From positions 62,001-126,000 of the forward strand of contig JAFPUC010000008.1 in the NCBI GenBank assembly GCA_017413255.1: 64,000 nt of DNA, read 5' to 3'. This document shows positions 1 to 64,000 of the stretch, in pieces. The first letter of the stretch is position 1. Each line of letters opens with the position of its first letter. The translations under genes were made by a program, and so were the position numbers. The stretch is from Aeriscardovia sp. GTDB taxonomy: Bacteria; Actinomycetota; Actinomycetes; Actinomycetales; Bifidobacteriaceae. Below the pieces are notes generated by a model that saw nothing but the letters and a program-made list of their open reading frames with translations, was not told the origin of the DNA and made no database searches.

Positions 1-98
1 AGGAACTTTCCAGGCTTTCAAGGGAAATGATTAAGGAAAAGCCCCTGAGCGTGGAAGAAATTGCAAAAAAAGTTGAGGGAAAGGTAATAGAGGGTTAA
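1..98 (+). CDS. dnaX: C-terminal end of an upstream gene, probably DNA polymerase III subunit gamma/tau
   Basis: An open frame enters from the left edge and stops with TAA at 96-98, directly followed by the recR ATG at 99. The visible tail of about 31 residues ends in KKVEGKVIEG and is charged, as the tau C-terminus often is. The assignment rests mainly on position: dnaX commonly sits immediately upstream of recR in bacteria. The fragment alone carries no diagnostic motif, so another small gene such as ybaB/ebfC (also a frequent recR neighbour) cannot be excluded. Confidence 0.5.
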   Translation, partial: ELSRLSREMIKEKPLSVEEIAKKVEGKVIEG

Positions 99-680
99 AT
101 GGACATCATAGAAGAAGCGGTAGAGGCCTTCAGCCAGCTTCCGGGGATAGGGCCTAAAAGCGCGAAAAGAATCGTCTACTCCCTCATCTCCTCGCCCCAA
201 AAGGGAAAGAGAATCGAGGGGGCGATAGAAAGGCTTTCAAACGATCTGACCTTCTGCAAAATCTGCGGGAATGTGTCGGACGGGGAGATATGCAAAATCT
301 GCTCGGATCCCGGCAGGGAAAATACGATTTGCGTAGTAGGAAAGCCGCTGGATGTGATGAGCTTTGAAAAGACGGGGGTTTACAGGGGAAAGTACCACGT
401 TTTGGGAGGCCTTATAGATCCTTTGAGCGGCATAGGCCCCCAGGACCTGAGGATAGCGGAGCTGAAAAAAAGGGTGGAAGAAGAAAAAGCGCCGGAAGTA
501 ATTTTGGCCTTGGATTCTACCGTGGAGGGAGAGGCCACTTCCGCCTTCATCTCTTCCCTCCTTAGAGGGTCTGCCAAAATTTCCCGCCTGGCCTTGGGGA
601 TACCCGTAGGATCCGAACTCGAATACACAGACCAGCTCACCCTTTCCAAGGCCCTCACCGACAGAATGAGGGAAGATTAG
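99..680 (+). CDS. recR: Recombination protein RecR
   Basis: RecR acts with RecF/RecO to load RecA on single-stranded gaps and binds DNA as a ring. The 193-residue protein has the usual length. In order it shows a helix-hairpin-helix (LPGIGPKSAKR, about residues 14-24), a four-cysteine zinc motif (C53, C56, C65, C68) and a Toprim domain from about residue 76. The ATG follows the upstream stop codon with no gap, so translation is probably coupled. Its own stop overlaps the stop of the convergent ABC exporter gene by 4 bases. Ten of its eleven arginines are AGG or AGA, an early sign of this genome's codon habit. Confidence 0.96.
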   Translation: MDIIEEAVEAFSQLPGIGPKSAKRIVYSLISSPQKGKRIEGAIERLSNDLTFCKICGNVSDGEICKICSDPGRENTICVVGKPLDVMSFEKTGVYRGKYHVLGGLIDPLSGIGPQDLRIAELKKRVEEEKAPEVILALDSTVEGEATSAFISSLLRGSAKISRLALGIPVGSELEYTDQLTLSKALTDRMRED

Positions 681-2593
681 TCCGCAAACTGCGAGCGGTA
701 GAGCTTGGCGTATTCTCCGTTTTTCTTCAGCAGCTCTTCGTGGTTCCCCTTTTCGACGATGTTTCCGTGATTTACCACGAGGATGGTGTCTGCGTCCCTT
801 ATGGTGGAAAGCCTGTGGGCTATTACAAAGCTGGTCCTGTTTTTGCTCAGGCTGTTCATGGCCTGCTGTACCAGCATTTCGGTGCGGGTGTCTACCGAGC
901 TGGTGGCTTCATCCAGGATGAGGATGTCCGGCTGGGAAATATAGGCTCTGCAAATTGTAAGCAGCTGCCTTTCTCCCTGAGAAAGCTGGGAAGCGTCCGA
1001 ATCTAGCATGGTCTGGTAACCGTTCTTGAGGGAGGATACAAAGTCATCCACGTGGGTCTTCTTGCACGCCTCCATAAACTCTTCTTCGCCGATCTCTTTT
1101 CCGGGCTTCAGGCCGTAAAGCAGGTTGTCCTTTATGGTTCCCCTGAAAAGCCAGGTGTCTTGGAGCACCATGCCAAAGTGAGATCTAAGCTCCCGGCGGC
1201 TGACATTTTTGGTATTTATACCCGATACCTTTATCTCGCCCTTTTGAATTTCGTAGAAGCGCATTAGAAGGTTTACTATCGTGGTTTTTCCGGCGCCCGT
1301 GGGGCCTACGATAGCTATCATCTGGCCCGGGGAGGCCGCAAAATTGAGGTCTTCTATGAGCGGGTCTTCGGGAAGGTAGGAGAAGTAGACGTTTTCAAAG
1401 GCCACTTTGCCTTCAAACTTCTTCCCGTCCTCCCCAAAGTGCTCGGTGGCCTTGTCCTCTTCTTCGTTTTTCGCATCCAAAAAGTCGAAGAACCTTTTGC
1501 AGGAAGCCAGGGCGGACTGGACGTTTGTAGACATGGAGGCCAGCTGCACTACGGGCCTTTGAATCTGGCGGGAGTACTGGGCGAAAGCCTGCAGGTCTCC
1601 CAGGCTCATCTGGCCCTTTATAACCGCAATTCCTCCGATGATTACAATCGCCACAAATATCAGGTTCCCCAGAAAGCCGTCTACCGGGTTCACGGCTCCC
1701 GAGAGGGCCTGGGCCTTGTAAGTCACCTTGTAGAAATGGCGGTTTCTTTTGTCAAAGGATTTTTCCACTTCCTTTTGCTGGCTGTAGGCCTTTATAACTT
1801 CGTTTCCCGAGTACACTTCCTCGACCTGGGACTGGATGTCTCCGGTTGCCTGCCACTGGGCGACAAAGGAGGGCTTGGACTTGTTTATGAAGATTTTCGT
1901 AATCAGAACCACTATGCACAAAGCCCCTATTGTGCACAGGGTAAAAATCCAGGAAATCGTAAACATCATGATTGCGACCCCGAAAATCATAAAAGTTGAA
2001 AAGAGGAGCTGGGAGAGGATTTGCTGAAGGGAGGTGGTGATATTGTCTACGTCATTTGTCGTAGTCGACATTACCTCCCCCCTGGGAACCGAATCGAAGT
2101 AGCGCAGGGGGAGGCGGTTGATCTTTTCCTCTATCTGCCTTCTCATTTCAAAGACGGACTTGGCGATCACCCTCGCCAAAAGCCAGTTCTCAAATATCCT
2201 CAGCGCTACGGCTATAAGGTAAATGACCCCCACCCATATCAAAAGGATCGCAAAATACTTCCAGTCCATCCCCACTTTGAGGTTTATGGACATGGCCTTG
2301 ACCATATCGGCAAGCTTTCCCATGCCGTGCAAATCCATCATGTGGATTATGACGGATTTGGGGGTGCCCGGCCTGAAACCCGCATCCATAAGTTTTTGGC
2401 TCATGAGGCCGGAAAAGAGGACGTTTGTGGCGGTGCCCAAAAGCCTTGGCCCCAGCACCGTCAAAAACACGCCCACAAGGCCCGAAGCAATGGTTAATAT
2501 CAGGGCCAGTTTGTACTTAAAGAGGTAGGAGCAAAGCCTTTTTATAAGGGTTCTTTGCTCTTTTCCCGTAATCAGCTTTTTGTATCCGGCCAT
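677..2593 (-). CDS. ABC multidrug exporter subunit with the intact catalytic site (BmrD/LmrD type)
   Basis: A half-transporter of 638 residues: six predicted membrane helices, then a nucleotide-binding domain with Walker A GPTGAGKT, signature LSQGE and Walker B ILILDEAT with the catalytic glutamate present. It starts 1 base after the stop of its partner gene, as expected for an obligate heterodimer. In such pairs one composite ATP site is catalytic and the other degenerate; here the glutamate-bearing subunit is this one. The family exports hydrophobic drugs or lipids; the substrate cannot be told from sequence. A soluble-looking insert of about 60 residues lies between helices 1 and 2, as in other actinobacterial members. 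Confidence 0.9.
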   Translation of the reverse strand: MAGYKKLITGKEQRTLIKRLCSYLFKYKLALILTIASGLVGVFLTVLGPRLLGTATNVLFSGLMSQKLMDAGFRPGTPKSVIIHMMDLHGMGKLADMVKAMSINLKVGMDWKYFAILLIWVGVIYLIAVALRIFENWLLARVIAKSVFEMRRQIEEKINRLPLRYFDSVPRGEVMSTTTNDVDNITTSLQQILSQLLFSTFMIFGVAIMMFTISWIFTLCTIGALCIVVLITKIFINKSKPSFVAQWQATGDIQSQVEEVYSGNEVIKAYSQQKEVEKSFDKRNRHFYKVTYKAQALSGAVNPVDGFLGNLIFVAIVIIGGIAVIKGQMSLGDLQAFAQYSRQIQRPVVQLASMSTNVQSALASCKRFFDFLDAKNEEEDKATEHFGEDGKKFEGKVAFENVYFSYLPEDPLIEDLNFAASPGQMIAIVGPTGAGKTTIVNLLMRFYEIQKGEIKVSGINTKNVSRRELRSHFGMVLQDTWLFRGTIKDNLLYGLKPGKEIGEEEFMEACKKTHVDDFVSSLKNGYQTMLDSDASQLSQGERQLLTICRAYISQPDILILDEATSSVDTRTEMLVQQAMNSLSKNRTSFVIAHRLSTIRDADTILVVNHGNIVEKGNHEELLKKNGEYAKLYRSQFAD

Positions 2594-2594
2594 C

Positions 2595-4328
2595 TTATTC
2601 CTGAATTGTCCCGCTTTGGGAGGCCACTATCTGTTCATAGGTCTCGCAATTTTCCATGAGGTACTCGTGATTTCCCTCTCCGACGATTCTCCCGCGCTCC
2701 AAAACGATTATCTTTTCGGCGGTCATTATGGAGCTAAACCTTTGGGCCACAAGGAGCATGGAAGAGCTTTTGATTACAGGATCCAGCGCCTCCCGCAGCT
2801 TCTTATCTGTAGCCATGTCGAGGGCGGAAAAGGCGTCGTCAAAGGTGTATACGTGGGCGCCCCTGAGGATCGCTCTTGCTATGCACAGCCTTTGTTTCTG
2901 TCCGCCCGAAAAGTTCGTGCCCCCTTCCGAAACTTTGTAGTCCAGTCCTTCCCCGAAGCCCTCCACAAAGTCTTTGGCCTGGGCAATTTCCAGAGCCTTC
3001 CAAATTTCTTCATCCGTCGCATCTTCTTTTCCAAAGAGCATATTGCTTCGGATGGTGCCGGTGAAAAGCTTGGCTGTCTGAAAGACGGGAGCAAAGAGCG
3101 TGGAAAGGTAGGAGGGATCAAACTCCTTTAAGTTGTGGCCGTCGAGCAAAACTTCCCCTTCGTCGGGATCGTAGATCCTTTGGGCAAGGGAGAGAATGGT
3201 GCTTTTGCCGCTTCCGGTAGCGCCTATGAAGGCGGTGGTTTCGCCCACGTTTGCCTTAAAGCTTATGTGCTCCACCGCTTCGTGCTTGTCTGAAGAGGGG
3301 TAAGAGAAGGAGACATCCTTAAACTCGATTTCTCCTTTGACTTTTTCAGGCTTGTAGGGGTTTTGGGGGCAGGTGAGGCTGCTTTTATCGTCTATTACTT
3401 GAAGCAGCCTTCCGCTTGAAACCGAAGCTCTTGGCAGCCTGACCGACATCATTGCAGCCATCATAAAGCCCATAAGGACGATCATGAGGTACTGAATGAA
3501 AGCCTGCAGGGCGCCTATGGGCATGTGGCCGGCTTCTATCAGCTTTCCTCCGAACCACATTATCGCCACGTCTGCGATGGAGGTGATAAACCAGAGGATA
3601 GGCCCCATAGAACCCATCCAAAAGCCTATGGGGACTAAAAGATCATAGGTGTCCTTATTCACCTTCCCGAACCTTTTTTCCTCCGTTCCTTCCCTTGTGA
3701 AAGCTCTAATCACGCGCACGCCCGTGATTTGTTCGCGGATGACGGAGTTTAACGAATCGAAGATCTTTTGAAGTTTTCTAAAAAGCGGGCCCATCTTTCT
3801 AAAGATCAGGGTTACAACCACCATGATTACGGGAAGCACTAGGGCGAGGGACCATGTGAGGGGGCCGTTTTGCTCCACCGCCATTACAAGGCCGCCTATA
3901 AACATGACGGGGGCCTGCAGGACGAAGAGAAAAGCCTGGAAAGTGGCGCTTTGAACCTGTTGCACGTCGTTAGTGGACCTGGTGATAAGGGAGTCTACCG
4001 AGTACTTGTCGGTTTCCTTTTTGCTCAGGCCCTCCACGGAATAGAAAAAGTCCTTCCTTGCCAGAAAGCCTATCTTGGTGCTCAAAAAGGAGGAAATCAT
4101 AACGGCTGCGACGTTGCACGCCCCCTGGACGAGGGCGATGATTATCATAATCCAGCCTATTCGGTAGATGGCCTTTTCGTCGCCTACCGCTACGCCCTTG
4201 TCGATGATTTCTGCTTGCAGATTGGGAAGGTAGAGATTTAAACAGGCCTGCGCGATCTGAAAAAGCAGCAGACCCAGAAGCGCCAACTTGTAAGGCCTAA
4301 GGTAGCGCCTCAAAAGTTTGACGAGCAT
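2595..4328 (-). CDS. ABC multidrug exporter subunit with degenerate Walker B (BmrC/LmrC type)
   Basis: This 577-residue half-transporter is the first of the two exporter genes. Six helices occupy about residues 15-300. Walker A GATGSGKS is at about 369-376, signature FSGGQ at about 473-477, and Walker B ends VYTFDD at about 498, where Asp replaces the catalytic Glu. That substitution is the classic mark of the non-catalytic site in heterodimeric exporters and pairs it with the gene downstream. A small membrane-protein gene ends 5 bases upstream, so the three probably form one transcript. Confidence 0.9.
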   Translation of the reverse strand: MLVKLLRRYLRPYKLALLGLLLFQIAQACLNLYLPNLQAEIIDKGVAVGDEKAIYRIGWIMIIIALVQGACNVAAVMISSFLSTKIGFLARKDFFYSVEGLSKKETDKYSVDSLITRSTNDVQQVQSATFQAFLFVLQAPVMFIGGLVMAVEQNGPLTWSLALVLPVIMVVVTLIFRKMGPLFRKLQKIFDSLNSVIREQITGVRVIRAFTREGTEEKRFGKVNKDTYDLLVPIGFWMGSMGPILWFITSIADVAIMWFGGKLIEAGHMPIGALQAFIQYLMIVLMGFMMAAMMSVRLPRASVSSGRLLQVIDDKSSLTCPQNPYKPEKVKGEIEFKDVSFSYPSSDKHEAVEHISFKANVGETTAFIGATGSGKSTILSLAQRIYDPDEGEVLLDGHNLKEFDPSYLSTLFAPVFQTAKLFTGTIRSNMLFGKEDATDEEIWKALEIAQAKDFVEGFGEGLDYKVSEGGTNFSGGQKQRLCIARAILRGAHVYTFDDAFSALDMATDKKLREALDPVIKSSSMLLVAQRFSSIMTAEKIIVLERGRIVGEGNHEYLMENCETYEQIVASQSGTIQE

Positions 4329-4333
4329 TTTTT

Positions 4334-4648
4334 TTACACAGCCGTTCCGTTCTCATCCAAATACGGATTTACGTCCTTGGGGCTCTGAAGGATGAAAAGC
4401 ATAAGGACGGTGGCTATAAATACTGCGCTCACTGAGATCGTAGCCCACATGGCCAAATGAGGAAGCCAGATTATTACGAAAAATACTATCCCGGCCAGAG
4501 CCATGATTACCCAGTTGATGATCTTGGCAATGCCCCACCCGCTGTGGTAGCGCCTTCCCATTGGATCGGGCCTCTCCGACTGTTCTGCCAGATCCGGGCT
4601 CCAACCCGCTTTTGCGCTATCGGGGCGTTGTTTGTTTATTGTAGCCAT
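4334..4648 (-). CDS. Small two-helix membrane protein, unknown function
   Basis: The protein has 104 residues: a polar N-terminal 40 residues with several prolines, then two hydrophobic segments (about 43-65 and 67-88) and a short acidic tail. I do not recognise the family. It lies 5 bases upstream of the ABC exporter pair on the same strand and is the first gene of that transcript. It could be an accessory of the exporter or simply a co-transcribed conserved actinobacterial membrane protein. No strong Shine-Dalgarno is seen before the ATG. A TATAAT-like -10 (4712-4717) and a TATAGT (4683-4688) upstream on the minus strand are possible promoters. Confidence 0.7.
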   Translation of the reverse strand: MATINKQRPDSAKAGWSPDLAEQSERPDPMGRRYHSGWGIAKIINWVIMALAGIVFFVIIWLPHLAMWATISVSAVFIATVLMLFILQSPKDVNPYLDENGTAV

Positions 4649-4760
4649 GTTCGTTTAATTCTTACCGGCGACTAACGCCAAAACTATAAAATCCCTAACT
4701 TTATCTGGTTTATTATATCCCATGCCTCTGGGCCGATAAGGTAAAAGTTTATCCGCCAGG

Positions 4761-5981
4761 TTACTCCAGAAAGTAGTCCATCAAAGATCTGGCCAAAAAA
4801 TCGTTCAAAAGCCTTCCCTGAAGGGTGGGCAAAAGGGTGCCCTCCTTTAAATAGGCGAGGCCCCGGAAGGAAGAGAGAAGATCGGATGGGGCCTCTTTTC
4901 CGCTTTCTTTTTCCAGCTTTCCAAGATCCAGCCCGGTTTTTAGCCTGAGGCCCAAAAATATATCCTCTTCCTCTCTCTCTTTTTGGGTTAAAACTTCCCC
5001 TTCCCATGGAAGGTCTCCCTTTTGAACGGCTTTCGCCCAAGGCCCCGGCCTTGAAAAATCCCAAAAGCGCAGATTGGAGAAGTGGGAGTGGGCTCCGGGC
5101 CCCAGGCCTATCCAGTCGTCATTTTTCCAGTATCCGATATTGTGGAGGCACTCTTTTCCTTCCCTTGCCCAGTTGGAAACTTCGTACCACTTGTAGCCCC
5201 TCCTGGAGAGGATGGAATCTGCAAGTTCGTAGTCCCGGGCCTGGGCAAGATCGCTTTCTTCCGCTATCAATCCTTTCTCCAGCTGGTGTCCCATCTTCGT
5301 GCGAGGGTAAATGCTCAAAGCGTAGCAGGAAACGTGGTCCAGCCCGAGGGAGGATGTGAGCCTCACCGTCCTAATCCACTCTTTCCTTTTTTCGGATGGC
5401 GCGGCGTAGATGAGGTCGGCGCTGCAAGAGAGGCCTGCTTTTCTGGCTTTTCTAATAGACCTCCATGCGGCAGCCGGAGAGTGGGTCCTGTCTAAAATCC
5501 TTAAGATTCTCGGCTCCCACGACTGGACTCCAAAAGAGACTCTGGTAAACCCCGCCTTTTTTAAGTCGAAGAGCTCTTTTCCCTCTACAGAATCTGGATT
5601 GGCCTCAGTGCTGATTTCAGCCCCCTCTTCTATCCCCCATGCCTCCCTTATGGCTTCAAGGATCCTAGAAAGCTGGGAAGGGGAGAGGCAAGTGGGGGTT
5701 CCTCCCCCGAAAAATACGCTCGAAGCGGGCTTTAATGAAACGGAGTGCTCTTCTTGCCACTTTTTCACCCTCTTTATCTCCCTTTCCAGAAGCGAGGGGT
5801 AAGTGTTTTTGTCAAAGCCGGGGGCCAGGGAAAAAGAGGTGAAGGTGTTGAAATTGCAGTACCCGCACCGCTTTTTGCAGAAGGGGATGTGGACGTAAAC
5901 CCTAAAAGGCCTGTCTGAAAAACTGTAGGCGTCCCCCAGATCTTCGGGTGAACAGGAAGGGAGGGTATTTGAAAAGTTCAC
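4761..5981 (-). CDS. hemW: HemW-family radical SAM protein (heme chaperone; formerly coproporphyrinogen oxidase-like)
   Basis: The 406 residues begin with the radical SAM cluster motif CKKRCGYC (C35, C39, C42), followed by the SAM-binding FFGGGTP and the HemW C-terminal domain. The CGYCNF form of the motif is typical of HemW rather than true HemN. HemW transfers heme to respiratory enzymes, so its job in a fermentative bifidobacterium is unclear, although the gene is widely kept there. Its ATG overlaps the lepA stop by 4 bases, the usual lepA-hemW pairing. Confidence 0.92.
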
Positions 5982-7846
5982 TTTTTCGCGCGGGCCTTAA
6001 GCTTTTCCCGTATGTCTTTGTCATCCAGATCTTCCAGGCTAAGAGCTGAAATGAAAGCTTCCTGGGGGATGGCTACGTTTCCTATTATCTTCATTTTCTT
6101 TTTGCCCTCCCTCTGCTTTTCCAGCAGCTTCCTTTTTCGGGTGATGTCGCCTCCATAGCACTTGGCGAGCACATCTTTCCTTAGGGGGCTTATGGTCTCT
6201 CTGGCTATGATCCTTTGCCCGATCGCAGCCTGAATGGGGATTTCAAACTGCTGGCGGGGGATTAGCTTTTTAAGTTTTTTTGTCATTTTCAGGCCGTATT
6301 CGTAGGCCTTGTCTTTATGGCATATGGCGCTTAAAGCGTCTGAAAGCTCGCCGTGAATGAGGATGTCTACCCGGACTAGGTCTGCCTTCTCTTCCCCGGC
6401 GGAGGCGTAGTCAAGGGTGGCGTAGCCCTTGGTGCGGCTTTTAAGCTGGTCAAAGAATCCGAAAATGATTTCTCCGGTAGGCATCTTGTACCTCAGGCAC
6501 ACCCTGTCGGGCCCCAGGTACTCCATGCCAAGCATCTTTCCCCTGTGCTCCTGGCACAGCTTCATCACATCTCCCACATAGTCTTTGGGGGTGATGATGG
6601 AAGCTTCAATCACAGGCTCCCAAACTGCCTTCACTTTGTTTTCGGGAAATTGGGTGGGGTTTGTGACAGTAATTTCGCTTCCATCCGCCATTTCCACTCT
6701 GTAGTGGACGTTGGGGGCAGTGGAAATGAGGTCTACCCCAAATTCCCTCTCCAGCCTCTCTATCACAATCTGCATGTGCAGGAGGCCCAAAAAGCCGCAC
6801 CTAAATCCAAATCCCAAGGCGCTGCTGGTTTCAGGAGTGTAACTTATGGAGGCATCGTTTAGCCGAAGCTTGTCTAAAGACTGGCGAAGGAGGGGGAATT
6901 GGTCGGTTTCCAGGGGGAAGAGGCCCGCATACACCATACTCTCGGGAGCCTTGTAGCCTTTCAAAGATTCTTTGGCTTCGTTTCTTTCGCAGGTTATGGT
7001 GTCTCCGACCTGGGCCTGCCTTACATCCTTTATGCCCGTTATTACGTAGCCTACCTGTCCGGTAGTCAGTATTTCAACCGGCCTCATAAAGGGGTCTACT
7101 ATCCCGAGCTCTAGGGGAACGAGGGAAGAGGCGGACTTCATCTGTATGATTCTGTCTTTGGCCTCAATGCTTCCATCCACTACCCTGATGTAGGTTATTA
7201 TGCCTCGGTAGGCGTCGTACTGAGAATCGAAAATCAGGGCTCTGGTGGGTCCTTGGGGATTTCCTGAAGGCGCAGGAATTTTTTCTACTATGGCATCCAG
7301 CAGTTCTTTTACCCCAAAGCCCGTTTTAGCCGATACTTCCAAAACTTCCCCGCCTTCAACTCCCAAAAGATCGCAGAGGGTAGATTTTACTTCCTCGGTC
7401 TTTGCCCCCGGCAAGTCAATTTTGTTCAAAACGGGGATTATGGTCAGGTCGTTTTGCATGGCAAGGTAGAGGTTGGAAAGGGTTTGGGCTTCTATCCCCT
7501 GGGTGGCATCCACCAAAAGCACGCACCCTTCACATGCCGCCAGCGCCCTTGACACTTCGTAGTTAAAGTCGACGTGGCCAGGGGTATCAATCATGGAAAG
7601 GGCGTAGGTCTTTTTATCCTTTACCCAGTTGACGGTTACTGCCTGGGACTTGATGGTAATCCCTCTCTCGCGCTCTATATCCATAGAGTCTAGATACTGC
7701 TCCCGCATCTGCCTGTCTGAAAGGGCTCCGGTTAGGGAAAGAATCCTGTCAGCCAGAGTTGATTTGCCGTGATCTATATGGGCTATAATCGAAAAATTGC
7801 GTATGAGTTCCTGCGGGAAAAAGGTTTCAGGTTCAGACTTTGCCAC
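5978..7846 (-). CDS. lepA: Elongation factor 4 (ribosomal back-translocase GTPase)
   Basis: LepA binds the ribosome and promotes back-translocation or initiation-complex maturation. The 622-residue protein carries the translational GTPase motifs HIDHGKST (P loop), DTPGHVDF (G3) and NKIDLPGA (G4), then EF-G-like domains II, III and V and a lysine-rich LepA-specific C-terminus. The length matches the family. It is divergent from rpsT, with 93 bases between them, and runs into hemW as a two-gene operon. Confidence 0.97.
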
Positions 7847-7878
7847 GTGTCCACCTTTGGTATTGACCCGAGCCGTTT

Positions 7879-7907
7879 TTGAAATTTATCTCAATAAAGT
7901 GTAGCAT
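7879..7907 (+). promoter_or_regulatory. Probable rpsT promoter
   Basis: TTGAAA (7879-7884) and TAGCAT (7902-7907) are separated by 17 bases and lie 33 bases before the rpsT GTG. An alternative upstream pair TTGACC/TTATCT (7863-7891) also exists. Assigned by consensus only. Confidence 0.45.
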
Positions 7908-7939
7908 TCTAATAAAAAGACTTAGTTTTTGGAGTTGTA

Positions 7940-8200
7940 GTGGCTAACATCAAACAGCAGAAAAAGCGCGTTCTGACCAACGAAAAGGCTCATGAGAGGA
8001 ACGTGGCAGTAAAGAGCAGGCTCAAGACCGCAGTGAAAAAAGTGCGCGAGTGCATTGATTCCAACGAAAAAGAGGCCGCTTTAGTCGAATACAGAAACTG
8101 CGCCAGACTCCTTGACAAGGCCGTTAGCAAGGGCGTAATTCACAAGAACCAGGCTGCAGACAGGAAGAGCAGCCTGGCTTTGGCCATAAATAAGCTTTAG
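7940..8200 (+). CDS. rpsT: Small subunit ribosomal protein S20
   Basis: This 86-residue basic protein matches S20 throughout (ANIKQQKKRV start; LAINKL end). S20 binds 16S rRNA early in 30S assembly. The start is GTG with GGAG at 7931-7934, five bases upstream. The gene is monocistronic: it has its own promoter region and is followed 8 bases after the stop by a strong hairpin with a T run. The lepA/rpsT divergent arrangement is common in actinobacteria. Confidence 0.97.
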   Translation: MANIKQQKKRVLTNEKAHERNVAVKSRLKTAVKKVRECIDSNEKEAALVEYRNCARLLDKAVSKGVIHKNQAADRKSSLALAINKL

Positions 8201-8208
8201 TCGCTTAT

Positions 8209-8236
8209 AAAAAAGGGGGAAGCGGCCCCCTTTTTT
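8209..8236. terminator. Bidirectional intrinsic terminator between rpsT and rplY
   Basis: An 11-bp stem (A6G5 / C5T6) with the loop AAGCGG is flanked by A and T runs on both sides. It can therefore end transcription of both the rpsT (+) and rplY (-) transcripts. Confidence 0.9.
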
Positions 8237-8252
8237 ATTTGTTTTATTTGAT

Positions 8253-8813
8253 TTATTTCTTCTTTCCTTCAGGGCTGACAATCTTTACGAGGGTTTCTTC
8301 GGGCTCAACCCCCAGAAGGGTGATTCCTTCATCCAGCTTTATATCTTTGCCGCGGATTTCCTGGCCGGCCTGCATTCCTTCTACGGAAAGTACGAGGGAC
8401 TGAGGAAGGTGTTCTACATCCGCCTTGGCCCTGACTTTCTGAACTTCGATGAGGGCGGTGCTGTTTCCCTTTGTGACGCCTTCAATGAAAACGGGCACCG
8501 TGACTTCTATACTTTCTCCCTTTTTTACTTTGTAAAAGTCGATGCTTTCGATTTTTGAGGAGACGGGATTCTTTTGCACGTCTTTCACTACGGCCATGAT
8601 TTTTTCTTCTCCGTCGAAGCCGATTTCAAGCTCATAGACGGCGTTTATGTTTCTGAGGGAAGAAACAGTGGCGTTGTAATCGACATGGAAGAAGAGGGGC
8701 TTGTTTCCGTGAGAATAGACGGAAGCGGGAATCCTTCCCCTCTGCCTAAGCCTTCTGGAAAATCCCTTTCCAAACTCTTCCCTTTTTTCGCCCTTTAATT
8801 CAATTTTTGCCAT
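8253..8813 (-). CDS. rplY: Large subunit ribosomal protein L25/general stress protein Ctc
   Basis: The 186 residues comprise an N-terminal L25 domain (about 1-90) that binds 5S rRNA and a C-terminal Ctc/TL5 beta domain (about 95-180). This long form is usual in Gram-positive bacteria; E. coli has only the first domain. The start AKIELKGEKREEFGKG is typical. No clear Shine-Dalgarno precedes the ATG. About 200 bases separate it from the divergent acyl-CoA synthetase gene; that gap holds A/T-rich promoter-like sequence but no further gene. Confidence 0.93.
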   Translation of the reverse strand: MAKIELKGEKREEFGKGFSRRLRQRGRIPASVYSHGNKPLFFHVDYNATVSSLRNINAVYELEIGFDGEEKIMAVVKDVQKNPVSSKIESIDFYKVKKGESIEVTVPVFIEGVTKGNSTALIEVQKVRAKADVEHLPQSLVLSVEGMQAGQEIRGKDIKLDEGITLLGVEPEETLVKIVSPEGKKK

Positions 8814-9012
8814 TGGCTTTGCCGCACTTTCCGTAAATTAAGGCAGGGAAGAATCGGCTCAACTGTAAACCTAGTCGATAACGGGATTTCTCCCCTCGCC
8901 ATAGTTTTAATTTATACTTTTTTAAGACTACCCTATTTTTCCGCGGTTAGTAAAGGTTGGGAAAGTTTCGATAAAATTAGTCCATTAAACCGTATTTAAG
9001 AAGGAAGAGCAA

Positions 9013-10974
9013 GTGACAGAATTACGCAACCTCCTCCCACGATCTGAAAACGGCGAAAGTGAAATTAGATCTGGAGGCCCCAAGATCCTCTTTGAGGCCG
9101 ACTGGTGCGCCGACGGCTACCCTTCCATAACAAGGGTAGATCGGTCGGGACTGGTGGAGACGAGCACGCGCGGCATTGGGGAAATCCCGAAGTTCATGAC
9201 TATTTATTCGCTTTATCGCAGCCGCGCAGAGAGGATGGCCGACAGGCCCCTCTATACTTACCGCTCAAAAGACAATCCGAACAAATGGCTGACGAAGACC
9301 GCGGCGGAAACCCTGGAAGACATCAGAAAGCTCTGCAAAGGCTTTATAGGCATGGGCCTGAAGCATGGCGAGAGAGTGGCTCTGATGTGTTCTACCCGCT
9401 ATGAGTGGAACATAGTGGACGCCGGGGTGATGTCGATAGGAGGGGTGCTTTCTACTATTTACGACACCGACTCTCCAAAGCAGATGAAGGCGATAATAGA
9501 AAATTCCGGCGCCAAGATGCTGATAGTGGAAACCAAGGAGATGAAGGCCAAAGCGGAGCTGGCCGAAATTGGCAAAACATGCCAGGTTTTTTGCATGGAA
9601 GATGAGGCGCTCGATAGGATAAGGGCTTACGGCCAATCGGTGCGCGACGAGGATCTAAACAGGAGGATAGATGCCGTACAGAAAACGGATCTGTGCTCCA
9701 TCGTCTACACCTCAGGATCCACCTCAGACCCTAAAGGCGTGGAAATAACCCATGAAAATTTCTGCGCCGCGGCCTCGAACCTCGCGGCGTATCTTCCGAG
9801 CATTATGGCAGATCCCAAGGGGTCTGCTTTGCTTTTCTTGCCTATGGCCCACGTATTTGCCAGAACCATAAACTACATGTGCGTATTTTCCAGGGTAAGA
9901 GCTTATATATCTAGCGACTTTAAAAACCTTGTCTCCGACCTTCAGTATTCAAAGCCTACCGCCATGATTGGAGTGCCGAGAGTTTACGAAAAACTCTACA
10001 ACGCCGTGAGCCAGAATGCCGGAATGGGATGGAAAGGCCGAGTCTTTGCAATGTCGGTAAAGACGGCAAGGGCGTATATGCAAGAGATAAACAAGAGGGG
10101 AAAGCCCAGGATTTACACTTCCTTCCTGCGCACTGCCTTTGACACCTCCATCTACTCCAGGCTTAGAGATCTTTTGGGCGGGAGGGCCAAGTGGCTTGTA
10201 TGCGGCGGAGCTCCTCTAGACCCCAACCTTTTGGCTTTCTACAGGGGGGCCGGGATACCCGTTTATGAAGGCTACGGCCTGACCGAAACCACGGCGCCCT
10301 GCGCCTTTTCTCCCCAGGGCCTCCCCTATAGGTACGGAAGCGTAGGCATTGCCTTCCCAGGAGCGACATTAAGATGCAGCGAAGAAGGGGAAATAGAGGT
10401 AAAAGGAGATTCTGTCTTTTCCCGCTACCACAACAACGAAGAGGCCACCAGGGAAGCTTTCGACAAGGACGGGTGGTGCCTGACGGGAGACCTTGGGTAC
10501 ATAGATGATCAGGGCTTCCTATACGTTACGGGGCGCAAAAAGAACCTCATCATAACGGCGGGAGGCAAAAATGTAGCCCCCGAAGCCATGGAAAAAGAAA
10601 TAGAAAGATGCCCCCTGGTCTCCCAGGTAGTGGTCTTGGGAGATCGGCGCCCCTTCGTTTCCGCCCTTCTTACCTTAGATGAGCCGGCCCTCAGGCTGTG
10701 GTTAAAGTCGCAAAAGCTTGACGAGCAGATGAGCCTGGAAGAGGCTTGCAAAAACCCGGCGGTAAGGATGGAAATACAAAAGTACATAGACGAGGCGAAC
10801 AAGGAAGAATCCCAAGCCGAATCGGTAAGGAAGTTCATAATAATCCCTGAGGACTTCACGCAGGAAAACGGGCTGCTCACCCCATCGATGAAAATTATTC
10901 GTAAAAAGGTGATGGATCGCTACAGCGATCTGCTTAACAAGGAAATGTACACTCCCAAGAAGGTCAATCAGTAG
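9013..10974 (+). CDS. Long-chain fatty acid-CoA ligase (AMP-forming)
   Basis: This 653-residue member of the ANL superfamily activates fatty acids to acyl-CoA through an acyl-adenylate. Visible motifs are the P-loop-like YTSGSTSDPKG, YGLTETTAP, TGDLGYID and the C-terminal KNLIITAGGKNV block with the conserved catalytic lysine region. The GTG start is chosen for AAGGAAG ending 6 bases upstream and the full family N-terminus. It has no membrane segment. A TAAAAT -10 lies near 8970. The gene converges on era with a 7-base overlap of the 3' ends and no terminator between them. Confidence 0.9.
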   Translation: MTELRNLLPRSENGESEIRSGGPKILFEADWCADGYPSITRVDRSGLVETSTRGIGEIPKFMTIYSLYRSRAERMADRPLYTYRSKDNPNKWLTKTAAETLEDIRKLCKGFIGMGLKHGERVALMCSTRYEWNIVDAGVMSIGGVLSTIYDTDSPKQMKAIIENSGAKMLIVETKEMKAKAELAEIGKTCQVFCMEDEALDRIRAYGQSVRDEDLNRRIDAVQKTDLCSIVYTSGSTSDPKGVEITHENFCAAASNLAAYLPSIMADPKGSALLFLPMAHVFARTINYMCVFSRVRAYISSDFKNLVSDLQYSKPTAMIGVPRVYEKLYNAVSQNAGMGWKGRVFAMSVKTARAYMQEINKRGKPRIYTSFLRTAFDTSIYSRLRDLLGGRAKWLVCGGAPLDPNLLAFYRGAGIPVYEGYGLTETTAPCAFSPQGLPYRYGSVGIAFPGATLRCSEEGEIEVKGDSVFSRYHNNEEATREAFDKDGWCLTGDLGYIDDQGFLYVTGRKKNLIITAGGKNVAPEAMEKEIERCPLVSQVVVLGDRRPFVSALLTLDEPALRLWLKSQKLDEQMSLEEACKNPAVRMEIQKYIDEANKEESQAESVRKFIIIPEDFTQENGLLTPSMKIIRKKVMDRYSDLLNKEMYTPKKVNQ

Positions 10975-11870
10975 TATCCGAAGAAGTCCAGTTTTTTAGG
11001 ATCTTTCTGCCAGTCCTTTGCCACCCTCACTTCAAACCTCACCGACGGGTTGAATCCCAAAAAGGCGCGCAACTCCGGGATAGCTTCGCTTCTGACTTTT
11101 GTAAGGACAGATCCCCCTTTGCCTATGACGATTCCTTTCTGGCTCTCCTTTTCCACATACACTTTAAAAATCAGCCCTCTTTCCCCCACCCTTTCGCACC
11201 TTACTATAAGGGAGTGGGGAAGCTCATCGTGAAGCAGGGGGAGGAACGCTGAGCGTACGATCTGAGCCGCCTCTTCTTCGACGGTCCTTTTTTCATCTTC
11301 AGGGCCGTAAAGGGCAGGCCCCTCGGGGAGGAAGGATGAGATAAGTTCCTTTAATTCTTCCATGTGGTAGTGGGTAAAAGAGGAAACGGCAAGAACCTTT
11401 GTAAAGTCTGCTGCATCTTTTACTTCCTTCATCTTTTCTTTTATCTCTTCCTTTCCGGCCTCATCTGCCTTCGTGACAAGGGCGAGCACGGGAATCTGCC
11501 ATTCGCTTTTTCCATCCCTCCTCTTTGAAAGAAGGGAGTGAAGGTTGGTTATTATCCTTCTATCGCCTTTTCCCAGTTCTTCGTCTGCGGGGGTTAAAAA
11601 GAGCGCCGCATCAGCCGAGGCGATGGATCGCAAAGCCTCTCCGTTCAGCCTCTCTCCCAGAAGGGTGCGGGGCTTTCCAATGCCGGGGGTGTCAACCAAA
11701 ATGGCCTGGCAGGAAGGGAGGTTTAAAATGTAGCGATCTTCCCCGCGGGTGGTCTGGGGAAAGCTGGAAGAGAGAGCCACTTTCCTTCCCATAACGGAAT
11801 TTATCAGCGTGCTCTTGCCGCTGTTTGGCCTCCCCACTATCGCTACAAATCCTGACGTAAATTCACTCAT
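10968..11870 (-). CDS. era: GTPase Era
   Basis: Era binds the 3' end of 16S rRNA and is needed for 30S maturation. The 300-residue protein has a P loop GRPNSGKST (13-21), G3 DTPGIG, G4 TKAD and a C-terminal type II KH domain with GIVIGKGG. It is the last gene of the HIT-ybeY-CorC-era operon, overlapping the CorC gene by 8 bases. Confidence 0.96.
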   Translation of the reverse strand: MSEFTSGFVAIVGRPNSGKSTLINSVMGRKVALSSSFPQTTRGEDRYILNLPSCQAILVDTPGIGKPRTLLGERLNGEALRSIASADAALFLTPADEELGKGDRRIITNLHSLLSKRRDGKSEWQIPVLALVTKADEAGKEEIKEKMKEVKDAADFTKVLAVSSFTHYHMEELKELISSFLPEGPALYGPEDEKRTVEEEAAQIVRSAFLPLLHDELPHSLIVRCERVGERGLIFKVYVEKESQKGIVIGKGGSVLTKVRSEAIPELRAFLGFNPSVRFEVRVAKDWQKDPKKLDFFGYY

Positions 11871-13179
11871 CTTCCTCTTCTTCCTCCGCCACGGGCTCGG
11901 CTACAATATTTGGCACCTTCCTGCTTTTCCCGGCGGCCGCATAAAGGATGAGCCCGTGAGTTACGACTTGTTCGTTAATTTTGGGAATGTGGCCCAAAAG
12001 CTTGGTTAAAAGCCCGTAGACGGTGTCCACATCATCTTCCTGAAAATCTATCTCAAATATTTCTTCAAGATCCGATATAGGGGTCCTTGCCGGCATACTC
12101 CAAGCCTGTCCTATTTTCATCGGAGCGTCGTGCTGGGATTTGTCATGCTCATCTACCAGGTCCCCCACTATCTGCTCTATTACGTCTTTCATGCTTACCA
12201 GCCCGGCAATGCCGCCGTATTCATCTACCACCACGCTAAAATGCTGGTTTCTATCCTGCATTTGGTGAAACAGGTCGTCTACGGGCTTGCTTTCGGGAAC
12301 CAAAAAGGGGTCTCTTACCAGGCTCAGCGTTTTTGCATCCTGGGAAACCGATCCCAAAGTGGTGGCGTAGATAACGTCTTTTAGGTATAGCACCCCTAAA
12401 AGATCGTCTATGTCCTCGCCTATCACGGGCAGCTTTCCAAAACCTGTCTTTGAAAAGAGCTTTATGGCGTCCGCTATGCTCGCGTCTTTTTTTATGCACA
12501 CTATATCGGTTCTGGGAACCATAATTTCGCGGGTGAGGGTATCGGAGAGAGTGACTATATTTTTCAACATTTCCCCAGCCGAGGCATCCATATTCGTCGC
12601 CTCCGCAATTCTGGCCACCATTTCCTTCCCCTGCTCTATCCTTATCTGCTCCAGCTCTTCTTCCCCCTCCTCTTCCTTATGCTTTTCGGAAAAGGCTTTT
12701 CCGCGAGGGACCAGATGCACCAAAAGAGTCATAAACCCGCAGTGGCGCAACATAATTTGAAGAGGCCTGTCGCTAGACATCACGGGCCGAAGTAAGGCGG
12801 AAAGAAGGGCTATGAAGATTGCGCCTATAAAACCTACAAGGGCGCCAAACCAGAGCCTATCTATAAACTGAACGGCCAAAAGGCAGAGAGCCACACCGGA
12901 AAAAATATTCATGATTACGCGCCAAAAAGAGGCGGCAGAGGCGGTTAAGGGCCTCTTATTTATTAAGTGCTGGACTTTTCTTAGTTTTTTTAACTTTTTT
13001 GAACGCTCAAATTCGGTGAGGTTGGTATCGGTCTGGGCATTAAAGGAAAAATTGTTTATGGCGGTCCGGGTAATTTGCATTACGGCCGCTTCCTGGGCTG
13101 CAAGAATCAGAGACGACCATACAAAGCAGACGGTAAGGAAACTGCAGACAACTATGAAGATTATGTGGATGAGATTCAT
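11863..13179 (-). CDS. CorC/HlyC-family CBS-pair membrane protein
   Basis: The 438 residues contain a membrane DUF21/CNNM domain (hydrophobic segments about 5-30, 85-105 and 108-130), a CBS domain pair (about 215-340, with MVPRTDI) and a C-terminal CorC_HlyC domain. It ends in an acidic tail of about ten Glu/Asp residues. Homologues are linked to magnesium/cobalt efflux; the hemolysin name is historical. The start overlaps the ybeY stop by 4 bases, so it is translationally coupled. Confidence 0.88.
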   Translation of the reverse strand: MNLIHIIFIVVCSFLTVCFVWSSLILAAQEAAVMQITRTAINNFSFNAQTDTNLTEFERSKKLKKLRKVQHLINKRPLTASAASFWRVIMNIFSGVALCLLAVQFIDRLWFGALVGFIGAIFIALLSALLRPVMSSDRPLQIMLRHCGFMTLLVHLVPRGKAFSEKHKEEEGEEELEQIRIEQGKEMVARIAEATNMDASAGEMLKNIVTLSDTLTREIMVPRTDIVCIKKDASIADAIKLFSKTGFGKLPVIGEDIDDLLGVLYLKDVIYATTLGSVSQDAKTLSLVRDPFLVPESKPVDDLFHQMQDRNQHFSVVVDEYGGIAGLVSMKDVIEQIVGDLVDEHDKSQHDAPMKIGQAWSMPARTPISDLEEIFEIDFQEDDVDTVYGLLTKLLGHIPKINEQVVTHGLILYAAAGKSRKVPNIVAEPVAEEEEEDE

Positions 13180-13661
13180 AAGTCGACGTCAGACCGGATG
13201 GGTCCGGCATCTGCAATGCCTCCGTACTGGTAGAGGAAGGTGAAAAGCAGGTAGCGCTGCAGGGCAAACATTTGCTTTTGGAGTTTGTCGCTGTTGTGAT
13301 CGAAGCCCAAAAGATGGAGGATGCCGTGAATTTCCAAAAGCAAAATTTCCTCTATCGTCCTGTGGCCCGTGCATTTGGCCTGGATGGAAGCCACCTGGGG
13401 GCAGATCATGATATCTCCCAGCATTCCCTGGCTCCCCTTGCCGGGCTTAATTTCATCCATAGGAAAGCTCAAAACGTCTGTGGGGCCCTGAAGGCCCATG
13501 TACTGCTCGTGAAGAAGGGCTATGGAATCTGGGTCGGTAAAAAGGATGGAAAGCTCGCAGCGCGGAGAAATCTTAAGGCGCCTAAAAGCCCACTTTGCCG
13601 CCTCCTCCAGTGCCTTCGAATCTACCCTCCAGCCCGATTCGTTATTGATTTCTACGCTCAT
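13176..13661 (-). CDS. ybeY: Endoribonuclease YbeY (rRNA maturation)
   Basis: YbeY is a zinc-dependent ribonuclease for 16S rRNA 3'-end maturation and ribosome quality control. The 161-residue protein contains the three-histidine zinc motif HGILHLLGFDH and the conserved TDVLSFP. It sits between the HIT gene (1-base overlap) and the CorC gene. In many actinobacteria phoH directly precedes ybeY; here there is no room for it. Confidence 0.95.
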   Translation of the reverse strand: MSVEINNESGWRVDSKALEEAAKWAFRRLKISPRCELSILFTDPDSIALLHEQYMGLQGPTDVLSFPMDEIKPGKGSQGMLGDIMICPQVASIQAKCTGHRTIEEILLLEIHGILHLLGFDHNSDKLQKQMFALQRYLLFTFLYQYGGIADAGPIRSDVDL

Positions 13662-13999
13662 TACTCTGCCAGTTTCTCCCCCGTCAAAACATGGGCGTGC
13701 GCGTGAAAGACGGTTTGGCCGGCGTCCAGGCCGGTATTGAAAACCAGCCTGTAGGATCCGTTGTATTTCTCATTTGCTATTTTTGAGGCCACCTCCACTA
13801 TGTGGGCCAAAAGGTCAGGATCGGAGGCGGCAATTTCTTCGACATTTTTAAAGTGCTTTTTTGGAACAATCAAAACGTGCACCTTGGCCATGGGGTGTAT
13901 ATCTTTAAAGGCCAGCACGCTCTCGTCTTCACACACTTTCTGTGACGGGATTTTTCCGTCCACTATCTTGCAGAAAATGCAGTCTTCTTCGCTTTCCAT
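13661..13999 (-). CDS. HIT-family nucleotide hydrolase (HinT type)
   Basis: The 112 residues include an N-terminal zinc-type C..C (DCIFCKIVDG) and the histidine triad HAHAHV near the C-terminus. HinT-type enzymes hydrolyse AMP-lysine, AMP-NH2 and acyl-adenylates. First gene of the ybeY-era operon. The ATG is preceded by AGGAGA (in CCCAGGAGAATTT), a good Shine-Dalgarno. The canonical HVHxL after the triad is HVLTG here, a minor variation. Confidence 0.93.
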   Translation of the reverse strand: MESEEDCIFCKIVDGKIPSQKVCEDESVLAFKDIHPMAKVHVLIVPKKHFKNVEEIAASDPDLLAHIVEVASKIANEKYNGSYRLVFNTGLDAGQTVFHAHAHVLTGEKLAE

Positions 14000-14063
14000 A
14001 AATTCTCCTGGGATGATGCTTATATAAATTATTCTACAAAGCCTGTATTCTTCTCCGAATGCG

Positions 14064-14072
14064 TGATAAAAT
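14064..14072 (+). promoter_or_regulatory. Extended -10 promoter of tRNA-Leu(GAG)
   Basis: TGATAAAAT is an extended -10 (TGn plus TAAAAT) ending 9 bases before the mature tRNA 5' end. No convincing -35 is visible. Confidence 0.55.
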
Positions 14073-14081
14073 AAAGGCGCT

Positions 14082-14169
14082 GTCCAGGTGGCGGAATGGT
14101 AGACGCGCTAGCTTGAGGTGCTAGTGACCACCTATATCGGTCGTGCGGGTTCAACTCCCGCTCTGGACA
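14082..14169 (+). tRNA. tRNA-Leu (anticodon GAG)
   Basis: Read as a full class II tRNA: a 7-bp acceptor GTCCAGG/TCTGGAC (one G-U), D arm, anticodon loop TTGAGGT giving GAG, a long variable arm (GACCACCTATATCGGTC) and the T arm GCGGGTTCAACTCCCGC. CCA is not encoded. It reads CUC and CUU codons. A run of T follows directly. Confidence 0.95.
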
Positions 14170-14275
14170 CTTTTTTATGCTTTTTTACTCTTTTATCCTT
14201 TCTTTTTTGGCTTTCAGACAGATTTGCATTTAAAAGTCATGTCTAAAATATCTTTGAAGAAAGGTCGGTGAGCAT

Positions 14276-15901
14276 ATGGTTTCGGAAAATGCTGACGATA
14301 AATCTTTAGACAAATATGAAAAAGACCTGGCCAAACTAGGCAATTTTGAAGTGGCATCCTGCCTTGTAAAACTAGCTGAGAAAAATAGCACTAACAGTCC
14401 CGTCCTGAATGCCGGAAGGGGAAACCCCAACTGGATACAAACGGTCTCGCGCCTGGCTTTTTGCCGCCTGGTGGAATTTGGAGTTCAGGAAAGCAGGAGG
14501 ACAATTAACGGAAAGGACCTGGCAGGCTACACCGAAAAGGAGGGGATGGCAAAGCGCCTTCGCTCCTTCCTTTCAGATTCTCCTGCCGACTTGTTCCTCT
14601 CCAAGGCCCTGGACTACGGGGAAGTGAACCTTGGATTTAACGGCGACGAATTTGCGGCCGAACTTGTAAACGGGGTTTTAGGAAACGACTACCCCATGCC
14701 CAGCAGGGTTTTAAACTGCACCCAAACCGTTATAAACCACTATCTGGCCTCCATCCTTTATGCAGGCCATGACGTTAAAAAACTCATAGACACAACCCAG
14801 CTCTTCCCGACCGAGGGAGCCACGGCGGCCATAGCCTACATCTTCAACTCCCTAAAAGAGAATCACCTCATAGCTCCCGGGGATAAAATCATCCTAAATA
14901 CCCCCATCTTTTCTCCCTACATGGCCATTCCGCAGTTAAACGACTACAGGCTTAAAACCATAGATCTAAAGTCGATAGAATCTGACCACTGGCAGCTGAA
15001 GGCGGAGGCCGTAGAAGCTTTAAACGATTCTGAAGTCAAGGCCCTGATCCTTGTAAACCCCTCCAATCCGGGATCTGTAGCCCTTTCCACCCCGACCCTT
15101 GAGGCGCTCAAGGATGCAGTAAAGAAGAACCCCCACCTTATGGTGATTACAGATGACGTTTACAGCACCTTTGCATCCGAATTTCGCAGCGTTTACAACG
15201 TCATACCCTATAACACTCTCCTGGTTTACTCTTACTCCAAGCTTTACGGCGTCACCGGCTGGAGGCTGGGAGTTTTAGGCATAAACGAAAGCAATGTATT
15301 TGACGAATTGATAGCTAATCTTCCAAAGAGGCAGAAGGAAGAAGTGGACAAGCGCTATGCTCACGATTCTATGGATCCGGAAAACATGAAGTTCATAGAC
15401 CGAATAGTGGCAGACAGCAGGTCCATCGGCCTCTATCACACAGCCGGCCTCTCCACCCCCCAGCAAATCATGGAAGATCTCTTCTCTCTTGCCCACCTTG
15501 TAAACATCGCCCAAGGGGACAAGGATTACTACATAAAGGAAGCGTGCGATTTGGTGGATGCAAGGTACGCTTCGCTCAATAAGGCCCTGGGCATAGAAGA
15601 CTTTAACAACTCCAGAAACACAAAATACTACTCGCTTGTAGACGTGTACGCGATTGCTGAAAAGCACTACGGAAAAGAGTTTTCCTCCTGGCTCGCCACC
15701 CATTTTGACAGGCTCGACTTCCTCTATAAGCTCGCCTCCCGCTATGGAGTGGTTTTGATGGATGGAGTGGGATTTGGATCCAACAGGGGGATTGTGAGGG
15801 TTTCAGAAGCCAACCTTCCGGATGCGGCCTATCCTCAGATAGGCGAGAAGGTAAGGAAGCTTTTGAAAGACTACTTCGAGCAGTGGAAAGAAGAAAAATA
15901 G
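14276..15901 (+). CDS. aspD: Bifunctional aspartate aminotransferase / aspartate 4-decarboxylase
   Basis: This PLP fold-type I enzyme of 541 residues is much longer than ordinary aspartate aminotransferases (about 400) and carries the N-terminal signature LNAGRGNPNW of aspartate 4-decarboxylases. The pyridoxal lysine lies in YSYSKLYGVTGWRLG. The reaction, aspartate to alanine plus CO2, consumes a proton and, with an aspartate:alanine antiporter, can give acid resistance and energy. No antiporter gene is adjacent. The ATG is preceded by AAAGGTCGG at 5-7 bases, and TAAAAT (14244-14249) is a possible -10. It is followed 89 bases later by xfp, from its own promoter. Confidence 0.87.
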   Translation: MVSENADDKSLDKYEKDLAKLGNFEVASCLVKLAEKNSTNSPVLNAGRGNPNWIQTVSRLAFCRLVEFGVQESRRTINGKDLAGYTEKEGMAKRLRSFLSDSPADLFLSKALDYGEVNLGFNGDEFAAELVNGVLGNDYPMPSRVLNCTQTVINHYLASILYAGHDVKKLIDTTQLFPTEGATAAIAYIFNSLKENHLIAPGDKIILNTPIFSPYMAIPQLNDYRLKTIDLKSIESDHWQLKAEAVEALNDSEVKALILVNPSNPGSVALSTPTLEALKDAVKKNPHLMVITDDVYSTFASEFRSVYNVIPYNTLLVYSYSKLYGVTGWRLGVLGINESNVFDELIANLPKRQKEEVDKRYAHDSMDPENMKFIDRIVADSRSIGLYHTAGLSTPQQIMEDLFSLAHLVNIAQGDKDYYIKEACDLVDARYASLNKALGIEDFNNSRNTKYYSLVDVYAIAEKHYGKEFSSWLATHFDRLDFLYKLASRYGVVLMDGVGFGSNRGIVRVSEANLPDAAYPQIGEKVRKLLKDYFEQWKEEK

Positions 15902-15917
15902 AGCACTTAGGATGCCT

Positions 15918-15943
15918 TTGAAAAAGGTGGATGAATTTATAAT
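15918..15943 (+). promoter_or_regulatory. Probable xfp promoter
   Basis: TTGAAA (15918-15923) lies upstream of a perfect TATAAT (15938-15943). The spacing to TATAAT is short at 14 bases; the overlapping AATAAT at 15941-15946 gives 17. An AAGGAAC Shine-Dalgarno then precedes the ATG. Confidence 0.5.
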
Positions 15944-15990
15944 AATAGACGGATTTTCTTTTATCCAATCAAGAAAAAGGAACGTTTATT

Positions 15991-18459
15991 ATGGATTCTC
16001 TACTTGGGACCCCATGGGAAAAGAATGGATCGGGCGGCAATTCATTCGAGGACGTAGATAGGTATTTCAGAGCTGCAAATTACATGTCTGTAGGACAGAT
16101 CTACCTGAAATCAAATCCCCTCATGAGGGAGCCCTTTACGCCTGAAGACGTGAAGTCTAGGCTAGTGGGACACTGGGGCACCACCCCGGGCCTGAATTTC
16201 CTTTTTGGCCACGTAAACAGGCTTATAAAGGATCATGGCCAAAACACCGTATTCATCATGGGGCCGGGCCATGGAGGCCCTGCCGGGAGAGTCCAATCCT
16301 TTATCGATGGAAGTTATGAACACTTCCACCCCCAAATGCCTAAGGGAGAAGAGGGGCTGACAAAGTTCTTCCGCCAATTTTCCTGGCCCGGAGGGGATCC
16401 CTCCCACTACGGCCCGGAAATCCCCGGAAGTATGCATGAAGGGGGAGAACTGGGCTACAGCCTCAGCCACGCCTACGGAGCCATCCTCGACAACCCCAGC
16501 CTTTTGACGGTGTGCGTAGTGGGAGACGGGGAAGCTGAAACCGGCGCTCTTTCCACCAGCTGGTGGTCCAGCAAGTTCATCAACCCCAGTACCGATGGAA
16601 TGGTGCTTCCCATACTTCACCTGAACGGCTACAAGATCGCCAACCCCTCCATACTTTCGAGAATCAGCCCTGAAGACAGGGCGCAGTTCTTCAGGGGAAT
16701 GGGCTACGACCCCCACGAGTTTGTGGCAGGGTTCGATGATGAAGACATAATGAGCATCCACTCCCGCTTCCACGCCCTCCTCGAAGAAGTTTTCGCCAGG
16801 ATTTGCGAAATAAAAGCCGCAGGAAAGCCCGATCGTTATCCTCTGATAATTTTCAAGACCCCCAAGGGCTGGACCGGGCCCAAAGTCGTAGACAACAAAA
16901 AAGTGGAAGGAACCTTCAGGGCCCACCAGGTTCCCCTCACAAAGCCCAAGAACAGCGAAGAGCAGTTCGAGATGCTCAAAGAGTGGCTGGAATCCTACAG
17001 GCCCCAAGATCTGTTCAACGCCGACTGCACCCTCAATTCAAAGGTGCGCGAATGCATTCCGGAAGGAGACCTTCGCCTCGGATTTAACCCCAATACCAAC
17101 AGGGGATCTGAGAAGCTGGATCTTCCCGACATCGGCAACTACGAAGTGGCGGGAGTGAAGGACTTTGGCCACGGATGGGGCAAGGTGGAGGCCACCCGCG
17201 TGCTGGGATACTACCTTCGTGACATCATCAGCCGAAACCCGGGGATTTTCAGAATATTTGGGCCAGACGAGACCGCTTCCAACAGGCTTAACGCGGTATA
17301 CGAAGTGACCGGCAAGCAGTGGAACGGCCTCTATGAAGATGAGCAGGTAGACGAATCTATGGGAGCCTCCGGGGCCGTCATAGAGCAGCTAAGTGAGCAC
17401 CAGATGGAGGGGATGCTGGAGGGCTACATTCTCACCGGAAGAAACGGGATTTGGAGCTCTTACGAGGCATTTGCCCATGTTGTAGATTCCATGCTCAACC
17501 AGCACGCCAAGTGGCTGGAGCAGATAAAGAAGATCTGGTGGAGAAAGCCCCTCTCTTCCCTCAACCTTCTCCTTTCCTCCCATGTTTGGAGGCAGGATCA
17601 CAACGGCTTTACCCACCAGGATCCGGGCATTATAGACATCTTGCTGAATAAGAACTTCAACAACGACCACGTTGTCAGCATTTACTTTGCGGTAGATCCC
17701 AACACCCTGCTTGCAATAGCTGAAAAGTCCTTCAAGTCCGAAAACAAGATAAACGCCATAGTCGCCGGAAAACAGCTCAATTTCTGCTACCTAACAATGG
17801 AAGAGGCCAGGAAGGAAGTAGAAAAGGGCCTGGGAGAGTGGAAGTGGGCTTCCAACTGCCAAAAGGGGGAAGAGCAGATAGTGCTCGTAAGCGCAGGAGA
17901 CATCCCCACCCAGGAAATCCTTGCCGCCAGCTGCCTGCTTAATGCGGAAGGCGTGAAGTACAGGGTGGTAAACATCCTGGAGCTTTTGAAGATCCAAAAC
18001 AGGGAAGAAAACGACGAAGCCCTGAGCGACGAAGAGTTCGAAAAGATCTTCTCCAAAGACAAGCCCGTCCTCTTCGCCTACCACTCCTACCCCAGAGAGA
18101 TCTACTCTCTTATCCACGGAAGGCCGGGATGCGGCAACTGGAAAGTCATGGGCTACAGTGAGCGCGGATCTATTACTACCCCCTTCGACATGCTCAGGAG
18201 CAACGACATGGATCGCTACCACCTGGCTTCCCTCGCCCTCCAAATGGTGGGATCTGAAAATAAGGAAGCGATCGAGAGGCTGGAAGCAAAGAGGCAAGAG
18301 GCCTGGGAGTTTGCAAAAGAAAATGGAGTCGACATCGATGACTACACCGGCTGGCACTGGGGAGAAGTAAAAGAGGAAGATCTCGTGGACTGGAATTCGA
18401 GCATAAGCCATGAGCACGGAGCCTCCGCCAGCGAATCGCCCAAGTCTTCACAAAAGTAG
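15991..18459 (+). CDS. xfp: Xylulose-5-phosphate/fructose-6-phosphate phosphoketolase
   Basis: This is the key enzyme of the bifid shunt: thiamine diphosphate-dependent cleavage of Xu5P and F6P to acetyl phosphate plus GAP or E4P. The 822-residue length is exactly that of bifidobacterial Xfp. Visible motifs are GPGHGGP, the thiamine diphosphate motif beginning [26 protein letters not shown] and [16 protein letters not shown]. Its presence as a dedicated Xfp is the strongest taxonomic clue in the window. It has its own promoter and terminator; pta and ackA follow at once, so the acetate branch is clustered. Confidence 0.98.
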
Positions 18460-18474
18460 CCTGTTTTGTGAAGC

Positions 18475-18497
18475 GGGGCTAAAGGCCCCTTTTTTTG
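18475..18497 (+). terminator. Intrinsic terminator of xfp
   Basis: A 5-bp GGGGC/GCCCC stem with the loop TAAAG is followed by seven T. It separates the very highly expressed xfp message from pta. Confidence 0.88.
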
Positions 18498-18518
18498 TTT
18501 TATATTTTAATTTCTACG

Positions 18519-18535
18519 TGTTAGATATACGTATA
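18519..18535 (+). promoter_or_regulatory. Extended -10 promoter placing the pta transcript start at its ATG
   Basis: TGT-TAGATA (TG at 18519-18520, hexamer 18522-18527) ends 7 bases before the A of the pta ATG. There is no Shine-Dalgarno between xfp's terminator and the ATG. Together this predicts a leaderless mRNA. Confidence 0.55.
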
Positions 18536-20259
18536 TGAGGCAATCTCCTTCCAACAAGATAGAGGCCACAGACAGAGTCTTTCTTTTTTCCCCGTCGGGG
18601 GGAGAAGGAAGGGATACCGTGGCCGTCGGTCTGCTTAAGTCGCTTTCAAAGCGTCATCCTCTGGTATCTTTTTTTCAACCCCTCTTTAGGCAAAATGGGC
18701 TTTTGCCCCTTCTTTCAGCTTCCATGGACGAATTGGACTTGGAGGCCGGAAAGGAAGAAGAGCACGCGGGGGTGCAGGAAGAAGAGTACTACACAAATGA
18801 ACCCCTGATGAGGAGGGCGATGGTTACAAAGTTCTACACTTCTCCCGCTATAAAGAAGGCCGACTTTGCACTGGTTGTAGGATCCGATTACTCTAAAGTG
18901 GCCCATCCCAACCGCATGAACACCGACGCCGCCCTCAGCGCAGACCTTCAGTGCCCCGTTTTGCTGTCGGTGAGCGGAGAGGCAAGAAGCGCCCTGGAAA
19001 TATCGGAGAGCATAAAGGCATGCGCCAGGACGGTGCAGGAAAAGGGAAGCAAAATACTGGGCGCCTTCGTCTCCCCCTGCCATGAAGGGATAGAAGAAAA
19101 AGTAAGGCTGGAACTTGTAGACCTTTCAATCCCCGTCTGGTTTATAAGAAAAGTAAAGGCGGGTCAAAATCTTAGGCAAAAGGCCAAGGCCTGCTTTGAA
19201 GCCTATCAAAAAGGGGTAAACGAAGAGGAGCTTTTCCAAGCCCTTTCAAGGCCCTTTACCGCCCCCGTCACCCCGGCCTGCTTTCAGTACTCTCTGATTA
19301 GGAGGGCGGCGGAAAGGAAAAAGACCATAGTCCTTCCGGAGGGGTCGGAAGAGAGGGTGCTAAGGGCCGCCAACTATGTCCTCTCCCACGACGCTGTCGA
19401 CATCATCCTTCTCGGAGAAGAAAAGTATATAAGAAGGCGCGCGGAAAACATCAACCTCAGCTTCATTTCAAAGGCGAAAATCCTCTCAATGGACGACGGG
19501 CCGCTGAAAGAAAAGCTGGAAGAGGCAATGAAAAAAGCGCTGCCCGCCTGCAGCGATGAGGAAATAGGAGAGCTCATAAAAGACTGCTCCTACTTTGGGA
19601 CGATGCTCGTAAAAACCGGGATGGCCGACGGAATGGTATCCGGGGCGGTACATCCCACCGCCCAAACCGTCAGGCCGGCCCTCAGGATTATCCGCACCAG
19701 GCCGGGAAGCGAAATCGTGTCGGGATCAATGCTTATGTGCATGGAAGAGCATGTAGACATATACGCGGATGTAGCAATAGTTCCAAACCCCACCCCCTCC
19801 CAGCTTTCCATCATCGCCTCCCAGACCTGCAAAACCGCCAGGATGGTGGGAATAGACCCAATAGTGGGCTTTTTGTCCTACTCCACTTTGGGATCCGGAA
19901 AGGGAAGGGATGTAGACATGGTAAAGGAGGCGGTAGATGATTTTGCCGCCCTGCACCCCAAAGCCCCCTTTGTAGGCCCCATCCAGTTCGATGCGGCCTT
20001 CAGCCCCCAGGTGGCCAAATTAAAGGCGCCCCACAACCCCTTTGCAGGGAGGGTGAGCGCATATATTTGTCCGGATTTGGACTCTGGAAATATCCTTTAC
20101 AAGGCCGTAGAAAGAACCGGGGGAGCGATAGCTATAGGGCCTGTTCTCCAGGGCCTAAATAAACCCGTAAACGACCTGTCGCGGGGATCGACCATGTGGG
20201 ATATAGTCAATACTATTGCAATTACGGCTCTAAGCTGCGAAGAGGAAGACAATGAGTGA
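18535..20259 (+). CDS. pta: Phosphate acetyltransferase
   Basis: Pta interconverts acetyl phosphate and acetyl-CoA. The 574 residues hold an N-terminal domain derived from a P-loop fold (SPSGGEGRDT, a degraded Walker A, residues about 21-30) and a C-terminal catalytic PTA_PTB domain from about residue 255 (VLPEGSEERVLRA, MLVKTGMADGMVSGA, QFDAAFSP). The N-terminal region is shorter than in E. coli Pta (714 residues) but like other actinobacteria. No Shine-Dalgarno precedes the ATG; see the leaderless promoter. The stop overlaps the ackA start by 8 bases. Confidence 0.96.
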   Translation: MRQSPSNKIEATDRVFLFSPSGGEGRDTVAVGLLKSLSKRHPLVSFFQPLFRQNGLLPLLSASMDELDLEAGKEEEHAGVQEEEYYTNEPLMRRAMVTKFYTSPAIKKADFALVVGSDYSKVAHPNRMNTDAALSADLQCPVLLSVSGEARSALEISESIKACARTVQEKGSKILGAFVSPCHEGIEEKVRLELVDLSIPVWFIRKVKAGQNLRQKAKACFEAYQKGVNEEELFQALSRPFTAPVTPACFQYSLIRRAAERKKTIVLPEGSEERVLRAANYVLSHDAVDIILLGEEKYIRRRAENINLSFISKAKILSMDDGPLKEKLEEAMKKALPACSDEEIGELIKDCSYFGTMLVKTGMADGMVSGAVHPTAQTVRPALRIIRTRPGSEIVSGSMLMCMEEHVDIYADVAIVPNPTPSQLSIIASQTCKTARMVGIDPIVGFLSYSTLGSGKGRDVDMVKEAVDDFAALHPKAPFVGPIQFDAAFSPQVAKLKAPHNPFAGRVSAYICPDLDSGNILYKAVERTGGAIAIGPVLQGLNKPVNDLSRGSTMWDIVNTIAITALSCEEEDNE

Positions 20260-21445
20260 AAACATTCTAGTTATAAATTCGGGTTCGAGCTCGATAAAGT
20301 ACCAGCTGCTGAATATGGATGGAGAAAAGCTTCTGGCCTCGGGGGAAGTGGAAAAAATAGGGCAGGAAGGAAGCAAAATCGCCCATGAGGTGGGTGGAAG
20401 GGAAAATGTAAAGGAAGAAAAGATTGGAGATCACTTCGCAGCCTTCAAGGCGGTCTTGGACGCCTTCAAGGAGTTTGGCCCCAATCTCGACGAAGTGGGA
20501 ATTAAGGCCATAGGGCACAGGATTGTTCAGGGGGCGGACCTATTTGCGGGCCCGGCCCTCATAAATGAAGAGGTTTTGAAGGAAATTTGGCAGCTTTCCT
20601 CCATAGCCCCCCTCCATAACGGCCCTGCTGCCCGCGGGATAGAAATTATGCGCAGCCTTCTTCCCGACGTGCCCCAGGTTGCAGTTTTTGACACTTCCTT
20701 CTTCTTCCACCTTCCAAAGGAGACCAGAACCTACGCCCTTAAGAAGGAAGTTGCGCAGCAGTACCACATATACCGCTACGGGGCCCATGGAATCAGCCAT
20801 GAATTTGTGGGCTCAAAGGTGCGCTCAATGGAAGCAGAAAAGGGAAAGGACTTTCGCCAGATAGTCTTGCACCTTGGAAATGGCGCCAGCTGCAGCGCCC
20901 AGGTAAACGAGAGGGCTATAGAAACTTCCATGGGCCTTACCCCCCTGGAGGGGCTGGTAATGGGCACAAGGACGGGGGACATAGATCCCGCCAGCATTAC
21001 CTACCTTTTGAAAAACTCCCCCTACACCCCCGAAAGCATAGAAAAACTCTATAACGAGCAAAGCGGCCTTAAAGGCCTGTGCGGGCACAGCGATATGAGG
21101 GAAATAGAGGGGCTTTACAACGCCAAGAACCCTGACGCCACGCTGGCAGTGCAGGTTTTTTGCCACAGGATTGTAAGTTACATCGGAGCCTATTGGGCCC
21201 AGTTGGGAGCTCTTGACGCTCTTACATTCACCGCAGGCATAGGCGAGCACCAGGCCTTTATAAGGAAGATAATTGTCGAAAAGCTCTCCTGCTTTGGACT
21301 AAAGCTGGATGAAGAAAAGAATCAAAGCGGGCCTGAAAACAGGCTTATCTCCTCTCCGGACAGCTCCGTAAAGGTCCTGGTCATCCACACCGACGAAGAG
21401 CTTTCCATCGCCAGGCAGACCAGAGACCTCGTCTCCGCGCTTTAA
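20252..21445 (+). CDS. ackA: Acetate kinase
   Basis: AckA takes acetyl phosphate plus ADP to acetate plus ATP, the main energy-yielding step of the bifid shunt. The 397 residues show the ASKHA motifs INSGSSSIKYQL at the start, the second signature in DPASITYL, LHLGNGAS (phosphate 2) and FTAGIGEH. Length and ends match the family. The ATG overlaps the pta stop by 8 bases, with GAAGAGGAAGA upstream acting as Shine-Dalgarno, so translation is coupled. Confidence 0.98.
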   Translation: MSENILVINSGSSSIKYQLLNMDGEKLLASGEVEKIGQEGSKIAHEVGGRENVKEEKIGDHFAAFKAVLDAFKEFGPNLDEVGIKAIGHRIVQGADLFAGPALINEEVLKEIWQLSSIAPLHNGPAARGIEIMRSLLPDVPQVAVFDTSFFFHLPKETRTYALKKEVAQQYHIYRYGAHGISHEFVGSKVRSMEAEKGKDFRQIVLHLGNGASCSAQVNERAIETSMGLTPLEGLVMGTRTGDIDPASITYLLKNSPYTPESIEKLYNEQSGLKGLCGHSDMREIEGLYNAKNPDATLAVQVFCHRIVSYIGAYWAQLGALDALTFTAGIGEHQAFIRKIIVEKLSCFGLKLDEEKNQSGPENRLISSPDSSVKVLVIHTDEELSIARQTRDLVSAL

Positions 21446-21446
21446 A

Positions 21447-21475
21447 TTGGGCGCAACTACCCGATAGGGTATAAT
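21447..21475 (+). promoter_or_regulatory. Promoter of tRNA-Pro
   Basis: TTGGGC (21447-21452) and a perfect TATAAT (21470-21475) are spaced by 17 bases; the predicted start is about 6 bases before the mature tRNA. Confidence 0.7.
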
Positions 21476-21487
21476 GTTGTACGATTT

Positions 21488-21560
21488 CGGGGCGTGGCGC
21501 AGTTGGTAGCGCGCTTGCTTTGGGGGCAAGACGTCGCAGGTTCGAGTCCTGTCGCCCCGA
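21488..21560 (+). tRNA. tRNA-Pro (anticodon TGG)
   Basis: Perfect acceptor CGGGGCG/CGCCCCG, anticodon arm CTTGC-TTTGGGG-GCAAG giving TGG, T arm GCAGGTTCGAGTCCTGT and discriminator A. CCA is not encoded. It reads CCA/CCG and possibly other proline codons. Confidence 0.95.
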
Positions 21561-21564
21561 CTTT

Positions 21565-22389
21565 TTATATGAAAATTTCGCTCCACGGGTCGGTGCAGAG
21601 GGAAGAGAGTCTGCACTCCACCTGGCATCCGAGCTTGTTTTTAATGTCTTGGAGCGCAAAATCAAACCACGGAAATTCGGAGCTGAAGTGGGAAACGTCT
21701 ACAAGGCCCATGGGCCTTCCCAAAGCTTTGGCTTTTTCCATGGCATCTAGCGCGGGGTGATGGCGAAGATCGCTTGTCAAAAAAATATCGGCCCCAAAAT
21801 CTATAGCCTTATCTAAGAAGCTGTCTCCGGCCCCGCTCACGACGGCCACTCTTTTGACTTTCATTTCCGCTTCCCCCGCCATTTTTGCCCCCTGAACGGT
21901 TTTAGGAAGCTTTTCTCTGCAAAGTGCGGCAAATTCTTTCAGGCTCATCTCCCTTTCAAGTTCCCCCACCCTTCCCATGCCGGCAGGCAGGCCGTTTACT
22001 TCCCCCTTCCTCTCCATGGGTTCCGTATTTAACAGCCCGAGCCTCGAGCAGAGGGCGTCGTTTGTGCCCCTGGGGGCAGAATCGACATTGGTGTGGCCCA
22101 CCCAGAGCGCGCAGTCGGAACCTAAGAGGATGGAGGCCGCTTTCCCGTGCGGATCTGTGCAGGGGAGGCGGTGGACGGCTCTAAAGAAAAGGGGATGGTG
22201 GGTCACCATAAGGTCGGCGCCCCATTCTTTTGCTTCCATGGCCGTTTTTTCAGCAGGATCCAGCGCAAAAAAGATCTTCCTGCATTCCTTTTCTCCGTCT
22301 CCCAAAATAAGGCCCGGAAAGTCCCAATCCTCTTTCAACCACAAGGGGTAGAGTTCCTCTATCGCTTCCACTACTTTTTTTAACTTCAT
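21565..22389 (-). CDS. Nif3/YqfO-type dinuclear metal centre protein
   Basis: Conserved hydrolase-like protein of the NIF3 family; proposed roles include GTP cyclohydrolase I type 2, but the true function is open. The metal-binding THHPLFF and a C-terminal HH motif are visible. I start it at the ATG 22389 (274 residues) because AGGAGG lies 5 bases upstream and the upstream polA stop is at 22398-22400. An in-frame ATG 14 codons earlier would overlap polA and lacks a ribosome site. polA-Nif3 linkage is common in actinobacteria. Confidence 0.85.
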   Translation of the reverse strand: MKLKKVVEAIEELYPLWLKEDWDFPGLILGDGEKECRKIFFALDPAEKTAMEAKEWGADLMVTHHPLFFRAVHRLPCTDPHGKAASILLGSDCALWVGHTNVDSAPRGTNDALCSRLGLLNTEPMERKGEVNGLPAGMGRVGELEREMSLKEFAALCREKLPKTVQGAKMAGEAEMKVKRVAVVSGAGDSFLDKAIDFGADIFLTSDLRHHPALDAMEKAKALGRPMGLVDVSHFSSEFPWFDFALQDIKNKLGCQVECRLSSLCTDPWSEIFI

Positions 22390-22397
22390 TTTTCCTC

Positions 22398-24881
22398 CTA
22401 GTGGGCCGCTTGCTGCCAGTTTTTGCCCCATCCCACGGAAACCGTGAGGGGAACTTTAAGGTTGCACGCCCCCTCCATCGCTTCTTTTACGGCTTTTTCA
22501 GCTTCGCGCCTTTCTTCGGGGGCAACTTCCACCAGGAGCTCGTCGTGGATTTGAAGGACGATTCTGCTTTTGAGGCCCTTTTCTTCAAGAGAGTTTGCGG
22601 CCCTTATCATGGCGATCTTCATTATGTCTGCAGCCGAACCCTGAATTGGCGCGTTTCTGGCCGCCCTTTCGGCCGCCTTTCTTGCCATGGGGAAGGGGGA
22701 GCGGAGGTCTGGAAAATACCTCCTCCTTCCGAAAATCGTTTCGCTGTACCCGTTTTGGAAGGCCTGCTTTGTCTGCAGATCCAAATACTTTTTTACCGAA
22801 CCGAAAATTGCAAAGTAGCGATCCATCAGCTCCTTGGCGGCACTTCTGGAAATATGCAGCCTGCTGGCCAGGCCGAAGAGGCCCAGCCCATAGGCAAGGC
22901 CGTAACTTACCTGCTTTACGCTGCTTCTCTCTTGTGGGCCCACCTCTTCTTCCGGGATGCCGTAGACGAGGTGAGCGATGTACTTATGAAAGTCTCCTCC
23001 GGATTTAAAAGCTTCTATCAGCATTTCGTCTCCTGACAAATCCGCCATGATCCTGAGCTCTATTTGCGAGTAGTCGCAGCTTAAAAGTTCCCAGCCTTCC
23101 GGGGCTATAAAGGCCGATCGCATTTGGCGCCCTTCTTCGGTCCTGTTGGGAATTGTCTGAAGATTAGGATCCTGGGAGGCAATCCTTCCGGTGCCCGTGG
23201 CCTTTTGATCGAAAGTGGAATAAATCCTTCCGTCCGGCCTTACTGCCTTTAAAAGGGAGGCGGAGATTTCAGAAAGCTTTCCTTCTTCTCTGAACTTTAA
23301 AAGGGACTGAATAAATTTCTCTTCCCGGCTGTCCGGGTCCACAAGGGAGGAGAGTTTTTCCAGGGTTTCGGCCGATGTCGACTTTCCGGACGCCTTGATT
23401 GAAAACTCATTGTAAAGGACTTCAGACACCTGTTTTGGGCTGTTTAGGTTAATTTTTTTGTGATCAAAACCTAAAGCTTCTTGGGCAATGGAGGAAGCCA
23501 GGGAGCACTGGGAATCAAAAAAGTCCTTCAATTCTTCCAGCTTGGCTTTGTCTACTAAAACCCCCCGCTTTTCCATGTCGTAAAGGATTTTTGCCACGGG
23601 CATCTCAATGTCTTTTAGAAGTTTTTCCTCTCCCCTCTCCCTTAAAGTATTTTCCATTTCTTCTTTCAGGCCCAGGCCCAGGCTTAACTTTTCTTCTCCT
23701 TCCTTTTTCTCTGCCGGCAGGAGAGTTTCTTTAGGCTTGTCGGGGTTTATAAGGTAACTGGCAAGAGAAAGGTCGAAGGAAGGCACGGGAAGGGGGGAAG
23801 AGGAGTTTTCCATAGACCCCTTGTAGTCGAAGGCGGTCCACTCCCCTCCTTTCTTCAGTGCCTCCGGGATTTGGTTCTTCCAAGTTTCAAACTTTCCCTC
23901 TTCTAAAGTAAAGGCGGAAAAACCCTCTTCCGTTTTCTCTATAAAGTAGGCCTTTCCATCACTTTTTATCGCATCAAAAAGGCTTAAGGGCGAAGAGGGC
24001 TCATAACCGAAGCTTTCTTCTATTTTCTTTATCGTCCTCCCCCCAAAAGAGAGAGACTCCATAAAAGATTTAAAGTCGCCTGAGAGGCGGGAGGGGTGCA
24101 TATCGCAGACCGGAACAGGAAAAGTGAGATCGCGCACAAGTTCGTTGACTTTTCTGTTCAAAAGCACCTGTTCTTTGTCTTTTCTAAGTTCTTCCCCTTT
24201 TACGCCTTTTATGGATTCGGATTGGTCCAGAAGTTTTTTCAAGGATCCAAATTCTAAGAGCCACTTGGCTGCGATCTTGTCTCCCACGCCCTTAACTCCC
24301 GGAATATTGTCGGCGCCCTCCCCGCGCAGCGCCGCAAGGTCGGGGTAGAGGGAAGGGGGGATGGAATAGGTTTCTTCAATGGAAGAGGGAGTCTTTAGAG
24401 AAAAATCTTTAAAATGCCTTCCCGGAAATATCACAGACACTTTCTCGTCTATTAACTGAAATACGTCTTTATCTCCGGAAACTATCAGCACTTTAAGCCC
24501 CTCTTTTTCGCCTTGGCGGCTTAAGGAGGCTACTATGTCGTCGCCCTCGAACCCTTCTTTGACGAACCACTTGACATCTAGCAGGCCGAGGGCCGCCTTT
24601 ACGATTTCCAGCTGCTTTGCAAACCCCTCCGGGGTTTTAGGCCTCTGCGCCTTGTAGCAGGCCAAAAGTTTGTTTCTAAAAGTGCCTCCCGCAGTATCGA
24701 AGGCCACTGCGATGTAATAGGGCTTATAAGCCTTCACCACTTCGCAAAGCATGGTGAAAAAACCGAATACGGCATTTGTGGGAGTTGGCCCCGAGCTAAA
24801 TTTTGATTCGTCTAAGGCGTAGAAGGCCCTGAAAAGCAGGGAGTGGCCGTCGACGACGAGGAAAGTGTTGTTATCCTTCAC
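22398..24881 (-). CDS. polA: DNA polymerase I lacking a recognisable proofreading site
   Basis: The 827 residues run in order: 5'-3' nuclease domain (1 to about 290; VVDGHSLLFRAFYAL, GDKDVFQL), a shortened middle domain (about 300-430), and the family A polymerase domain (motif A SCDYSQIELRIMA, motif B with KQVSYGLAYG, motif C QIHDELLVEV). Length is below E. coli (928). In the middle region I find none of the DxE or YxxxD exonuclease carboxylates, so it is probably polymerase plus 5' nuclease only, as in Taq. The gene lies after the ANTAR regulator with a gap of 28 bases, as in mycobacteria. Confidence 0.96.
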   Translation of the reverse strand: MKDNNTFLVVDGHSLLFRAFYALDESKFSSGPTPTNAVFGFFTMLCEVVKAYKPYYIAVAFDTAGGTFRNKLLACYKAQRPKTPEGFAKQLEIVKAALGLLDVKWFVKEGFEGDDIVASLSRQGEKEGLKVLIVSGDKDVFQLIDEKVSVIFPGRHFKDFSLKTPSSIEETYSIPPSLYPDLAALRGEGADNIPGVKGVGDKIAAKWLLEFGSLKKLLDQSESIKGVKGEELRKDKEQVLLNRKVNELVRDLTFPVPVCDMHPSRLSGDFKSFMESLSFGGRTIKKIEESFGYEPSSPLSLFDAIKSDGKAYFIEKTEEGFSAFTLEEGKFETWKNQIPEALKKGGEWTAFDYKGSMENSSSPLPVPSFDLSLASYLINPDKPKETLLPAEKKEGEEKLSLGLGLKEEMENTLRERGEEKLLKDIEMPVAKILYDMEKRGVLVDKAKLEELKDFFDSQCSLASSIAQEALGFDHKKINLNSPKQVSEVLYNEFSIKASGKSTSAETLEKLSSLVDPDSREEKFIQSLLKFREEGKLSEISASLLKAVRPDGRIYSTFDQKATGTGRIASQDPNLQTIPNRTEEGRQMRSAFIAPEGWELLSCDYSQIELRIMADLSGDEMLIEAFKSGGDFHKYIAHLVYGIPEEEVGPQERSSVKQVSYGLAYGLGLFGLASRLHISRSAAKELMDRYFAIFGSVKKYLDLQTKQAFQNGYSETIFGRRRYFPDLRSPFPMARKAAERAARNAPIQGSAADIMKIAMIRAANSLEEKGLKSRIVLQIHDELLVEVAPEERREAEKAVKEAMEGACNLKVPLTVSVGWGKNWQQAAH

Positions 24882-24909
24882 GTTTTTAGACTAAGCGCCC
24901 TTTTCGACA

Positions 24910-25500
24910 CTACCCCAGCTTCAAGATTACGGCCTCTGCAACTTCCGCCATGCTCAGCCTTTTATCCATGCTGTTTTTCTGAATCCACCTAAAGGCTTCC
25001 GGCTCGGAAAGGTTCATATTTTCCATCAATAGACCTTTTGCCCTGTCGACCTTTTTTCGCACTTCCACCCTCGCCCTGATATCGGTTATCTGGCTTTCAA
25101 GGGCGTTTAACTGATCAAACCTCGAGATTGCGATTTCCATTGCGGGCAAAAGCTGCTCAGGCTCGAAGGGCTTTACTATATAGGCTCCGGCCCCAGATTC
25201 TATTGCCTCAGCTACGAGGGGCTGCTGGGAGTAGGCAGTAAGGATTACTACAGGGGCTATTTTTTCTTCTGAAAGGACTTTGGTGGCGCTGATGCCGTCT
25301 CCGCCGGGCATTTTGACGTCCATCAAAACAACATCGGGCTTCTCTTTGCGCGCGACCTCTACGGCTTCTTTTCCGTTGGTCACTTGTCCCACAACAATCT
25401 GATTGAAAGTTTTAAGAGCTTGAACGATATCTAGCCTGATTAAAGGCTCGTCTTCTGCAACTAACACGCGCCTGGGCGCGCTTGTGCCACCATTTGCCAT
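24910..25500 (-). CDS. ANTAR-type response regulator (PdtaR-like)
   Basis: The 196 residues have a receiver domain (phospho-acceptor Asp in VLMDVKMPGGDG, acidic pair in VAEDEPLIR, lysine in IVKPFEP), a short coiled coil and a C-terminal ANTAR RNA-binding domain (KGLLMENMNLSEPEAFRW). ANTAR proteins act as antiterminators that bind paired hexaloop hairpins in mRNA leaders. The placement tRNA-Leu / regulator / polA matches the M. tuberculosis Rv1626 locus. No cognate histidine kinase is in the window. It starts 17 bases downstream of the tRNA-Leu(CAA) gene and is probably co-transcribed with it. Confidence 0.93.
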   Translation of the reverse strand: MANGGTSAPRRVLVAEDEPLIRLDIVQALKTFNQIVVGQVTNGKEAVEVARKEKPDVVLMDVKMPGGDGISATKVLSEEKIAPVVILTAYSQQPLVAEAIESGAGAYIVKPFEPEQLLPAMEIAISRFDQLNALESQITDIRARVEVRKKVDRAKGLLMENMNLSEPEAFRWIQKNSMDKRLSMAEVAEAVILKLG

Positions 25501-25516
25501 AAGCGCCTACGATTCG

Positions 25517-25590
25517 TACCCTGAGTGGGATTCGAACCCACACTGTACAGATTTTGAGGCTGTTTCCTCTACCAGTTGGGATACCAGGGC
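25517..25590 (-). tRNA. tRNA with anticodon CAA (Leu) but a short class I variable arm
   Basis: On the minus strand, the acceptor GCCCTGG/TCAGGGT (with two G-U pairs), a D arm containing AACTGGTAGAGG, anticodon loop CTCAAAA (CAA) closed by ACAG/CTGT with a C-U mismatch above the loop, only about five variable-arm bases, and the T arm GTGGGTTCGAATCCCAC. The total of 74 bases is too short for normal bacterial tRNA-Leu, which is class II with a long variable arm. CCA is not encoded. It lies at the conserved actinobacterial position between pyk and the ANTAR regulator. Confidence 0.8.
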
Positions 25591-25600
25591 ATCCTAAGCA

Positions 25601-25628
25601 ATTATAGCTTAGGAAATGACGTGATCAA
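25601..25628 (-). promoter_or_regulatory. Promoter of the CAA tRNA inside the pyk 3' end
   Basis: On the minus strand, TTGATC (25623-25628) and TATAAT (25601-25606) are spaced by 16 bases; the predicted start falls about 4 bases before the tRNA 5' end. Confidence 0.6.
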
Positions 25629-27039
25629 AAATTGCTCCGGATCCGGCGCTTTCAGAGCTTCCTTCGTTTTCGATCGTCTCTATAAGGACCCTGTCTCCCT
25701 TAGAAAGGCCGCATATGCTTTTAAGCTTCTCGTCAATCTTGAAGAAGACATCCCTGGAGGGAGTGAGAAGATCGGGGGTCAAAATGGCGAAGGTTCCCCA
25801 GTAGAGAGAAAGCTGGTAGTAAGTCTCTTCATTTGGGGTAAAAGCGTAGATTGGAATGGAGGGCCTGAACTTGGAAATGGAAGCTAGAGAATTTGTGGAC
25901 TTGCAAAGAACCACTATCGCCTTAGCGCGGCGCTCATAGGCTGCAGGAAGAGCTGCAGCGGAGAGGACTTCCTGGCCGTTTTCCTCTCTTGCCTTCACGG
26001 AGGGAATATAAGAAATTCCGTGTTCGCAGGTGTACTCCGAAATCTTGGCCATGGTCTCCACTACGCGACCGGGATCTGATCCTACCGCCGTCTCATTGCT
26101 GGTCATGGTCGAGTCGCATCCGTCCATAATGGCGTTTGCGCAGTCGGAAGTTTCTGCCCTTGTGGGGAGGGGGTTTTTAATCATGGAGCTAAGCATTTCC
26201 GTGGCCATTATCACGGGCTTTGCGTAGTAGCGGCTCATGGTTATGAGCTTTTTGTTTATAATCGGCACCTGCCAGAACGGGAGCTCTACCGCCAGATCTC
26301 CCCTGGCGCACATAATCCCCTGGCAAGCTTTTACAATCTCTTCCATGTTTTCTATGGCTTCCGGCTTTTCCATCTTCACTATGATGGGAAGGACGCACTT
26401 TTTTTCCTCCATGATTTTCTTTGCCGGATCCAGATCGGAAGCCTTCCTTACAAAGCTCAAAGCTATCATGTCTACGCCGTGATCGAGCGCCCAGTTGAGG
26501 TCCTCTTCATCTTTTTGCGTGAGGGCTGGGGAGGAAATTTTTACTCCGGGAAGGTTAATTCCTTTATGGCTGGAAAGAAAGCCCGGAGTAAGGACGCGGG
26601 TAAGGATTTTATCTCCCTCTACGCCTTTAACTTCCAGCCTCACCAGGCCGTCATTTAAAAGAAGGGTGTCTCCCGGCTTTACGTCTTTGGGAAGATCTTT
26701 GTAGGTGCAACTTACCCCCTCTTTATTTCCTATAATGTCTTGCGAAGTTATGAAGAAATCCTGGCCTTTGTCGAGGTAGACTTCGTCCTTCCCGTCGGCG
26801 TTCTTTTCAAACCATCCGCAACGAATCTTGGGCCCCTGAAAGTCTGCCATAATCCCAACATTTTTCCCAACCTGCTTGCGGGCCTCTTTTATGTTGTTCA
26901 AAATTTCCAAGTGCTGCTCGGGAGTGCCATGCGAGAAGTTGAGCCTCGCCACATCCATCCCGTTTTGCATAAGAGTTTTAAGCATTTCCAAGCTGTCGCA
27001 CGCCGGTCCTATGGTGCAGACGATCTTGCCCATCCTCAT
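25609..27039 (-). CDS. pyk: Pyruvate kinase
   Basis: Pyk takes phosphoenolpyruvate plus ADP to pyruvate plus ATP. The 476 residues start with KIVCTIGPA and contain MDVARLNFSHG, the active-site block (IIVKMEKPEA), MCARGDLAVELP and MATEMLSSM. The C-terminal allosteric domain is present. It is downstream of the TerC-family gene with a gap of 21 bases. The 3' end contains the promoter of the following tRNA. Confidence 0.97.
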   Translation of the reverse strand: MRMGKIVCTIGPACDSLEMLKTLMQNGMDVARLNFSHGTPEQHLEILNNIKEARKQVGKNVGIMADFQGPKIRCGWFEKNADGKDEVYLDKGQDFFITSQDIIGNKEGVSCTYKDLPKDVKPGDTLLLNDGLVRLEVKGVEGDKILTRVLTPGFLSSHKGINLPGVKISSPALTQKDEEDLNWALDHGVDMIALSFVRKASDLDPAKKIMEEKKCVLPIIVKMEKPEAIENMEEIVKACQGIMCARGDLAVELPFWQVPIINKKLITMSRYYAKPVIMATEMLSSMIKNPLPTRAETSDCANAIMDGCDSTMTSNETAVGSDPGRVVETMAKISEYTCEHGISYIPSVKAREENGQEVLSAAALPAAYERRAKAIVVLCKSTNSLASISKFRPSIPIYAFTPNEETYYQLSLYWGTFAILTPDLLTPSRDVFFKIDEKLKSICGLSKGDRVLIETIENEGSSESAGSGAIFDHVIS

Positions 27040-27060
27040 AAGGAAAACCTCGTTTTCTAG

Positions 27061-28059
27061 TTACCGCTTTTTCTCTTCTTTTCCAATTTTACCCTTTGCA
27101 ACTTCCTTATCTTTCCCCTTCTCTTTCTTTGAAAATGCCAGGCTAAGGCCTACAGAGACGATGAGAATGGAGGCGATGACACATAAAGTGACCCATGAGG
27201 GGATTTGGGCAATGGGCAGGGGGCGCCCGCCGTTTATAAATTTCAGGGAGTTGTCTGAAAGAGCTTCCAAAAAAAGCTTCACGCCTATAAAGGCTAAAAT
27301 TGCCGAAACCCCCAGAGGAAGAAACTTTAAGGAGCGAAGGCCTTTTTTTAGAAGAGAATAAAGTTCTTTTAGGCCTATGAGGGCAAAGAAATTGGATGTG
27401 AAGACTACGAAAATATTTGTAGTTATTCCGAGGATGGCCGGAACGGAATCTAGGGAGAAAAAGGCATCGACGAGCCCCAGGGAAAGGAAAGTCAGAAGAA
27501 GGGGAGAAAAAAGCAGCCTGCCCTTTTCTCTGTACCAAAGCCTTTTGCCTTTCCATCCTCCGGTTGGAAGGAAGCGGGAGAGCTTTTTAACTATGCCCCC
27601 CTCAGGCTCCTCTTCCCCCTTCTCCTTCCAGAAAGAGATGGCGTTTTTTACAGATACGGCTATCAAAAGGATTGCGCAGGGGATGAAAAGGAAAGAGAAA
27701 GCGGAAAGGAGGGAGGATCCTAAAACTATCAGCCCCAGCCTTATAAGAACGGCTAAAAAGATCCCCAGAGACAGAACCCAGTCTGAAATGGAATCGGGGA
27801 CCTTAAAAGAATCCAAAATCAGGCCGTAGACGAAAAGGTTGTCTATAGATAAGGAATACTCGGTAATATAGCCGGAAAAGAAGTTCAAAGAATCTTTGAG
27901 GGAAATGAAAGTTAAAAGCCATCCGAAGACCGCCGCGCACCCCACTATGGACACCAGCCTTATGGAGGCAGACTTTAATGAATTTGACTTTGCGCTCCAG
28001 TACATATCGGCTAAAAAGAGTGCGGAGATGCAAATGAGGGAAATGATTTTAAAAGCCAT
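27061..28059 (-). CDS. TerC-family membrane protein
   Basis: The 332 residues show about nine hydrophobic helices, the conserved acidic motif SIDNLFVYGLI near residue 72 and a matching SLDSVPAILGIT. A lysine-rich cytoplasmic tail ends the protein. TerC/Alx proteins are linked to metal (manganese) efflux during protein secretion and to tellurite resistance; which applies here is unknown. It lies 5 bases after uvrB and before pyk in one transcript, an arrangement also found in other bifidobacteria as I recall it. Confidence 0.85.
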   Translation of the reverse strand: MAFKIISLICISALFLADMYWSAKSNSLKSASIRLVSIVGCAAVFGWLLTFISLKDSLNFFSGYITEYSLSIDNLFVYGLILDSFKVPDSISDWVLSLGIFLAVLIRLGLIVLGSSLLSAFSFLFIPCAILLIAVSVKNAISFWKEKGEEEPEGGIVKKLSRFLPTGGWKGKRLWYREKGRLLFSPLLLTFLSLGLVDAFFSLDSVPAILGITTNIFVVFTSNFFALIGLKELYSLLKKGLRSLKFLPLGVSAILAFIGVKLFLEALSDNSLKFINGGRPLPIAQIPSWVTLCVIASILIVSVGLSLAFSKKEKGKDKEVAKGKIGKEEKKR

Positions 28060-28064
28060 GGGAG

Positions 28065-30053
28065 TTATTTTTTAAAGTTGCGAAAATCCACTCCCATTTC
28101 TTCTAGCTCGTCTCTTAGAGCTGCAGCCTGTTCAAAGTCCATATTTTTCGATGCCTCCATCATTTGTTCGTAAATCTCTTTTGGATCGGAAGTTTTCAGC
28201 TGGGTAAAGATGCGCTTTTGGGCGGGATGATCCTTCTTTTTCTCCACCAAAGCGGGGCCGGATGCCTTCTTTTCAATGGATTTTGGAACTATGCCCTCCT
28301 TTTTGTTCCACTCCAGCTGCTTTTTGCGCCTCCGGTTTGTTTCGTCTATGGCCTCTTTCATGGCTTCGGTTACGCCGGAAGCATACATTATAACTGTCCC
28401 GTCAACGTTTCTGGCAGCCCTGCCAATGATTTGAATAAGGCTGGTGAAAGATCTTAAAAAGCCTTCTTTGTCAGCATCCAAGATAGCTACAAGAGAAACC
28501 GACGGAAGATCTAGCCCCTCCCTTAGGAGGTTGATTCCCACTACCGCGTCCAGTTTTCCTTCTTGAAGCTTTCCTAGAATTTCTATTCTATTGAGGGTGG
28601 GGATGTCGGAATGGAGGTATTCGGACCTTATCCCCTCTTCCCTAAAGAAAGTGGAAAGGTCTTCTGCCATTTTTTTGGTGAGGGTGGTTACCAGGGCTTT
28701 TTCTCCCTTCTTCTTTCTTTCCTTTATTTCTTTTATCAGATCTTCTATTTGCCCTTTTTCGCTCTTCACCTCCACCTTGGGGTCCAAAAGCCCTGTGGGC
28801 CGGATAATCTGCTCTACAACTTCCCCGCCGCTCCTCTCCAGTTCAGTGGGCCCTGGCGTGGCCGAAAGGTAAAGCGTCTGGCCCCTTTTGGAGTTGAATT
28901 CTTCTTCTGTAAGCGGCCTGTTGTCGCAGGCACTAGGAAGCCTGAAGCCGTAGTCCACCAGGGTCCTTTTGCGGGACCTGTCCCCTTCGTACATCGCCCT
29001 TATTTGCGGAAGGGTGATATGGGACTCGTCTATTATGGTTAAAAAGTCGTCCGGGAAAAAATCCATGAGGGTGTTGGGGGCTTCCCCTGGCTGCCTTCCG
29101 TCAAAAAATCTGGAATAGTTTTCAACCCCGGGGCAAAACCCTATATTCTCAATAGATTCCAGATCATAATTCACTCTCTCTTCCAGCCTCTGGGCCTCAA
29201 GAAGCTTCCCGCGGGATCTAAAGTAGGAGAGCTGGTTTTCGAGCTCGCTTTTAATTTCTTTAATGGCCTTTTTCCGCTGCTTTTCATTTGATACGTATTC
29301 GGTGGCCGGAAAAATAGCCACGCTTGAAGGTTTCTCTTCCGCTTTTCCGGTGACGGGATCCAAAAGCTCTATCCCCTCCACCCTGTTTCCGAAAAGCTCT
29401 ATCCTTACAATCTTGTTCATATAGGCCGGGATTATGTCTATGGTTCCTCCCCTAACCCTGAAAGAGCCTCTTTGCAAGTTGGAGTCATTTCTCTTGTACT
29501 GCATGGAAACAAAGCGCTTCAAAAGGCTCTGCCTGTCTGTTTGGTCTCCCGCGCAGATGCTAAGCATCTGCGCCAGGTATTCTTTTGGAGAACCTAGGCC
29601 GTAAAGGCAGGAAACCGTACAAACTACCACGCAGTCATTTCTTGTAAGGACGGAAGCTGTGGCTGCATGGCGGAGCCTGTCTACCTCTTCGTTTATCGAC
29701 GCGTCTTTTTCTATATGGGTATCGCTTTGCGGTATATAGGCTTCGGGTTGGTAGTAATCGTAGTAACTGACGAAATAATTTACAGAATTTTGCGGGAAAA
29801 GGGAACGGAGTTCCTGGCACATTTGCGCAGCCAGGGTCTTATTGGGCTCTACTACCAGGGTAGGCTTGTTAAGCTTTTCTATCACCCAAGCAGCCGTAGC
29901 GCTCTTTCCGGTCCCTGTAGCCCCCATAAGAACTACATCCCTTTGGCCGGAATCAAGCCTTCCGGCGATCTCAGCTATCGCATGTGGCTGATCGCCGGAA
30001 GGCTTCCAATTTTCATTAACTTTGAAATCTTTATAAAGCTTCTCTATTGACAT
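28065..30053 (-). CDS. uvrB: Excinuclease ABC subunit B
   Basis: UvrB is the damage-verification helicase of nucleotide excision repair. The 662 residues begin with the helicase Walker A GATGTGKS and the beta-hairpin region (YYDYYQPEAYIP), then DESH motif II, helicase motifs V and VI (EGLDLP, QIIGRAARN) and a C-terminal UVR motif that binds UvrC. The usual gene order in actinobacteria is rpsA-coaE-uvrB; here coaE is absent and only 51 bases with a hairpin separate rpsA and uvrB. Confidence 0.97.
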   Translation of the reverse strand: MSIEKLYKDFKVNENWKPSGDQPHAIAEIAGRLDSGQRDVVLMGATGTGKSATAAWVIEKLNKPTLVVEPNKTLAAQMCQELRSLFPQNSVNYFVSYYDYYQPEAYIPQSDTHIEKDASINEEVDRLRHAATASVLTRNDCVVVCTVSCLYGLGSPKEYLAQMLSICAGDQTDRQSLLKRFVSMQYKRNDSNLQRGSFRVRGGTIDIIPAYMNKIVRIELFGNRVEGIELLDPVTGKAEEKPSSVAIFPATEYVSNEKQRKKAIKEIKSELENQLSYFRSRGKLLEAQRLEERVNYDLESIENIGFCPGVENYSRFFDGRQPGEAPNTLMDFFPDDFLTIIDESHITLPQIRAMYEGDRSRKRTLVDYGFRLPSACDNRPLTEEEFNSKRGQTLYLSATPGPTELERSGGEVVEQIIRPTGLLDPKVEVKSEKGQIEDLIKEIKERKKKGEKALVTTLTKKMAEDLSTFFREEGIRSEYLHSDIPTLNRIEILGKLQEGKLDAVVGINLLREGLDLPSVSLVAILDADKEGFLRSFTSLIQIIGRAARNVDGTVIMYASGVTEAMKEAIDETNRRRKKQLEWNKKEGIVPKSIEKKASGPALVEKKKDHPAQKRIFTQLKTSDPKEIYEQMMEASKNMDFEQAAALRDELEEMGVDFRNFKK

Positions 30054-30066
30054 ATTTCTACCTATT

Positions 30067-30087
30067 TTGAGGGCGCATCGCCCTCAA
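30067..30087 (-). promoter_or_regulatory. Intercistronic hairpin between rpsA and uvrB
   Basis: A perfect 9-bp stem (TTGAGGGCG/CGCCCTCAA) with a 3-base loop lies just upstream of the uvrB start. No T run follows on the minus strand, so it is more likely an mRNA-processing or stabilising structure than a full terminator. Confidence 0.5.
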
Positions 30088-30104
30088 CAATGGTAGTGCA
30101 GAAA

Positions 30105-31571
30105 CTAAGCTTCTTCGGAAAGCTGCTCTTTAAGCTTGGCGAGCTTGCCGTTGTTCATCAAAGAGCTCTGTGCGCTCTCTTCTCCGTGGGCCTCTATGGC
30201 CTTGGGAGCTTCTTCCTCTTCCTGCTCCTTTTCGGCATTTTCGAGTTCATAGGCCCTTTGCTTTACCACAAACTGCCTGTGCTCCAGCCAGAGGTTGCGG
30301 GCTGCGGCGTATTCTGCCTCCCACTCTTCCCTCTGCTTTTCGTATCCAGGGAGCCACTCGTTGGATTCGGGATCGAATCCTTCGGGATACTTGTAATTTC
30401 CGTTCTCGTCATACTCGGCCGTCATGCCGTAAAGGGCAGGGTCGAAGTCGTTGGAAGCGAGGTTTACAGCCTCATTTGCCTGCTTGAGGGACAGAGAAAC
30501 GCGGCACCTGTCGAGATCTACGTCTATTACCTTGACGAAGATCTCTTCTCCCGGAGACACCACGGAAGCAGGGTTGGTGATGTGGTGATCGGTGAGCTCG
30601 GAAATGTGGATGAGGCCTTCAATTTCGTCAGCCAGAGAAACGAATACTCCAAACTGGACAATCTTGGTGACTTTGCCTTTGACAATCTGGCCGGGAACGT
30701 GGGTGCGCGCGAAGCGCTGCCACGGATCTTCCTGGGTGGCCTTGAGAGAAAGGCTGATGCGCTCCCTCTCCACATCGATGTCGAGGACCTCTACCGTGAC
30801 CTTCTGGCCCACTTTCACCACGTCGGAGGGATGGTCAATGTGCTTCCAGCTAAGCTCGGAGACATGGATGAGGCCGTCTACCCCGCCAAGATCTACAAAG
30901 GCTCCGAATTGCACTATGGAGCTCACGACCCCTTCGCAAATCTGGCCTTTCTTTAGCTGGTTCATGAAGGCTTCGCGCACCTCGGACTGAGTCTCTTCAA
31001 GGTACTGCCTGCGGGAGAGAACCACATTGTTGCGGTTCTTGTCCAGCTCCAAAATCTTTGCCTTTATAGTCTGGCCTATGTAGGGGGCAAGATCCCTTAC
31101 CCTCCTCATTTCCACCAGGGAGGCCGGCAAAAAGCCGCGCAGGCCGATGTCAACTATAAGGCCGCCCTTGACGGTCTCTATGATGGTGCCTTCCACCACG
31201 CCGTCGGCTTCCTTTATCTTCTCTATCTCTCCCCAAGCACGCTCATACTGAGCCCTCTTCTTGGAGAGCATGAGGCGGCCCTCTTTGTCCTCTTTGGTGA
31301 TGACGAGGGCTTCAATTTCGTCTCCGAGCTTTACCACGTCTTCGGGATCTGCATCCTTTTTGATGGAAAGCTCTTTGGCAGGAATGACGCCTTCCGTCTT
31401 GTAGCCTATATCGAGCAGTACTTCGTCACGCCCAATTCTCACTACCGAACCTATGACAAGGTCGCCCTCGTTAAAGTTCTTTACGGTGCTGGTAACGGCC
31501 TTTATAAGGTCTTCTTTCGTGCCGATATCATTTACGGCTACCTGGGGCACGTCATGCAAATTTTCTGTCAT
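30105..31571 (-). CDS. rpsA: Small subunit ribosomal protein S1
   Basis: S1 binds mRNA leaders and helps initiation. The 488 residues have four S1 RNA-binding domains (about residues 36-105, 122-188, 208-277, 294-363), the usual actinobacterial number, then an acidic Glu/Ala-rich tail. No Shine-Dalgarno stands before the ATG, and the 119-base leader is heavily structured (see that entry), the hallmarks of autogenously controlled rpsA genes. Upstream are folD and carD on the same strand. Confidence 0.96.
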   Translation of the reverse strand: MTENLHDVPQVAVNDIGTKEDLIKAVTSTVKNFNEGDLVIGSVVRIGRDEVLLDIGYKTEGVIPAKELSIKKDADPEDVVKLGDEIEALVITKEDKEGRLMLSKKRAQYERAWGEIEKIKEADGVVEGTIIETVKGGLIVDIGLRGFLPASLVEMRRVRDLAPYIGQTIKAKILELDKNRNNVVLSRRQYLEETQSEVREAFMNQLKKGQICEGVVSSIVQFGAFVDLGGVDGLIHVSELSWKHIDHPSDVVKVGQKVTVEVLDIDVERERISLSLKATQEDPWQRFARTHVPGQIVKGKVTKIVQFGVFVSLADEIEGLIHISELTDHHITNPASVVSPGEEIFVKVIDVDLDRCRVSLSLKQANEAVNLASNDFDPALYGMTAEYDENGNYKYPEGFDPESNEWLPGYEKQREEWEAEYAAARNLWLEHRQFVVKQRAYELENAEKEQEEEEAPKAIEAHGEESAQSSLMNNGKLAKLKEQLSEEA

Positions 31572-31690
31572 AAAGAGTGTTTCTTTTTAGTAGTGCTACT
31601 CTGCCCTTTTTAGAGTCGGGCGACTCAGAAACACGGGAAGCCGCACGGCTCTAAAAAGGTCAGGAAAGCCTCTGGCGAGAACTTACTGAC
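31572..31690 (-). promoter_or_regulatory. Structured rpsA 5' leader with competing inverted repeats
   Basis: Between folD and rpsA several inverted repeats interlock. An 11-bp outer pair (31605-31615 with 31649-31659) encloses two hairpins (31613-31626, a GAGTC/GACTC stem; 31639-31650, an AGCCG/CGGCT stem), each sharing bases with the outer stem. A second long-range pair (31577-31584 with 31627-31634, GTGTTTCT/AGAAACAC) reaches the initiation region, and another hairpin lies at 31589-31600. These cannot all form together. Likely a translational or transcriptional switch for S1 autoregulation. Confidence 0.55.
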
Positions 31691-32545
31691 TTATGATAAG
31701 TCATTTTGTCGGTTTGCCAAACCTGAGCAAAGTTCTAGCACGTTAGAAACCAGCATCGCCCGCGTCATGGGCCCCACGCCTCCGGGAACTGTCGTATACC
31801 ACAAAGCCTTTTCAAAGCACTTAGGATCGAAATCGCCCATCAGCCTTCCGTCCTTTAGGAAAAATCCGACGTCAACCAAAATGGAGCCAGGGGAAATGAA
31901 GTCAGGCTTGATGAAGTGCCCGCGTCCTACGCATGAGACTACGATTTGCGATCTTCTGGTGTACTTTTCAAGGTTGAGGGTACGGCTGTGGGCGAGGGTC
32001 ACAGTGGCGTTAAGGCATGTGAGGAAAGCCGATATGGGCCTGCCGGATGTAAGCCCCCTGCCTATGACGCATACATCCTTCCCTTCTACTTCTACCCCCA
32101 CCGACTTTAGCATTTCCCATACCGCCAAAGCCGTGCACGGGATTACCTGCGGCCTTCCGGCATCAAGGCATGAAACGGAAATTGGGCACAGCCCGTCCGC
32201 ATCCTTTTTGGGGTCAATCTTTGAAAGGATTGGGAGGGGATCTAGGCCGGGAAGGGGGAGCTGCACTATAAAAGCGGAGACGCCGGGATCTTCGTTGCAC
32301 TCTTCCACGGCCTCTTTTACTTTCTTTTCACTGGATCCACTTGGGAGGGAAAGGCATGAAAAATTTACTCCGACCTTGCCGCAGTCTTTTTCCTTGCCGC
32401 GGATGTAGGACAAAGATCCCGCATCTTCTCCCACCATTATCACTTTTAAAGACGGCTCGATTCCCTTGACCCTAAGATCTCTTGCCTTCGCTTTTAAGGA
32501 TTCAAAAGTTTTATCGGCCAGCTCCCTGCCGTCAATCTTGCCCAT
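31691..32545 (-). CDS. folD: Methylenetetrahydrofolate dehydrogenase/cyclohydrolase
   Basis: FolD interconverts 5,10-methylene- and 10-formyl-THF using NADP. The 284-residue protein shows the catalytic lysine region SYIRGKEKDC, VQLPLPG, the Rossmann segment GRGLTSGRP and the ending PGGVGPMTRAML. The nucleotide motif reads GRGLTSGRP instead of the common GRSxxVGxP, a modest deviation. Its start overlaps the end of carD by 14 bases. Confidence 0.93.
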   Translation of the reverse strand: MGKIDGRELADKTFESLKAKARDLRVKGIEPSLKVIMVGEDAGSLSYIRGKEKDCGKVGVNFSCLSLPSGSSEKKVKEAVEECNEDPGVSAFIVQLPLPGLDPLPILSKIDPKKDADGLCPISVSCLDAGRPQVIPCTALAVWEMLKSVGVEVEGKDVCVIGRGLTSGRPISAFLTCLNATVTLAHSRTLNLEKYTRRSQIVVSCVGRGHFIKPDFISPGSILVDVGFFLKDGRLMGDFDPKCFEKALWYTTVPGGVGPMTRAMLVSNVLELCSGLANRQNDLS

Positions 32546-33038
32546 CTTCCCGCTTTGCTTCAGGCTCCTCTAGCTCTTCTTCAAACATCTTCGCAATTTC
32601 TGCTTTATCCATATTCTTGCTGATTGCGATTTCTGTATAGAGAATATCTTTTGCCTGGGAGAGAATTTTCTTTTCCCCGTTGGCCATATCGGCGTCTTTC
32701 CTGGATAAATCCCTCACAACTTCGGCGATCTGCTCCAAGTCCCCGCTGTATATCTTTTCCTGGTTTGCCTTAAACCTCTTGGACCAATTCATCTTTTTCT
32801 CTTCCACCCTCTCGGTTTTGAGAAGTTCTAAGATTTCATCGGCCTTTTCGGGAGAAATTACGTCTCTTACGCCAATCATGTCCAAGTTTTTAACCGGAAT
32901 CATGATCGTTAAATCGTTGTTGAGTTCTGATATAGTTTCGAGTTTTATGTAAACAGTGTCATTCCTGTTTTCAGTGCCTATTACTTTGCAACATCCGTGT
33001 CTTGGATAGACAACGATGTCTCCCTCATTGTAAGACAT
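32532..33038 (-). CDS. carD: CarD-family RNA polymerase-binding regulator
   Basis: CarD binds the RNA polymerase beta subunit and stabilises open complexes at housekeeping and rRNA promoters. The 168 residues contain an N-terminal Tudor-like RID (YNEGDIVVYPRHGCCKV) and an alpha-helical DNA-binding domain (MNWSKRFKANQEK with the key tryptophan). The C-terminus is short and acidic. An AGAGGA sits just before the ATG. The upstream region up to the divergent regulator is A/T-rich, with a GC-rich hairpin near 33080-33101 in the carD leader. Confidence 0.92.
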   Translation of the reverse strand: MSYNEGDIVVYPRHGCCKVIGTENRNDTVYIKLETISELNNDLTIMIPVKNLDMIGVRDVISPEKADEILELLKTERVEEKKMNWSKRFKANQEKIYSGDLEQIAEVVRDLSRKDADMANGEKKILSQAKDILYTEIAISKNMDKAEIAKMFEEELEEPEAKREDGQD

Positions 33039-33187
33039 ACCATCCTCTAAATAAATCTTGGAAGGGGGCGGCGGGCGCCCATCTCTTACATCTTAGATGG
33101 CCTCTCTGTAAATTCATAGGATTTTAATGAATTTTTTAAATTTATAACATCACAATCATAGTTTAAGTTAGGAGGGAAGGGTGAAAA

Positions 33188-33883
33188 GTGAATGAAAAAA
33201 ATGAAGGGGGCAAAAGAATCCTTTTGGCTGAAAGCGCCCTTGAAATGCGCACCCGCCTGCTAGAAAGGCTAAGCAGACTGGAAGAGTGGAACGTAAAAGC
33301 GGTGGAAAGCGGGAAAGAAGCCCTGGAAGCGTGCCCCGCCTTCGAGCCCGATCTTATCGTGATGGATAGGGAGCTTTGCGATATGGATGGCAAAGACGCG
33401 CTTTATTCCTTGATTTCCATTCAAAGCCCCCTAATCATTCTTTTCTCTTCCAAAACCGATGAAGCCGACAGAGTGATATGCCTGGGAATGGGGGCGGATG
33501 CATATCTGGAAAAACCCGTCTCGGGCAGGGTCATAGAGGCAGAATGCATGGCACTTTTTAGGCGCATGGAAAAAACTAGGCAGGGATGGGGGAAAAAATC
33601 CATTCGGATGGAAAACCTTTATATAGATCCCCTAAGCAGGGAAGTTGAAGTCGGCGGGAAAAAAGTGGAACTGACTAAAACCGAATTTGAGATCCTCCTT
33701 TTTTTGGCGAGGCGGCCGGGGGAAGCTTTGGAAAGAAAAGAAATAGCTTCCCACCTGCAAACCTCCGGTGCCTTTCAGTCGCTTCGCTTTATAGACACTC
33801 ATATAAAAGAAATCCGAAAGAAAATTAAACCCATTGCCATAAGGACGGTTAGAGGCGTGGGGTACGCTTTGGAGAAGAAGTAA
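33188..33883 (+). CDS. Orphan OmpR-family response regulator with a reduced acidic pocket
   Basis: The 231 residues form a receiver domain (phospho-acceptor D60 in IVMDRELC, lysine in LEKPVS) and a C-terminal winged helix (LTKTEFEILLFLARRPGEAL, VRGVGYAL). The usual acidic pair near residue 15 reads LLAESALEM, leaving one acid only, so Mg2+ binding and phosphorylation may be altered. No histidine kinase is nearby. The GTG start is chosen for the AGGAGGGAAGG ribosome site upstream; a GTG at 33181 is out of frame. Confidence 0.87.
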   Translation: MNEKNEGGKRILLAESALEMRTRLLERLSRLEEWNVKAVESGKEALEACPAFEPDLIVMDRELCDMDGKDALYSLISIQSPLIILFSSKTDEADRVICLGMGADAYLEKPVSGRVIEAECMALFRRMEKTRQGWGKKSIRMENLYIDPLSREVEVGGKKVELTKTEFEILLFLARRPGEALERKEIASHLQTSGAFQSLRFIDTHIKEIRKKIKPIAIRTVRGVGYALEKK

Positions 33884-33895
33884 AAGGAAGGAAAA

Positions 33896-34291
33896 GTGAA
33901 AGACAGGCACGATCGAGGCAGGAGAGGAGCTTTTGCAGGCAAACTTCCCTACTACAGAACCAAGGCGGGAAAATTCGAAAGGTTAACGGCTTTTCAGATG
34001 CGCAGGCTCTGGAGAAAGGATGAAAGGTTTGGGCGCATGGTGGAAGTGCAAATTCAAGATCTTCCGCCTCTTGTCTGCCTTGAAACCGGGGAAAACCTCT
34101 ATTCATCCGTGGGGGAGGGGGGAAAGGAAGGGAAGTTTAGAATCATCCTCTACAGCAGAACCCTGGCGCAGAACTGCGCAGACGAATCGTCTCTCAGCGA
34201 GGCTATAGAGGGGGAGATGGTGGTCAGGCTGGCCGAGATTTTCAATGAGAGGCCCGAAGATATTGATCCGGATTTCGGATTTGATTCCTAA
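33896..34291 (+). CDS. Conserved hypothetical protein, unknown function
   Basis: A soluble 131-residue protein with a very basic first third (about a dozen Arg/Lys in the first 50 residues) and an acidic C-terminus ending DIDPDFGFDS. It starts at GTG with AAGGAAAA just upstream, 12 bases after the response regulator stop, so it is co-transcribed with it. I do not recognise the family. It superficially recalls the small zincin-like metallopeptidase family found near such loci, but there is no HExxH, so I do not assign that. Confidence 0.75.
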   Translation: MKDRHDRGRRGAFAGKLPYYRTKAGKFERLTAFQMRRLWRKDERFGRMVEVQIQDLPPLVCLETGENLYSSVGEGGKEGKFRIILYSRTLAQNCADESSLSEAIEGEMVVRLAEIFNERPEDIDPDFGFDS

Positions 34292-34327
34292 AACGGCGGA
34301 TTACAAACTTTCCTGTATTTTCTTTAC

Positions 34328-34335
34328 TGTAGAAT
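34328..34335 (+). promoter_or_regulatory. Probable promoter of the LCP gene cluster
   Basis: TGTAGAAT, a -10 with an adjacent TG, lies 27 bases before the first possible start of the LCP gene. No good -35 is visible. Confidence 0.4.
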
Positions 34336-34362
34336 TTGACTTGAACTTTTGCAGCCCTGCAG

Positions 34363-35568
34363 GTGGCCAGAAGAAAGGATGCGATGACGCCAGATTACCC
34401 GGATGATGACCCGTTCGCCAATCCGCCCAGCTTCTTACCTTCTTCGGGCCCACGTGAGCGGCCTAAAAGATCGCCAGAGGCAAAAGAAGCATACAACCCC
34501 TACCTTCACGGTGCACCCATCCAAGGCCCCAGGGTGGCTGTAAGCGGGAAGAAGCGGAAGCAGAAAGGGCGCCTTCCCAAAGGCAGCAGACATGTCAGTT
34601 TTACAAGCAAGCTGCCGAGAAAAAAGCATCATATATTTCTGGCAATATGCACGACCCTGGTTTCAATTATTTTCCTGCTCGTGGGAGCTGCAGGAGGGTT
34701 GTACCTGTGGGTGGATCACCAAATCCAGCATTATCAGGCCCTTACCACCATGCCTAAAAACAGCATTGAAGAGAGCTGGCTTATAACCGGGGTAGATCAG
34801 AGAGACGGGGCAGCGGGAACCGGGCCAGCCGGATCGGTGCCGGGCTTTAGGACAGACACTATCATGCTTTTAATAGAGCCCAAACACGGAAAAGACGCCT
34901 TAATTTCCATACCCAGAGACACCCTGGTCTACGAGGACGGATACTATATGAAAATCAACGCTATAGCAGAAGATTACGGCTGGCCCGCCCTCGCCTCCAA
35001 AGTAGAGCAGCTTACGGGGGTAAAGATAGATCACGCGGTAAGGGCGAATTTCAACACTATAGAGGACGTGGTAAACGCCATGGGGGGAGTGTACGTCTGC
35101 TTTGACAGGACCGTAGACGATCCGTACTCGGGCTTTAAGTGGAAGGCCGGATGCGGGGTTATGAACGGGCAGACCGCCTTAGCCTTTGCCAGGGAAAGGC
35201 ATTCCGACCCCCTGGGCGACATCGGCCGAGAGCATCAGCAGCGCATCCTTATCCGCTACATGTTTAACGCCGCCCTCAAGCCCAATTTCTACCTTAACTT
35301 CAGAAAAGTAGCCAAGGTCATCCAGATTGGCCTGCAAAACGTGAAGATAGACGACACTTCGCATGCCAACACCCTTATCAAAATGGCTTACGTCTTTTAC
35401 GAAGCGACCCACCACGGAATAACGGGGATCCCGTATATTTCAGATCTTGGCTATGAAGTGCCCGGCGTGGGCGACTGCATCCTCTGGAATACCACGGAAA
35501 CAAAACAGATGTTCCAGAATATAATAAACGGAAAGCTGCCCGCAGGCACCGTGGGCGGGGTACAGTAA
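34363..35568 (+). CDS. LytR-CpsA-Psr family cell-wall glycopolymer ligase
   Basis: LCP enzymes attach teichoic-acid-like or polysaccharide chains to peptidoglycan outside the cell. The 401 residues have a basic cytoplasmic stretch of about 85 residues, one membrane helix (about 90-115; IFLAICTTLVSIIFLLVGA) and the extracellular LCP domain with RTDTIMLL, SIPRDTLV, FARERHSD (conserved pyrophosphate-binding Arg/Asp). GTG 34363 is used; the in-frame ATG at 34384 with AAGGA four bases upstream is an equally good alternative. Confidence 0.9.
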   Translation: MARRKDAMTPDYPDDDPFANPPSFLPSSGPRERPKRSPEAKEAYNPYLHGAPIQGPRVAVSGKKRKQKGRLPKGSRHVSFTSKLPRKKHHIFLAICTTLVSIIFLLVGAAGGLYLWVDHQIQHYQALTTMPKNSIEESWLITGVDQRDGAAGTGPAGSVPGFRTDTIMLLIEPKHGKDALISIPRDTLVYEDGYYMKINAIAEDYGWPALASKVEQLTGVKIDHAVRANFNTIEDVVNAMGGVYVCFDRTVDDPYSGFKWKAGCGVMNGQTALAFARERHSDPLGDIGREHQQRILIRYMFNAALKPNFYLNFRKVAKVIQIGLQNVKIDDTSHANTLIKMAYVFYEATHHGITGIPYISDLGYEVPGVGDCILWNTTETKQMFQNIINGKLPAGTVGGVQ

Positions 35569-35588
35569 GATTAAAAAGGAAGGGTAAA

Positions 35589-35972
35589 GTGGACAACTAC
35601 GATCCGCTGCCTGATTGCACTTTCGGGCAGGCAATTGCAAGGTTCTTCAAAAAGTACGTGCAATTTAAGGGGGCGGCTTCAAGAAGCGAGTTTTGGTGGG
35701 CTTTTCTGTTCACAGTTGGAGTGGGCATAATCTTGCGCCTCATCTCGCTTCCTTGCCACGTGCTGGTCATCCTTGTGGTTCTCTGGGAATTGGCCATCCT
35801 CATACCTGACCTTTCCATCACGTGCAGAAGGCTTCATGACGGAGGATTTTCAGGGAAGCTCAACTGGCTCTACCTTGTCCCGTGTTTGGGAGGCATAGCC
35901 CTGCTTGTAATGTGCGCCCTTCCCACCCGAGACGACCGCTGGAAAGACGAGTGGTTCGCCGAAACAAACTAG
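35589..35972 (+). CDS. DUF805 inner-membrane protein
   Basis: The 127 residues carry the DUF805 signature FKGAASRSEFWWAFLF and CRRLHDGGFSGKLNW, with three or four membrane helices. Function unknown; family members are widespread small membrane proteins. The GTG start is preceded by AAGGAAGGG. It lies 20 bases after the LCP gene and is probably in the same transcript. It ends 12 bases before the OsmC-family gene. Confidence 0.88.
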   Translation: MDNYDPLPDCTFGQAIARFFKKYVQFKGAASRSEFWWAFLFTVGVGIILRLISLPCHVLVILVVLWELAILIPDLSITCRRLHDGGFSGKLNWLYLVPCLGGIALLVMCALPTRDDRWKDEWFAETN

Positions 35973-35984
35973 AAAAGAGTAAAT

Positions 35985-36371
35985 ATGGCAACTAGAAAGG
36001 TTATGCTTACCAGGCTTGAAGACGGAACCGTGGAAGCCCGCAGCCAAAGCGGGGCCAGAATGATTTTGGGCCACATGGAGGGGGTATTTGATCCGGGCGA
36101 AGTGGCACAGATCGCGCTGGCCGGATGCGCCATCCTCAGCTCTCGAAGGGAAACCGCGGGAGACGAAGTGAGGGCGGAAGTGTCCGGAGAATACAACGAA
36201 GAATCAAACCGCTTCGACTCTTTCAGCGAGACCCTTTTTATAAAGGGAGAAGAGGAGCCCGGGAAGCTGGAACAGGCCGTGCAGGATGCCATAAGGAAAA
36301 ACTGCACCATAGCCAGAACCTATGAACACGGGGCCAAAGTCCATGTCAACGTTGAAATAGAGAAAAAGTGA
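35985..36371 (+). CDS. OsmC/Ohr-family peroxiredoxin-like protein
   Basis: The 128 residues include two cysteines in OsmC positions: one in the helix ALAGCAILSSR and one near the end in KNCTIART, matching the thiol pair that reduces organic peroxides. Its length is a little below typical OsmC (about 140), with a short N-terminal beta strand region. It overlaps the next gene by 4 bases. The assignment is by motif; the true substrate is unknown. Confidence 0.72.
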   Translation: MATRKVMLTRLEDGTVEARSQSGARMILGHMEGVFDPGEVAQIALAGCAILSSRRETAGDEVRAEVSGEYNEESNRFDSFSETLFIKGEEEPGKLEQAVQDAIRKNCTIARTYEHGAKVHVNVEIEKK

Positions 36372-36646
36372 GCCTGGCTCCCCTTTTTAACCCCAAAAAA
36401 AGAAAACCGGATCCCAAGCCTGCCAGGGTAAATCTCAGGATTGTCATTTCGATAGGCTTAATCATATGGGGTCTGGCTTTCCTCTACGTAGCAATCGTAG
36501 AAGTGTGGATTAAGCAGATCTTGGCCGTCTATCCCCTCTTGATAACATGCTTCGGCCTGGTAATAGGGGTGCTTTTGATGCTTTGGGAAGTCGTGTACAG
36601 GGATAAGTATTACAGCAAGTCCGAGCGCAGGCACAAAAAGAACTGA
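36368..36646 (+). CDS. Small two-helix membrane protein, unknown function
   Basis: The 92 residues consist of a basic, proline-rich N-terminus, two hydrophobic helices (about 24-46 and 50-74) and a basic C-terminus rich in Tyr, Arg and Lys. The GTG start overlaps the OsmC-family stop by 4 bases, indicating coupling. Family not recognised; it resembles generic actinobacterial DUF-type membrane proteins. Its stop abuts the gpmA stop codon on the other strand with no space and no terminator. Confidence 0.7.
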   Translation: MSLAPLFNPKKRKPDPKPARVNLRIVISIGLIIWGLAFLYVAIVEVWIKQILAVYPLLITCFGLVIGVLLMLWEVVYRDKYYSKSERRHKKN

Positions 36647-37324
36647 CTAGAGCTCCAGATGCTTTTCAGATACGACTTCAAGATCGTGGTCGAGCTCAAA
36701 AAGCATGGGCTTGGCGGTAGGTAGGTTTAGCTGCTGAACTTCCTGGGCGCTCAAGTGGTTCAGCTTTTTTATGAGGGCGCGAAGGGAATTTCCGTGGGCG
36801 CAGACCATTACCAGCTTGTTTTCTACAAGCTGAGGCACGATTTGTTCGTACCAATAAGGTTCCAGTCGCTCCAACACATCCTTTAGAGATTCGGTTCTGG
36901 GTACAAATTCGTACTTAGGGTCTTTATCTTGGCTGTAAGGGCTTCCCTCTTCTATCGGGTTGGGGGGAGTGTCATAAGACCTTCTCCAGAGCATAAACTG
37001 CTCTTCTCCCACTTCTTTTCTTACTTCCTCCTTGTTGCGGCCCTGGAGAGCTCCGTAGTGTCTCTCATTTAATCTCCACGATCTTTTAACGTCTATCCAG
37101 CCTCTGCCTTCTACCTGCAGGCAGTAAAAAGCCGTAGCGATAGAGCGCTGGAGGAGGGAGGTGAATAGAAAATCGGGATAGAGGTCGTTGGCCTTGAGAA
37201 TTTCTCCGGCCTTTTTAGCCTCTTCTATGCCGTTTTCGCTGAGAGGTACATCAACCCATCCGGTAAACCTGTTTTCCAGGTTCCACTGGCTTTCTCCATG
37301 TCTCAAAAGAATTAATTCGTACAT
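36647..37324 (-). CDS. gpmA: 2,3-bisphosphoglycerate-dependent phosphoglycerate mutase
   Basis: Interconverts 3- and 2-phosphoglycerate in lower glycolysis. The 225 residues start LLRHGESQWN, containing the phospho-histidine, then RFTGWVDVPLS and ERHYGALQG, and end with the second His/Glu part CAHGNSLRAL. The length is typical of the dPGM class. It is adjacent to the menA-like gene with an 18-base gap. Confidence 0.96.
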   Translation of the reverse strand: MYELILLRHGESQWNLENRFTGWVDVPLSENGIEEAKKAGEILKANDLYPDFLFTSLLQRSIATAFYCLQVEGRGWIDVKRSWRLNERHYGALQGRNKEEVRKEVGEEQFMLWRRSYDTPPNPIEEGSPYSQDKDPKYEFVPRTESLKDVLERLEPYWYEQIVPQLVENKLVMVCAHGNSLRALIKKLNHLSAQEVQQLNLPTAKPMLFELDHDLEVVSEKHLEL

Positions 37325-37342
37325 GCTCCCATTCTATTTCTT

Positions 37343-38248
37343 TTATGCCAAGGCAACGGCAAGGAAGAAGCAGATGACCATGAGCCGGGAGGAAAGCAAC
37401 CTCATTCCGCTTTTCCAATGCCTTTTGGCCACGGCCCGGCAGGAAAAGAAGATGATGGCAAGATCGCAAACTGCATAGGGCGCCACCAGCCACGGAAGGC
37501 GGTAGTAGCCCAGGAGGAAAGAGAGGGAGAGGAGGGAAAAGAAGAGGAAAATCGGAAGGAAAAAGGCGTAGCTCGTTCCAAGACATACCGCCAAAGTTAT
37601 TTTGCCGTGCCTTTTATCTTCCTCTCTGTCTCGTAAATTGTTTAAGGCAAGGATTGACACGCTGCTTAGGCCAAAACAGATGGAAAGGATCGCAAATAGG
37701 GCAGAGTGGAAGTGTAAAAAGGAGCTCTGGGCTATAAGGTAGCCGCTTCCCATGGTGTCTACAAAACCAAAGAAGGTTAAGACAGAAATTTCGCCCAACG
37801 CCATATATCCGTAAGGCCTTTTTCCCCCTACGTAGAACCAACCCGCCAAAAAGCAGGCTACCCCAATTAGGAGGAACCAAAAGTTTTTTGCTACAGCGCA
37901 AGCTGCAATCCCGAAGGCTGCACATGCCAGCCCGCATATCCCGCAAGCGCAAAGAAGCTCTTTTTGTGTTACAAGTCCGGAGGCCAAAAGGCGGATTGGG
38001 CCGCGATTGTTCCCCTCGGGTTCTGTCCTCTTTTCATCAGTCCCCCTCACGCCATCTGAATAATCATTTGCGAAATTGGTAAAAAGCTGCATGAAAAGGG
38101 CGGTTAAAAGGCACAACAAGGCTTCTACATACCCTATGGGCCTGAAGGTTTTGCAATTTAAGCCTAAGTCTAAAAGAAAAGCTCCTATGACAGGGCAAAT
38201 TCCAGCTGGGAGCGTGCGTAATCTAGCCCCCAAAAGCCATTTGCGCAT
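37343..38248 (-). CDS. menA: UbiA-family prenyltransferase (MenA-like)
   Basis: The 301 residues contain eight or nine membrane helices and both aspartate-rich motifs: NFANDYSDGVRGTD (about 76-89) and LRDREEDKRHGK. MenA prenylates 1,4-dihydroxy-2-naphthoate for menaquinone. No other menaquinone gene is in the window, and bifidobacteria are generally not menaquinone producers, so the real acceptor may differ. A polyprenyl diphosphate synthase about 13 kb away could supply the donor. Transcribed just before gpmA. Confidence 0.83.
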   Translation of the reverse strand: MRKWLLGARLRTLPAGICPVIGAFLLDLGLNCKTFRPIGYVEALLCLLTALFMQLFTNFANDYSDGVRGTDEKRTEPEGNNRGPIRLLASGLVTQKELLCACGICGLACAAFGIAACAVAKNFWFLLIGVACFLAGWFYVGGKRPYGYMALGEISVLTFFGFVDTMGSGYLIAQSSFLHFHSALFAILSICFGLSSVSILALNNLRDREEDKRHGKITLAVCLGTSYAFFLPIFLFFSLLSLSFLLGYYRLPWLVAPYAVCDLAIIFFSCRAVAKRHWKSGMRLLSSRLMVICFFLAVALA

Positions 38249-38252
38249 TTTA

Positions 38253-39893
38253 TTACAGGGGTTTTACAAGGGGAAAAGTAATGGTATCGCGTATGGTAAG
38301 GCCCGTCATGGCTATAAGGAGCCTATCGATCCCCATGCCCATTCCCCCCGCAGGAGGCATTCCATAGCTCATGGCCTCCAAAAAATCTTCATCTACAAGC
38401 ATGGATTCTTCGTCGCCCATGTTAGCTTGCCTTGCCTGTTCAACCAGCCTCTTTCTTTGCACTACCGGATCGTTTAATTCGGAATAAGCCGTAGCCAATT
38501 CAAATCCCCTGACATATAGATCCCACTTTTCCGTCACCCCCGGCCTGGAAGGGGAAGACTTAGTGAGAGGGGAGGTGTCGGTGGGGAAGTTTGCTACGAA
38601 GGTAGGCTCCCAAAGCGTAGAAGGATCTTGGGTATAGAAGTTTTCCCAGATCTGCTCTACAAGCTTGCCGTGGTTGGTTACTGCCTCTTTTTCCAAGCCC
38701 AGCTGATCGCAAATTTTAGAAAGTTTTTCTATGGAGGTTTGCGGAGTTATTTCCTCGCCCAGTTTTTCAGAGAGGGAGGAGTAAAGATCCATCCATTTCC
38801 ACTTTCCTGCAAAGCTGTATTCGCTCCCATCCTTTAAAGTTACGGTTTCAGATCCGAATACATCTTCAGCCGCGCTCTTTATGAGGTATTCTGTCAACTC
38901 CGCCATGCTCTTATAAGTTCCAAAGGCCTGATAGGCCTCCAGGGCAGTAAATTCCGGGGCGTGAGTGGCATCTATGCCTTCATTCCTGAAGTTTCTATTG
39001 ATCTCAAAAACTTTTTCCACTCCCCCAACAAGAAGCCTTTTCAAGAAGAGTTCGGGAGCGATCCTGAGATACAGATCCATATCCAAGGCATTCATATGGG
39101 TTACGAAAGGCTTAGCTGAAGCTCCTCCATGAATAGTTTGAAGGAGCGGAGTTTCCGCCTCCATATACCCTTTTTGAGCAAAGCGGGAGCGAAGGGAAGA
39201 AAGGGTTTTAGATCTTACCTCAAAGGTTCGCTTTTCCTCTTTGCCCACTATTAAAGCCACATATGGCTTTCGCGTGCGCTGCTCGTCGGTAAGTTCCTTA
39301 TGCATTACAGGAAGAGGGCGAAGGGCCTTGGAAGCCATCTTCCAGCTTTTGGCCATAATGCTTAACTCTCCGGTATTGGAATTTACTATTTCCCCCTCTG
39401 CGAACAAAAAGTCCCCAATATCGGCCATTTGTTTGAAGGAAGAAAGGGACTGCGCACCTACTTCTTTCTTGGAAATCATGATTTGAAGGGAATTAAATTC
39501 GCCGTCTTGAAGCTCTACAAAGCAAAGACCCCCGGCATTACGGATGAATACAGCCCTCCCCGCCACGCCTGCGTTTTGCCCGCTTTTCTCTCCCTTCTCC
39601 ATTTTTCCGGCCCATTTTTCGCGGATTTCTTTTATGGAGGAAGTTATGGGCAGTTCTACGGGATAAGGGTTAATCCCTTCATCAAGCATTTGGTCCCTTT
39701 TGGCAATTCTTACCAAGGTCTGCTCAGGGAAGGAAACTTGGCCGAAATCTTTCAGTCCCCGGGCGGAAATTTCTTCAACCCCTTCCCCCTCTTTTACCCA
39801 GCGGTCTACAGCTTCCTCTTCTTCCATCAGCTTTTCAGCTTTGTCCAAGGGAAGCAGTTGCGAAGCTGTGTTTTCTCTATTTTCTTCTGACAT
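38253..39893 (-). CDS. lysS: Lysyl-tRNA synthetase (class II)
   Basis: Charges tRNA-Lys. An OB-fold anticodon domain (about 65-185) is followed by the class II core with motif 2 FRNEGIDATHAPEFT and motif 3 GMGIDRLLIAMTG. I start at ATG 39893 (546 residues), because the family N-terminus begins here and a TATACT box ends 7 bases upstream with no Shine-Dalgarno, predicting a leaderless message. An ATG 14 codons upstream stays in frame, but would lie upstream of the -10 box and also has no ribosome site. Confidence 0.94.
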   Translation of the reverse strand: MSEENRENTASQLLPLDKAEKLMEEEEAVDRWVKEGEGVEEISARGLKDFGQVSFPEQTLVRIAKRDQMLDEGINPYPVELPITSSIKEIREKWAGKMEKGEKSGQNAGVAGRAVFIRNAGGLCFVELQDGEFNSLQIMISKKEVGAQSLSSFKQMADIGDFLFAEGEIVNSNTGELSIMAKSWKMASKALRPLPVMHKELTDEQRTRKPYVALIVGKEEKRTFEVRSKTLSSLRSRFAQKGYMEAETPLLQTIHGGASAKPFVTHMNALDMDLYLRIAPELFLKRLLVGGVEKVFEINRNFRNEGIDATHAPEFTALEAYQAFGTYKSMAELTEYLIKSAAEDVFGSETVTLKDGSEYSFAGKWKWMDLYSSLSEKLGEEITPQTSIEKLSKICDQLGLEKEAVTNHGKLVEQIWENFYTQDPSTLWEPTFVANFPTDTSPLTKSSPSRPGVTEKWDLYVRGFELATAYSELNDPVVQRKRLVEQARQANMGDEESMLVDEDFLEAMSYGMPPAGGMGMGIDRLLIAMTGLTIRDTITFPLVKPL

Positions 39894-39906
39894 ACAATAC
39901 AGTATA
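39894..39906 (-). promoter_or_regulatory. -10 box immediately upstream of the lysS ATG
   Basis: On the minus strand, TATACT (39901-39906) is followed by seven bases and then the ATG, placing the expected transcription start at the start codon. The -35 is weak. Confidence 0.5.
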
Positions 39907-40001
39907 AAAAATAAGGCAGTCGGCAAGGTGGACATTCAAAGAAGAGTGTTTAAAGGAGACTAGAATAGCCTATGATAACGACGTTTTAGAAAGCAAGAGC
40001 G

Positions 40002-40649
40002 ATGGAACCGATCCTCTCTTCAAAAGGACGCTACAAGCGCATGATGGAAGAGACTATGACGCCTGCCAACATAGTCACGTATGTGCGAATTCTAATGGTG
40101 ATAGCCATCGTTATTTTGCTAGCATTTGCAGGGCCTGCCAAAAGTAACACCGAAAGGTGGGTTGCTGCGGCGCTGTTTATAATCGCCGCCAGCACCGATA
40201 AGGTAGACGGATACCTGGCCAGAAGCCGAAATCAGGTTACAACTTTGGGGAAGCTTCTCGACCCGGTGGCAGACAAACTCCTCATATGTTCCTGCCTCAT
40301 AGTCCTTTCCTGCTTTGGAACCTTATGGTGGTGGGTCACAATCCTGTTTCTCGTTAGGGAAGTGTGGATTACGATTCTTAGAATTTATGCCAAGAGAAGG
40401 TACGGCATAGTGGCTGCCGCCGACCTTTTGGGAAAGCTTAAAACCGTATTTGAATGCGTGGCCATAGGCATGATTCTTTCACCGCTATGGGCGATCCAAA
40501 GAATGCCTGAAATCTTGGCCATTTCGTATTACTACTTAATGATGGCCATCTTGGGAATTGCTTTAGGCCTTTGTTATGCTTCAGGAGTTAGTTATACGGT
40601 CTCCATTTTTTCGCAAATGAGGAAGGCTTCGCGTGCCTCTAGAAAATAA
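40002..40649 (+). CDS. pgsA: CDP-diacylglycerol-glycerol-3-phosphate 3-phosphatidyltransferase
   Basis: Makes phosphatidylglycerophosphate, the first committed step to phosphatidylglycerol. The 215 residues have four or five membrane helices; the CDP-alcohol phosphotransferase motif D(x)2DG(x)2AR(x)8G(x)3D(x)3D is seen as DKVDGYLARSR...LGKLLDPVADK. The start used is ATG 40002; a TATGAT -10 (39971-39976) lies upstream. ATG 40041 is another option because the conserved part begins at MTPANIVTYVR. In actinobacteria pgsA often precedes cinA, as here. Confidence 0.93.
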   Translation: MEPILSSKGRYKRMMEETMTPANIVTYVRILMVIAIVILLAFAGPAKSNTERWVAAALFIIAASTDKVDGYLARSRNQVTTLGKLLDPVADKLLICSCLIVLSCFGTLWWWVTILFLVREVWITILRIYAKRRYGIVAAADLLGKLKTVFECVAIGMILSPLWAIQRMPEILAISYYYLMMAILGIALGLCYASGVSYTVSIFSQMRKASRASRK

Positions 40650-41136
40650 GGATGCTGAAAAAATCCTGGAAATATGCTACCGCCTAGGATGGCACATCGC
40701 TTGCGCAGAGAGCCTGACAGGCGGCCTTTTGGCGGATGCCTTCGTATCGGTTCCGGGGGCAAGCAAAAGCTTTGTGGGGTCACTGGTAATTTACAACTCT
40801 TTAGAAAAAGAAAAAATCTTGGGAGTTGATAAAAACATTATTGATAAAAAGGGAGCGGTGGAAGAAAAGGTAGCTCTCCAAATGGCCAAGGGCGCTGGGC
40901 GTATCTTCTCCTCTTCCGCCCCCCTTCTTCTTCTTTCCACTACCGGAGTAGCGGGCCCTTCTTCAGACGGCTTTAAGCCCGTTGGAACGGTTTGCTGTGC
41001 TGTCGTTTCCCCCGCCCGCTCTCCCCTTCTTCAAACCTTTCACTTTTCCGGAAGGAGAGAAGAAATAAGAAAGTCTACAATTTCTGCGATTCTTAGATCG
41101 ACTTTAGGTATTCTTTTGCATTTGCCGTTGAAATAA
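40633..41136 (+). CDS. pncC: CinA C-terminal domain protein (nicotinamide-nucleotide amidohydrolase)
   Basis: The 167 residues equal the stand-alone CinA/PncC amidase domain, which deamidates NMN to NaMN. The signature CAESLTGGLLADAFV and the TGVAGPSSDGFKPVGTVC block are visible. The MoCF-like N-terminal half of full CinA is absent, as in many actinobacteria. The GTG start overlaps pgsA by 17 bases. It belongs to the pgsA-pncC-clgR-recA run. Confidence 0.93.
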   Translation: MPLENKDAEKILEICYRLGWHIACAESLTGGLLADAFVSVPGASKSFVGSLVIYNSLEKEKILGVDKNIIDKKGAVEEKVALQMAKGAGRIFSSSAPLLLLSTTGVAGPSSDGFKPVGTVCCAVVSPARSPLLQTFHFSGRREEIRKSTISAILRSTLGILLHLPLK

Positions 41137-41214
41137 TTACCGAGTGATAAATGTTTAAGAATAAAAAATTCGACCCGTCTTTGACGGAAGTATTTTTAGG
41201 CTGAAAGGAGAGTA

Positions 41215-41697
41215 ATGGCTAATTTACCCGAACAGGAAGCTTCTCCCTTGACTCCCTCTCAAGCTACTGCTGTCAGGCTGTATAGAAAACAGCTTGATCT
41301 AGCTCAGCAGCTCAGAAGGCAATATGAGGAGAGAAAATCTCTTGCCGGTCGAGAGTCTATGAGGCCTATGCAGAAGCGTCTGATGAGAAGTTCCGCCAAT
41401 GGTGCGGCAATAGGAAACGGAATACTATTCCGCGAAGTCCTCGGGGAGGTTATCCGTTCCCTGCGCACGGAAAGAAAGGAAACGCTGCACGACATAGCTG
41501 AAAAAACCGGAGTATCTTTGGGGTACCTCTCCGAAGTGGAAAGGGGCAAAAAGGAAGCGAGCAGCGAAGTGATGGAATCTATTTCCCTGGCGCTGGGCCT
41601 CAGGCTTAGCGACACTTTAAGGCTCGTGGCCACGGCGTTGGATCTCAATGAAACCGATAGGCGCGAGGTTCTGAAGAGCGGGATGCTGCGTAAGTAA
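41215..41697 (+). CDS. clgR: ClgR-type XRE-family transcriptional regulator
   Basis: The 160 residues hold a helix-turn-helix of the Cro/C1 type (about 80-140; GVSLGYLSEVERGKKEASSE), preceded by a polar segment of some 70 residues. In actinobacteria ClgR between cinA/pgsA and recA activates clp protease and stress genes. AGGAGAG lies 5 bases before the ATG. The polar N-terminal extension is longer than in mycobacterial ClgR (about 110 residues). Confidence 0.87.
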   Translation: MANLPEQEASPLTPSQATAVRLYRKQLDLAQQLRRQYEERKSLAGRESMRPMQKRLMRSSANGAAIGNGILFREVLGEVIRSLRTERKETLHDIAEKTGVSLGYLSEVERGKKEASSEVMESISLALGLRLSDTLRLVATALDLNETDRREVLKSGMLRK

Positions 41698-41772
41698 TCT
41701 GTTTCTTTCGCATGCTAAAATTAACTCTCAAATAATTTTTGGCAGAGTATTTTCTAGACTTCAGGAAGTTTT

Positions 41773-42813
41773 ATGCCCTCTAAAGAAAAAGACGAAGAGA
41801 CAGAAAAAGAAATGGGAGCGCGTTCCCAACAGGCGGCCGCTCTAAATAATGCGCTAAGTCAAGTAGAAAAGAGTTTCGGGAAGGGAGCTGTGATGCGGCT
41901 GGGAGACAGGCCTCAGTTGGATGTAAAAGCCATCTCCACAGGTTCTCTTCCCCTGGATCTCGCTCTTGGAGTGGGAGGGCTGCCCCGAGGTAGAGTGGTA
42001 GAGATTTACGGCCCCGAATCTTCCGGAAAAACCACCCTCGCCCTGGAAGCTATTGCCAACGCGCAAAAAGCCGGGGGCCAGGCGGCATTTATCGATGCGG
42101 AGCATGCAATAGACCCCGAATACGCAAGAAATCTCGGAGTAGATATTGATTCTCTCGTTGTCGCCCAGCCTGACTCAGGAGAGCAGGCTTTAGATATTGC
42201 CGACATGCTGATAAGAAGTGGCGCCCTTGACATCATAGTCATAGATTCGGTAGCAGCCCTCGTCCCCAAGGCGGAAATCGATGGAGACATGGGAGACAGC
42301 CATGTAGGACTTCAGGCCAGGCTCATGAGCCAAGCCCTCCGAAAGCTCACATCAGTTTTGGATAAAACCGGAACTACTGCTATTTTCATAAATCAGCTGC
42401 GCGAAAAGATAGGCGTAATGTTTGGAAATCCTGAGACCACCACGGGGGGGAATGCCTTAAAGTACTACTCTTCAGTGAGACTCGACATCCGAAGGATTGA
42501 AACACTAAAAAACAGCTCCGGAAATCCGATGGGAAACAGGGTAAGGGTGAAAGTGGCAAAAAACAAGGTAGCCCCGCCCTTTAGAACTGCAGAGTTCGAT
42601 ATCCTCTATGGAAAAGGAATCTCTCAGGAGGGATCGGTTTTGGACATGGGAGTAGAAAAGGGAATTGTCACCAAGTCCGGCTCGTGGTTCACCTACCAAG
42701 GCCAGCAGCTGGGCCAGGGCAAGGAAAACGCCCGATCTTTTTTGGAAAGCCATAAGGAACTTACTTCCCAAATAGAAGAGGAAATAAAAGCGAGCTTCGA
42801 AGTGTCGCAATGA
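41773..42813 (+). CDS. recA: Recombinase RecA
   Basis: Central homologous recombination and SOS protein. The 346 residues have Walker [30 protein letters not shown] (in parts), loop L2 [18 protein letters not shown] and QLGQGKENA. The first 20 residues are a charged extension. Ribosome site CAGGAAG upstream of the ATG. The stop overlaps recX by 4 bases. I found no actinobacterial LexA box upstream. Confidence 0.98.
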
Positions 42814-43331
42814 TAGACAGCTCGCAATTTCTTAAAGATCACGCCCCTAAATTTCCGAAGGCATCTCCAAAAAATGAACCCTCCCTCCGTTCAGAGGCCT
42901 ATAAGTTTGCCCTAAGATCCCTTTCGGCGGCCGGGGCGAGTGAAAAACGGCTTAAAGAGAGGATGAAAAGGAAGGGATTTTCGCAAGAAGAGGCGGAAAA
43001 CTCCGTGCAAAGCCTAAAAGCCATGGGCTTCTTAAATGATAAAGACCTGGCAAGGCAGATTGTCCAAAAGTCTACAAGGGCTATGGAGGGAGAATCTCTT
43101 ATACGCCTCAGGCTTTTAAAGGCTGGAATCGGCGAAGAAGATGCAATGAAAGCCATAGAGGAAGGCAGGGGGGAAATAGAAGAGGGAGAGGAGAGGTTCT
43201 CCCTGTTTTTAAAGGAAGAATCCGGATCCGATTTTCAAAAGGCTCTAAAGCTTTGCAAGAAAAAAGGCCAGCCTTTGAGGCTGGCCATGAAGATTGGGGC
43301 TTCCTATACCCCGGGTTCTGTCACGCCTTGA
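42810..43331 (+). CDS. recX: RecX, regulator of RecA, whose 3' end overlaps antisense rnpB
   Basis: RecX limits RecA filaments. The 173-residue helical protein has the family repeat pattern ([32 protein letters not shown]). It starts 4 bases inside recA. The last 20 or so residues look unlike RecX, because here the frame reads through the antisense of the RNase P RNA terminator (43257-43286) and 3' end. The effective RecX core probably finishes near residue 145. Confidence 0.85.
43257..43286 (-). terminator. Intrinsic terminator of rnpB, inside recX
   Basis: An 8-bp stem GGCCAGCC/GGCTGGCC (43266-43286) is followed on the minus strand by a T-rich run. It lies wholly within the recX reading frame. 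Confidence 0.9.
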
Positions 43332-43645
43332 AACGAGGCGCGGGTGGCTATCCATCTAGTTTGCCTGTTGCCAGGCAAATCAAGCGATCTACCCGGATGC
43401 GAAGCGAGCAACTTCAATGCATCCTACTTGATCTTGCTCCCGATGAGGTTTGCCTGCGGCCTTTGTTACCAAAGTGTCCGGTGGTCTCTTACACCGCCTT
43501 TTCGCCCTTACCCCCGACAGGGGGCGGTATGTTTTCTGTTGCGCTTTCTCTCAGGTTTCCCTGGGCGGGCGTTACCCGCCATCGCGCTCTATGGAGCCCG
43601 GAAGTTCCTCGTGGGTCTATCCACGCAGCCACCCGGAAGCCCTTA
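43297..43645 (-). ncRNA. rnpB: RNase P RNA (bacterial type A)
   Basis: On the minus strand the conserved core is read directly: GAGGAACTTCCGGGCTCCATAG near the 5' side (shown here in part), AGAGAAAGCGCAACAGA, GGTAAGGGCGAAA-like and GGTGTAAGAGACCACCG segments, GCAAACCTCATCGGGAGCAA, and ACAGAACCCGGGGTATAGG at the 3' end. P1 pairs GGGCTTCC (5', at 43635-43642) with GGAAGCCC (3', 43297-43304). It cleaves pre-tRNA 5' leaders. Length about 349 bases. The 3' 35 bases overlap recX on the opposite strand. Confidence 0.97.
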
Positions 43646-43650
43646 AATCC

Positions 43651-43659
43651 ATAGTATCA
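43651..43659 (-). promoter_or_regulatory. Extended -10 promoter of rnpB
   Basis: TGATACTAT on the minus strand (TGn plus TACTAT) ends about 7 bases before the P1 5' strand, in agreement with the inferred RNA start near 43644. Confidence 0.65.
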
Positions 43660-43714
43660 AATAACGTCTTTGTATGAGAAACTTAAAGTAAAGGAACAGG
43701 ATTGGTGAAGGCGT

Positions 43715-43972
43715 GTGAAGAGGGAAGTTAGGAGCAGGCAAGATCCGGTTTCCGAAAGATTTAAAGAAGGAATCGGTAGGAAACTGGTAGCAGCCAAATC
43801 CGCTTTCAATGCGCAAAGAAATGCACTAGAAACTGCCCAATCTGACCTGTTTGAAAGAGCCTGTAATCAGAAAACAGGAAGCAGCCGCATAAAAGGAGCG
43901 CAAGGCATAAGCGGTCTTAAGAATGCTGTTTATAAAATGGATTCTTTAGGCCGTGGCTTTTCTTGTTTGTAG
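43715..43972 (+). pseudogene. Probable relic of the ribosome hibernation factor gene (hpf)
   Basis: An 85-codon frame between rnpB and secA, where bifidobacteria normally carry hpf. It starts at GTG with weak context. The pattern VSERFKEGIGRKL resembles the first helix of HPF and NAVYKMDSLGRGF resembles its last, but the middle is unrecognisable and the C-terminal dimerisation domain is lacking. It may instead be a fast-evolving short protein. Nothing else is seen in 43973-44083 except the secA ribosome site. Confidence 0.35.
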
Positions 43973-44083
43973 ATGGAAAACGGCCACCGTCAACGTTTGG
44001 GAGGCATGCCAAAATCTGACGGGCGCCAGATGGAAAACAACCAAATCTTATAGGCATGGAAATATGAAAAGGAGTGCTCAGCC

Positions 44084-46906
44084 GTGGTATCCGTGCTCGG
44101 AAAAATGCTCAGGATGGGAGAGGGCCGCCAACTTAAAAAGCTCTCGAATATCGCCCAGGCGGTAAACAACCTAGCCGATGAGACCAAAGCCCTGAGCGAT
44201 GAAGAGCTCAAAGCCAAAACTGTGGAATTTAAAGATAGGTTAGAGCGCAAAGAGAGCCTAGATTCCCTTTTGCCCGAAGCTTTTGCCGTATGCAGGGAAG
44301 CTTCCGACAGGGTCTTGGGCCTTAGGCCCTTTGACGTACAGCTCATGGGCGGGGCGGCCCTTCACTTCGGAAATATCGCCGAAATGAAGACGGGGGAGGG
44401 AAAAACCCTTGTAGCCTCTTTAGCCAGTTACTTGAACGGACTGACGGGAGAGGGCGTGCACGTAGTTACGGTGAATGACTACCTTGCAAGTTATCAGTCT
44501 GAACTTATAGGAAGGGTCCATAAGTTTTTGGGCCTTTCGGTGGGGTGCATTTTAACTGAGCAAACCCCGTCGGTCAGGGCAAAGCAGTACCAGGCAGATA
44601 TCACCTACGGCACTAATAACGAATTTGGCTTCGACTACCTTAGAGACAACATGACGTGGAATAAAGAAGATCTTGTGCAGAGGGGGCACAACTTCGCCAT
44701 AGTAGATGAGGTAGATTCCATTCTCATAGACGAAGCCCGCACCCCTCTGATAATTTCAGGGCCTTCCGAAGGGGATGTCACTCGCTGGTATGCCCAGTTC
44801 GCCAAGCTGGTTCCCAACCTCTTAAGAGATCAGGATTACGAAGTAGACGAAAAGAAAAAAGTAGTGGGAATCCTGGAGTCCGGGATCGAAAAGGTAGAAG
44901 ACTACCTGGGCATAGACAATCTCTACGAGCCCTCCAATACGGCCCTTATAAGCTACTTAAACAACGCTATAAAAGCCAAGGAGCTGTTTATAAGGGATAA
45001 AGACTATGTGGTAAGAGGCGGAGAGGTTCTCATAATAGATGAGCACACGGGCAGGATTTTGCCGGGAAGGCGCTATAACGAGGGCCTTCACCAGGCTTTG
45101 GAAGCCAAGGAACACGTAAAAGTCCAAGCCGAAAACCAGACTTTTGCCACCATTACCCTGCAAAACTACTTCAGGATGTATAAGAAACTTTCCGGAATGA
45201 CGGGAACCGCAGAAACCGAAGCTGCAGAGTTTATGAACACTTACAAACTTGGCGTCATCCCCATTCCGACCAACAAACCCGTGATAAGAAAAGATCAAAA
45301 CGATCTAATCTTTAGGACTAAAAGGGAGAAGCTGAGTGCGATCGTAAGAGACGTGGCGGAGCACTATGAAAAGGGGCAGCCGGTGCTGCTCGGCACTGCC
45401 TCCGTAGAATCTTCCGAAGTCCTTTCTTCACTTTTGGATGCCGCTGGAATTCCCCACACTGTTTTAAACGCCAAGCAGCATGAAAAAGAAGCTGCCGTAG
45501 TTGCCGTCGCCGGCAGAAAAGGCATGGTCACGGTAGCTACCAATATGGCAGGCAGGGGCACTGACATAATGCTTGGGGGGAATGTGGAATTTCTCACCGA
45601 CAAAGCCCTCAAAGATCAGGGTTACTCTGCAGAAGATACTCCCGAAGAGTACGAGAAGCTGTGGGGCCCGACCTTGGAAAAAGTGAAAGAAGAAGTTAAG
45701 AAGGAGCATGACGAAGTCGTGGCTCTGGGGGGCCTTTATGTTTTAGGCACCGAGAGGCATGAATCTAGGCGCATAGACGACCAGCTGAGAGGAAGAAGCG
45801 GAAGGCAGGGCGACCCCGGAGAATCTAGATTCTACTTGTCTTTGGAAGACGACCTCATGCGCCTGTTTAACACCCAGCTCGTGGCCCGCGTCATGGCAAA
45901 AGGGATGTCGGAAGGAGAGCCCATTACCGCCAAACAGGTGAGCCGAGGGGTATACAACGCGCAAAGGGCCGTAGAATCTAGGAACTTTGAGATTAGAAAA
46001 AATGTCCTTGAATATGACGACGTCATGAACAAGCAAAGGGAAATCATCTACGCCGAGCGTGGAAATCTGGTGGATAAGGACGCCGGAGAGAGCATCAGAA
46101 CGTTTGCAGAAGAAGTGTGTAAAGCCTACGTTTCTTCAGCTTTTCAGGGCAGGCAGAAGGTGGAGTTGTGGAACTTAGATTCGCTTTGGGAAGCGCTTTC
46201 CAACCTCTATCCTCTTTCTTTAGATGAGCAAGAAGAAAAAGAGGCTATTTCAAAGCTCTCCCCCTCTGCCGCTCTAAAGAAGCTTTCAGATGACGTCTCT
46301 TCCGACGTTCTTTCCCAATTTGACGAAAAGAGGGAAAAAATCGGAGAAGAGGCGACATTAGACCTCGAAAAGAAAATAGTCCTCACCGTAATAGACAAAA
46401 AGTGGAGAGAGCACCTCTATGAGATGGACTATCTAAAAGACGGCATAGGCCTTAGGGGAATAGGCCAAAGAGACCCCCTCGTCGAATACCAGAGGGAAGG
46501 CTACCAGATGTACTCCTCCATGGTGGAGGCCATAAAGGAAGAATGCGTCCACCTCTTCTTTGCGATAAAGCCTGCGCAAATAAAGGAAGTTGTAAACGCC
46601 CAGGTTCAGGAAGATAAAGAAGCCCAAGAGGAAGTAAGAGAAGAAGACAGCGCCCTTGAAAGGGAGGAAAAAGCCCAAGAGGGAGAAGAAGAAGTAAAGG
46701 GAAGCGTGGAAGCAAAACTTGCCCCTATAACGCACGAAGACAAAAAGCTGCCTTTGTCAGTTAGGGTAAAAAACGCTTCCGGCGCCCTTACCCCTTGGTC
46801 TGACGGACGCACCTTCCCCGGGACCCCCAAAAACGACCCGTGCCCGTGCGGATCGGGAAGGAAGTACAAGATGTGCCATGGACAAAATGAGGGTAAAGAA
46901 ATCTGA
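44084..46906 (+). CDS. secA: Preprotein translocase ATPase SecA
   Basis: SecA drives secretory proteins through SecYEG. The 940 residues carry Walker A GEGKT ([12 protein letters not shown]), [15 protein letters not shown], the PPXD preprotein domain, helicase motifs [10 protein letters not shown] and [11 protein letters not shown], and a C-terminal zinc-binding [14 protein letters not shown]. The start is GTG with AAAAGGAG about 10 bases upstream. The Glu-rich linker before the zinc motif is long. Only one SecA is in this window; it is the housekeeping type. Confidence 0.97.
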
Positions 46907-46932
46907 GGTCAAAAAGTGTAAACTTTTTGCTT

Positions 46933-47880
46933 ATGGTAAATATTTTTGCCCTTGATATAGGCGGTACGAAGATCGCCTGCGGCATATATGATGAGAACTT
47001 AAACCTGATCCGAGAATGGAAAGTTCCCACAGGTAAGGGCCTGTCGGATATAGAAGGAGCCGTATTAAAGTCGTGCAGAAGGGCGTGTGAGGAGGTAGAA
47101 ATAGCTGCAGTCGGAATCAGCGCTGCTGGTAATATAAAGCCTGATCGCAGGACGATAGCCTTTTCTACCAACATACCTTGCTGGATAGACTACCCCCTTG
47201 CCGAAATTATCGAGGACGAATTTAGGATTCCCGTAATCATTGAAAATGATGCAAATGCCGCCGGCTGGGCAGAATTTGCCCGTGGCAGCGGGCAAGGAAG
47301 CTGCAACATGGTAATGGTCACCCTTGGCACCGGCATGGGTGGGGCCTTAGTGCTCAATAAAGAGCTTTACCGCGGCAGCTTTGGAATGGCGGGAGAAATA
47401 GGACACCTTCCCATGGTCTCCTCCGGCCTTCCGTGCGGGTGCGGGTTATTCGGATGCGCCGAAAAGTATGCCAGCGGCACCGCGCTTGAAACTCTGGCAA
47501 AGCAGGCGGTAAGAAGAGATCCCGATGCAGGAGTCAAACTTTTAGAGATGGCGGGAGGAGATCCTGAAAAGATAACGGGATCTACCGTCTTTGCTGCAGC
47601 CGAAGCCGGAGATAAACTCAGCCTAAGCATTTTCAAAGAGACGGGAGCATGGCTTGGAAAGACCCTGGCAGCCATCAGCGCCGTGCTGGATCCCGACACT
47701 TACGTGCTGGGCGGATCGGCCGCTACCCCCCTCTTGCTTTCACAAGCCCGTCTTTCTTACCCCGAGTTCCTCCAGGCTTCTTCTTTCAGGCCCCACGCCG
47801 AAATCAAGTTGGCAAAATTCAGTGGGGATGCGGGCCTTATAGGAGCGGCCGATCTGGCACTTAGAAAGGTTAAAGAGTAA
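46933..47880 (+). CDS. ROK-family glucokinase
   Basis: Phosphorylates glucose (or another hexose) with ATP. The 315 residues start with the phosphate-binding DIGGTKIACG, then ENDANAAGWAEF (substrate-binding) and the ROK zinc motif CGCGLFGCAEKYASG. I use ATG 46933 (family start); a TTG two codons earlier is possible, and neither has a good ribosome site. There is no DNA-binding domain, so it is an enzyme, not a ROK repressor. Three bases separate it from bsh. Confidence 0.9.
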   Translation: MVNIFALDIGGTKIACGIYDENLNLIREWKVPTGKGLSDIEGAVLKSCRRACEEVEIAAVGISAAGNIKPDRRTIAFSTNIPCWIDYPLAEIIEDEFRIPVIIENDANAAGWAEFARGSGQGSCNMVMVTLGTGMGGALVLNKELYRGSFGMAGEIGHLPMVSSGLPCGCGLFGCAEKYASGTALETLAKQAVRRDPDAGVKLLEMAGGDPEKITGSTVFAAAEAGDKLSLSIFKETGAWLGKTLAAISAVLDPDTYVLGGSAATPLLLSQARLSYPEFLQASSFRPHAEIKLAKFSGDAGLIGAADLALRKVKE

Positions 47881-47883
47881 GAA

Positions 47884-48816
47884 ATGTGTACATCGGTGAC
47901 ATGGGAAAGCGAAGGTTTTCACTTTGTAGGAAGGAACCTGGACTTTGAAATCTCTTATGGGCAAAAACCTGTAGTTACGCCCCGCCACTACGTCTTCAAC
48001 TTTAAAAATGGCTTATCTTTGGAAAGCCATATGTCCATAATAGGCATGGCGGCCGTAGCGGACGACTACCCACTCTATTTCGATGCTACCAATGAAAAGG
48101 GCCTTTCCGCCGAGGGGCTCATGTTCAAAACTGCAAAGTACTCTTCTCAAAGGGGGGAAAACTGCTTTGCTTCCTTTGAACTAATACCTTATCTTTTGGG
48201 AACGTGCGAAAACGTAAAGGAGGCAAGAGAAGCTCTAAAAGTCATTAAAGTGACAGACGAGGCCTTTTCTCCCTCTTTCCCTCCTTCGCCTCTCCATTGG
48301 ATGATTTGTGACCAAGAAGAGTGCATAACCCTGGAAGTAGAGGAAGGGAAAGTTAAGGTGTATGACAATCCCGTAGGGGTTTTGACCAACTGCCCGGACT
48401 TTGGAAAGCAGCTTTTTAATCTAAACAACTTTCCTTCCCTCTCCCCTTCTGACCCGAAGGACTGCTTTGCTCCTTCCCTCCACCTTTCCTCTTACAGCAG
48501 GGCTATGGGCACAAAGACTCTTCCGGGAGGATTGGATTCGCAATCCAGATTTGTAAGGGCTGCCTTTTGCGCTCTCAACGCCTGCAAAGAAAAGGATGAG
48601 AAAAAGGCCGTCTCCCAGTTCTTCCATATCCTCCGTTCGGTTTTTCAAATAAAGGGCTTAGACAAAGTAGAAGACGGATTTGAGTACACCATCTATACTT
48701 CGTGTGTAGACATGGATAGAGGGATATACAGGTTCATGGGCTATGACGACTTTGAAGTCAAGGAGGCTCGCCTTTCTTCCTGCGACTTAAGCGCAGAAAG
48801 CCTCATAAAGTTTTAA
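47884..48816 (+). CDS. bsh: Bile salt hydrolase (choloylglycine hydrolase family)
   Basis: An Ntn hydrolase that cleaves glycine/taurine from conjugated bile acids; cytoplasmic, no signal peptide. Cys2 (after Met removal) is the nucleophile, with further catalytic residues visible: Arg in VGRNLDFE, Asn in LTNCPDF, Arg in SRFVRAAF. The 310 residues match family length. The segments NPVGVLTNCPDF, FNLNNF and SQFFHILRSV, YTIYTSCVDMDRGIY look more like lactobacillus/listerial BSH than the bifidobacterial type, so transfer from a firmicute is possible. Convergent with an MFS carrier. Confidence 0.88.
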   Translation: MCTSVTWESEGFHFVGRNLDFEISYGQKPVVTPRHYVFNFKNGLSLESHMSIIGMAAVADDYPLYFDATNEKGLSAEGLMFKTAKYSSQRGENCFASFELIPYLLGTCENVKEAREALKVIKVTDEAFSPSFPPSPLHWMICDQEECITLEVEEGKVKVYDNPVGVLTNCPDFGKQLFNLNNFPSLSPSDPKDCFAPSLHLSSYSRAMGTKTLPGGLDSQSRFVRAAFCALNACKEKDEKKAVSQFFHILRSVFQIKGLDKVEDGFEYTIYTSCVDMDRGIYRFMGYDDFEVKEARLSSCDLSAESLIKF

Positions 48817-48828
48817 AAGATAAAAAAA

Positions 48829-48854
48829 AGGGGGAAGTTCTCCCCCTCTTTTTT
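48829..48854. terminator. Bidirectional terminator between bsh and the MFS gene
   Basis: A 7-bp stem AGGGGGA/TCCCCCT with the loop AGTTC is flanked by an A run and a T run, serving both convergent genes. Confidence 0.9.
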
Positions 48855-48861
48855 TGCTTGT

Positions 48862-50310
48862 TTAGGCTTCAGCAGGAGAGTTGAGCGCAGCCGCCGCGGC
48901 AGCCTCCTCTTGGCGAAGCTCTTCAGCTTCCCTCTGGCGCTCCTGGGCCTCAAGCTTTTTCATAGGCCTGTTTGCAAAGACTATGCATGCTGTAATGGCC
49001 GCAAGGCCAAAGCAGCAAATTACTATTATCAAAACCGGTTTGTACGTCTTTCCCAAGGTGTCGTAAAGCCAGCCGTAGAATTCTGTGCAGAGCGCTACAA
49101 CTCCATATCCGGCAATGCTGATTCTGGAGTATATCACGCTGTATTCCTTGCCTCCAAAGGCCTGGCGGGTGACCCATGGAACTATGATTCCCAGGGTTCC
49201 GGTGCCCGATCCTGCAAAGAAGGCGCTGGCAACGGCCACGGGGTAGTAATGGGTGCAAAACAGTCCAATCCAGCCCAAAATTCCGGGCACAGCCAGAATG
49301 GCTACTGCAAGGTTGGTATTGAGCTTGTCTAGAAGGTAGCCGCCATAAGTCTTTCCCACGAGAGATCCGATCTCTGCAAAAGAGCAGATGGAAGCGGCAG
49401 TCAGGGCCGAAAGCCCGGCCGTCCTCTGGTAAGGCTGCATGTAGGAGTCAAATCCTCTCACGCCTTCAAAGAAGATAACCATGAGAAGGACCAGTATGAA
49501 GATGCCGCTTGTAAAGGCTTGCCTTGTAGAAAGTCCGATATTGGGGTTAAGGGCATTTTTGCCCGACTTTACCTTCTTTGCAGAAGGCTTTTCGCCGGCC
49601 AGAAGCTTTTCTTCCCCCCACGCGTACTCTCCCTTGGAGCGATCGGGCTTGAGCTTTAGAACAAAAAGGGTGAAGGGTAAAAGGCAAATGGCGAAAGCCA
49701 GGCCGATTCCCACATATGCCCCTCTCCATCCGAAGTGGTGTATGACTACTACGGCCAGAGGCTGGAAGATGGTTCCAGCCAAAGCCGTAAAGGCGAACAT
49801 AAGGCTCAAGACCGTTCCGAATTTCTCTGCAAACCAGTTGGAAAGCAAGATAGTGGGAGCGAGGATGAGGGGGGTAGTGTAGAGAAGGCCGTTGATTATG
49901 AAGATCAGGTACATCTGCCAAAGGGATGTTGCAAAGTAGCAGCATATGTAGCAGATTGCGCTTCCGGCTATGCAAACGCTCAAAAGCAGCCTGGTATTAA
50001 TCTTTTCCAAAAGGTTTCCGGCCACTATGAGTATTATTACCGTTCCTATGAGCTGGAAGGTAACTATCAGCGAAACCTGATCCTGCTTTGCGTGGAAGGC
50101 AGCGCGAAGCGAGTGATAGAACTGCCCTCGGGTATTTCCCTCCAGACCGTCTCCTATAAATTCCAATAGGCAGCATCCTACCCAAATCAGCCATGGCTTG
50201 TATTTATGGGTATTGGGGGGAAGGGATTGTTTTTGAACTGTAGAACTGTTAGAATTAAAGCTTCCATTGGAATCGGCCTTTGGAACTCCGATTTCTGTGG
50301 TAGTTTCCAT
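48862..50310 (-). CDS. Major facilitator superfamily transporter (oxalate/formate antiporter-like)
   Basis: The 482 residues show a polar N-terminus of about 38 residues, twelve hydrophobic segments, and a C-terminal charged coil (LEAQERQREAEELRQEE) ending in poly-alanine. The general layout is that of the OFA/monocarboxylate MFS branch. The substrate is unknown; the neighbouring bsh suggests, without proof, bile acid or conjugate transport. AAGGAG lies 13 bases before the ATG, rather far. The 5' leader runs antisense through the small RNA element. Confidence 0.8.
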   Translation of the reverse strand: METTTEIGVPKADSNGSFNSNSSTVQKQSLPPNTHKYKPWLIWVGCCLLEFIGDGLEGNTRGQFYHSLRAAFHAKQDQVSLIVTFQLIGTVIILIVAGNLLEKINTRLLLSVCIAGSAICYICCYFATSLWQMYLIFIINGLLYTTPLILAPTILLSNWFAEKFGTVLSLMFAFTALAGTIFQPLAVVVIHHFGWRGAYVGIGLAFAICLLPFTLFVLKLKPDRSKGEYAWGEEKLLAGEKPSAKKVKSGKNALNPNIGLSTRQAFTSGIFILVLLMVIFFEGVRGFDSYMQPYQRTAGLSALTAASICSFAEIGSLVGKTYGGYLLDKLNTNLAVAILAVPGILGWIGLFCTHYYPVAVASAFFAGSGTGTLGIIVPWVTRQAFGGKEYSVIYSRISIAGYGVVALCTEFYGWLYDTLGKTYKPVLIIVICCFGLAAITACIVFANRPMKKLEAQERQREAEELRQEEAAAAAALNSPAEA

Positions 50311-50340
50311 TTTTTCTTAGTTACTCCTTGTAGTAGGGGC

Positions 50341-50423
50341 TGAAAGACAGTTCGCACCTGTCTTTCATGAGGCGAAGTGAGCCTCGTATCAACAGGGTAC
50401 TATGTGCCCTGTACATTTTTTTT
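50341..50423 (+). ncRNA. Three-hairpin RNA element ending in an intrinsic terminator
   Basis: Three stem-loops follow one another: H1 50341-50367 (10-bp stem, loop TTCGCAC), H2 50369-50385 (GAGGC/GCCTC, loop GAAGTGA) and H3 50392-50412 (9-bp stem including a T-G pair, 3-base loop), and then eight T (50416-50423). The T run is only on the plus strand, so it reads as a plus-strand short RNA or an attenuator ahead of the acyltransferase gene. H1 loop TTCG could kiss CGAA at the H2 loop. I match it to no known riboswitch. Confidence 0.5.
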
Positions 50424-50478
50424 GCACTCTAAATTCGCTCAATGGTACCCAAAAATAAATTTTCCGCCCTCTTTTCTG

Positions 50479-50484
50479 TATACT
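50479..50484 (+). promoter_or_regulatory. Possible promoter of the acyltransferase gene
   Basis: TATACT lies inside the first 40 bases of the longest open frame of the acyltransferase gene; this argues for a start codon downstream of it. Confidence 0.4.
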
Positions 50485-50549
50485 TTCTAATTAAGAAACC
50501 GGTTTTGAATTGGAGCATTTTGGGTGAAGACAAAGTAGAAAAAAGCCAG

Positions 50550-51275
50550 ATGTGGCTGTACCACCTGAGCATGAAAGTAGTGGGAGGGGTAGCTCAGAAG
50601 TGGTTCACCCCCTGCATAAGAGGGGAAGAAAACATACCGGAAACCGGAAGCGCAATTTTAGCTTCAAACCATTTGGCCGTCATAGATGACGCCGTAATTC
50701 CAATTACGGTTAAGCACAGAGATGTGCACTTTATGGGGAAGATGGAATACTTTGTGGGCAAGGGCGTAAAAGGGAAGCTAACCCGCTTCTTTTTTACCAA
50801 TGTTGGAGTTTTTCCTGTAGACAGATCCGGTGGGAAAGGCGCGGAAAGCGGGCTTGTGACGGCAAAAGAGGTGCTTGAAAAAGGGGAAATATTTGGAATA
50901 CACCCCGAAGGAACCCGAAGCCCCGACGGAAAGTTATACAAGGGCCATACGGGGGTGGCGAAGCTAGCTTTTGAAACCGGATCTCCTGTAGTTCCGGTAG
51001 CCCTGTGGGGAACCAACATCAGCCAACCTATAGGCGTGGTCTTCCCCCACCGCTTTCCTGTAGCCGTTTCCTATGGGCGCCCTATAGAAGTGCCTAAATT
51101 AAGGCCTGAAGAAATTACTTACGAAAAGCTGCGCGACCTGACCGATGAAATAATGAGAAAGATTATGATCCTGAGCGGCCAGGAGTATGTGGATATGTAT
51201 GCCCAGGAGAGAAAAAGGCAGCTTCAAGAAGAAAAGCTCATCGAGGAAGAAAAGCTGCGCGACCTTCCCGAGTAG
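50550..51275 (+). CDS. 1-acyl-sn-glycerol-3-phosphate acyltransferase (PlsC family)
   Basis: Transfers an acyl chain in phospholipid synthesis. Motif I is SNHLAVIDD (HX4D), motif III HPEGTRSPDG, and GVFPVDRSGGKG lies between. I start at ATG 50550 (WLYHLSMKVVGG, 241 residues) because this is where the family N-terminus begins. The open frame extends up to ATG 50442, but a TATACT box lies within that part; TTG 50520 with GGAG upstream is a third option. The gene converges with the polyprenyl synthase, overlapping its 3' end by 38 bases. Confidence 0.88.
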   Translation: MWLYHLSMKVVGGVAQKWFTPCIRGEENIPETGSAILASNHLAVIDDAVIPITVKHRDVHFMGKMEYFVGKGVKGKLTRFFFTNVGVFPVDRSGGKGAESGLVTAKEVLEKGEIFGIHPEGTRSPDGKLYKGHTGVAKLAFETGSPVVPVALWGTNISQPIGVVFPHRFPVAVSYGRPIEVPKLRPEEITYEKLRDLTDEIMRKIMILSGQEYVDMYAQERKRQLQEEKLIEEEKLRDLPE

Positions 51276-52368
51276 GAAGGTCTTCTTTTGGAATAAACAG
51301 GCTCAAGGCATTTTTCAAAAACTCTTCCCCCCCTCTTGCGAGGTTTAAATCCGTGCAGCATTCGTCGAGTGCCAAAAAAGCCTTTGAACACAGTTTTTTT
51401 ATCCTTTCGTGGCTCTTTTTTACAGCTCCGCAACTTTCAAACATGCTTATCACTTCATCCTCTTTTCCCTTCAGATCTTCATTTTTGTAGAGAAAAATCA
51501 AATCATTTCTGTCTTTAAGGGAAAGAAGCGAAAGGGCATCTGCCAAAAGGAATGTCCTTTTCTTTTCCCTTATGTCTCCCCCCCTGGGTTTAGATCCTCC
51601 TTTTAAATCAAGAAGGTCGTCGGAAATTTGAAATGCCACCCCCAGGGGGCTGCCTATTTTTTCCCCCCACTTTTCCGCTTTTTTTTCTTCCCTTCCCGCT
51701 TCCAGGAAGCCAAGGCAGATAGGGGCTATGGCTGTGTAACTTGCGGTTTTGTAAAGATAAATGCTTTCTATCGCCCGCTCCAGGTTTTTGGGGTCTTCAA
51801 GGCGCACGGAGGGAGAGTTAATGTCTAAAATTTGCCCCTTTTCCACCTGCATCTGCATTCTGCAAAAAGCCCTTATTGACGCCGGGCCGTTGGATCCCAT
51901 TTCCGATTGGAGCAGGGCTTCTACGCTTGCCGAGGCCAAAAAATCCCCGAGCATAATAGCCATGGCGTCTGCCGATTCAAAATTGAAAGTGGAAGAAGAA
52001 AGGGAGGAGAAGAAGGCCTTGCGGCTTGAAGGGCGGCCCCTTCTGACTTCTGATTTATCTACAATATCGTCATGCACCAGGGCCGCAGCCTGGAAAATCT
52101 CTATGGCGCAGGCCGCTTCCACCCCACCCTCTTTTCCCGCGCAAAGGCAGGAAGCCATTTCCAAAATTGCCCTTAGCCTTTTCCCTCCCATGAGAGCTTC
52201 AAACGCCTGGATGTCAAAAAGGGATGCCGCCTCTTTTAAAGGGCCGTCTAAAGAGGGAAAGCGGGGAATGGAAAATAATTTTTTCATTCTGCCTTCCACG
52301 TTGTATTTGGAGATTTCAAGCCAGGAGGCAAAATCCTGAGATGTAGGAAGAGGGAAAGTGGAATCCAT
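51238..52368 (-). CDS. Polyprenyl diphosphate synthase
   Basis: Chain elongation of isopentenyl diphosphate (family of IdsA/GrcC geranylgeranyl or longer products). The 376 residues have the first Asp-rich motif HDDIVD with R-rich EVRRGRPS, and the second ISDDLLD (FQISDDLLDLKGG). In bifidobacteria such an enzyme supplies polyprenyl chains for wall-lipid carriers. It may serve the MenA-like transferase. The C-terminal 20 residues are encoded within the overlap with the acyltransferase gene. Confidence 0.9.
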   Translation of the reverse strand: MDSTFPLPTSQDFASWLEISKYNVEGRMKKLFSIPRFPSLDGPLKEAASLFDIQAFEALMGGKRLRAILEMASCLCAGKEGGVEAACAIEIFQAAALVHDDIVDKSEVRRGRPSSRKAFFSSLSSSTFNFESADAMAIMLGDFLASASVEALLQSEMGSNGPASIRAFCRMQMQVEKGQILDINSPSVRLEDPKNLERAIESIYLYKTASYTAIAPICLGFLEAGREEKKAEKWGEKIGSPLGVAFQISDDLLDLKGGSKPRGGDIREKKRTFLLADALSLLSLKDRNDLIFLYKNEDLKGKEDEVISMFESCGAVKKSHERIKKLCSKAFLALDECCTDLNLARGGEEFLKNALSLFIPKEDLPTREGRAAFLPR

Positions 52369-52484
52369 ATTTTAAATGTTACAGTCAGGGCGTGGCAAAG
52401 AATTGCCAGAAAAGTGGAATAAAAATAAAACCAATTTTGTTTTACACTCGGCTAAGGCTTTTTACAGGAAGGTAGGTGCTCTAG

Positions 52485-53531
52485 ATGCCCCTGATGCCGC
52501 AATCAGATGAATTTGAAGAAAAATATGACGAGTCTGATGAGGATGACGGCGAGATCGAGATAGGAAAGGGAAGAGACCTCCCGTCTCACGAACATTTAGA
52601 CAAAGTAGCCGGGGCCAGCGCCGACCCCGTCAAGGACTACTTGAAGCAAATAGGAAGGGTTTCGCTTCTCACGGCAGATGAAGAAAAGGATCTGTCCGAA
52701 AGGATAGAAGCCGGACTTTATGCCCAGCATATTTTGGACACTGCCAAAGAAGGGGAACTGTCATTTGAATACAGAAGAGAGCTTCAGAGGGCTGCAAATG
52801 ATGGAAGAAAGGCCAAAGATCACCTTCTGGAGGCAAATCTGAGGCTCGTAGTTTCTCTCGCCAAGCGTTACATAGGCAGGGGCATGCACTTCCTGGATCT
52901 CATCCAGGAAGGAAATCTGGGCCTCATAAGGGCCGTTGAAAAGTTTGACTATACAAAGGGCTTCAAGTTCTCCACCTACGCCACCTGGTGGATAAGGCAG
53001 GCGATTACCAGGGCCATGGCTGACCAGGCCAGGACCATAAGGGTGCCTGTACACATGGTAGAGGTCATAAACAAGCTCTCCAGAATCCAAAGAAGAATGC
53101 TCCAGGATTTGGGAAGGGAGCCTACCACAGAAGAGCTGGCAAACGAGCTCAATATGCCTATCGAAAAAGTGGAAGAAGTGCAAAAGTACGGAAGAGAGCC
53201 CATTTCCCTCCACACTCCTTTGGGAGAGGAAGGGGATTCTGAATTCGGAGACCTCATAGAAGACACAGACGCCATAAGCCCCCAAGACGCCGTTGCCTTC
53301 TCCATCCTTCAAGAAGAGTTCAGGCAGGTGCTCGACACCTTAAGCCCGCGGGAAGCCGGGGTTATAAAAATGCGTTACGGCCTGGAAGACGGCCAGCCCA
53401 AAACTTTAGACGATATAGGCAGGATTTACGGCGTTACCCGCGAGCGCATAAGGCAGATAGAGTCGAAGACCATGAGTAAGCTCCGTCATCCTTCGCGTTC
53501 CAAGGCACTCATGGACTTTTTGGATAACTGA
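52485..53531 (+). CDS. sigA: Primary RNA polymerase sigma factor (short form)
   Basis: Shows a sigma-70 group 1/2 layout: region 1.2 ([12 protein letters not shown]), regions 2.1-2.4 ([30 protein letters not shown]), region 3 (IRVPVHMVE) and region 4 ([13 protein letters not shown]). At 348 residues it lacks region 1.1 and the long acidic N-terminus of most actinobacterial SigA. As it is the only sigma here and carries the full RpoD DNA-binding residues, I call it primary; a group 2 SigB role remains possible. AGGTG lies 6 bases before the ATG. Confidence 0.88.
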
Positions 53532-53545
53532 TATTTCTCCGTTTG

Positions 53546-53574
53546 GAGGGAGGCGCGCCTCCCTCTTTTTTTTT
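53546..53574 (+). terminator. Intrinsic terminator of sigA
   Basis: A perfect 20-base palindrome GAGGGAGGCG/CGCCTCCCTC is followed by nine T. Confidence 0.93.
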
Positions 53575-53646
53575 GCCTTCTTTAACCTAAAAGCCCGGAA
53601 AAAAGAACAAAAACTTTCAAATCTCCCTCAGTTTTTGGAAAAGAGC

Positions 53647-55686
53647 CTAATTGGACTTGGAAGAGGAACCGGACTCGCTGGAAGAGGAAGAAGAAGAGGA
53701 CTTATTTTGCGAAGAAGACTGGGTGGAAGAGGAAGAAGAAGAGGGGCTCTGGCAGTAAACAGTGATGGTAGATCCCGAATCCACGCTCCCTCCCGATGTC
53801 GACAAACTCTCTCCGCTTGGAGCCTGAAGGTTTTCAACCGTCCAGCTCTCCTGTGCATTTTGCGGAACCAATTTCACCTTGAGGCCCAGCGCCTGCAGAG
53901 CATTTTTCACAACCGAAAGGGCTTCTCCCCTCAGCTGGGAAGGGATGGTCACTTTCTGGGGCCCTTCTGAAATATTTAGGGTAATGGTGGCGCCCTGGGA
54001 AACTACGCTTCCCGCCGCGGGCGAAGTGCTGACCACCTTCCCCTTGGCAACTGAAGCGCTGCTTACCTGTTTTATGGAGATATTAAACCCGTCCTGAGAA
54101 AGCGTAGTCTGGGCATCTCCCTCGCTCTTTCCGACAAGGTTTGGCACCGTAGTCTGCCCGCTGGAAATGTAAAGGGTGACCTTCGTCCCTTCAGATTGGC
54201 TGCTTCCCGCCGCGGGCGAAGTTCCTGTCACGTGGTCTTTTGGAATGGTGGGTGAATTTTGCACTTCCACCGACCCCACCGAGAAGCCTGACACGCTCAG
54301 GCTTTGCTCGGCTTGCTGCTCTGTCATGCCCACAACGTTGGGGATTTGGGCAGTCGCCGGGCCTGCAGAGAACCATACAGTTACCGTGCTTCCCTTTATC
54401 ACGCTCTGCCCGGAGGCAGGATCTTGCTTTATTACGTTCCCCTTAGGCTGATCGGTGGCGGTGTCCAACTCGGCCTGAAACTTTAAGCCCACGCTGCTCA
54501 GGCTTTGCTCGGCTTGCTGCTCTGTCATGCCGTTTTGAATGGAAGGGACGGTGACGTACTGGGGGCGGGTGGAAAAGTATATCCACGCCCCCACCCCGCA
54601 ACAGGCGGCCAGTATACACAAAATCAGCCACACTTTCCACGCCTTATGCTTCTTTTTGACAACCGCCCTTCCGGATCCAAAGTCTCCCTCATAAGCGGAT
54701 GCGGGTGAAGAATAGCCTGAAGGGGGAACCGAGGAGGGAGGCATGGCCACCATGGTCTTTTCGGCATCCGTCGAAGGCTTGTGGAGGTCGGAAAGCGGGT
54801 TGTAGTCTTCCACCGAGGCTTTTTGCCCGCTTAAAATCGCCTGCACGTCCCTCTTAAACTCGGCCGCCGTGCTGTAGCGGTTCTGCCTGTCTTTGGTCAT
54901 GGCCTTGGCCACAACCGAATCCCAAATCTTTGGAAGCCCGGGAATGATGGAGCTGGGGGGGACGGCAACCTGTGAAACGTGCTGGTAGGCTATGGCCACA
55001 GGAGAGTCTCCCGAAAACGGGGGACGCCCCGTCAGCATTTCATAGAGCACGCATCCTGCAGAATAGAGGTCGGAACGCATGTCTATGTTCTCGCCCTTTG
55101 CCTGCTCGGGGGAAAGGTACTGAGCCGTGCCCACCACCCCCTGGGACTGGGTCATGGTGGTAGCCGAATCATCTAGAGCGCGGGCTATGCCAAAGTCCAT
55201 GACCTTTACCACGCCCTGCTCGCTTACCATGACGTTGCTGGGCTTGATGTCTCTGTGGATAATCCCCATTTTGTGGGAGTACTCAAGGGCGTTTAGGATC
55301 CCAATTATGATTTGTCCCGCATCGGTAGGAGAGAGCGCCCCGTTTTCCCTTATTATTTCCCTAAGAGTTTGGCCCTTTACATACTCCATGATGATGTAGG
55401 GGATTTTTTCCTTTTCCCCATCAGGACCTTCTGCTTCTTCTTCTCCCGTATCGTATATGGAAACAATATTGGGATTGTTAAGCTGGGCTACGGATCTGGC
55501 CTCCTTGCGAAATCTTGCCAAAAAAACCTGATCATTGGCAAGGTTGGGACGCAAAATCTTTATGGCCACCTGTCTGCTCAGGCGAGTATCGGTGCCTATA
55601 TGCACCTCGGCCATGCCGCCATGGCCTATTACCGGCCCTACGGTGTAACGGCCCTGAGCCAGGCTCTGGGGAGTGAATTGGCTCAT
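53647..55686 (-). CDS. pknB: Serine/threonine protein kinase PknB with four PASTA domains
   Basis: Wall-sensing kinase. The 679 residues hold the kinase domain (1 to about 275; VAIKILRP, HRDIKPSNV, DFGIARA, GTAQYLSPEQA), a juxtamembrane linker, one helix (about 345-365), four extracellular PASTA repeats (about 370-640), and a serine-rich tail of about 45 residues, unusual for PknB. PASTA 1 and 2 share an identical 36-base block. Last gene of the seven-gene fhaA-to-pknB operon, starting 4 bases inside the previous gene. Targets are likely wall enzymes and FHA proteins. Confidence 0.95.
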   Translation of the reverse strand: MSQFTPQSLAQGRYTVGPVIGHGGMAEVHIGTDTRLSRQVAIKILRPNLANDQVFLARFRKEARSVAQLNNPNIVSIYDTGEEEAEGPDGEKEKIPYIIMEYVKGQTLREIIRENGALSPTDAGQIIIGILNALEYSHKMGIIHRDIKPSNVMVSEQGVVKVMDFGIARALDDSATTMTQSQGVVGTAQYLSPEQAKGENIDMRSDLYSAGCVLYEMLTGRPPFSGDSPVAIAYQHVSQVAVPPSSIIPGLPKIWDSVVAKAMTKDRQNRYSTAAEFKRDVQAILSGQKASVEDYNPLSDLHKPSTDAEKTMVAMPPSSVPPSGYSSPASAYEGDFGSGRAVVKKKHKAWKVWLILCILAACCGVGAWIYFSTRPQYVTVPSIQNGMTEQQAEQSLSSVGLKFQAELDTATDQPKGNVIKQDPASGQSVIKGSTVTVWFSAGPATAQIPNVVGMTEQQAEQSLSVSGFSVGSVEVQNSPTIPKDHVTGTSPAAGSSQSEGTKVTLYISSGQTTVPNLVGKSEGDAQTTLSQDGFNISIKQVSSASVAKGKVVSTSPAAGSVVSQGATITLNISEGPQKVTIPSQLRGEALSVVKNALQALGLKVKLVPQNAQESWTVENLQAPSGESLSTSGGSVDSGSTITVYCQSPSSSSSSTQSSSQNKSSSSSSSSESGSSSKSN
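54295..54330 (-). repeat. Exact 36-base repeat within pknB, copy 1 (PASTA 2)
   Basis: Identical to 54496-54531; encodes GMTEQQAEQSLS on the minus strand. Confidence 0.9.
54496..54531 (-). repeat. Exact 36-base repeat within pknB, copy 2 (PASTA 1)
   Basis: Identical at base level to 54295-54330, including silent positions, 201 bases apart, i.e. one PASTA unit. Confidence 0.9.
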
Positions 55687-56651
55687 TTGAAACTCTCTTT
55701 CTCAAATCCGGTAAAACCGGTTGAAGGAAGGATGCCCTCCATAAGTCTGTATGCCTTCATGGCATCCGTATGTATGTAGTACTTTACCGGGTGGGGATAG
55801 CTGCAAACTTTCCTTGGTATCACTTTGTTTTTGATATCCTCCAAGATATGGTCTATGTCGTTTGCCACATCCAAAGCGCTCCGGGGCCTGTGGGCAGGGT
55901 TTTTCTCTAACATAACCATAACATAACTAGCCAATTCCTCAGGGATGTCGAAAGGAAGGCTCGGAACGGGATCGTTGACCTGGGCGGCGGCAATATCTAC
56001 AGGGGCCGTCCCGGTAAAGGGCCGGTGGCCGCTAAGGCCTTCATAGAGCACGATTCCCAAGGAATATATATCGCTTTGAGGCAGGGGCTTTAATCCCCTT
56101 GCCTGCTCGGGGGAGATGTACTGGGCCGTTCCCACTACCCTTCCGGCCTGGGTAATCTGGGCCTGATCGGCAGAGTAGCTCACTCCAAAATCGGTTATTT
56201 TTACTTTTCCTTCCGGGCTTACCATGATATTGGCAGGCTTTATGTCGCGGTGGATTACGCCGTTTTTATGCGCCACATATAATCCTTTGGCGACCTGGGA
56301 AATGAGGGGGAGAAGCTTTTTGGGGGGGATTTTTCCCGCCTCCTTATAGATTTGGGCAAGAGAAGGCCATGGAATGTATTCCATTATCAAAAAGCCCATG
56401 CCGTTGTTTTCGTAGTAGTCAAAAAGGGCTGCTATGGCGGGGTGGGCAAGGTAGGCGGAGTTTTTGGCCTCTATCCTCATTCTTTCCAGCCTCGACGAAT
56501 TTTCTTCCAAGTCGCTTCTAAGGGCTTTTACCGCCACTTCCCTTTTTGCCCCAAGATCATACGCCTTCCACACTTCTCCCATGCCGCCCTGCGCCACGCG
56601 CTTTTCAAGCCTGTAGCGGCTATGGATGATTTGCCCCTCAATCAGCTTCAT
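55683..56651 (-). CDS. pknA: Serine/threonine protein kinase PknA
   Basis: The 322 residues are essentially a kinase domain (GGMGEVW glycine loop, VAVKALRSD, HRDIKPANI, DFGVSYS, GTAQYISPEQA, SDIYSLGIVLYEGL) plus a short tail of about 45 residues with no clear membrane helix. Mycobacterial PknA has an extracellular segment; here it is absent, so it is cytoplasmic. All catalytic residues are present. It overlaps pbpA and pknB by 4 bases at each side. Confidence 0.93.
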   Translation of the reverse strand: MKLIEGQIIHSRYRLEKRVAQGGMGEVWKAYDLGAKREVAVKALRSDLEENSSRLERMRIEAKNSAYLAHPAIAALFDYYENNGMGFLIMEYIPWPSLAQIYKEAGKIPPKKLLPLISQVAKGLYVAHKNGVIHRDIKPANIMVSPEGKVKITDFGVSYSADQAQITQAGRVVGTAQYISPEQARGLKPLPQSDIYSLGIVLYEGLSGHRPFTGTAPVDIAAAQVNDPVPSLPFDIPEELASYVMVMLEKNPAHRPRSALDVANDIDHILEDIKNKVIPRKVCSYPHPVKYYIHTDAMKAYRLMEGILPSTGFTGFEKESFK

Positions 56652-58078
56652 TTTTCAGCCTCTTTTATTACGCTTCCCATTATGGAAGCAGCTTGGGCGG
56701 ATGTAGAATTTTGCAGCATTACCGCCACTACCGTGTCCGGATTTGAAGTGGAAAAGCCGGCAGCCAATGAATCGCTGCGATCGGCCTGGGATTGATCTTT
56801 AACCTGGGCCATGACGGAGGCCACGGGCCCCAAAGAGGCATCTTGCACCTTCGTCAGATTTTCCATCATGGCCTTAATCTGTGCCGCCTGCGAGGAGGTG
56901 AGGGGGGAAGAGAGGCGGGAAGGTGTGGAGGAAGAGAGGACCTGGAGGTCCGAAGAAAGGGTCCTTTTCACTAGTTCAGGCTTCATAATGCTTCCGCCGT
57001 CGGCTACCGCCCCTACCATCATGGCTTCCTGAATGAGGCTAACCTTTTCCCCGCCTTCCCCGGCCCCCGCCAAGGCCAGATTTTGCGCATCGCTCACATT
57101 TCCCAAAGACGATGCGGAAGAAAGCAGAGCCTGTCCGCTTCCCTTTTCCCCGCAAATGTGGATCGGCGATCCAAATCCAAATGAGGCGGCTTCTTTTTCC
57201 AAAGCCTGAGCTCCAAATTTCTGGGCAAGGATCGCAAATGCGGTAGAAGAAGAATAGGAAAAGGCCGTGGAAAGATCCATTTTGTTTTGCATGCTGTATC
57301 CGGGGTAATAGACGCTGTTTGCTATCACCATTCCGGAAGGGAGCTTAAAAGTTGAAGGAGCCGACACCTCGTCTGTAGGTTTCATCCCTTTTTGTAAGGC
57401 AAGGGAGGAAGTGAGGATGTTAAAAGTGGATCCAGGGTTTATGAGGTACTGGGTGGCCAAGTCCGCAAGGAGGCCTTCCTGGGAGTAGGAAGAGTAGAGG
57501 GAGCGGGCCTGCTGGGAATTGTGGGTGGCAAGAAGGTTGGGGTCGTAACTGGGGGAGGAAGCCAAAGTCAAAATAGCACCGGTTTTGGCATCCAACACTA
57601 CAATGGCTCCCGTTTTTCCTTTAAGAAGGGAATAGGAATACTCCTGGAGGGGGGCCTGGATATTGGTTTCCACATTCACCCCCCCCTCTTCCTGGCCTTC
57701 AAAGATGGATTCAAACTTTTGCTGCCATATGCTCCCATTTCCATTGGTCAGCACTTTGTCGTAACTCATCTCCACTCCCTGGCTGGGAGGGGCGGCTATG
57801 GAGAAAAAGCCAGTCACCGGCGCAAAAGCTTCCCCTTGGGGGTAAGAACGCTGATAGTTAAAAGAATCATTGCTCTTCTGGCTTAGAGCCAAAATCTGCC
57901 CTCCCGACGACAAGATCTCCCCCCTTGCCATTCCTACCTCATGGTAAAAGGCCGCCGTATTTTCCGGGTTTGCATCCAGCGCGGGAGCGTAAATGATGGA
58001 CCAAAAGAAGGTAGAGCAGGTAATGATGAGAAACAGCACTAAAACAGCAATGAAAAGCTGGCGCATGGACTTGTTCAC
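56648..58078 (-). CDS. pbpA: Class B penicillin-binding protein PbpA with degenerate active site (probable pseudoenzyme)
   Basis: 476 residues: an N-terminal membrane helix (8-28), a dimerisation domain, and a transpeptidase-like fold. The catalytic SxxK is STFN (217-220, AAC codon at 57419-57421 for the lysine). SxN reads SSS (276-278). Where KTG is expected the sequence is VKDQSQ (about 426-431). The frame is intact, with no frameshift, and it sits between rodA and pknA with 4-base overlaps. Thus the fold and SEDS partnership may be kept while transpeptidation and beta-lactam acylation are lost. Confidence 0.9.
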   Translation of the reverse strand: MNKSMRQLFIAVLVLFLIITCSTFFWSIIYAPALDANPENTAAFYHEVGMARGEILSSGGQILALSQKSNDSFNYQRSYPQGEAFAPVTGFFSIAAPPSQGVEMSYDKVLTNGNGSIWQQKFESIFEGQEEGGVNVETNIQAPLQEYSYSLLKGKTGAIVVLDAKTGAILTLASSPSYDPNLLATHNSQQARSLYSSYSQEGLLADLATQYLINPGSTFNILTSSLALQKGMKPTDEVSAPSTFKLPSGMVIANSVYYPGYSMQNKMDLSTAFSYSSSTAFAILAQKFGAQALEKEAASFGFGSPIHICGEKGSGQALLSSASSLGNVSDAQNLALAGAGEGGEKVSLIQEAMMVGAVADGGSIMKPELVKRTLSSDLQVLSSSTPSRLSSPLTSSQAAQIKAMMENLTKVQDASLGPVASVMAQVKDQSQADRSDSLAAGFSTSNPDTVVAVMLQNSTSAQAASIMGSVIKEAEK

Positions 58079-59460
58079 CTTGACCTCCTAAGAGCTGAAA
58101 GGTCTAAAAGCCCGGTTCCGTTTTCACTGCTAACGGGCCTGGGAGATTTATCTATAACCAAAAGGAGCATTAAAATCATCCAGTCGGCCGTAAGGCTAGA
58201 CCCTCCGGACGCCAGGAAAGGCATCGTAAGGCCGGTAAGGGGAAGAACAAGGGTAATTCCTCCGGCTATTGTGAAAATTTGGAAAGCCAGGGAAAAAACC
58301 AGGCCTGAGGCAAGGAGCTTGCCAAAACCGTCCTCCGTCCTCATGGCTATGACAAACCCCGCCGTTATGAGGCATAGGTACATCAAAAGCAAAAGGCAGA
58401 TTCCCACAAACCCCATCTGCTCGGTGAGTGAGGAATAGATAAAGTCCGAATTTGCAAAAGGGGTAATGGCAGGATAGCCCTCTCCAAAGCCCGTTCCAAA
58501 AAGGCCTCCGGCGCCCAATGCAAACAGGCCCTGAACGATCTGGTAGGAGCTGCCGTAGGAACGGGTGTAAAGCTGCTTGGAGAAGGGATGGAGCCAAATG
58601 TCGATGCGGGAGGAAAAAGTGGGAAACAGCCCTGCGGAGGCAAAAAAGAGAATGGCAAAGGCCGCAACTCCGCACAGCACCCATATTTTCTTTTTGCTGG
58701 CTACATATACCATGCCCGTAAAGAGGGCAAAAAACATCAGGCAAATCCCAAGATCCCCTTCCGCCACTAAGATTATGGCCACAAGGATCCACACAGCTGC
58801 CAGCGGCCCCGCGTCTTTTAGCCTGGGAAGCCTGCCTTTGCCGATTTTGGACTTTTCCTGGAATTTATTTCTGTGGGTAAAAAGGTAGGAGGCAAAAAAG
58901 ATCGCTAAAAACAGTTTCGCAAATTCGCACGGCTGCCAGGAAAAGCCCCCGAATTTCACCCACACTTTCGCTCCATTCACCCTTTCTCCAATTCCCGGAA
59001 CCAGAGGAAGGGCTAAAAGGATTAGTCCTATTGCCATAAGAGCGTAAGAGAGGCGCCGAAGCTTTCTGTAGTCAGCAAAGAAGGCTACGAGGAAAGAAGA
59101 AAGGGCTAAGGCCACCGCCAGCCAAATCATCTGCCTTAAACCGAAATCGGTGGCAGATCCGTTCTGAGCGTATTCGAGGTCAATCCTTGTAATTTGGGTT
59201 ACGCCAATCAAAGAAAGCAGGAGCCCTACAGGCACTATCGCCTTTATGCTGTTTGGGATCTTTTTGTCCACAAGGACGGTCAAAAGGATGGCAAGAGCGC
59301 AGTCAATGCCTCCGGCAAGAAGGTAGGGCCATGGAATTTTTCCTGCCAGCTTCAGCATCATAGATGAAAAAGCCAGGCATCCTACAAACAGGGCAAAGAG
59401 GGTAAGGTATATCCTCCTGCCCTTGGAGGGGCTTTTTACCTGTCTGGAAGACTTCCTCAT
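58075..59460 (-). CDS. rodA: SEDS-family peptidoglycan glycosyltransferase (RodA/FtsW)
   Basis: The 461 residues include about ten membrane helices and the large extracellular loop with ANSDFIYSSLTEQMG, which keeps the catalytic aspartate and the following glutamate of SEDS polymerases; GLFGTGFGEG is the family signature. It polymerises lipid II and normally acts with a class B PBP, here PbpA, encoded next with a 4-base overlap. The polymerase appears active while its partner does not. Confidence 0.94.
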   Translation of the reverse strand: MRKSSRQVKSPSKGRRIYLTLFALFVGCLAFSSMMLKLAGKIPWPYLLAGGIDCALAILLTVLVDKKIPNSIKAIVPVGLLLSLIGVTQITRIDLEYAQNGSATDFGLRQMIWLAVALALSSFLVAFFADYRKLRRLSYALMAIGLILLALPLVPGIGERVNGAKVWVKFGGFSWQPCEFAKLFLAIFFASYLFTHRNKFQEKSKIGKGRLPRLKDAGPLAAVWILVAIILVAEGDLGICLMFFALFTGMVYVASKKKIWVLCGVAAFAILFFASAGLFPTFSSRIDIWLHPFSKQLYTRSYGSSYQIVQGLFALGAGGLFGTGFGEGYPAITPFANSDFIYSSLTEQMGFVGICLLLLMYLCLITAGFVIAMRTEDGFGKLLASGLVFSLAFQIFTIAGGITLVLPLTGLTMPFLASGGSSLTADWMILMLLLVIDKSPRPVSSENGTGLLDLSALRRSR

Positions 59461-60842
59461 TTTTGCGCTCCCCCTGTTTTCAGCTCGTCGGCTTTCTGAA
59501 GGGCTTGAGAAAGGGAAGAAACGTGAATGCCGTTTTGAAGTTGTTGGCGGAGGGAAGGGGGAAGAGAAGATGCGCTCACACCCGTGGACTGCTCAAGGTG
59601 AGAAAGCCTGATTCCTAAAATATTCGTAGATACCCCCTTGTAAACCGCCACATAGCCTTCCCATTCACCGAGATAGTACTGCGTCTGACTCCAGTAAAAA
59701 AGGTACCCTCCTATGGAGAGTATTGTAGCGAGGCAAAGGCATAAAAATATCCAAACTGCCGTCTTCCACCGCTTGCGCCTTTTACGCCCTTCCTGGACTA
59801 CCTTTTTGCCATACTGCTCCAAAACTTCGGCATCTACAGGATCTGCAGGGTTTAAATTCTTTCCGCTTACTATGGGAATTTCAGCCGTATCCACCGGGGG
59901 CTCTTCAAAGGAAGGCGTATTTCCCTTAACTGTTTGCGCTTTCTCTTCTTCTTCCCCTTCGCGCAAAAGATCGCTGGCTCTCTTTAAGGGAGAATCTTCT
60001 TCTATGAGCGGGGGGGCGATCTCCACCTTTTTGCGCGTGGTTTCAATTATTGACTGCAGGCTCTCTTCTACGGCTCCCGCTATTAAGGCAGGGCCTTGCG
60101 GCGCCGGCCCCCGAAAGCAATCTGCCACCACCGCCGTAACGTTGTCGGAACTGCCGGCCTTTAAGGCCATGTTTACAAGGGTTTGGGCGCACAGTTCTTT
60201 ATCTGCAATTTTTTGCAAGGTGTCTTTTATGGTTTCGTCTTCCAACGATCCCGACAGACCGTCTGAACAAAGAAGGCACCTGTCTCCTGCCCTGGCTTTT
60301 CTAACGCAAATATCGGGAAGGGGATTGATGTTGAAGTCCCCCACTACCCTCATTACAACGTTTTTTTGAGGATGGATTTTTGCCTCTTCTTCACTCAGAA
60401 TGGAGGAATCTATAAGATACTGCACGTAACTGTGATCATGAGTAAGGCGGATCAGTTTCCCGTCCTGAAGAAGGTAAACCCTAGAGTCTCCTATATGTGC
60501 CAGCACCCAGTAGTCATTTATTAAAAGCAGGGCGTCTACGGTAGTTCCCATGCCGGAAAGCGCCTTTTCCTTAGATGCCTTTCCCACTATGGCGTCATGG
60601 GCAAGAAGAATGCTCTTTTCCACCGCCCTGCATACCGCCTCTACATTGTGCCTGAAGGCTTTGGGGTGCTCCAGATGGCTTAGGGTTCTAATAGCTATGG
60701 TGGAAGCCGTGGCGCCGCCTGCATGCCCCCCCATGCCGTCCGCCACAGCAGCCAAAGTGGTTCCTGCGAACCCGGAATCTTGATTATCCTTTCTCACGTA
60801 GCCCTTGTCGCTTACAAGGGAGGAAGAGAGGTGCAGTTCCAT
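59457..60842 (-). CDS. pstP: PP2C-family serine/threonine phosphatase
   Basis: The only phosphatase of this signalling locus; reverses PknA/PknB. The 461 residues have a PP2C domain (1 to about 240; VRKDNQDS, ADGMGGHAGG, GDSRVYLL, LLCSDGLSG, SSDNVTAVV, all metal ligands visible), a linker, one membrane helix (about 350-375), and an extracellular tail of about 85 residues. The layout matches mycobacterial PstP. Overlaps rodA by 4 bases and follows fhaB by 2 bases. Confidence 0.95.
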   Translation of the reverse strand: MELHLSSSLVSDKGYVRKDNQDSGFAGTTLAAVADGMGGHAGGATASTIAIRTLSHLEHPKAFRHNVEAVCRAVEKSILLAHDAIVGKASKEKALSGMGTTVDALLLINDYWVLAHIGDSRVYLLQDGKLIRLTHDHSYVQYLIDSSILSEEEAKIHPQKNVVMRVVGDFNINPLPDICVRKARAGDRCLLCSDGLSGSLEDETIKDTLQKIADKELCAQTLVNMALKAGSSDNVTAVVADCFRGPAPQGPALIAGAVEESLQSIIETTRKKVEIAPPLIEEDSPLKRASDLLREGEEEEKAQTVKGNTPSFEEPPVDTAEIPIVSGKNLNPADPVDAEVLEQYGKKVVQEGRKRRKRWKTAVWIFLCLCLATILSIGGYLFYWSQTQYYLGEWEGYVAVYKGVSTNILGIRLSHLEQSTGVSASSLPPSLRQQLQNGIHVSSLSQALQKADELKTGGAQK

Positions 60843-60844
60843 CT

Positions 60845-61423
60845 CTACCTCAGCTCAAACGATGTAGCCCCCAGGCGTATAAGCTGCCCGGGTTTTATTA
60901 TGACGGGTCCGGCAATTTGTTTTTCATCCAAATAAGTTCCATTGGTAGATCCCAGATCTTCTAGAACCCATTCCCCTTTTTTGCTTTTGTATATTCTGGC
61001 GTGGTGTGAAGAAATAAATTGATCCGGTACGACGATGGAATTATCCGGAGCCCTGCCTACGGTGCAAGAAGGAGGGAGGGGGAAAGTCATACCCGCCTTC
61101 TGTCCGTCCACTATAACGAGAACGGTGGTGTCGCTGCGGGAAGGGGAGACGGGAGAAGGGGAGGGGGGGACGTGCGTCACCAAGGAAACGATGGAAGTTT
61201 GAGTAACGGAAGAAGGGCTGGAGGGGCGCGCCGAAGAGGAAGAAGAAAAGGCAGATCTGTCCCTAGCTTCCTTCATTTGTTTTTTCCTCTTTCTTATCCA
61301 TTTGTCTCTGGAGGGCAAGAAAGCAGACACATCTTTGTGCAGAGAGCGAACTGCGAGCCATGCGAAAAGTATCAGCGCAAGAATGAAGCTGTATTTTAGA
61401 ACCGCATATGTCAATTCGGTCAT
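60845..61423 (-). CDS. fhaB: Membrane-anchored FHA-domain protein (FhaB type)
   Basis: The 192 residues have an N-terminal helix (about 8-26), a serine/proline-rich linker of about 60 residues, and a C-terminal FHA domain (GRAPDNSIVV, SSHHARI, STNGTYLD). FHA domains bind phosphothreonine, so it reads PknA/PknB activity. FhaB (FipA) in mycobacteria links to FtsZ and FtsQ. The linker contains an internal run of Ser/Pro likely to be phosphorylated. Confidence 0.92.
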   Translation of the reverse strand: MTELTYAVLKYSFILALILFAWLAVRSLHKDVSAFLPSRDKWIRKRKKQMKEARDRSAFSSSSSARPSSPSSVTQTSIVSLVTHVPPSPSPVSPSRSDTTVLVIVDGQKAGMTFPLPPSCTVGRAPDNSIVVPDQFISSHHARIYKSKKGEWVLEDLGSTNGTYLDEKQIAGPVIIKPGQLIRLGATSFELR

Positions 61424-61443
61424 AAGAAAGCCTTAAATCCCAA

Positions 61444-62145
61444 TCAGGACCTCGGCTCGGAGGAAGCCCAGAATACGATTCTGGTCCTGCCTATGGTAAT
61501 CGTGTTGCCGTCTATTAAAGTGGCCGCGGGCACGAGGTGGCCTTCTACATACACTCCGTTGGTAGAGTGCAAATCCCTGGCTACAACTCCCCTGGGAGTA
61601 ATGGTGATTTCAAGATGCTTTCTTGAAATTCCGGGATCATCTATGACTATGTCACAGTCAGATCCTCTTCCGATTATGGTTTTTGCTGCAGTGAGCAAGT
61701 ACTGGCGTCCGGAAATTTCCAGCACAGGAAAATCTTTTGCTTCATTTCTATTGGTAACGGGTGCGGCATTGCCCTGCACGGTTTCGCTTGTCAGCCTGAA
61801 CTCGCCCTTGGAAATATCAAGATTTTCCTCAAATATCACCGTCACAGGGCCTTCGAAGCTATAGGATTGGTTGGTTGCATATTTAGTCAGCCCATCGGCC
61901 AGCTCGTTTGCCAAGGATTCAGATCCCCACTCTTCTATCTTGTCGAAATCCGGAGTGCTTAGCTCGAACCTGTATTCATTTGGAACTACGGTTCTATTTT
62001 GGGAAATCACCCTAGCTTTGGAATCTATTTCTTTTTCGAGCGCACCTGACAGATCAACAGGCTGCAGATCTTTTGATCCGAACCGGGAAAACACCCCGTT
62101 GACCCCGCGCTCAACGTGTTTTTCAAACCTATCGAGTATGCTCAT
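61444..62145 (-). CDS. fhaA: FHA-domain protein with DUF3662 domain (FhaA type)
   Basis: The 233 residues have a DUF3662 domain (1 to about 125; begins SILDRFEKHVERGVNGVFS) and an FHA domain (GRGSDCDIVI, ISRKHLEI, STNGVYVE). The long disordered linker of mycobacterial FhaA (528 residues) is nearly absent. FhaA binds phosphorylated MviN in mycobacteria. First gene of the operon; GAGGTCGG precedes the ATG by 1-8 bases, and TATTAA lies upstream as a weak -10. Confidence 0.93.
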   Translation of the reverse strand: MSILDRFEKHVERGVNGVFSRFGSKDLQPVDLSGALEKEIDSKARVISQNRTVVPNEYRFELSTPDFDKIEEWGSESLANELADGLTKYATNQSYSFEGPVTVIFEENLDISKGEFRLTSETVQGNAAPVTNRNEAKDFPVLEISGRQYLLTAAKTIIGRGSDCDIVIDDPGISRKHLEITITPRGVVARDLHSTNGVYVEGHLVPAATLIDGNTITIGRTRIVFWASSEPRS

Positions 62146-62193
62146 CCGACCTCACTTGTTCATTTAATAGTCTAACAAGGGGAACTAAAAAAT

Positions 62194-63570
62194 TTACACT
62201 CTCTCTTTCACGGCTTTTGTTTCTTCTTTCTTTTGCTTTTTCTTCAACCTCCTCAAAACATACATTTGGAGGGGCAGGGTCATCAAAGCCGTGCACAGCA
62301 TCGCCACCGGCTGCGACATGGCTATTCCCAAGAAGTGGAAGAAGTGGGGAAGTATGAGTAAGGCCGGTATAAAGAAAATGCAGTTGTTGCCCAGGCCCAC
62401 AATGGAGGCTATTACGACATATCCCAAATTTTGCTGCATCATATTTGACATCACTACATAAGCGTTTAGCCAAAAATCTATGCACTGCAACCTCAGAGCG
62501 AGGGCTCCGTATGACACCACTTTGGAATTATCTATGAAAATTCCCACTATCTGGGGAGCAAATATGAATTCCAGAATGCATATGATTACAAGGAGGATAA
62601 ACGAAGCTACCAAAATGAGGTTGTAGCCTTTTAAGACCCTATCGTATTTTTTCGCCCCGTAGTTGTATCCGCAAACCGGCTGATACCCCTGTCCTATTCC
62701 GACCTGGATGACATTTCCAAAGTTGATAATTCTTCCCACTATTGTCATGGCGCTTATAGCGACGGCTCCGTATCCTGCGGAAACCACATTTAGCAGATCG
62801 GAAGAGACAGCGAAAAGACCGTTTCTTATAAAGCTCGGGAAGCCCACTGAGAAGATTTCTTTCCACATCGTCCCGTTGAAGGAAATCATCTTTACACTGA
62901 GCTTGGCTGTAGCCTTCTTTATATAAATCCAAAGCATTATCACAAAGCTTATAGCCTGGGCTATGGCGGTTGCTACTCCAGCTCCAAACACTCCCAAGTG
63001 CATTGCAAACATAAATACCGGCTCAATGGCGGCGTTTACAACTACTCCTGCGATCATGGCGATCATAGATTCGGTGGGGTAACCTTGAAACCTCATGGCA
63101 GGATTTAGAACGTAGGTTGCGCAGAAGAGGGGAGCTATCCAGAGCAGGGGCTGGAGGTACTGCCTGGCCAAGGGGTCGACTGAAGGGGTGGACCCCAGGA
63201 GGTGGATGAGGGGGGTTTGAAACATCAGCCCCAGCCCACCCAAAATTATTCCCAAAACAATCGATCCGAAGAGGGCGGTGGAAATCAGTTGCTCAGCCTT
63301 TTTTATGTTCTTCTTTCCGAGTTCTACAGATACCCTGTTGCCTGCCCCTATCCCCAAAAGCAAACCAAATGCCTGTATGACGACTATTACGGGCATGCAT
63401 ACGCCTTCGGCAGCGCTGGCTGCTGCGCCCATCGATCCCACGTAGAAAGCGTCTACAAGGCTGTAACTGATACCCACGACATTGGAAACTACCGATGGGA
63501 TCGCCATCTTCGTTATAAGTCTTCCCAGCGGGGCCTGGGTCATTTCAATATATTTTTTATCCTGCATCAA
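62194..63570 (-). CDS. MATE-family efflux transporter
   Basis: The 458 residues show twelve hydrophobic segments and the duplicated MATE layout (PSVVSNVVGISYSLVDAFYVG at the front; the second half begins near residue 230), with a lysine-rich C-terminus. DinF/NorM-like; exports cationic drugs by Na+ or H+ exchange; substrate unknown. There are two adjacent ATG codons at the start. It is not part of the fhaA operon as it lies upstream with a 48-base gap, but the same strand allows readthrough. Confidence 0.9.
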   Translation of the reverse strand: MMQDKKYIEMTQAPLGRLITKMAIPSVVSNVVGISYSLVDAFYVGSMGAAASAAEGVCMPVIVVIQAFGLLLGIGAGNRVSVELGKKNIKKAEQLISTALFGSIVLGIILGGLGLMFQTPLIHLLGSTPSVDPLARQYLQPLLWIAPLFCATYVLNPAMRFQGYPTESMIAMIAGVVVNAAIEPVFMFAMHLGVFGAGVATAIAQAISFVIMLWIYIKKATAKLSVKMISFNGTMWKEIFSVGFPSFIRNGLFAVSSDLLNVVSAGYGAVAISAMTIVGRIINFGNVIQVGIGQGYQPVCGYNYGAKKYDRVLKGYNLILVASFILLVIICILEFIFAPQIVGIFIDNSKVVSYGALALRLQCIDFWLNAYVVMSNMMQQNLGYVVIASIVGLGNNCIFFIPALLILPHFFHFLGIAMSQPVAMLCTALMTLPLQMYVLRRLKKKQKKEETKAVKERV

Positions 63571-63672
63571 AGGGCTTCTTGGTGTGATTTATGCGAGTAT
63601 TTGTATGAGATAATTCAAATGTAGGATTTTACTTATCCGATGAGACATCGGCTTCGTATAAAAGGTGGGCCC

Positions 63673-64000
63673 ATGTTTTCTGCTCTGCAAAATCTGCCGT
63701 CTACGGGCCGTTTTGCTCCAAGCCCTACAGGAAAACTCCATATAGGAAACGTTTACACGGCCCTGGGCGCGTACTTAAGCACGAGGCGCTTTCCCCATTC
63801 GCACTTCATTCTCAGGATTGAAGATCTCGACACTTCCAAAGATGCCCGTAAAGAAAGCGAAAAGATAATAGAGAACCTTGAGTGGCTGGGGTTTGACTGG
63901 GATGAACTGGTGTTTCAGTCCCAAAGGCTAGAGATCTACAGGGAGGCCTTAAAAGAAATTCGGGATATCAATCCCGAAGATCCCCTCCTCTACCCCTGCT
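63673..64000 (+). CDS. gluQ: Glutamyl-Q tRNA(Asp) synthetase (partial, runs off the window)
   Basis: The 109 visible residues contain the class I HIGH-type motif RFAPSPTGKLHIGN, IEDLDTSKDA and FQSQR, and end LLYPC. The pattern FDWDEL, VFQSQRLEIYREAL and a Cys-containing YPC (zinc ligand) fits GluQ-RS, which glutamylates queuosine in tRNA-Asp, better than full GltX. GltX itself is not excluded from this much sequence. Ribosome site AAAGGTGGG precedes the ATG. Confidence 0.75.
   Translation, partial: MFSALQNLPSTGRFAPSPTGKLHIGNVYTALGAYLSTRRFPHSHFILRIEDLDTSKDARKESEKIIENLEWLGFDWDELVFQSQRLEIYREALKEIRDINPEDPLLYPC

Follow-up and report, generated by a model that had tools for sequence, protein, structure and literature searches.

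The pbpA operon and its catalytic positions

The window, by which we mean the whole stretch of 64,000 nucleotides that was analysed, belongs to a genome of 928 kb in 14 contigs, estimated to be 100% complete and 0.12% contaminated. It carries an operon of seven minus-strand genes in the order fhaA-fhaB-pp2c (pstP-like)-rodA-pbpA-pknA-pknB (Table 1). Four of the six junctions are overlaps of 4 nt and the other two are gaps of 2 and 20 nt, so the coupled seven-gene operon that had been proposed from a sequence-only reading of the window is real. As is characteristic of actinobacterial PbpA, pbpA lies next to rodA and pknA/pknB, and both rodA and pknA overlap it by 4 nt. Elsewhere in the window, the primary sigma factor at 52485-53531 (+) reads only 348 aa, which is shorter than the matched 500-aa-class actinobacterial RpoD models.

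The pbpA frame is intact, as the same reading had held, with a GTG start, a TGA stop and 476 aa in between. The protein displays the architecture of actinobacterial PbpA: a TM anchor, a PBP_dimer_2 pedestal (PF21922, 74.1 bits) and a transpeptidase domain (PF00905). Its AlphaFold model has a pLDDT of 85.2, with a helix at residues 3-36, and its best PDB matches are the M. tuberculosis PbpA structures 3UN7, 3UPN and 3UPO (TM 0.8-0.9). M. tuberculosis PbpA is thus the closest solved relative both by sequence (phmmer) and by fold. Judging by this model, the transpeptidase fold is kept in a PbpA that has lost its motifs.

The catalytic positions were placed with a phmmer alignment to M. tuberculosis PbpA and with alignments to about 30-39 relatives. 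Where an active PbpA carries SxxK, SxN and KTG, the window protein has STFN, SSS and VMA. The earlier assignment of STFN to the SxxK position, with AAC as the codon of the lost lysine, and that of SSS to the SxN position both agree with these alignments. The loss of KTG stands as well, but not the letters KDQ that had been given for it: the column that reads K-T/S-G in every active relative corresponds to V422-M423-A424, and KDQ, rejected by the alignment as a KTG remnant, only resembles the motif. The window PbpA is therefore a PbpA homologue without the catalytic motifs of its family, although the SEDS-bPBP pair to which it belongs is otherwise conventional in layout. On the side of the SEDS partner, the catalytic-type Asp that had been noted in RodA is indeed kept, and NSDFIY is found in every RodA of the genus.

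Table 1. Positions in the window of the operon genes and of the PbpA and RodA features discussed in the text
Feature	Position	Strand	Evidence or remark
pbpA, class B PBP homologue, predicted to be catalytically dead	56648..58078	-	Pfam PF21922 E 1.1e-20; PF00905 E 3e-33
PbpA cytoplasmic/TM anchor, residues 1-31	57986..58078	-	Highest conservation in the genus, 95% identity
PbpA PBP_dimer_2 pedestal, residues 52-136	57671..57925	-	Identity within the genus 85%, versus 76% for the transpeptidase domain
PbpA transpeptidase-fold domain, residues 157-476	56651..57610	-	Pfam, AlphaFold model, PDB matches
PbpA SxxK position S217-T218-F219-N220, Lys lost, codon AAC 57419-57421	57419..57430	-	Alignments
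PbpA SxN position S276-S277-S278, Asn lost	57245..57253	-	Alignments
PbpA true KTG position V422-M423-A424, all three lost	56807..56815	-	Alignments
PbpA KDQ, residues 427-429, three residues past the true KTG column	56792..56800	-	Alignments
rodA, SEDS glycosyltransferase, sole SEDS gene of the genome	58075..59460	-	PF01098 E 7.9e-68; 4-nt overlap with pbpA
RodA Asp339 in NSDFIY, equivalent to the SEDS catalytic Asp (E. coli FtsW D297)	58444..58446	-	PMC8765783
PP2C phosphatase, pstP-like	59457..60842	-	Pfam
FHA-domain protein, fhaB-like	60845..61423	-	Pfam
FhaA-type protein	61444..62145	-	PF12401
Ser/Thr kinase, pknA-like	55683..56651	-	Pfam; 4-nt overlap with pbpA
Ser/Thr kinase, pknB-like, with PASTA repeats	53647..55686	-	Pfam

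Spread of the motif loss and constraint on pbpA

The relatives of the source genome, deposited as 'Aeriscardovia sp.', are Bifidobacteriaceae MAGs from the gut of ruminants, and every genome of the two clades considered here, the genus and its sister genus, is a MAG. The genus has been recovered from the abomasum and reticulum of yak and water buffalo, and the sister genus from the abomasum of water buffalo and cattle and from goat duodenum. Within the genus, pbpA was located in six genomes, all of which read STFN, SSS and VMA; the seventh, 87% complete, gave no pbpA match. In the sister genus, the three species available read STFN/GSS/VTG, AVFD/SSN/VIG and AVFN/SSN/VMG. The lysines of SxxK and KTG are thus missing from all nine PbpAs, while Ser217, present throughout the genus (6/6), is Ala in two of the three sister-genus species.

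The alignment that had been proposed for establishing how far the loss extends places it in nine genomes of two genera. All other bifidobacterial PbpAs examined have SxxK, SxN and K[TS]G. Across the phylum, 80 other PbpAs were picked by their pedestal domain, so that sampling was independent of the catalytic motifs; SxxK is kept in 80 of 80 and KTG in all 79 evaluable sequences (L242 ends early and was scored for SxxK and SxN only), and the remaining position reads SxN in 74 and SxD in 6. The latter, found at L214, L227, L229, L230, L232 and L254, carry SCD at the SxN position and have both SxxK and KTG intact.

In a tree built from RodA, PknA and FhaA, which are linked genes and hence not fully independent, the nine genomes with inactive PbpA form one clade with a support of 1.0. 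The class A PBP, encoded in another part of the genome, agrees with this tree, with 66-71% identity between the two genera versus 54-55% to the compared outgroup. A single loss of the PbpA motifs predating the split of the two genera would be the simplest reading.

Despite its altered active site, pbpA is under purifying selection. The protein is exactly 476 aa long in six species, and comparisons with the window gene give an omega of 0.09-0.16 over the full length of the gene, or 0.10-0.19 when only the transpeptidase domain is considered; rodA lies below pbpA, at 0.04-0.07, but pbpA is still far from neutral (the pknB value of G006 was left out, owing to a wrong pairing at a contig end). Constraint is unevenly distributed along the protein. 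In the genus, the ratio of divergence between the anchor plus pedestal (residues 1-156) and the transpeptidase half (residues 157-476) is 0.56 (95% CI 0.40-0.75), based on six sequences, whereas the same halves diverge about equally in active bifidobacterial PbpAs (1.09, CI 0.91-1.30), with no overlap between the groups in 5000 column bootstraps. It has been described that anchor and pedestal are the SEDS-contacting, SEDS-regulating parts of SEDS-bPBP pairs (PMC10257715, PMC8765783), including a pedestal-ECL4 interface in FtsI-FtsW (PMC8765783), and these are the parts conserved here. We infer, short of proof, that the pattern is the one expected of an activator without catalysis, and the N-terminal shift could partly reflect partners other than RodA.

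Wall-synthesis and division genes that remain

Genomes of the genus each encode two PF00905 proteins, namely PbpA and a class A PBP, except for the incomplete G001 with a single one. Looking through the remaining genome for a class B PBP with intact motifs, as had been suggested, thus yielded none, FtsI being absent too, and a hidden second class B PBP is ruled out by the same counts. The sole class A PBP (L002 1141-3378, minus strand) has intact SSFK, SHN and KSG as well as glycosyltransferase motifs; the compared outgroup genome has two class A PBPs, one of which is its orthologue. Compared with its counterparts in two congeners, the class A PBP of the window species shows 94-95% identity and is thereby far better conserved than PbpA, for which these genomes give 75-80%.

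One SEDS protein is found in each of six genomes of the genus, versus two elsewhere, and, judging by the domain searches, RodA with its predicted dead PbpA is the only SEDS pair remaining in the genus. It had been proposed that cross-linking is taken over by another PBP or by an L,D-transpeptidase. The first option is supported and can be narrowed to one candidate, the intact class A PBP; the second drops out for the genus, as no YkuD domain was detected in any of its seven genomes, with the sister genus and outgroups serving as positive controls in which it was found. Peptidase_S11 carboxypeptidases fell below the cut-off throughout the family and their lack is hence not specific to the genus. 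Matches to MreB were weak and mostly lay in frames of ~630 aa read as DnaK, giving no evidence of MreB in the Bifidobacteriaceae genomes tested.

The division genes have also been pruned. Domain searches returned no FtsI, FtsW or FtsQ in six genomes of the genus, and the FtsQ POTRA domain, absent from all six, was present in all six others tested. FtsZ (encoded elsewhere), the Mur ligases, MraY, MurG and MurJ are retained, so that these genomes have the gene content of a C. difficile-type division without FtsW/FtsI, in which FtsZ is present and neither FtsW nor FtsI is. They do not display the peptidoglycan-intermediate pattern, in which class A PBPs are lost and class B PBPs kept: here the class A PBP is intact and FtsI is absent.

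In the source genome, the dcw cluster (L176, G000:C12:53001-69000) lacks ftsI, the gene at the ftsL position, ftsW and ftsQ, and the neighbours overlap. The sites of loss in L176 are junctions near 11245-11248 and 6368-6371, and a position downstream of 3692: mraW overlaps the gene formerly 3' of ftsI, murD overlaps murG at the former ftsW site, and ftsQ is missing after murC. In every dcw cluster examined, a protein of 303-328 aa is encoded between murF and the ftsI site (L176 10280-11248, minus strand; L180 3782-4741; L181 3753-4664) and outlasts the loss of ftsI; the copy of the window genome has no Pfam match.

The sister genus retains FtsW, FtsQ and an FtsI with intact motifs (GSIGK/GSLGK, SSN, KSG). 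Its genomes G016 and G029 combine a dead PbpA with intact FtsI, FtsW, FtsQ and L,D-transpeptidases; they represent an intermediate stage, which helps to date the losses. By parsimony, PbpA was inactivated first, and FtsI, FtsW, FtsQ and the L,D-transpeptidases were then lost in the genus.

A probable role for PbpA as a partner of RodA

We consider it likely that PbpA survives as a pseudo-transpeptidase whose role is to activate RodA or to serve as its scaffold, and that cross-links are made by the class A PBP. The activator or scaffold role, already suggested by the sequence-only reading, is favoured by the purifying selection on pbpA, the constraint on anchor and pedestal, the catalytic Asp of RodA and the overlap of pbpA with rodA. 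According to this explanation, PbpA, which still has the actinobacterial PbpA fold along with its membrane anchor and pedestal, would bind RodA, the only SEDS glycan polymerase left, and would allosterically activate or scaffold it. The glycan made by RodA would then be cross-linked by the class A PBP, the one transpeptidase of the genome with intact motifs. Because FtsW-FtsI is gone, the set of RodA, PbpA and class A PBP would also have to serve division in the genus; the septum could be made by RodA with PbpA or by the class A PBP, between which sequence does not discriminate.

Several of these steps have precedents. RodA is activated by PBP2 through interface I (PMC10257715). In engineered strains, B. 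subtilis PBP2B S309A supports division only with active PBP3 (PMC5656894), and C. difficile SpoVD S311A is functional only with its SEDS partner SpoVE (PMC12713402). On the other hand, SEDS polymerisation uncoupled from cross-linking has been reported to be a toxic futile cycle in E. coli (PMC6207328); a coupling of RodA to the class A PBP must therefore be assumed, which is a real prediction of the explanation.

It is unlikely that PbpA acts instead as a non-catalytic sensor, its empty cleft binding stem peptide, lipid II or muropeptide and signalling to RodA or to PknA/PknB, FHA or PP2C proteins. Kinases, phosphatase and FHA proteins do share the operon with pbpA, and the fold and cleft segments are maintained; however, active PbpA has the same operon in other Actinobacteria such as M. 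tuberculosis, so that the context is not specific, and the transpeptidase domain is the faster-evolving half of the protein.

We find it quite improbable that the PbpA active site still works with altered chemistry, either through Ser217 and another base or on a new ligand or substrate. Within the genus, neither Ser217 and Phe219 nor the stretches STFN and SSS vary, and identity around them is 85-86% versus 76% for the whole transpeptidase domain. Nevertheless, active relatives conserve these segments equally strongly for catalysis, and their conservation in the genus may therefore reflect packing only. Moreover, Lys220, Asn278 and the entire KTG are gone, and the replacement of Ser217 by Ala in two sister-genus species (AVFN, AVFD) indicates that the nucleophile is dispensable in the clade. 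Weak acylation or other chemistry at the Ser217 of the genus is nonetheless conceivable.

It seems highly improbable that pbpA is decaying as part of genome reduction and persists only through its translational coupling to rodA and pknA. Genomes have been reduced to 0.6-0.93 Mb, and the same lineage has lost ftsI, ftsW, ftsQ, the L,D-transpeptidases and a second class A PBP, but the omega values, which are low in the transpeptidase domain too, and the open frame kept at full length in six species argue strongly against pseudogene decay, and the fold is predicted well. The dcw operon is also coupled and cleanly shed other genes, so coupling alone would be no protection for a useless gene. Finally, a sequencing or assembly error at the AAC codon and the other motifs, for which one could invoke that all genomes of the clade are MAGs, has a negligible probability, as the same changes recur in nine independently assembled genomes from different animals and contigs of two genera, and the other PBPs of these assemblies have intact catalytic motifs. 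Chance is excluded on the same grounds.

Several known systems offer points of comparison. M. tuberculosis PbpA (3UN7/3UPN) shares its fold, pedestal and operon with rodA, pknA and pknB, but is acylated by penicillin and imipenem (3UPO, 3UPN), whereas the window PbpA lacks the SxxK lysine, the SxN asparagine and KTG. It is plausible that the latter would be unacylatable by beta-lactams, as had been suggested; this is limited to PbpA, because the penicillin-binding site of the class A PBP is of the ordinary kind. In the engineered PBP2B S309A (PMC5656894) and SpoVD S311A (PMC12713402), a non-catalytic bPBP supports its SEDS partner and another enzyme cross-links, as may be the case here. Both are point mutants made in the laboratory, and their cells have a further bPBP, whereas the change in the window PbpA is natural, fixed and extends to all three motifs, with no other bPBP.

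The C. difficile divisome also lacks FtsW/FtsI and has one class A PBP as its likely main synthase (PMC12539705); the authors of that work present this enzyme, PBP1, as the first example, to their knowledge, of FtsW-FtsI-independent division driven by a class A PBP. C. difficile keeps, however, an active RodA-PBP2 pair and FtsQLB homologues, whereas in the genus FtsQ is gone, a single PBP has catalytic motifs, and the septal role of the class A PBP is putative. Chlamydia, Wolbachia and Orientia (PMC5814848) resemble the genus in their strongly reduced set of wall synthases, but the retention is opposite, as they keep SEDS and class B PBPs and have lost class A PBPs. A literature search, with subscription papers mostly outside its scope, found no published natural pseudo-PBP of a SEDS pair.

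With modest confidence, we lean towards a broader proposal, in which a walled actinobacterial lineage would rely on a natural pseudo-PBP to serve its only SEDS polymerase and on a single class A PBP for every peptide cross-link, and this minimal set would carry both growth and division. It would represent a second independent case of FtsW-FtsI-less division and the first known natural split of activator and transpeptidase roles in a class B PBP.

Whether cross-linking or SEDS switching is the main job of a class B PBP has so far been tested with laboratory point mutants. In these bacteria, evolution appears to have separated both roles and fixed the separation in two genera, one of which then discarded FtsW, FtsI and FtsQ. 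The window PbpA may thus provide an activator-only PBP of natural origin that could be purified and reconstituted with RodA, and one SEDS protein, one pseudo-PBP and one class A PBP would form a candidate minimal set for wall synthesis, with the prediction that these cells have only one high-molecular-weight beta-lactam target.
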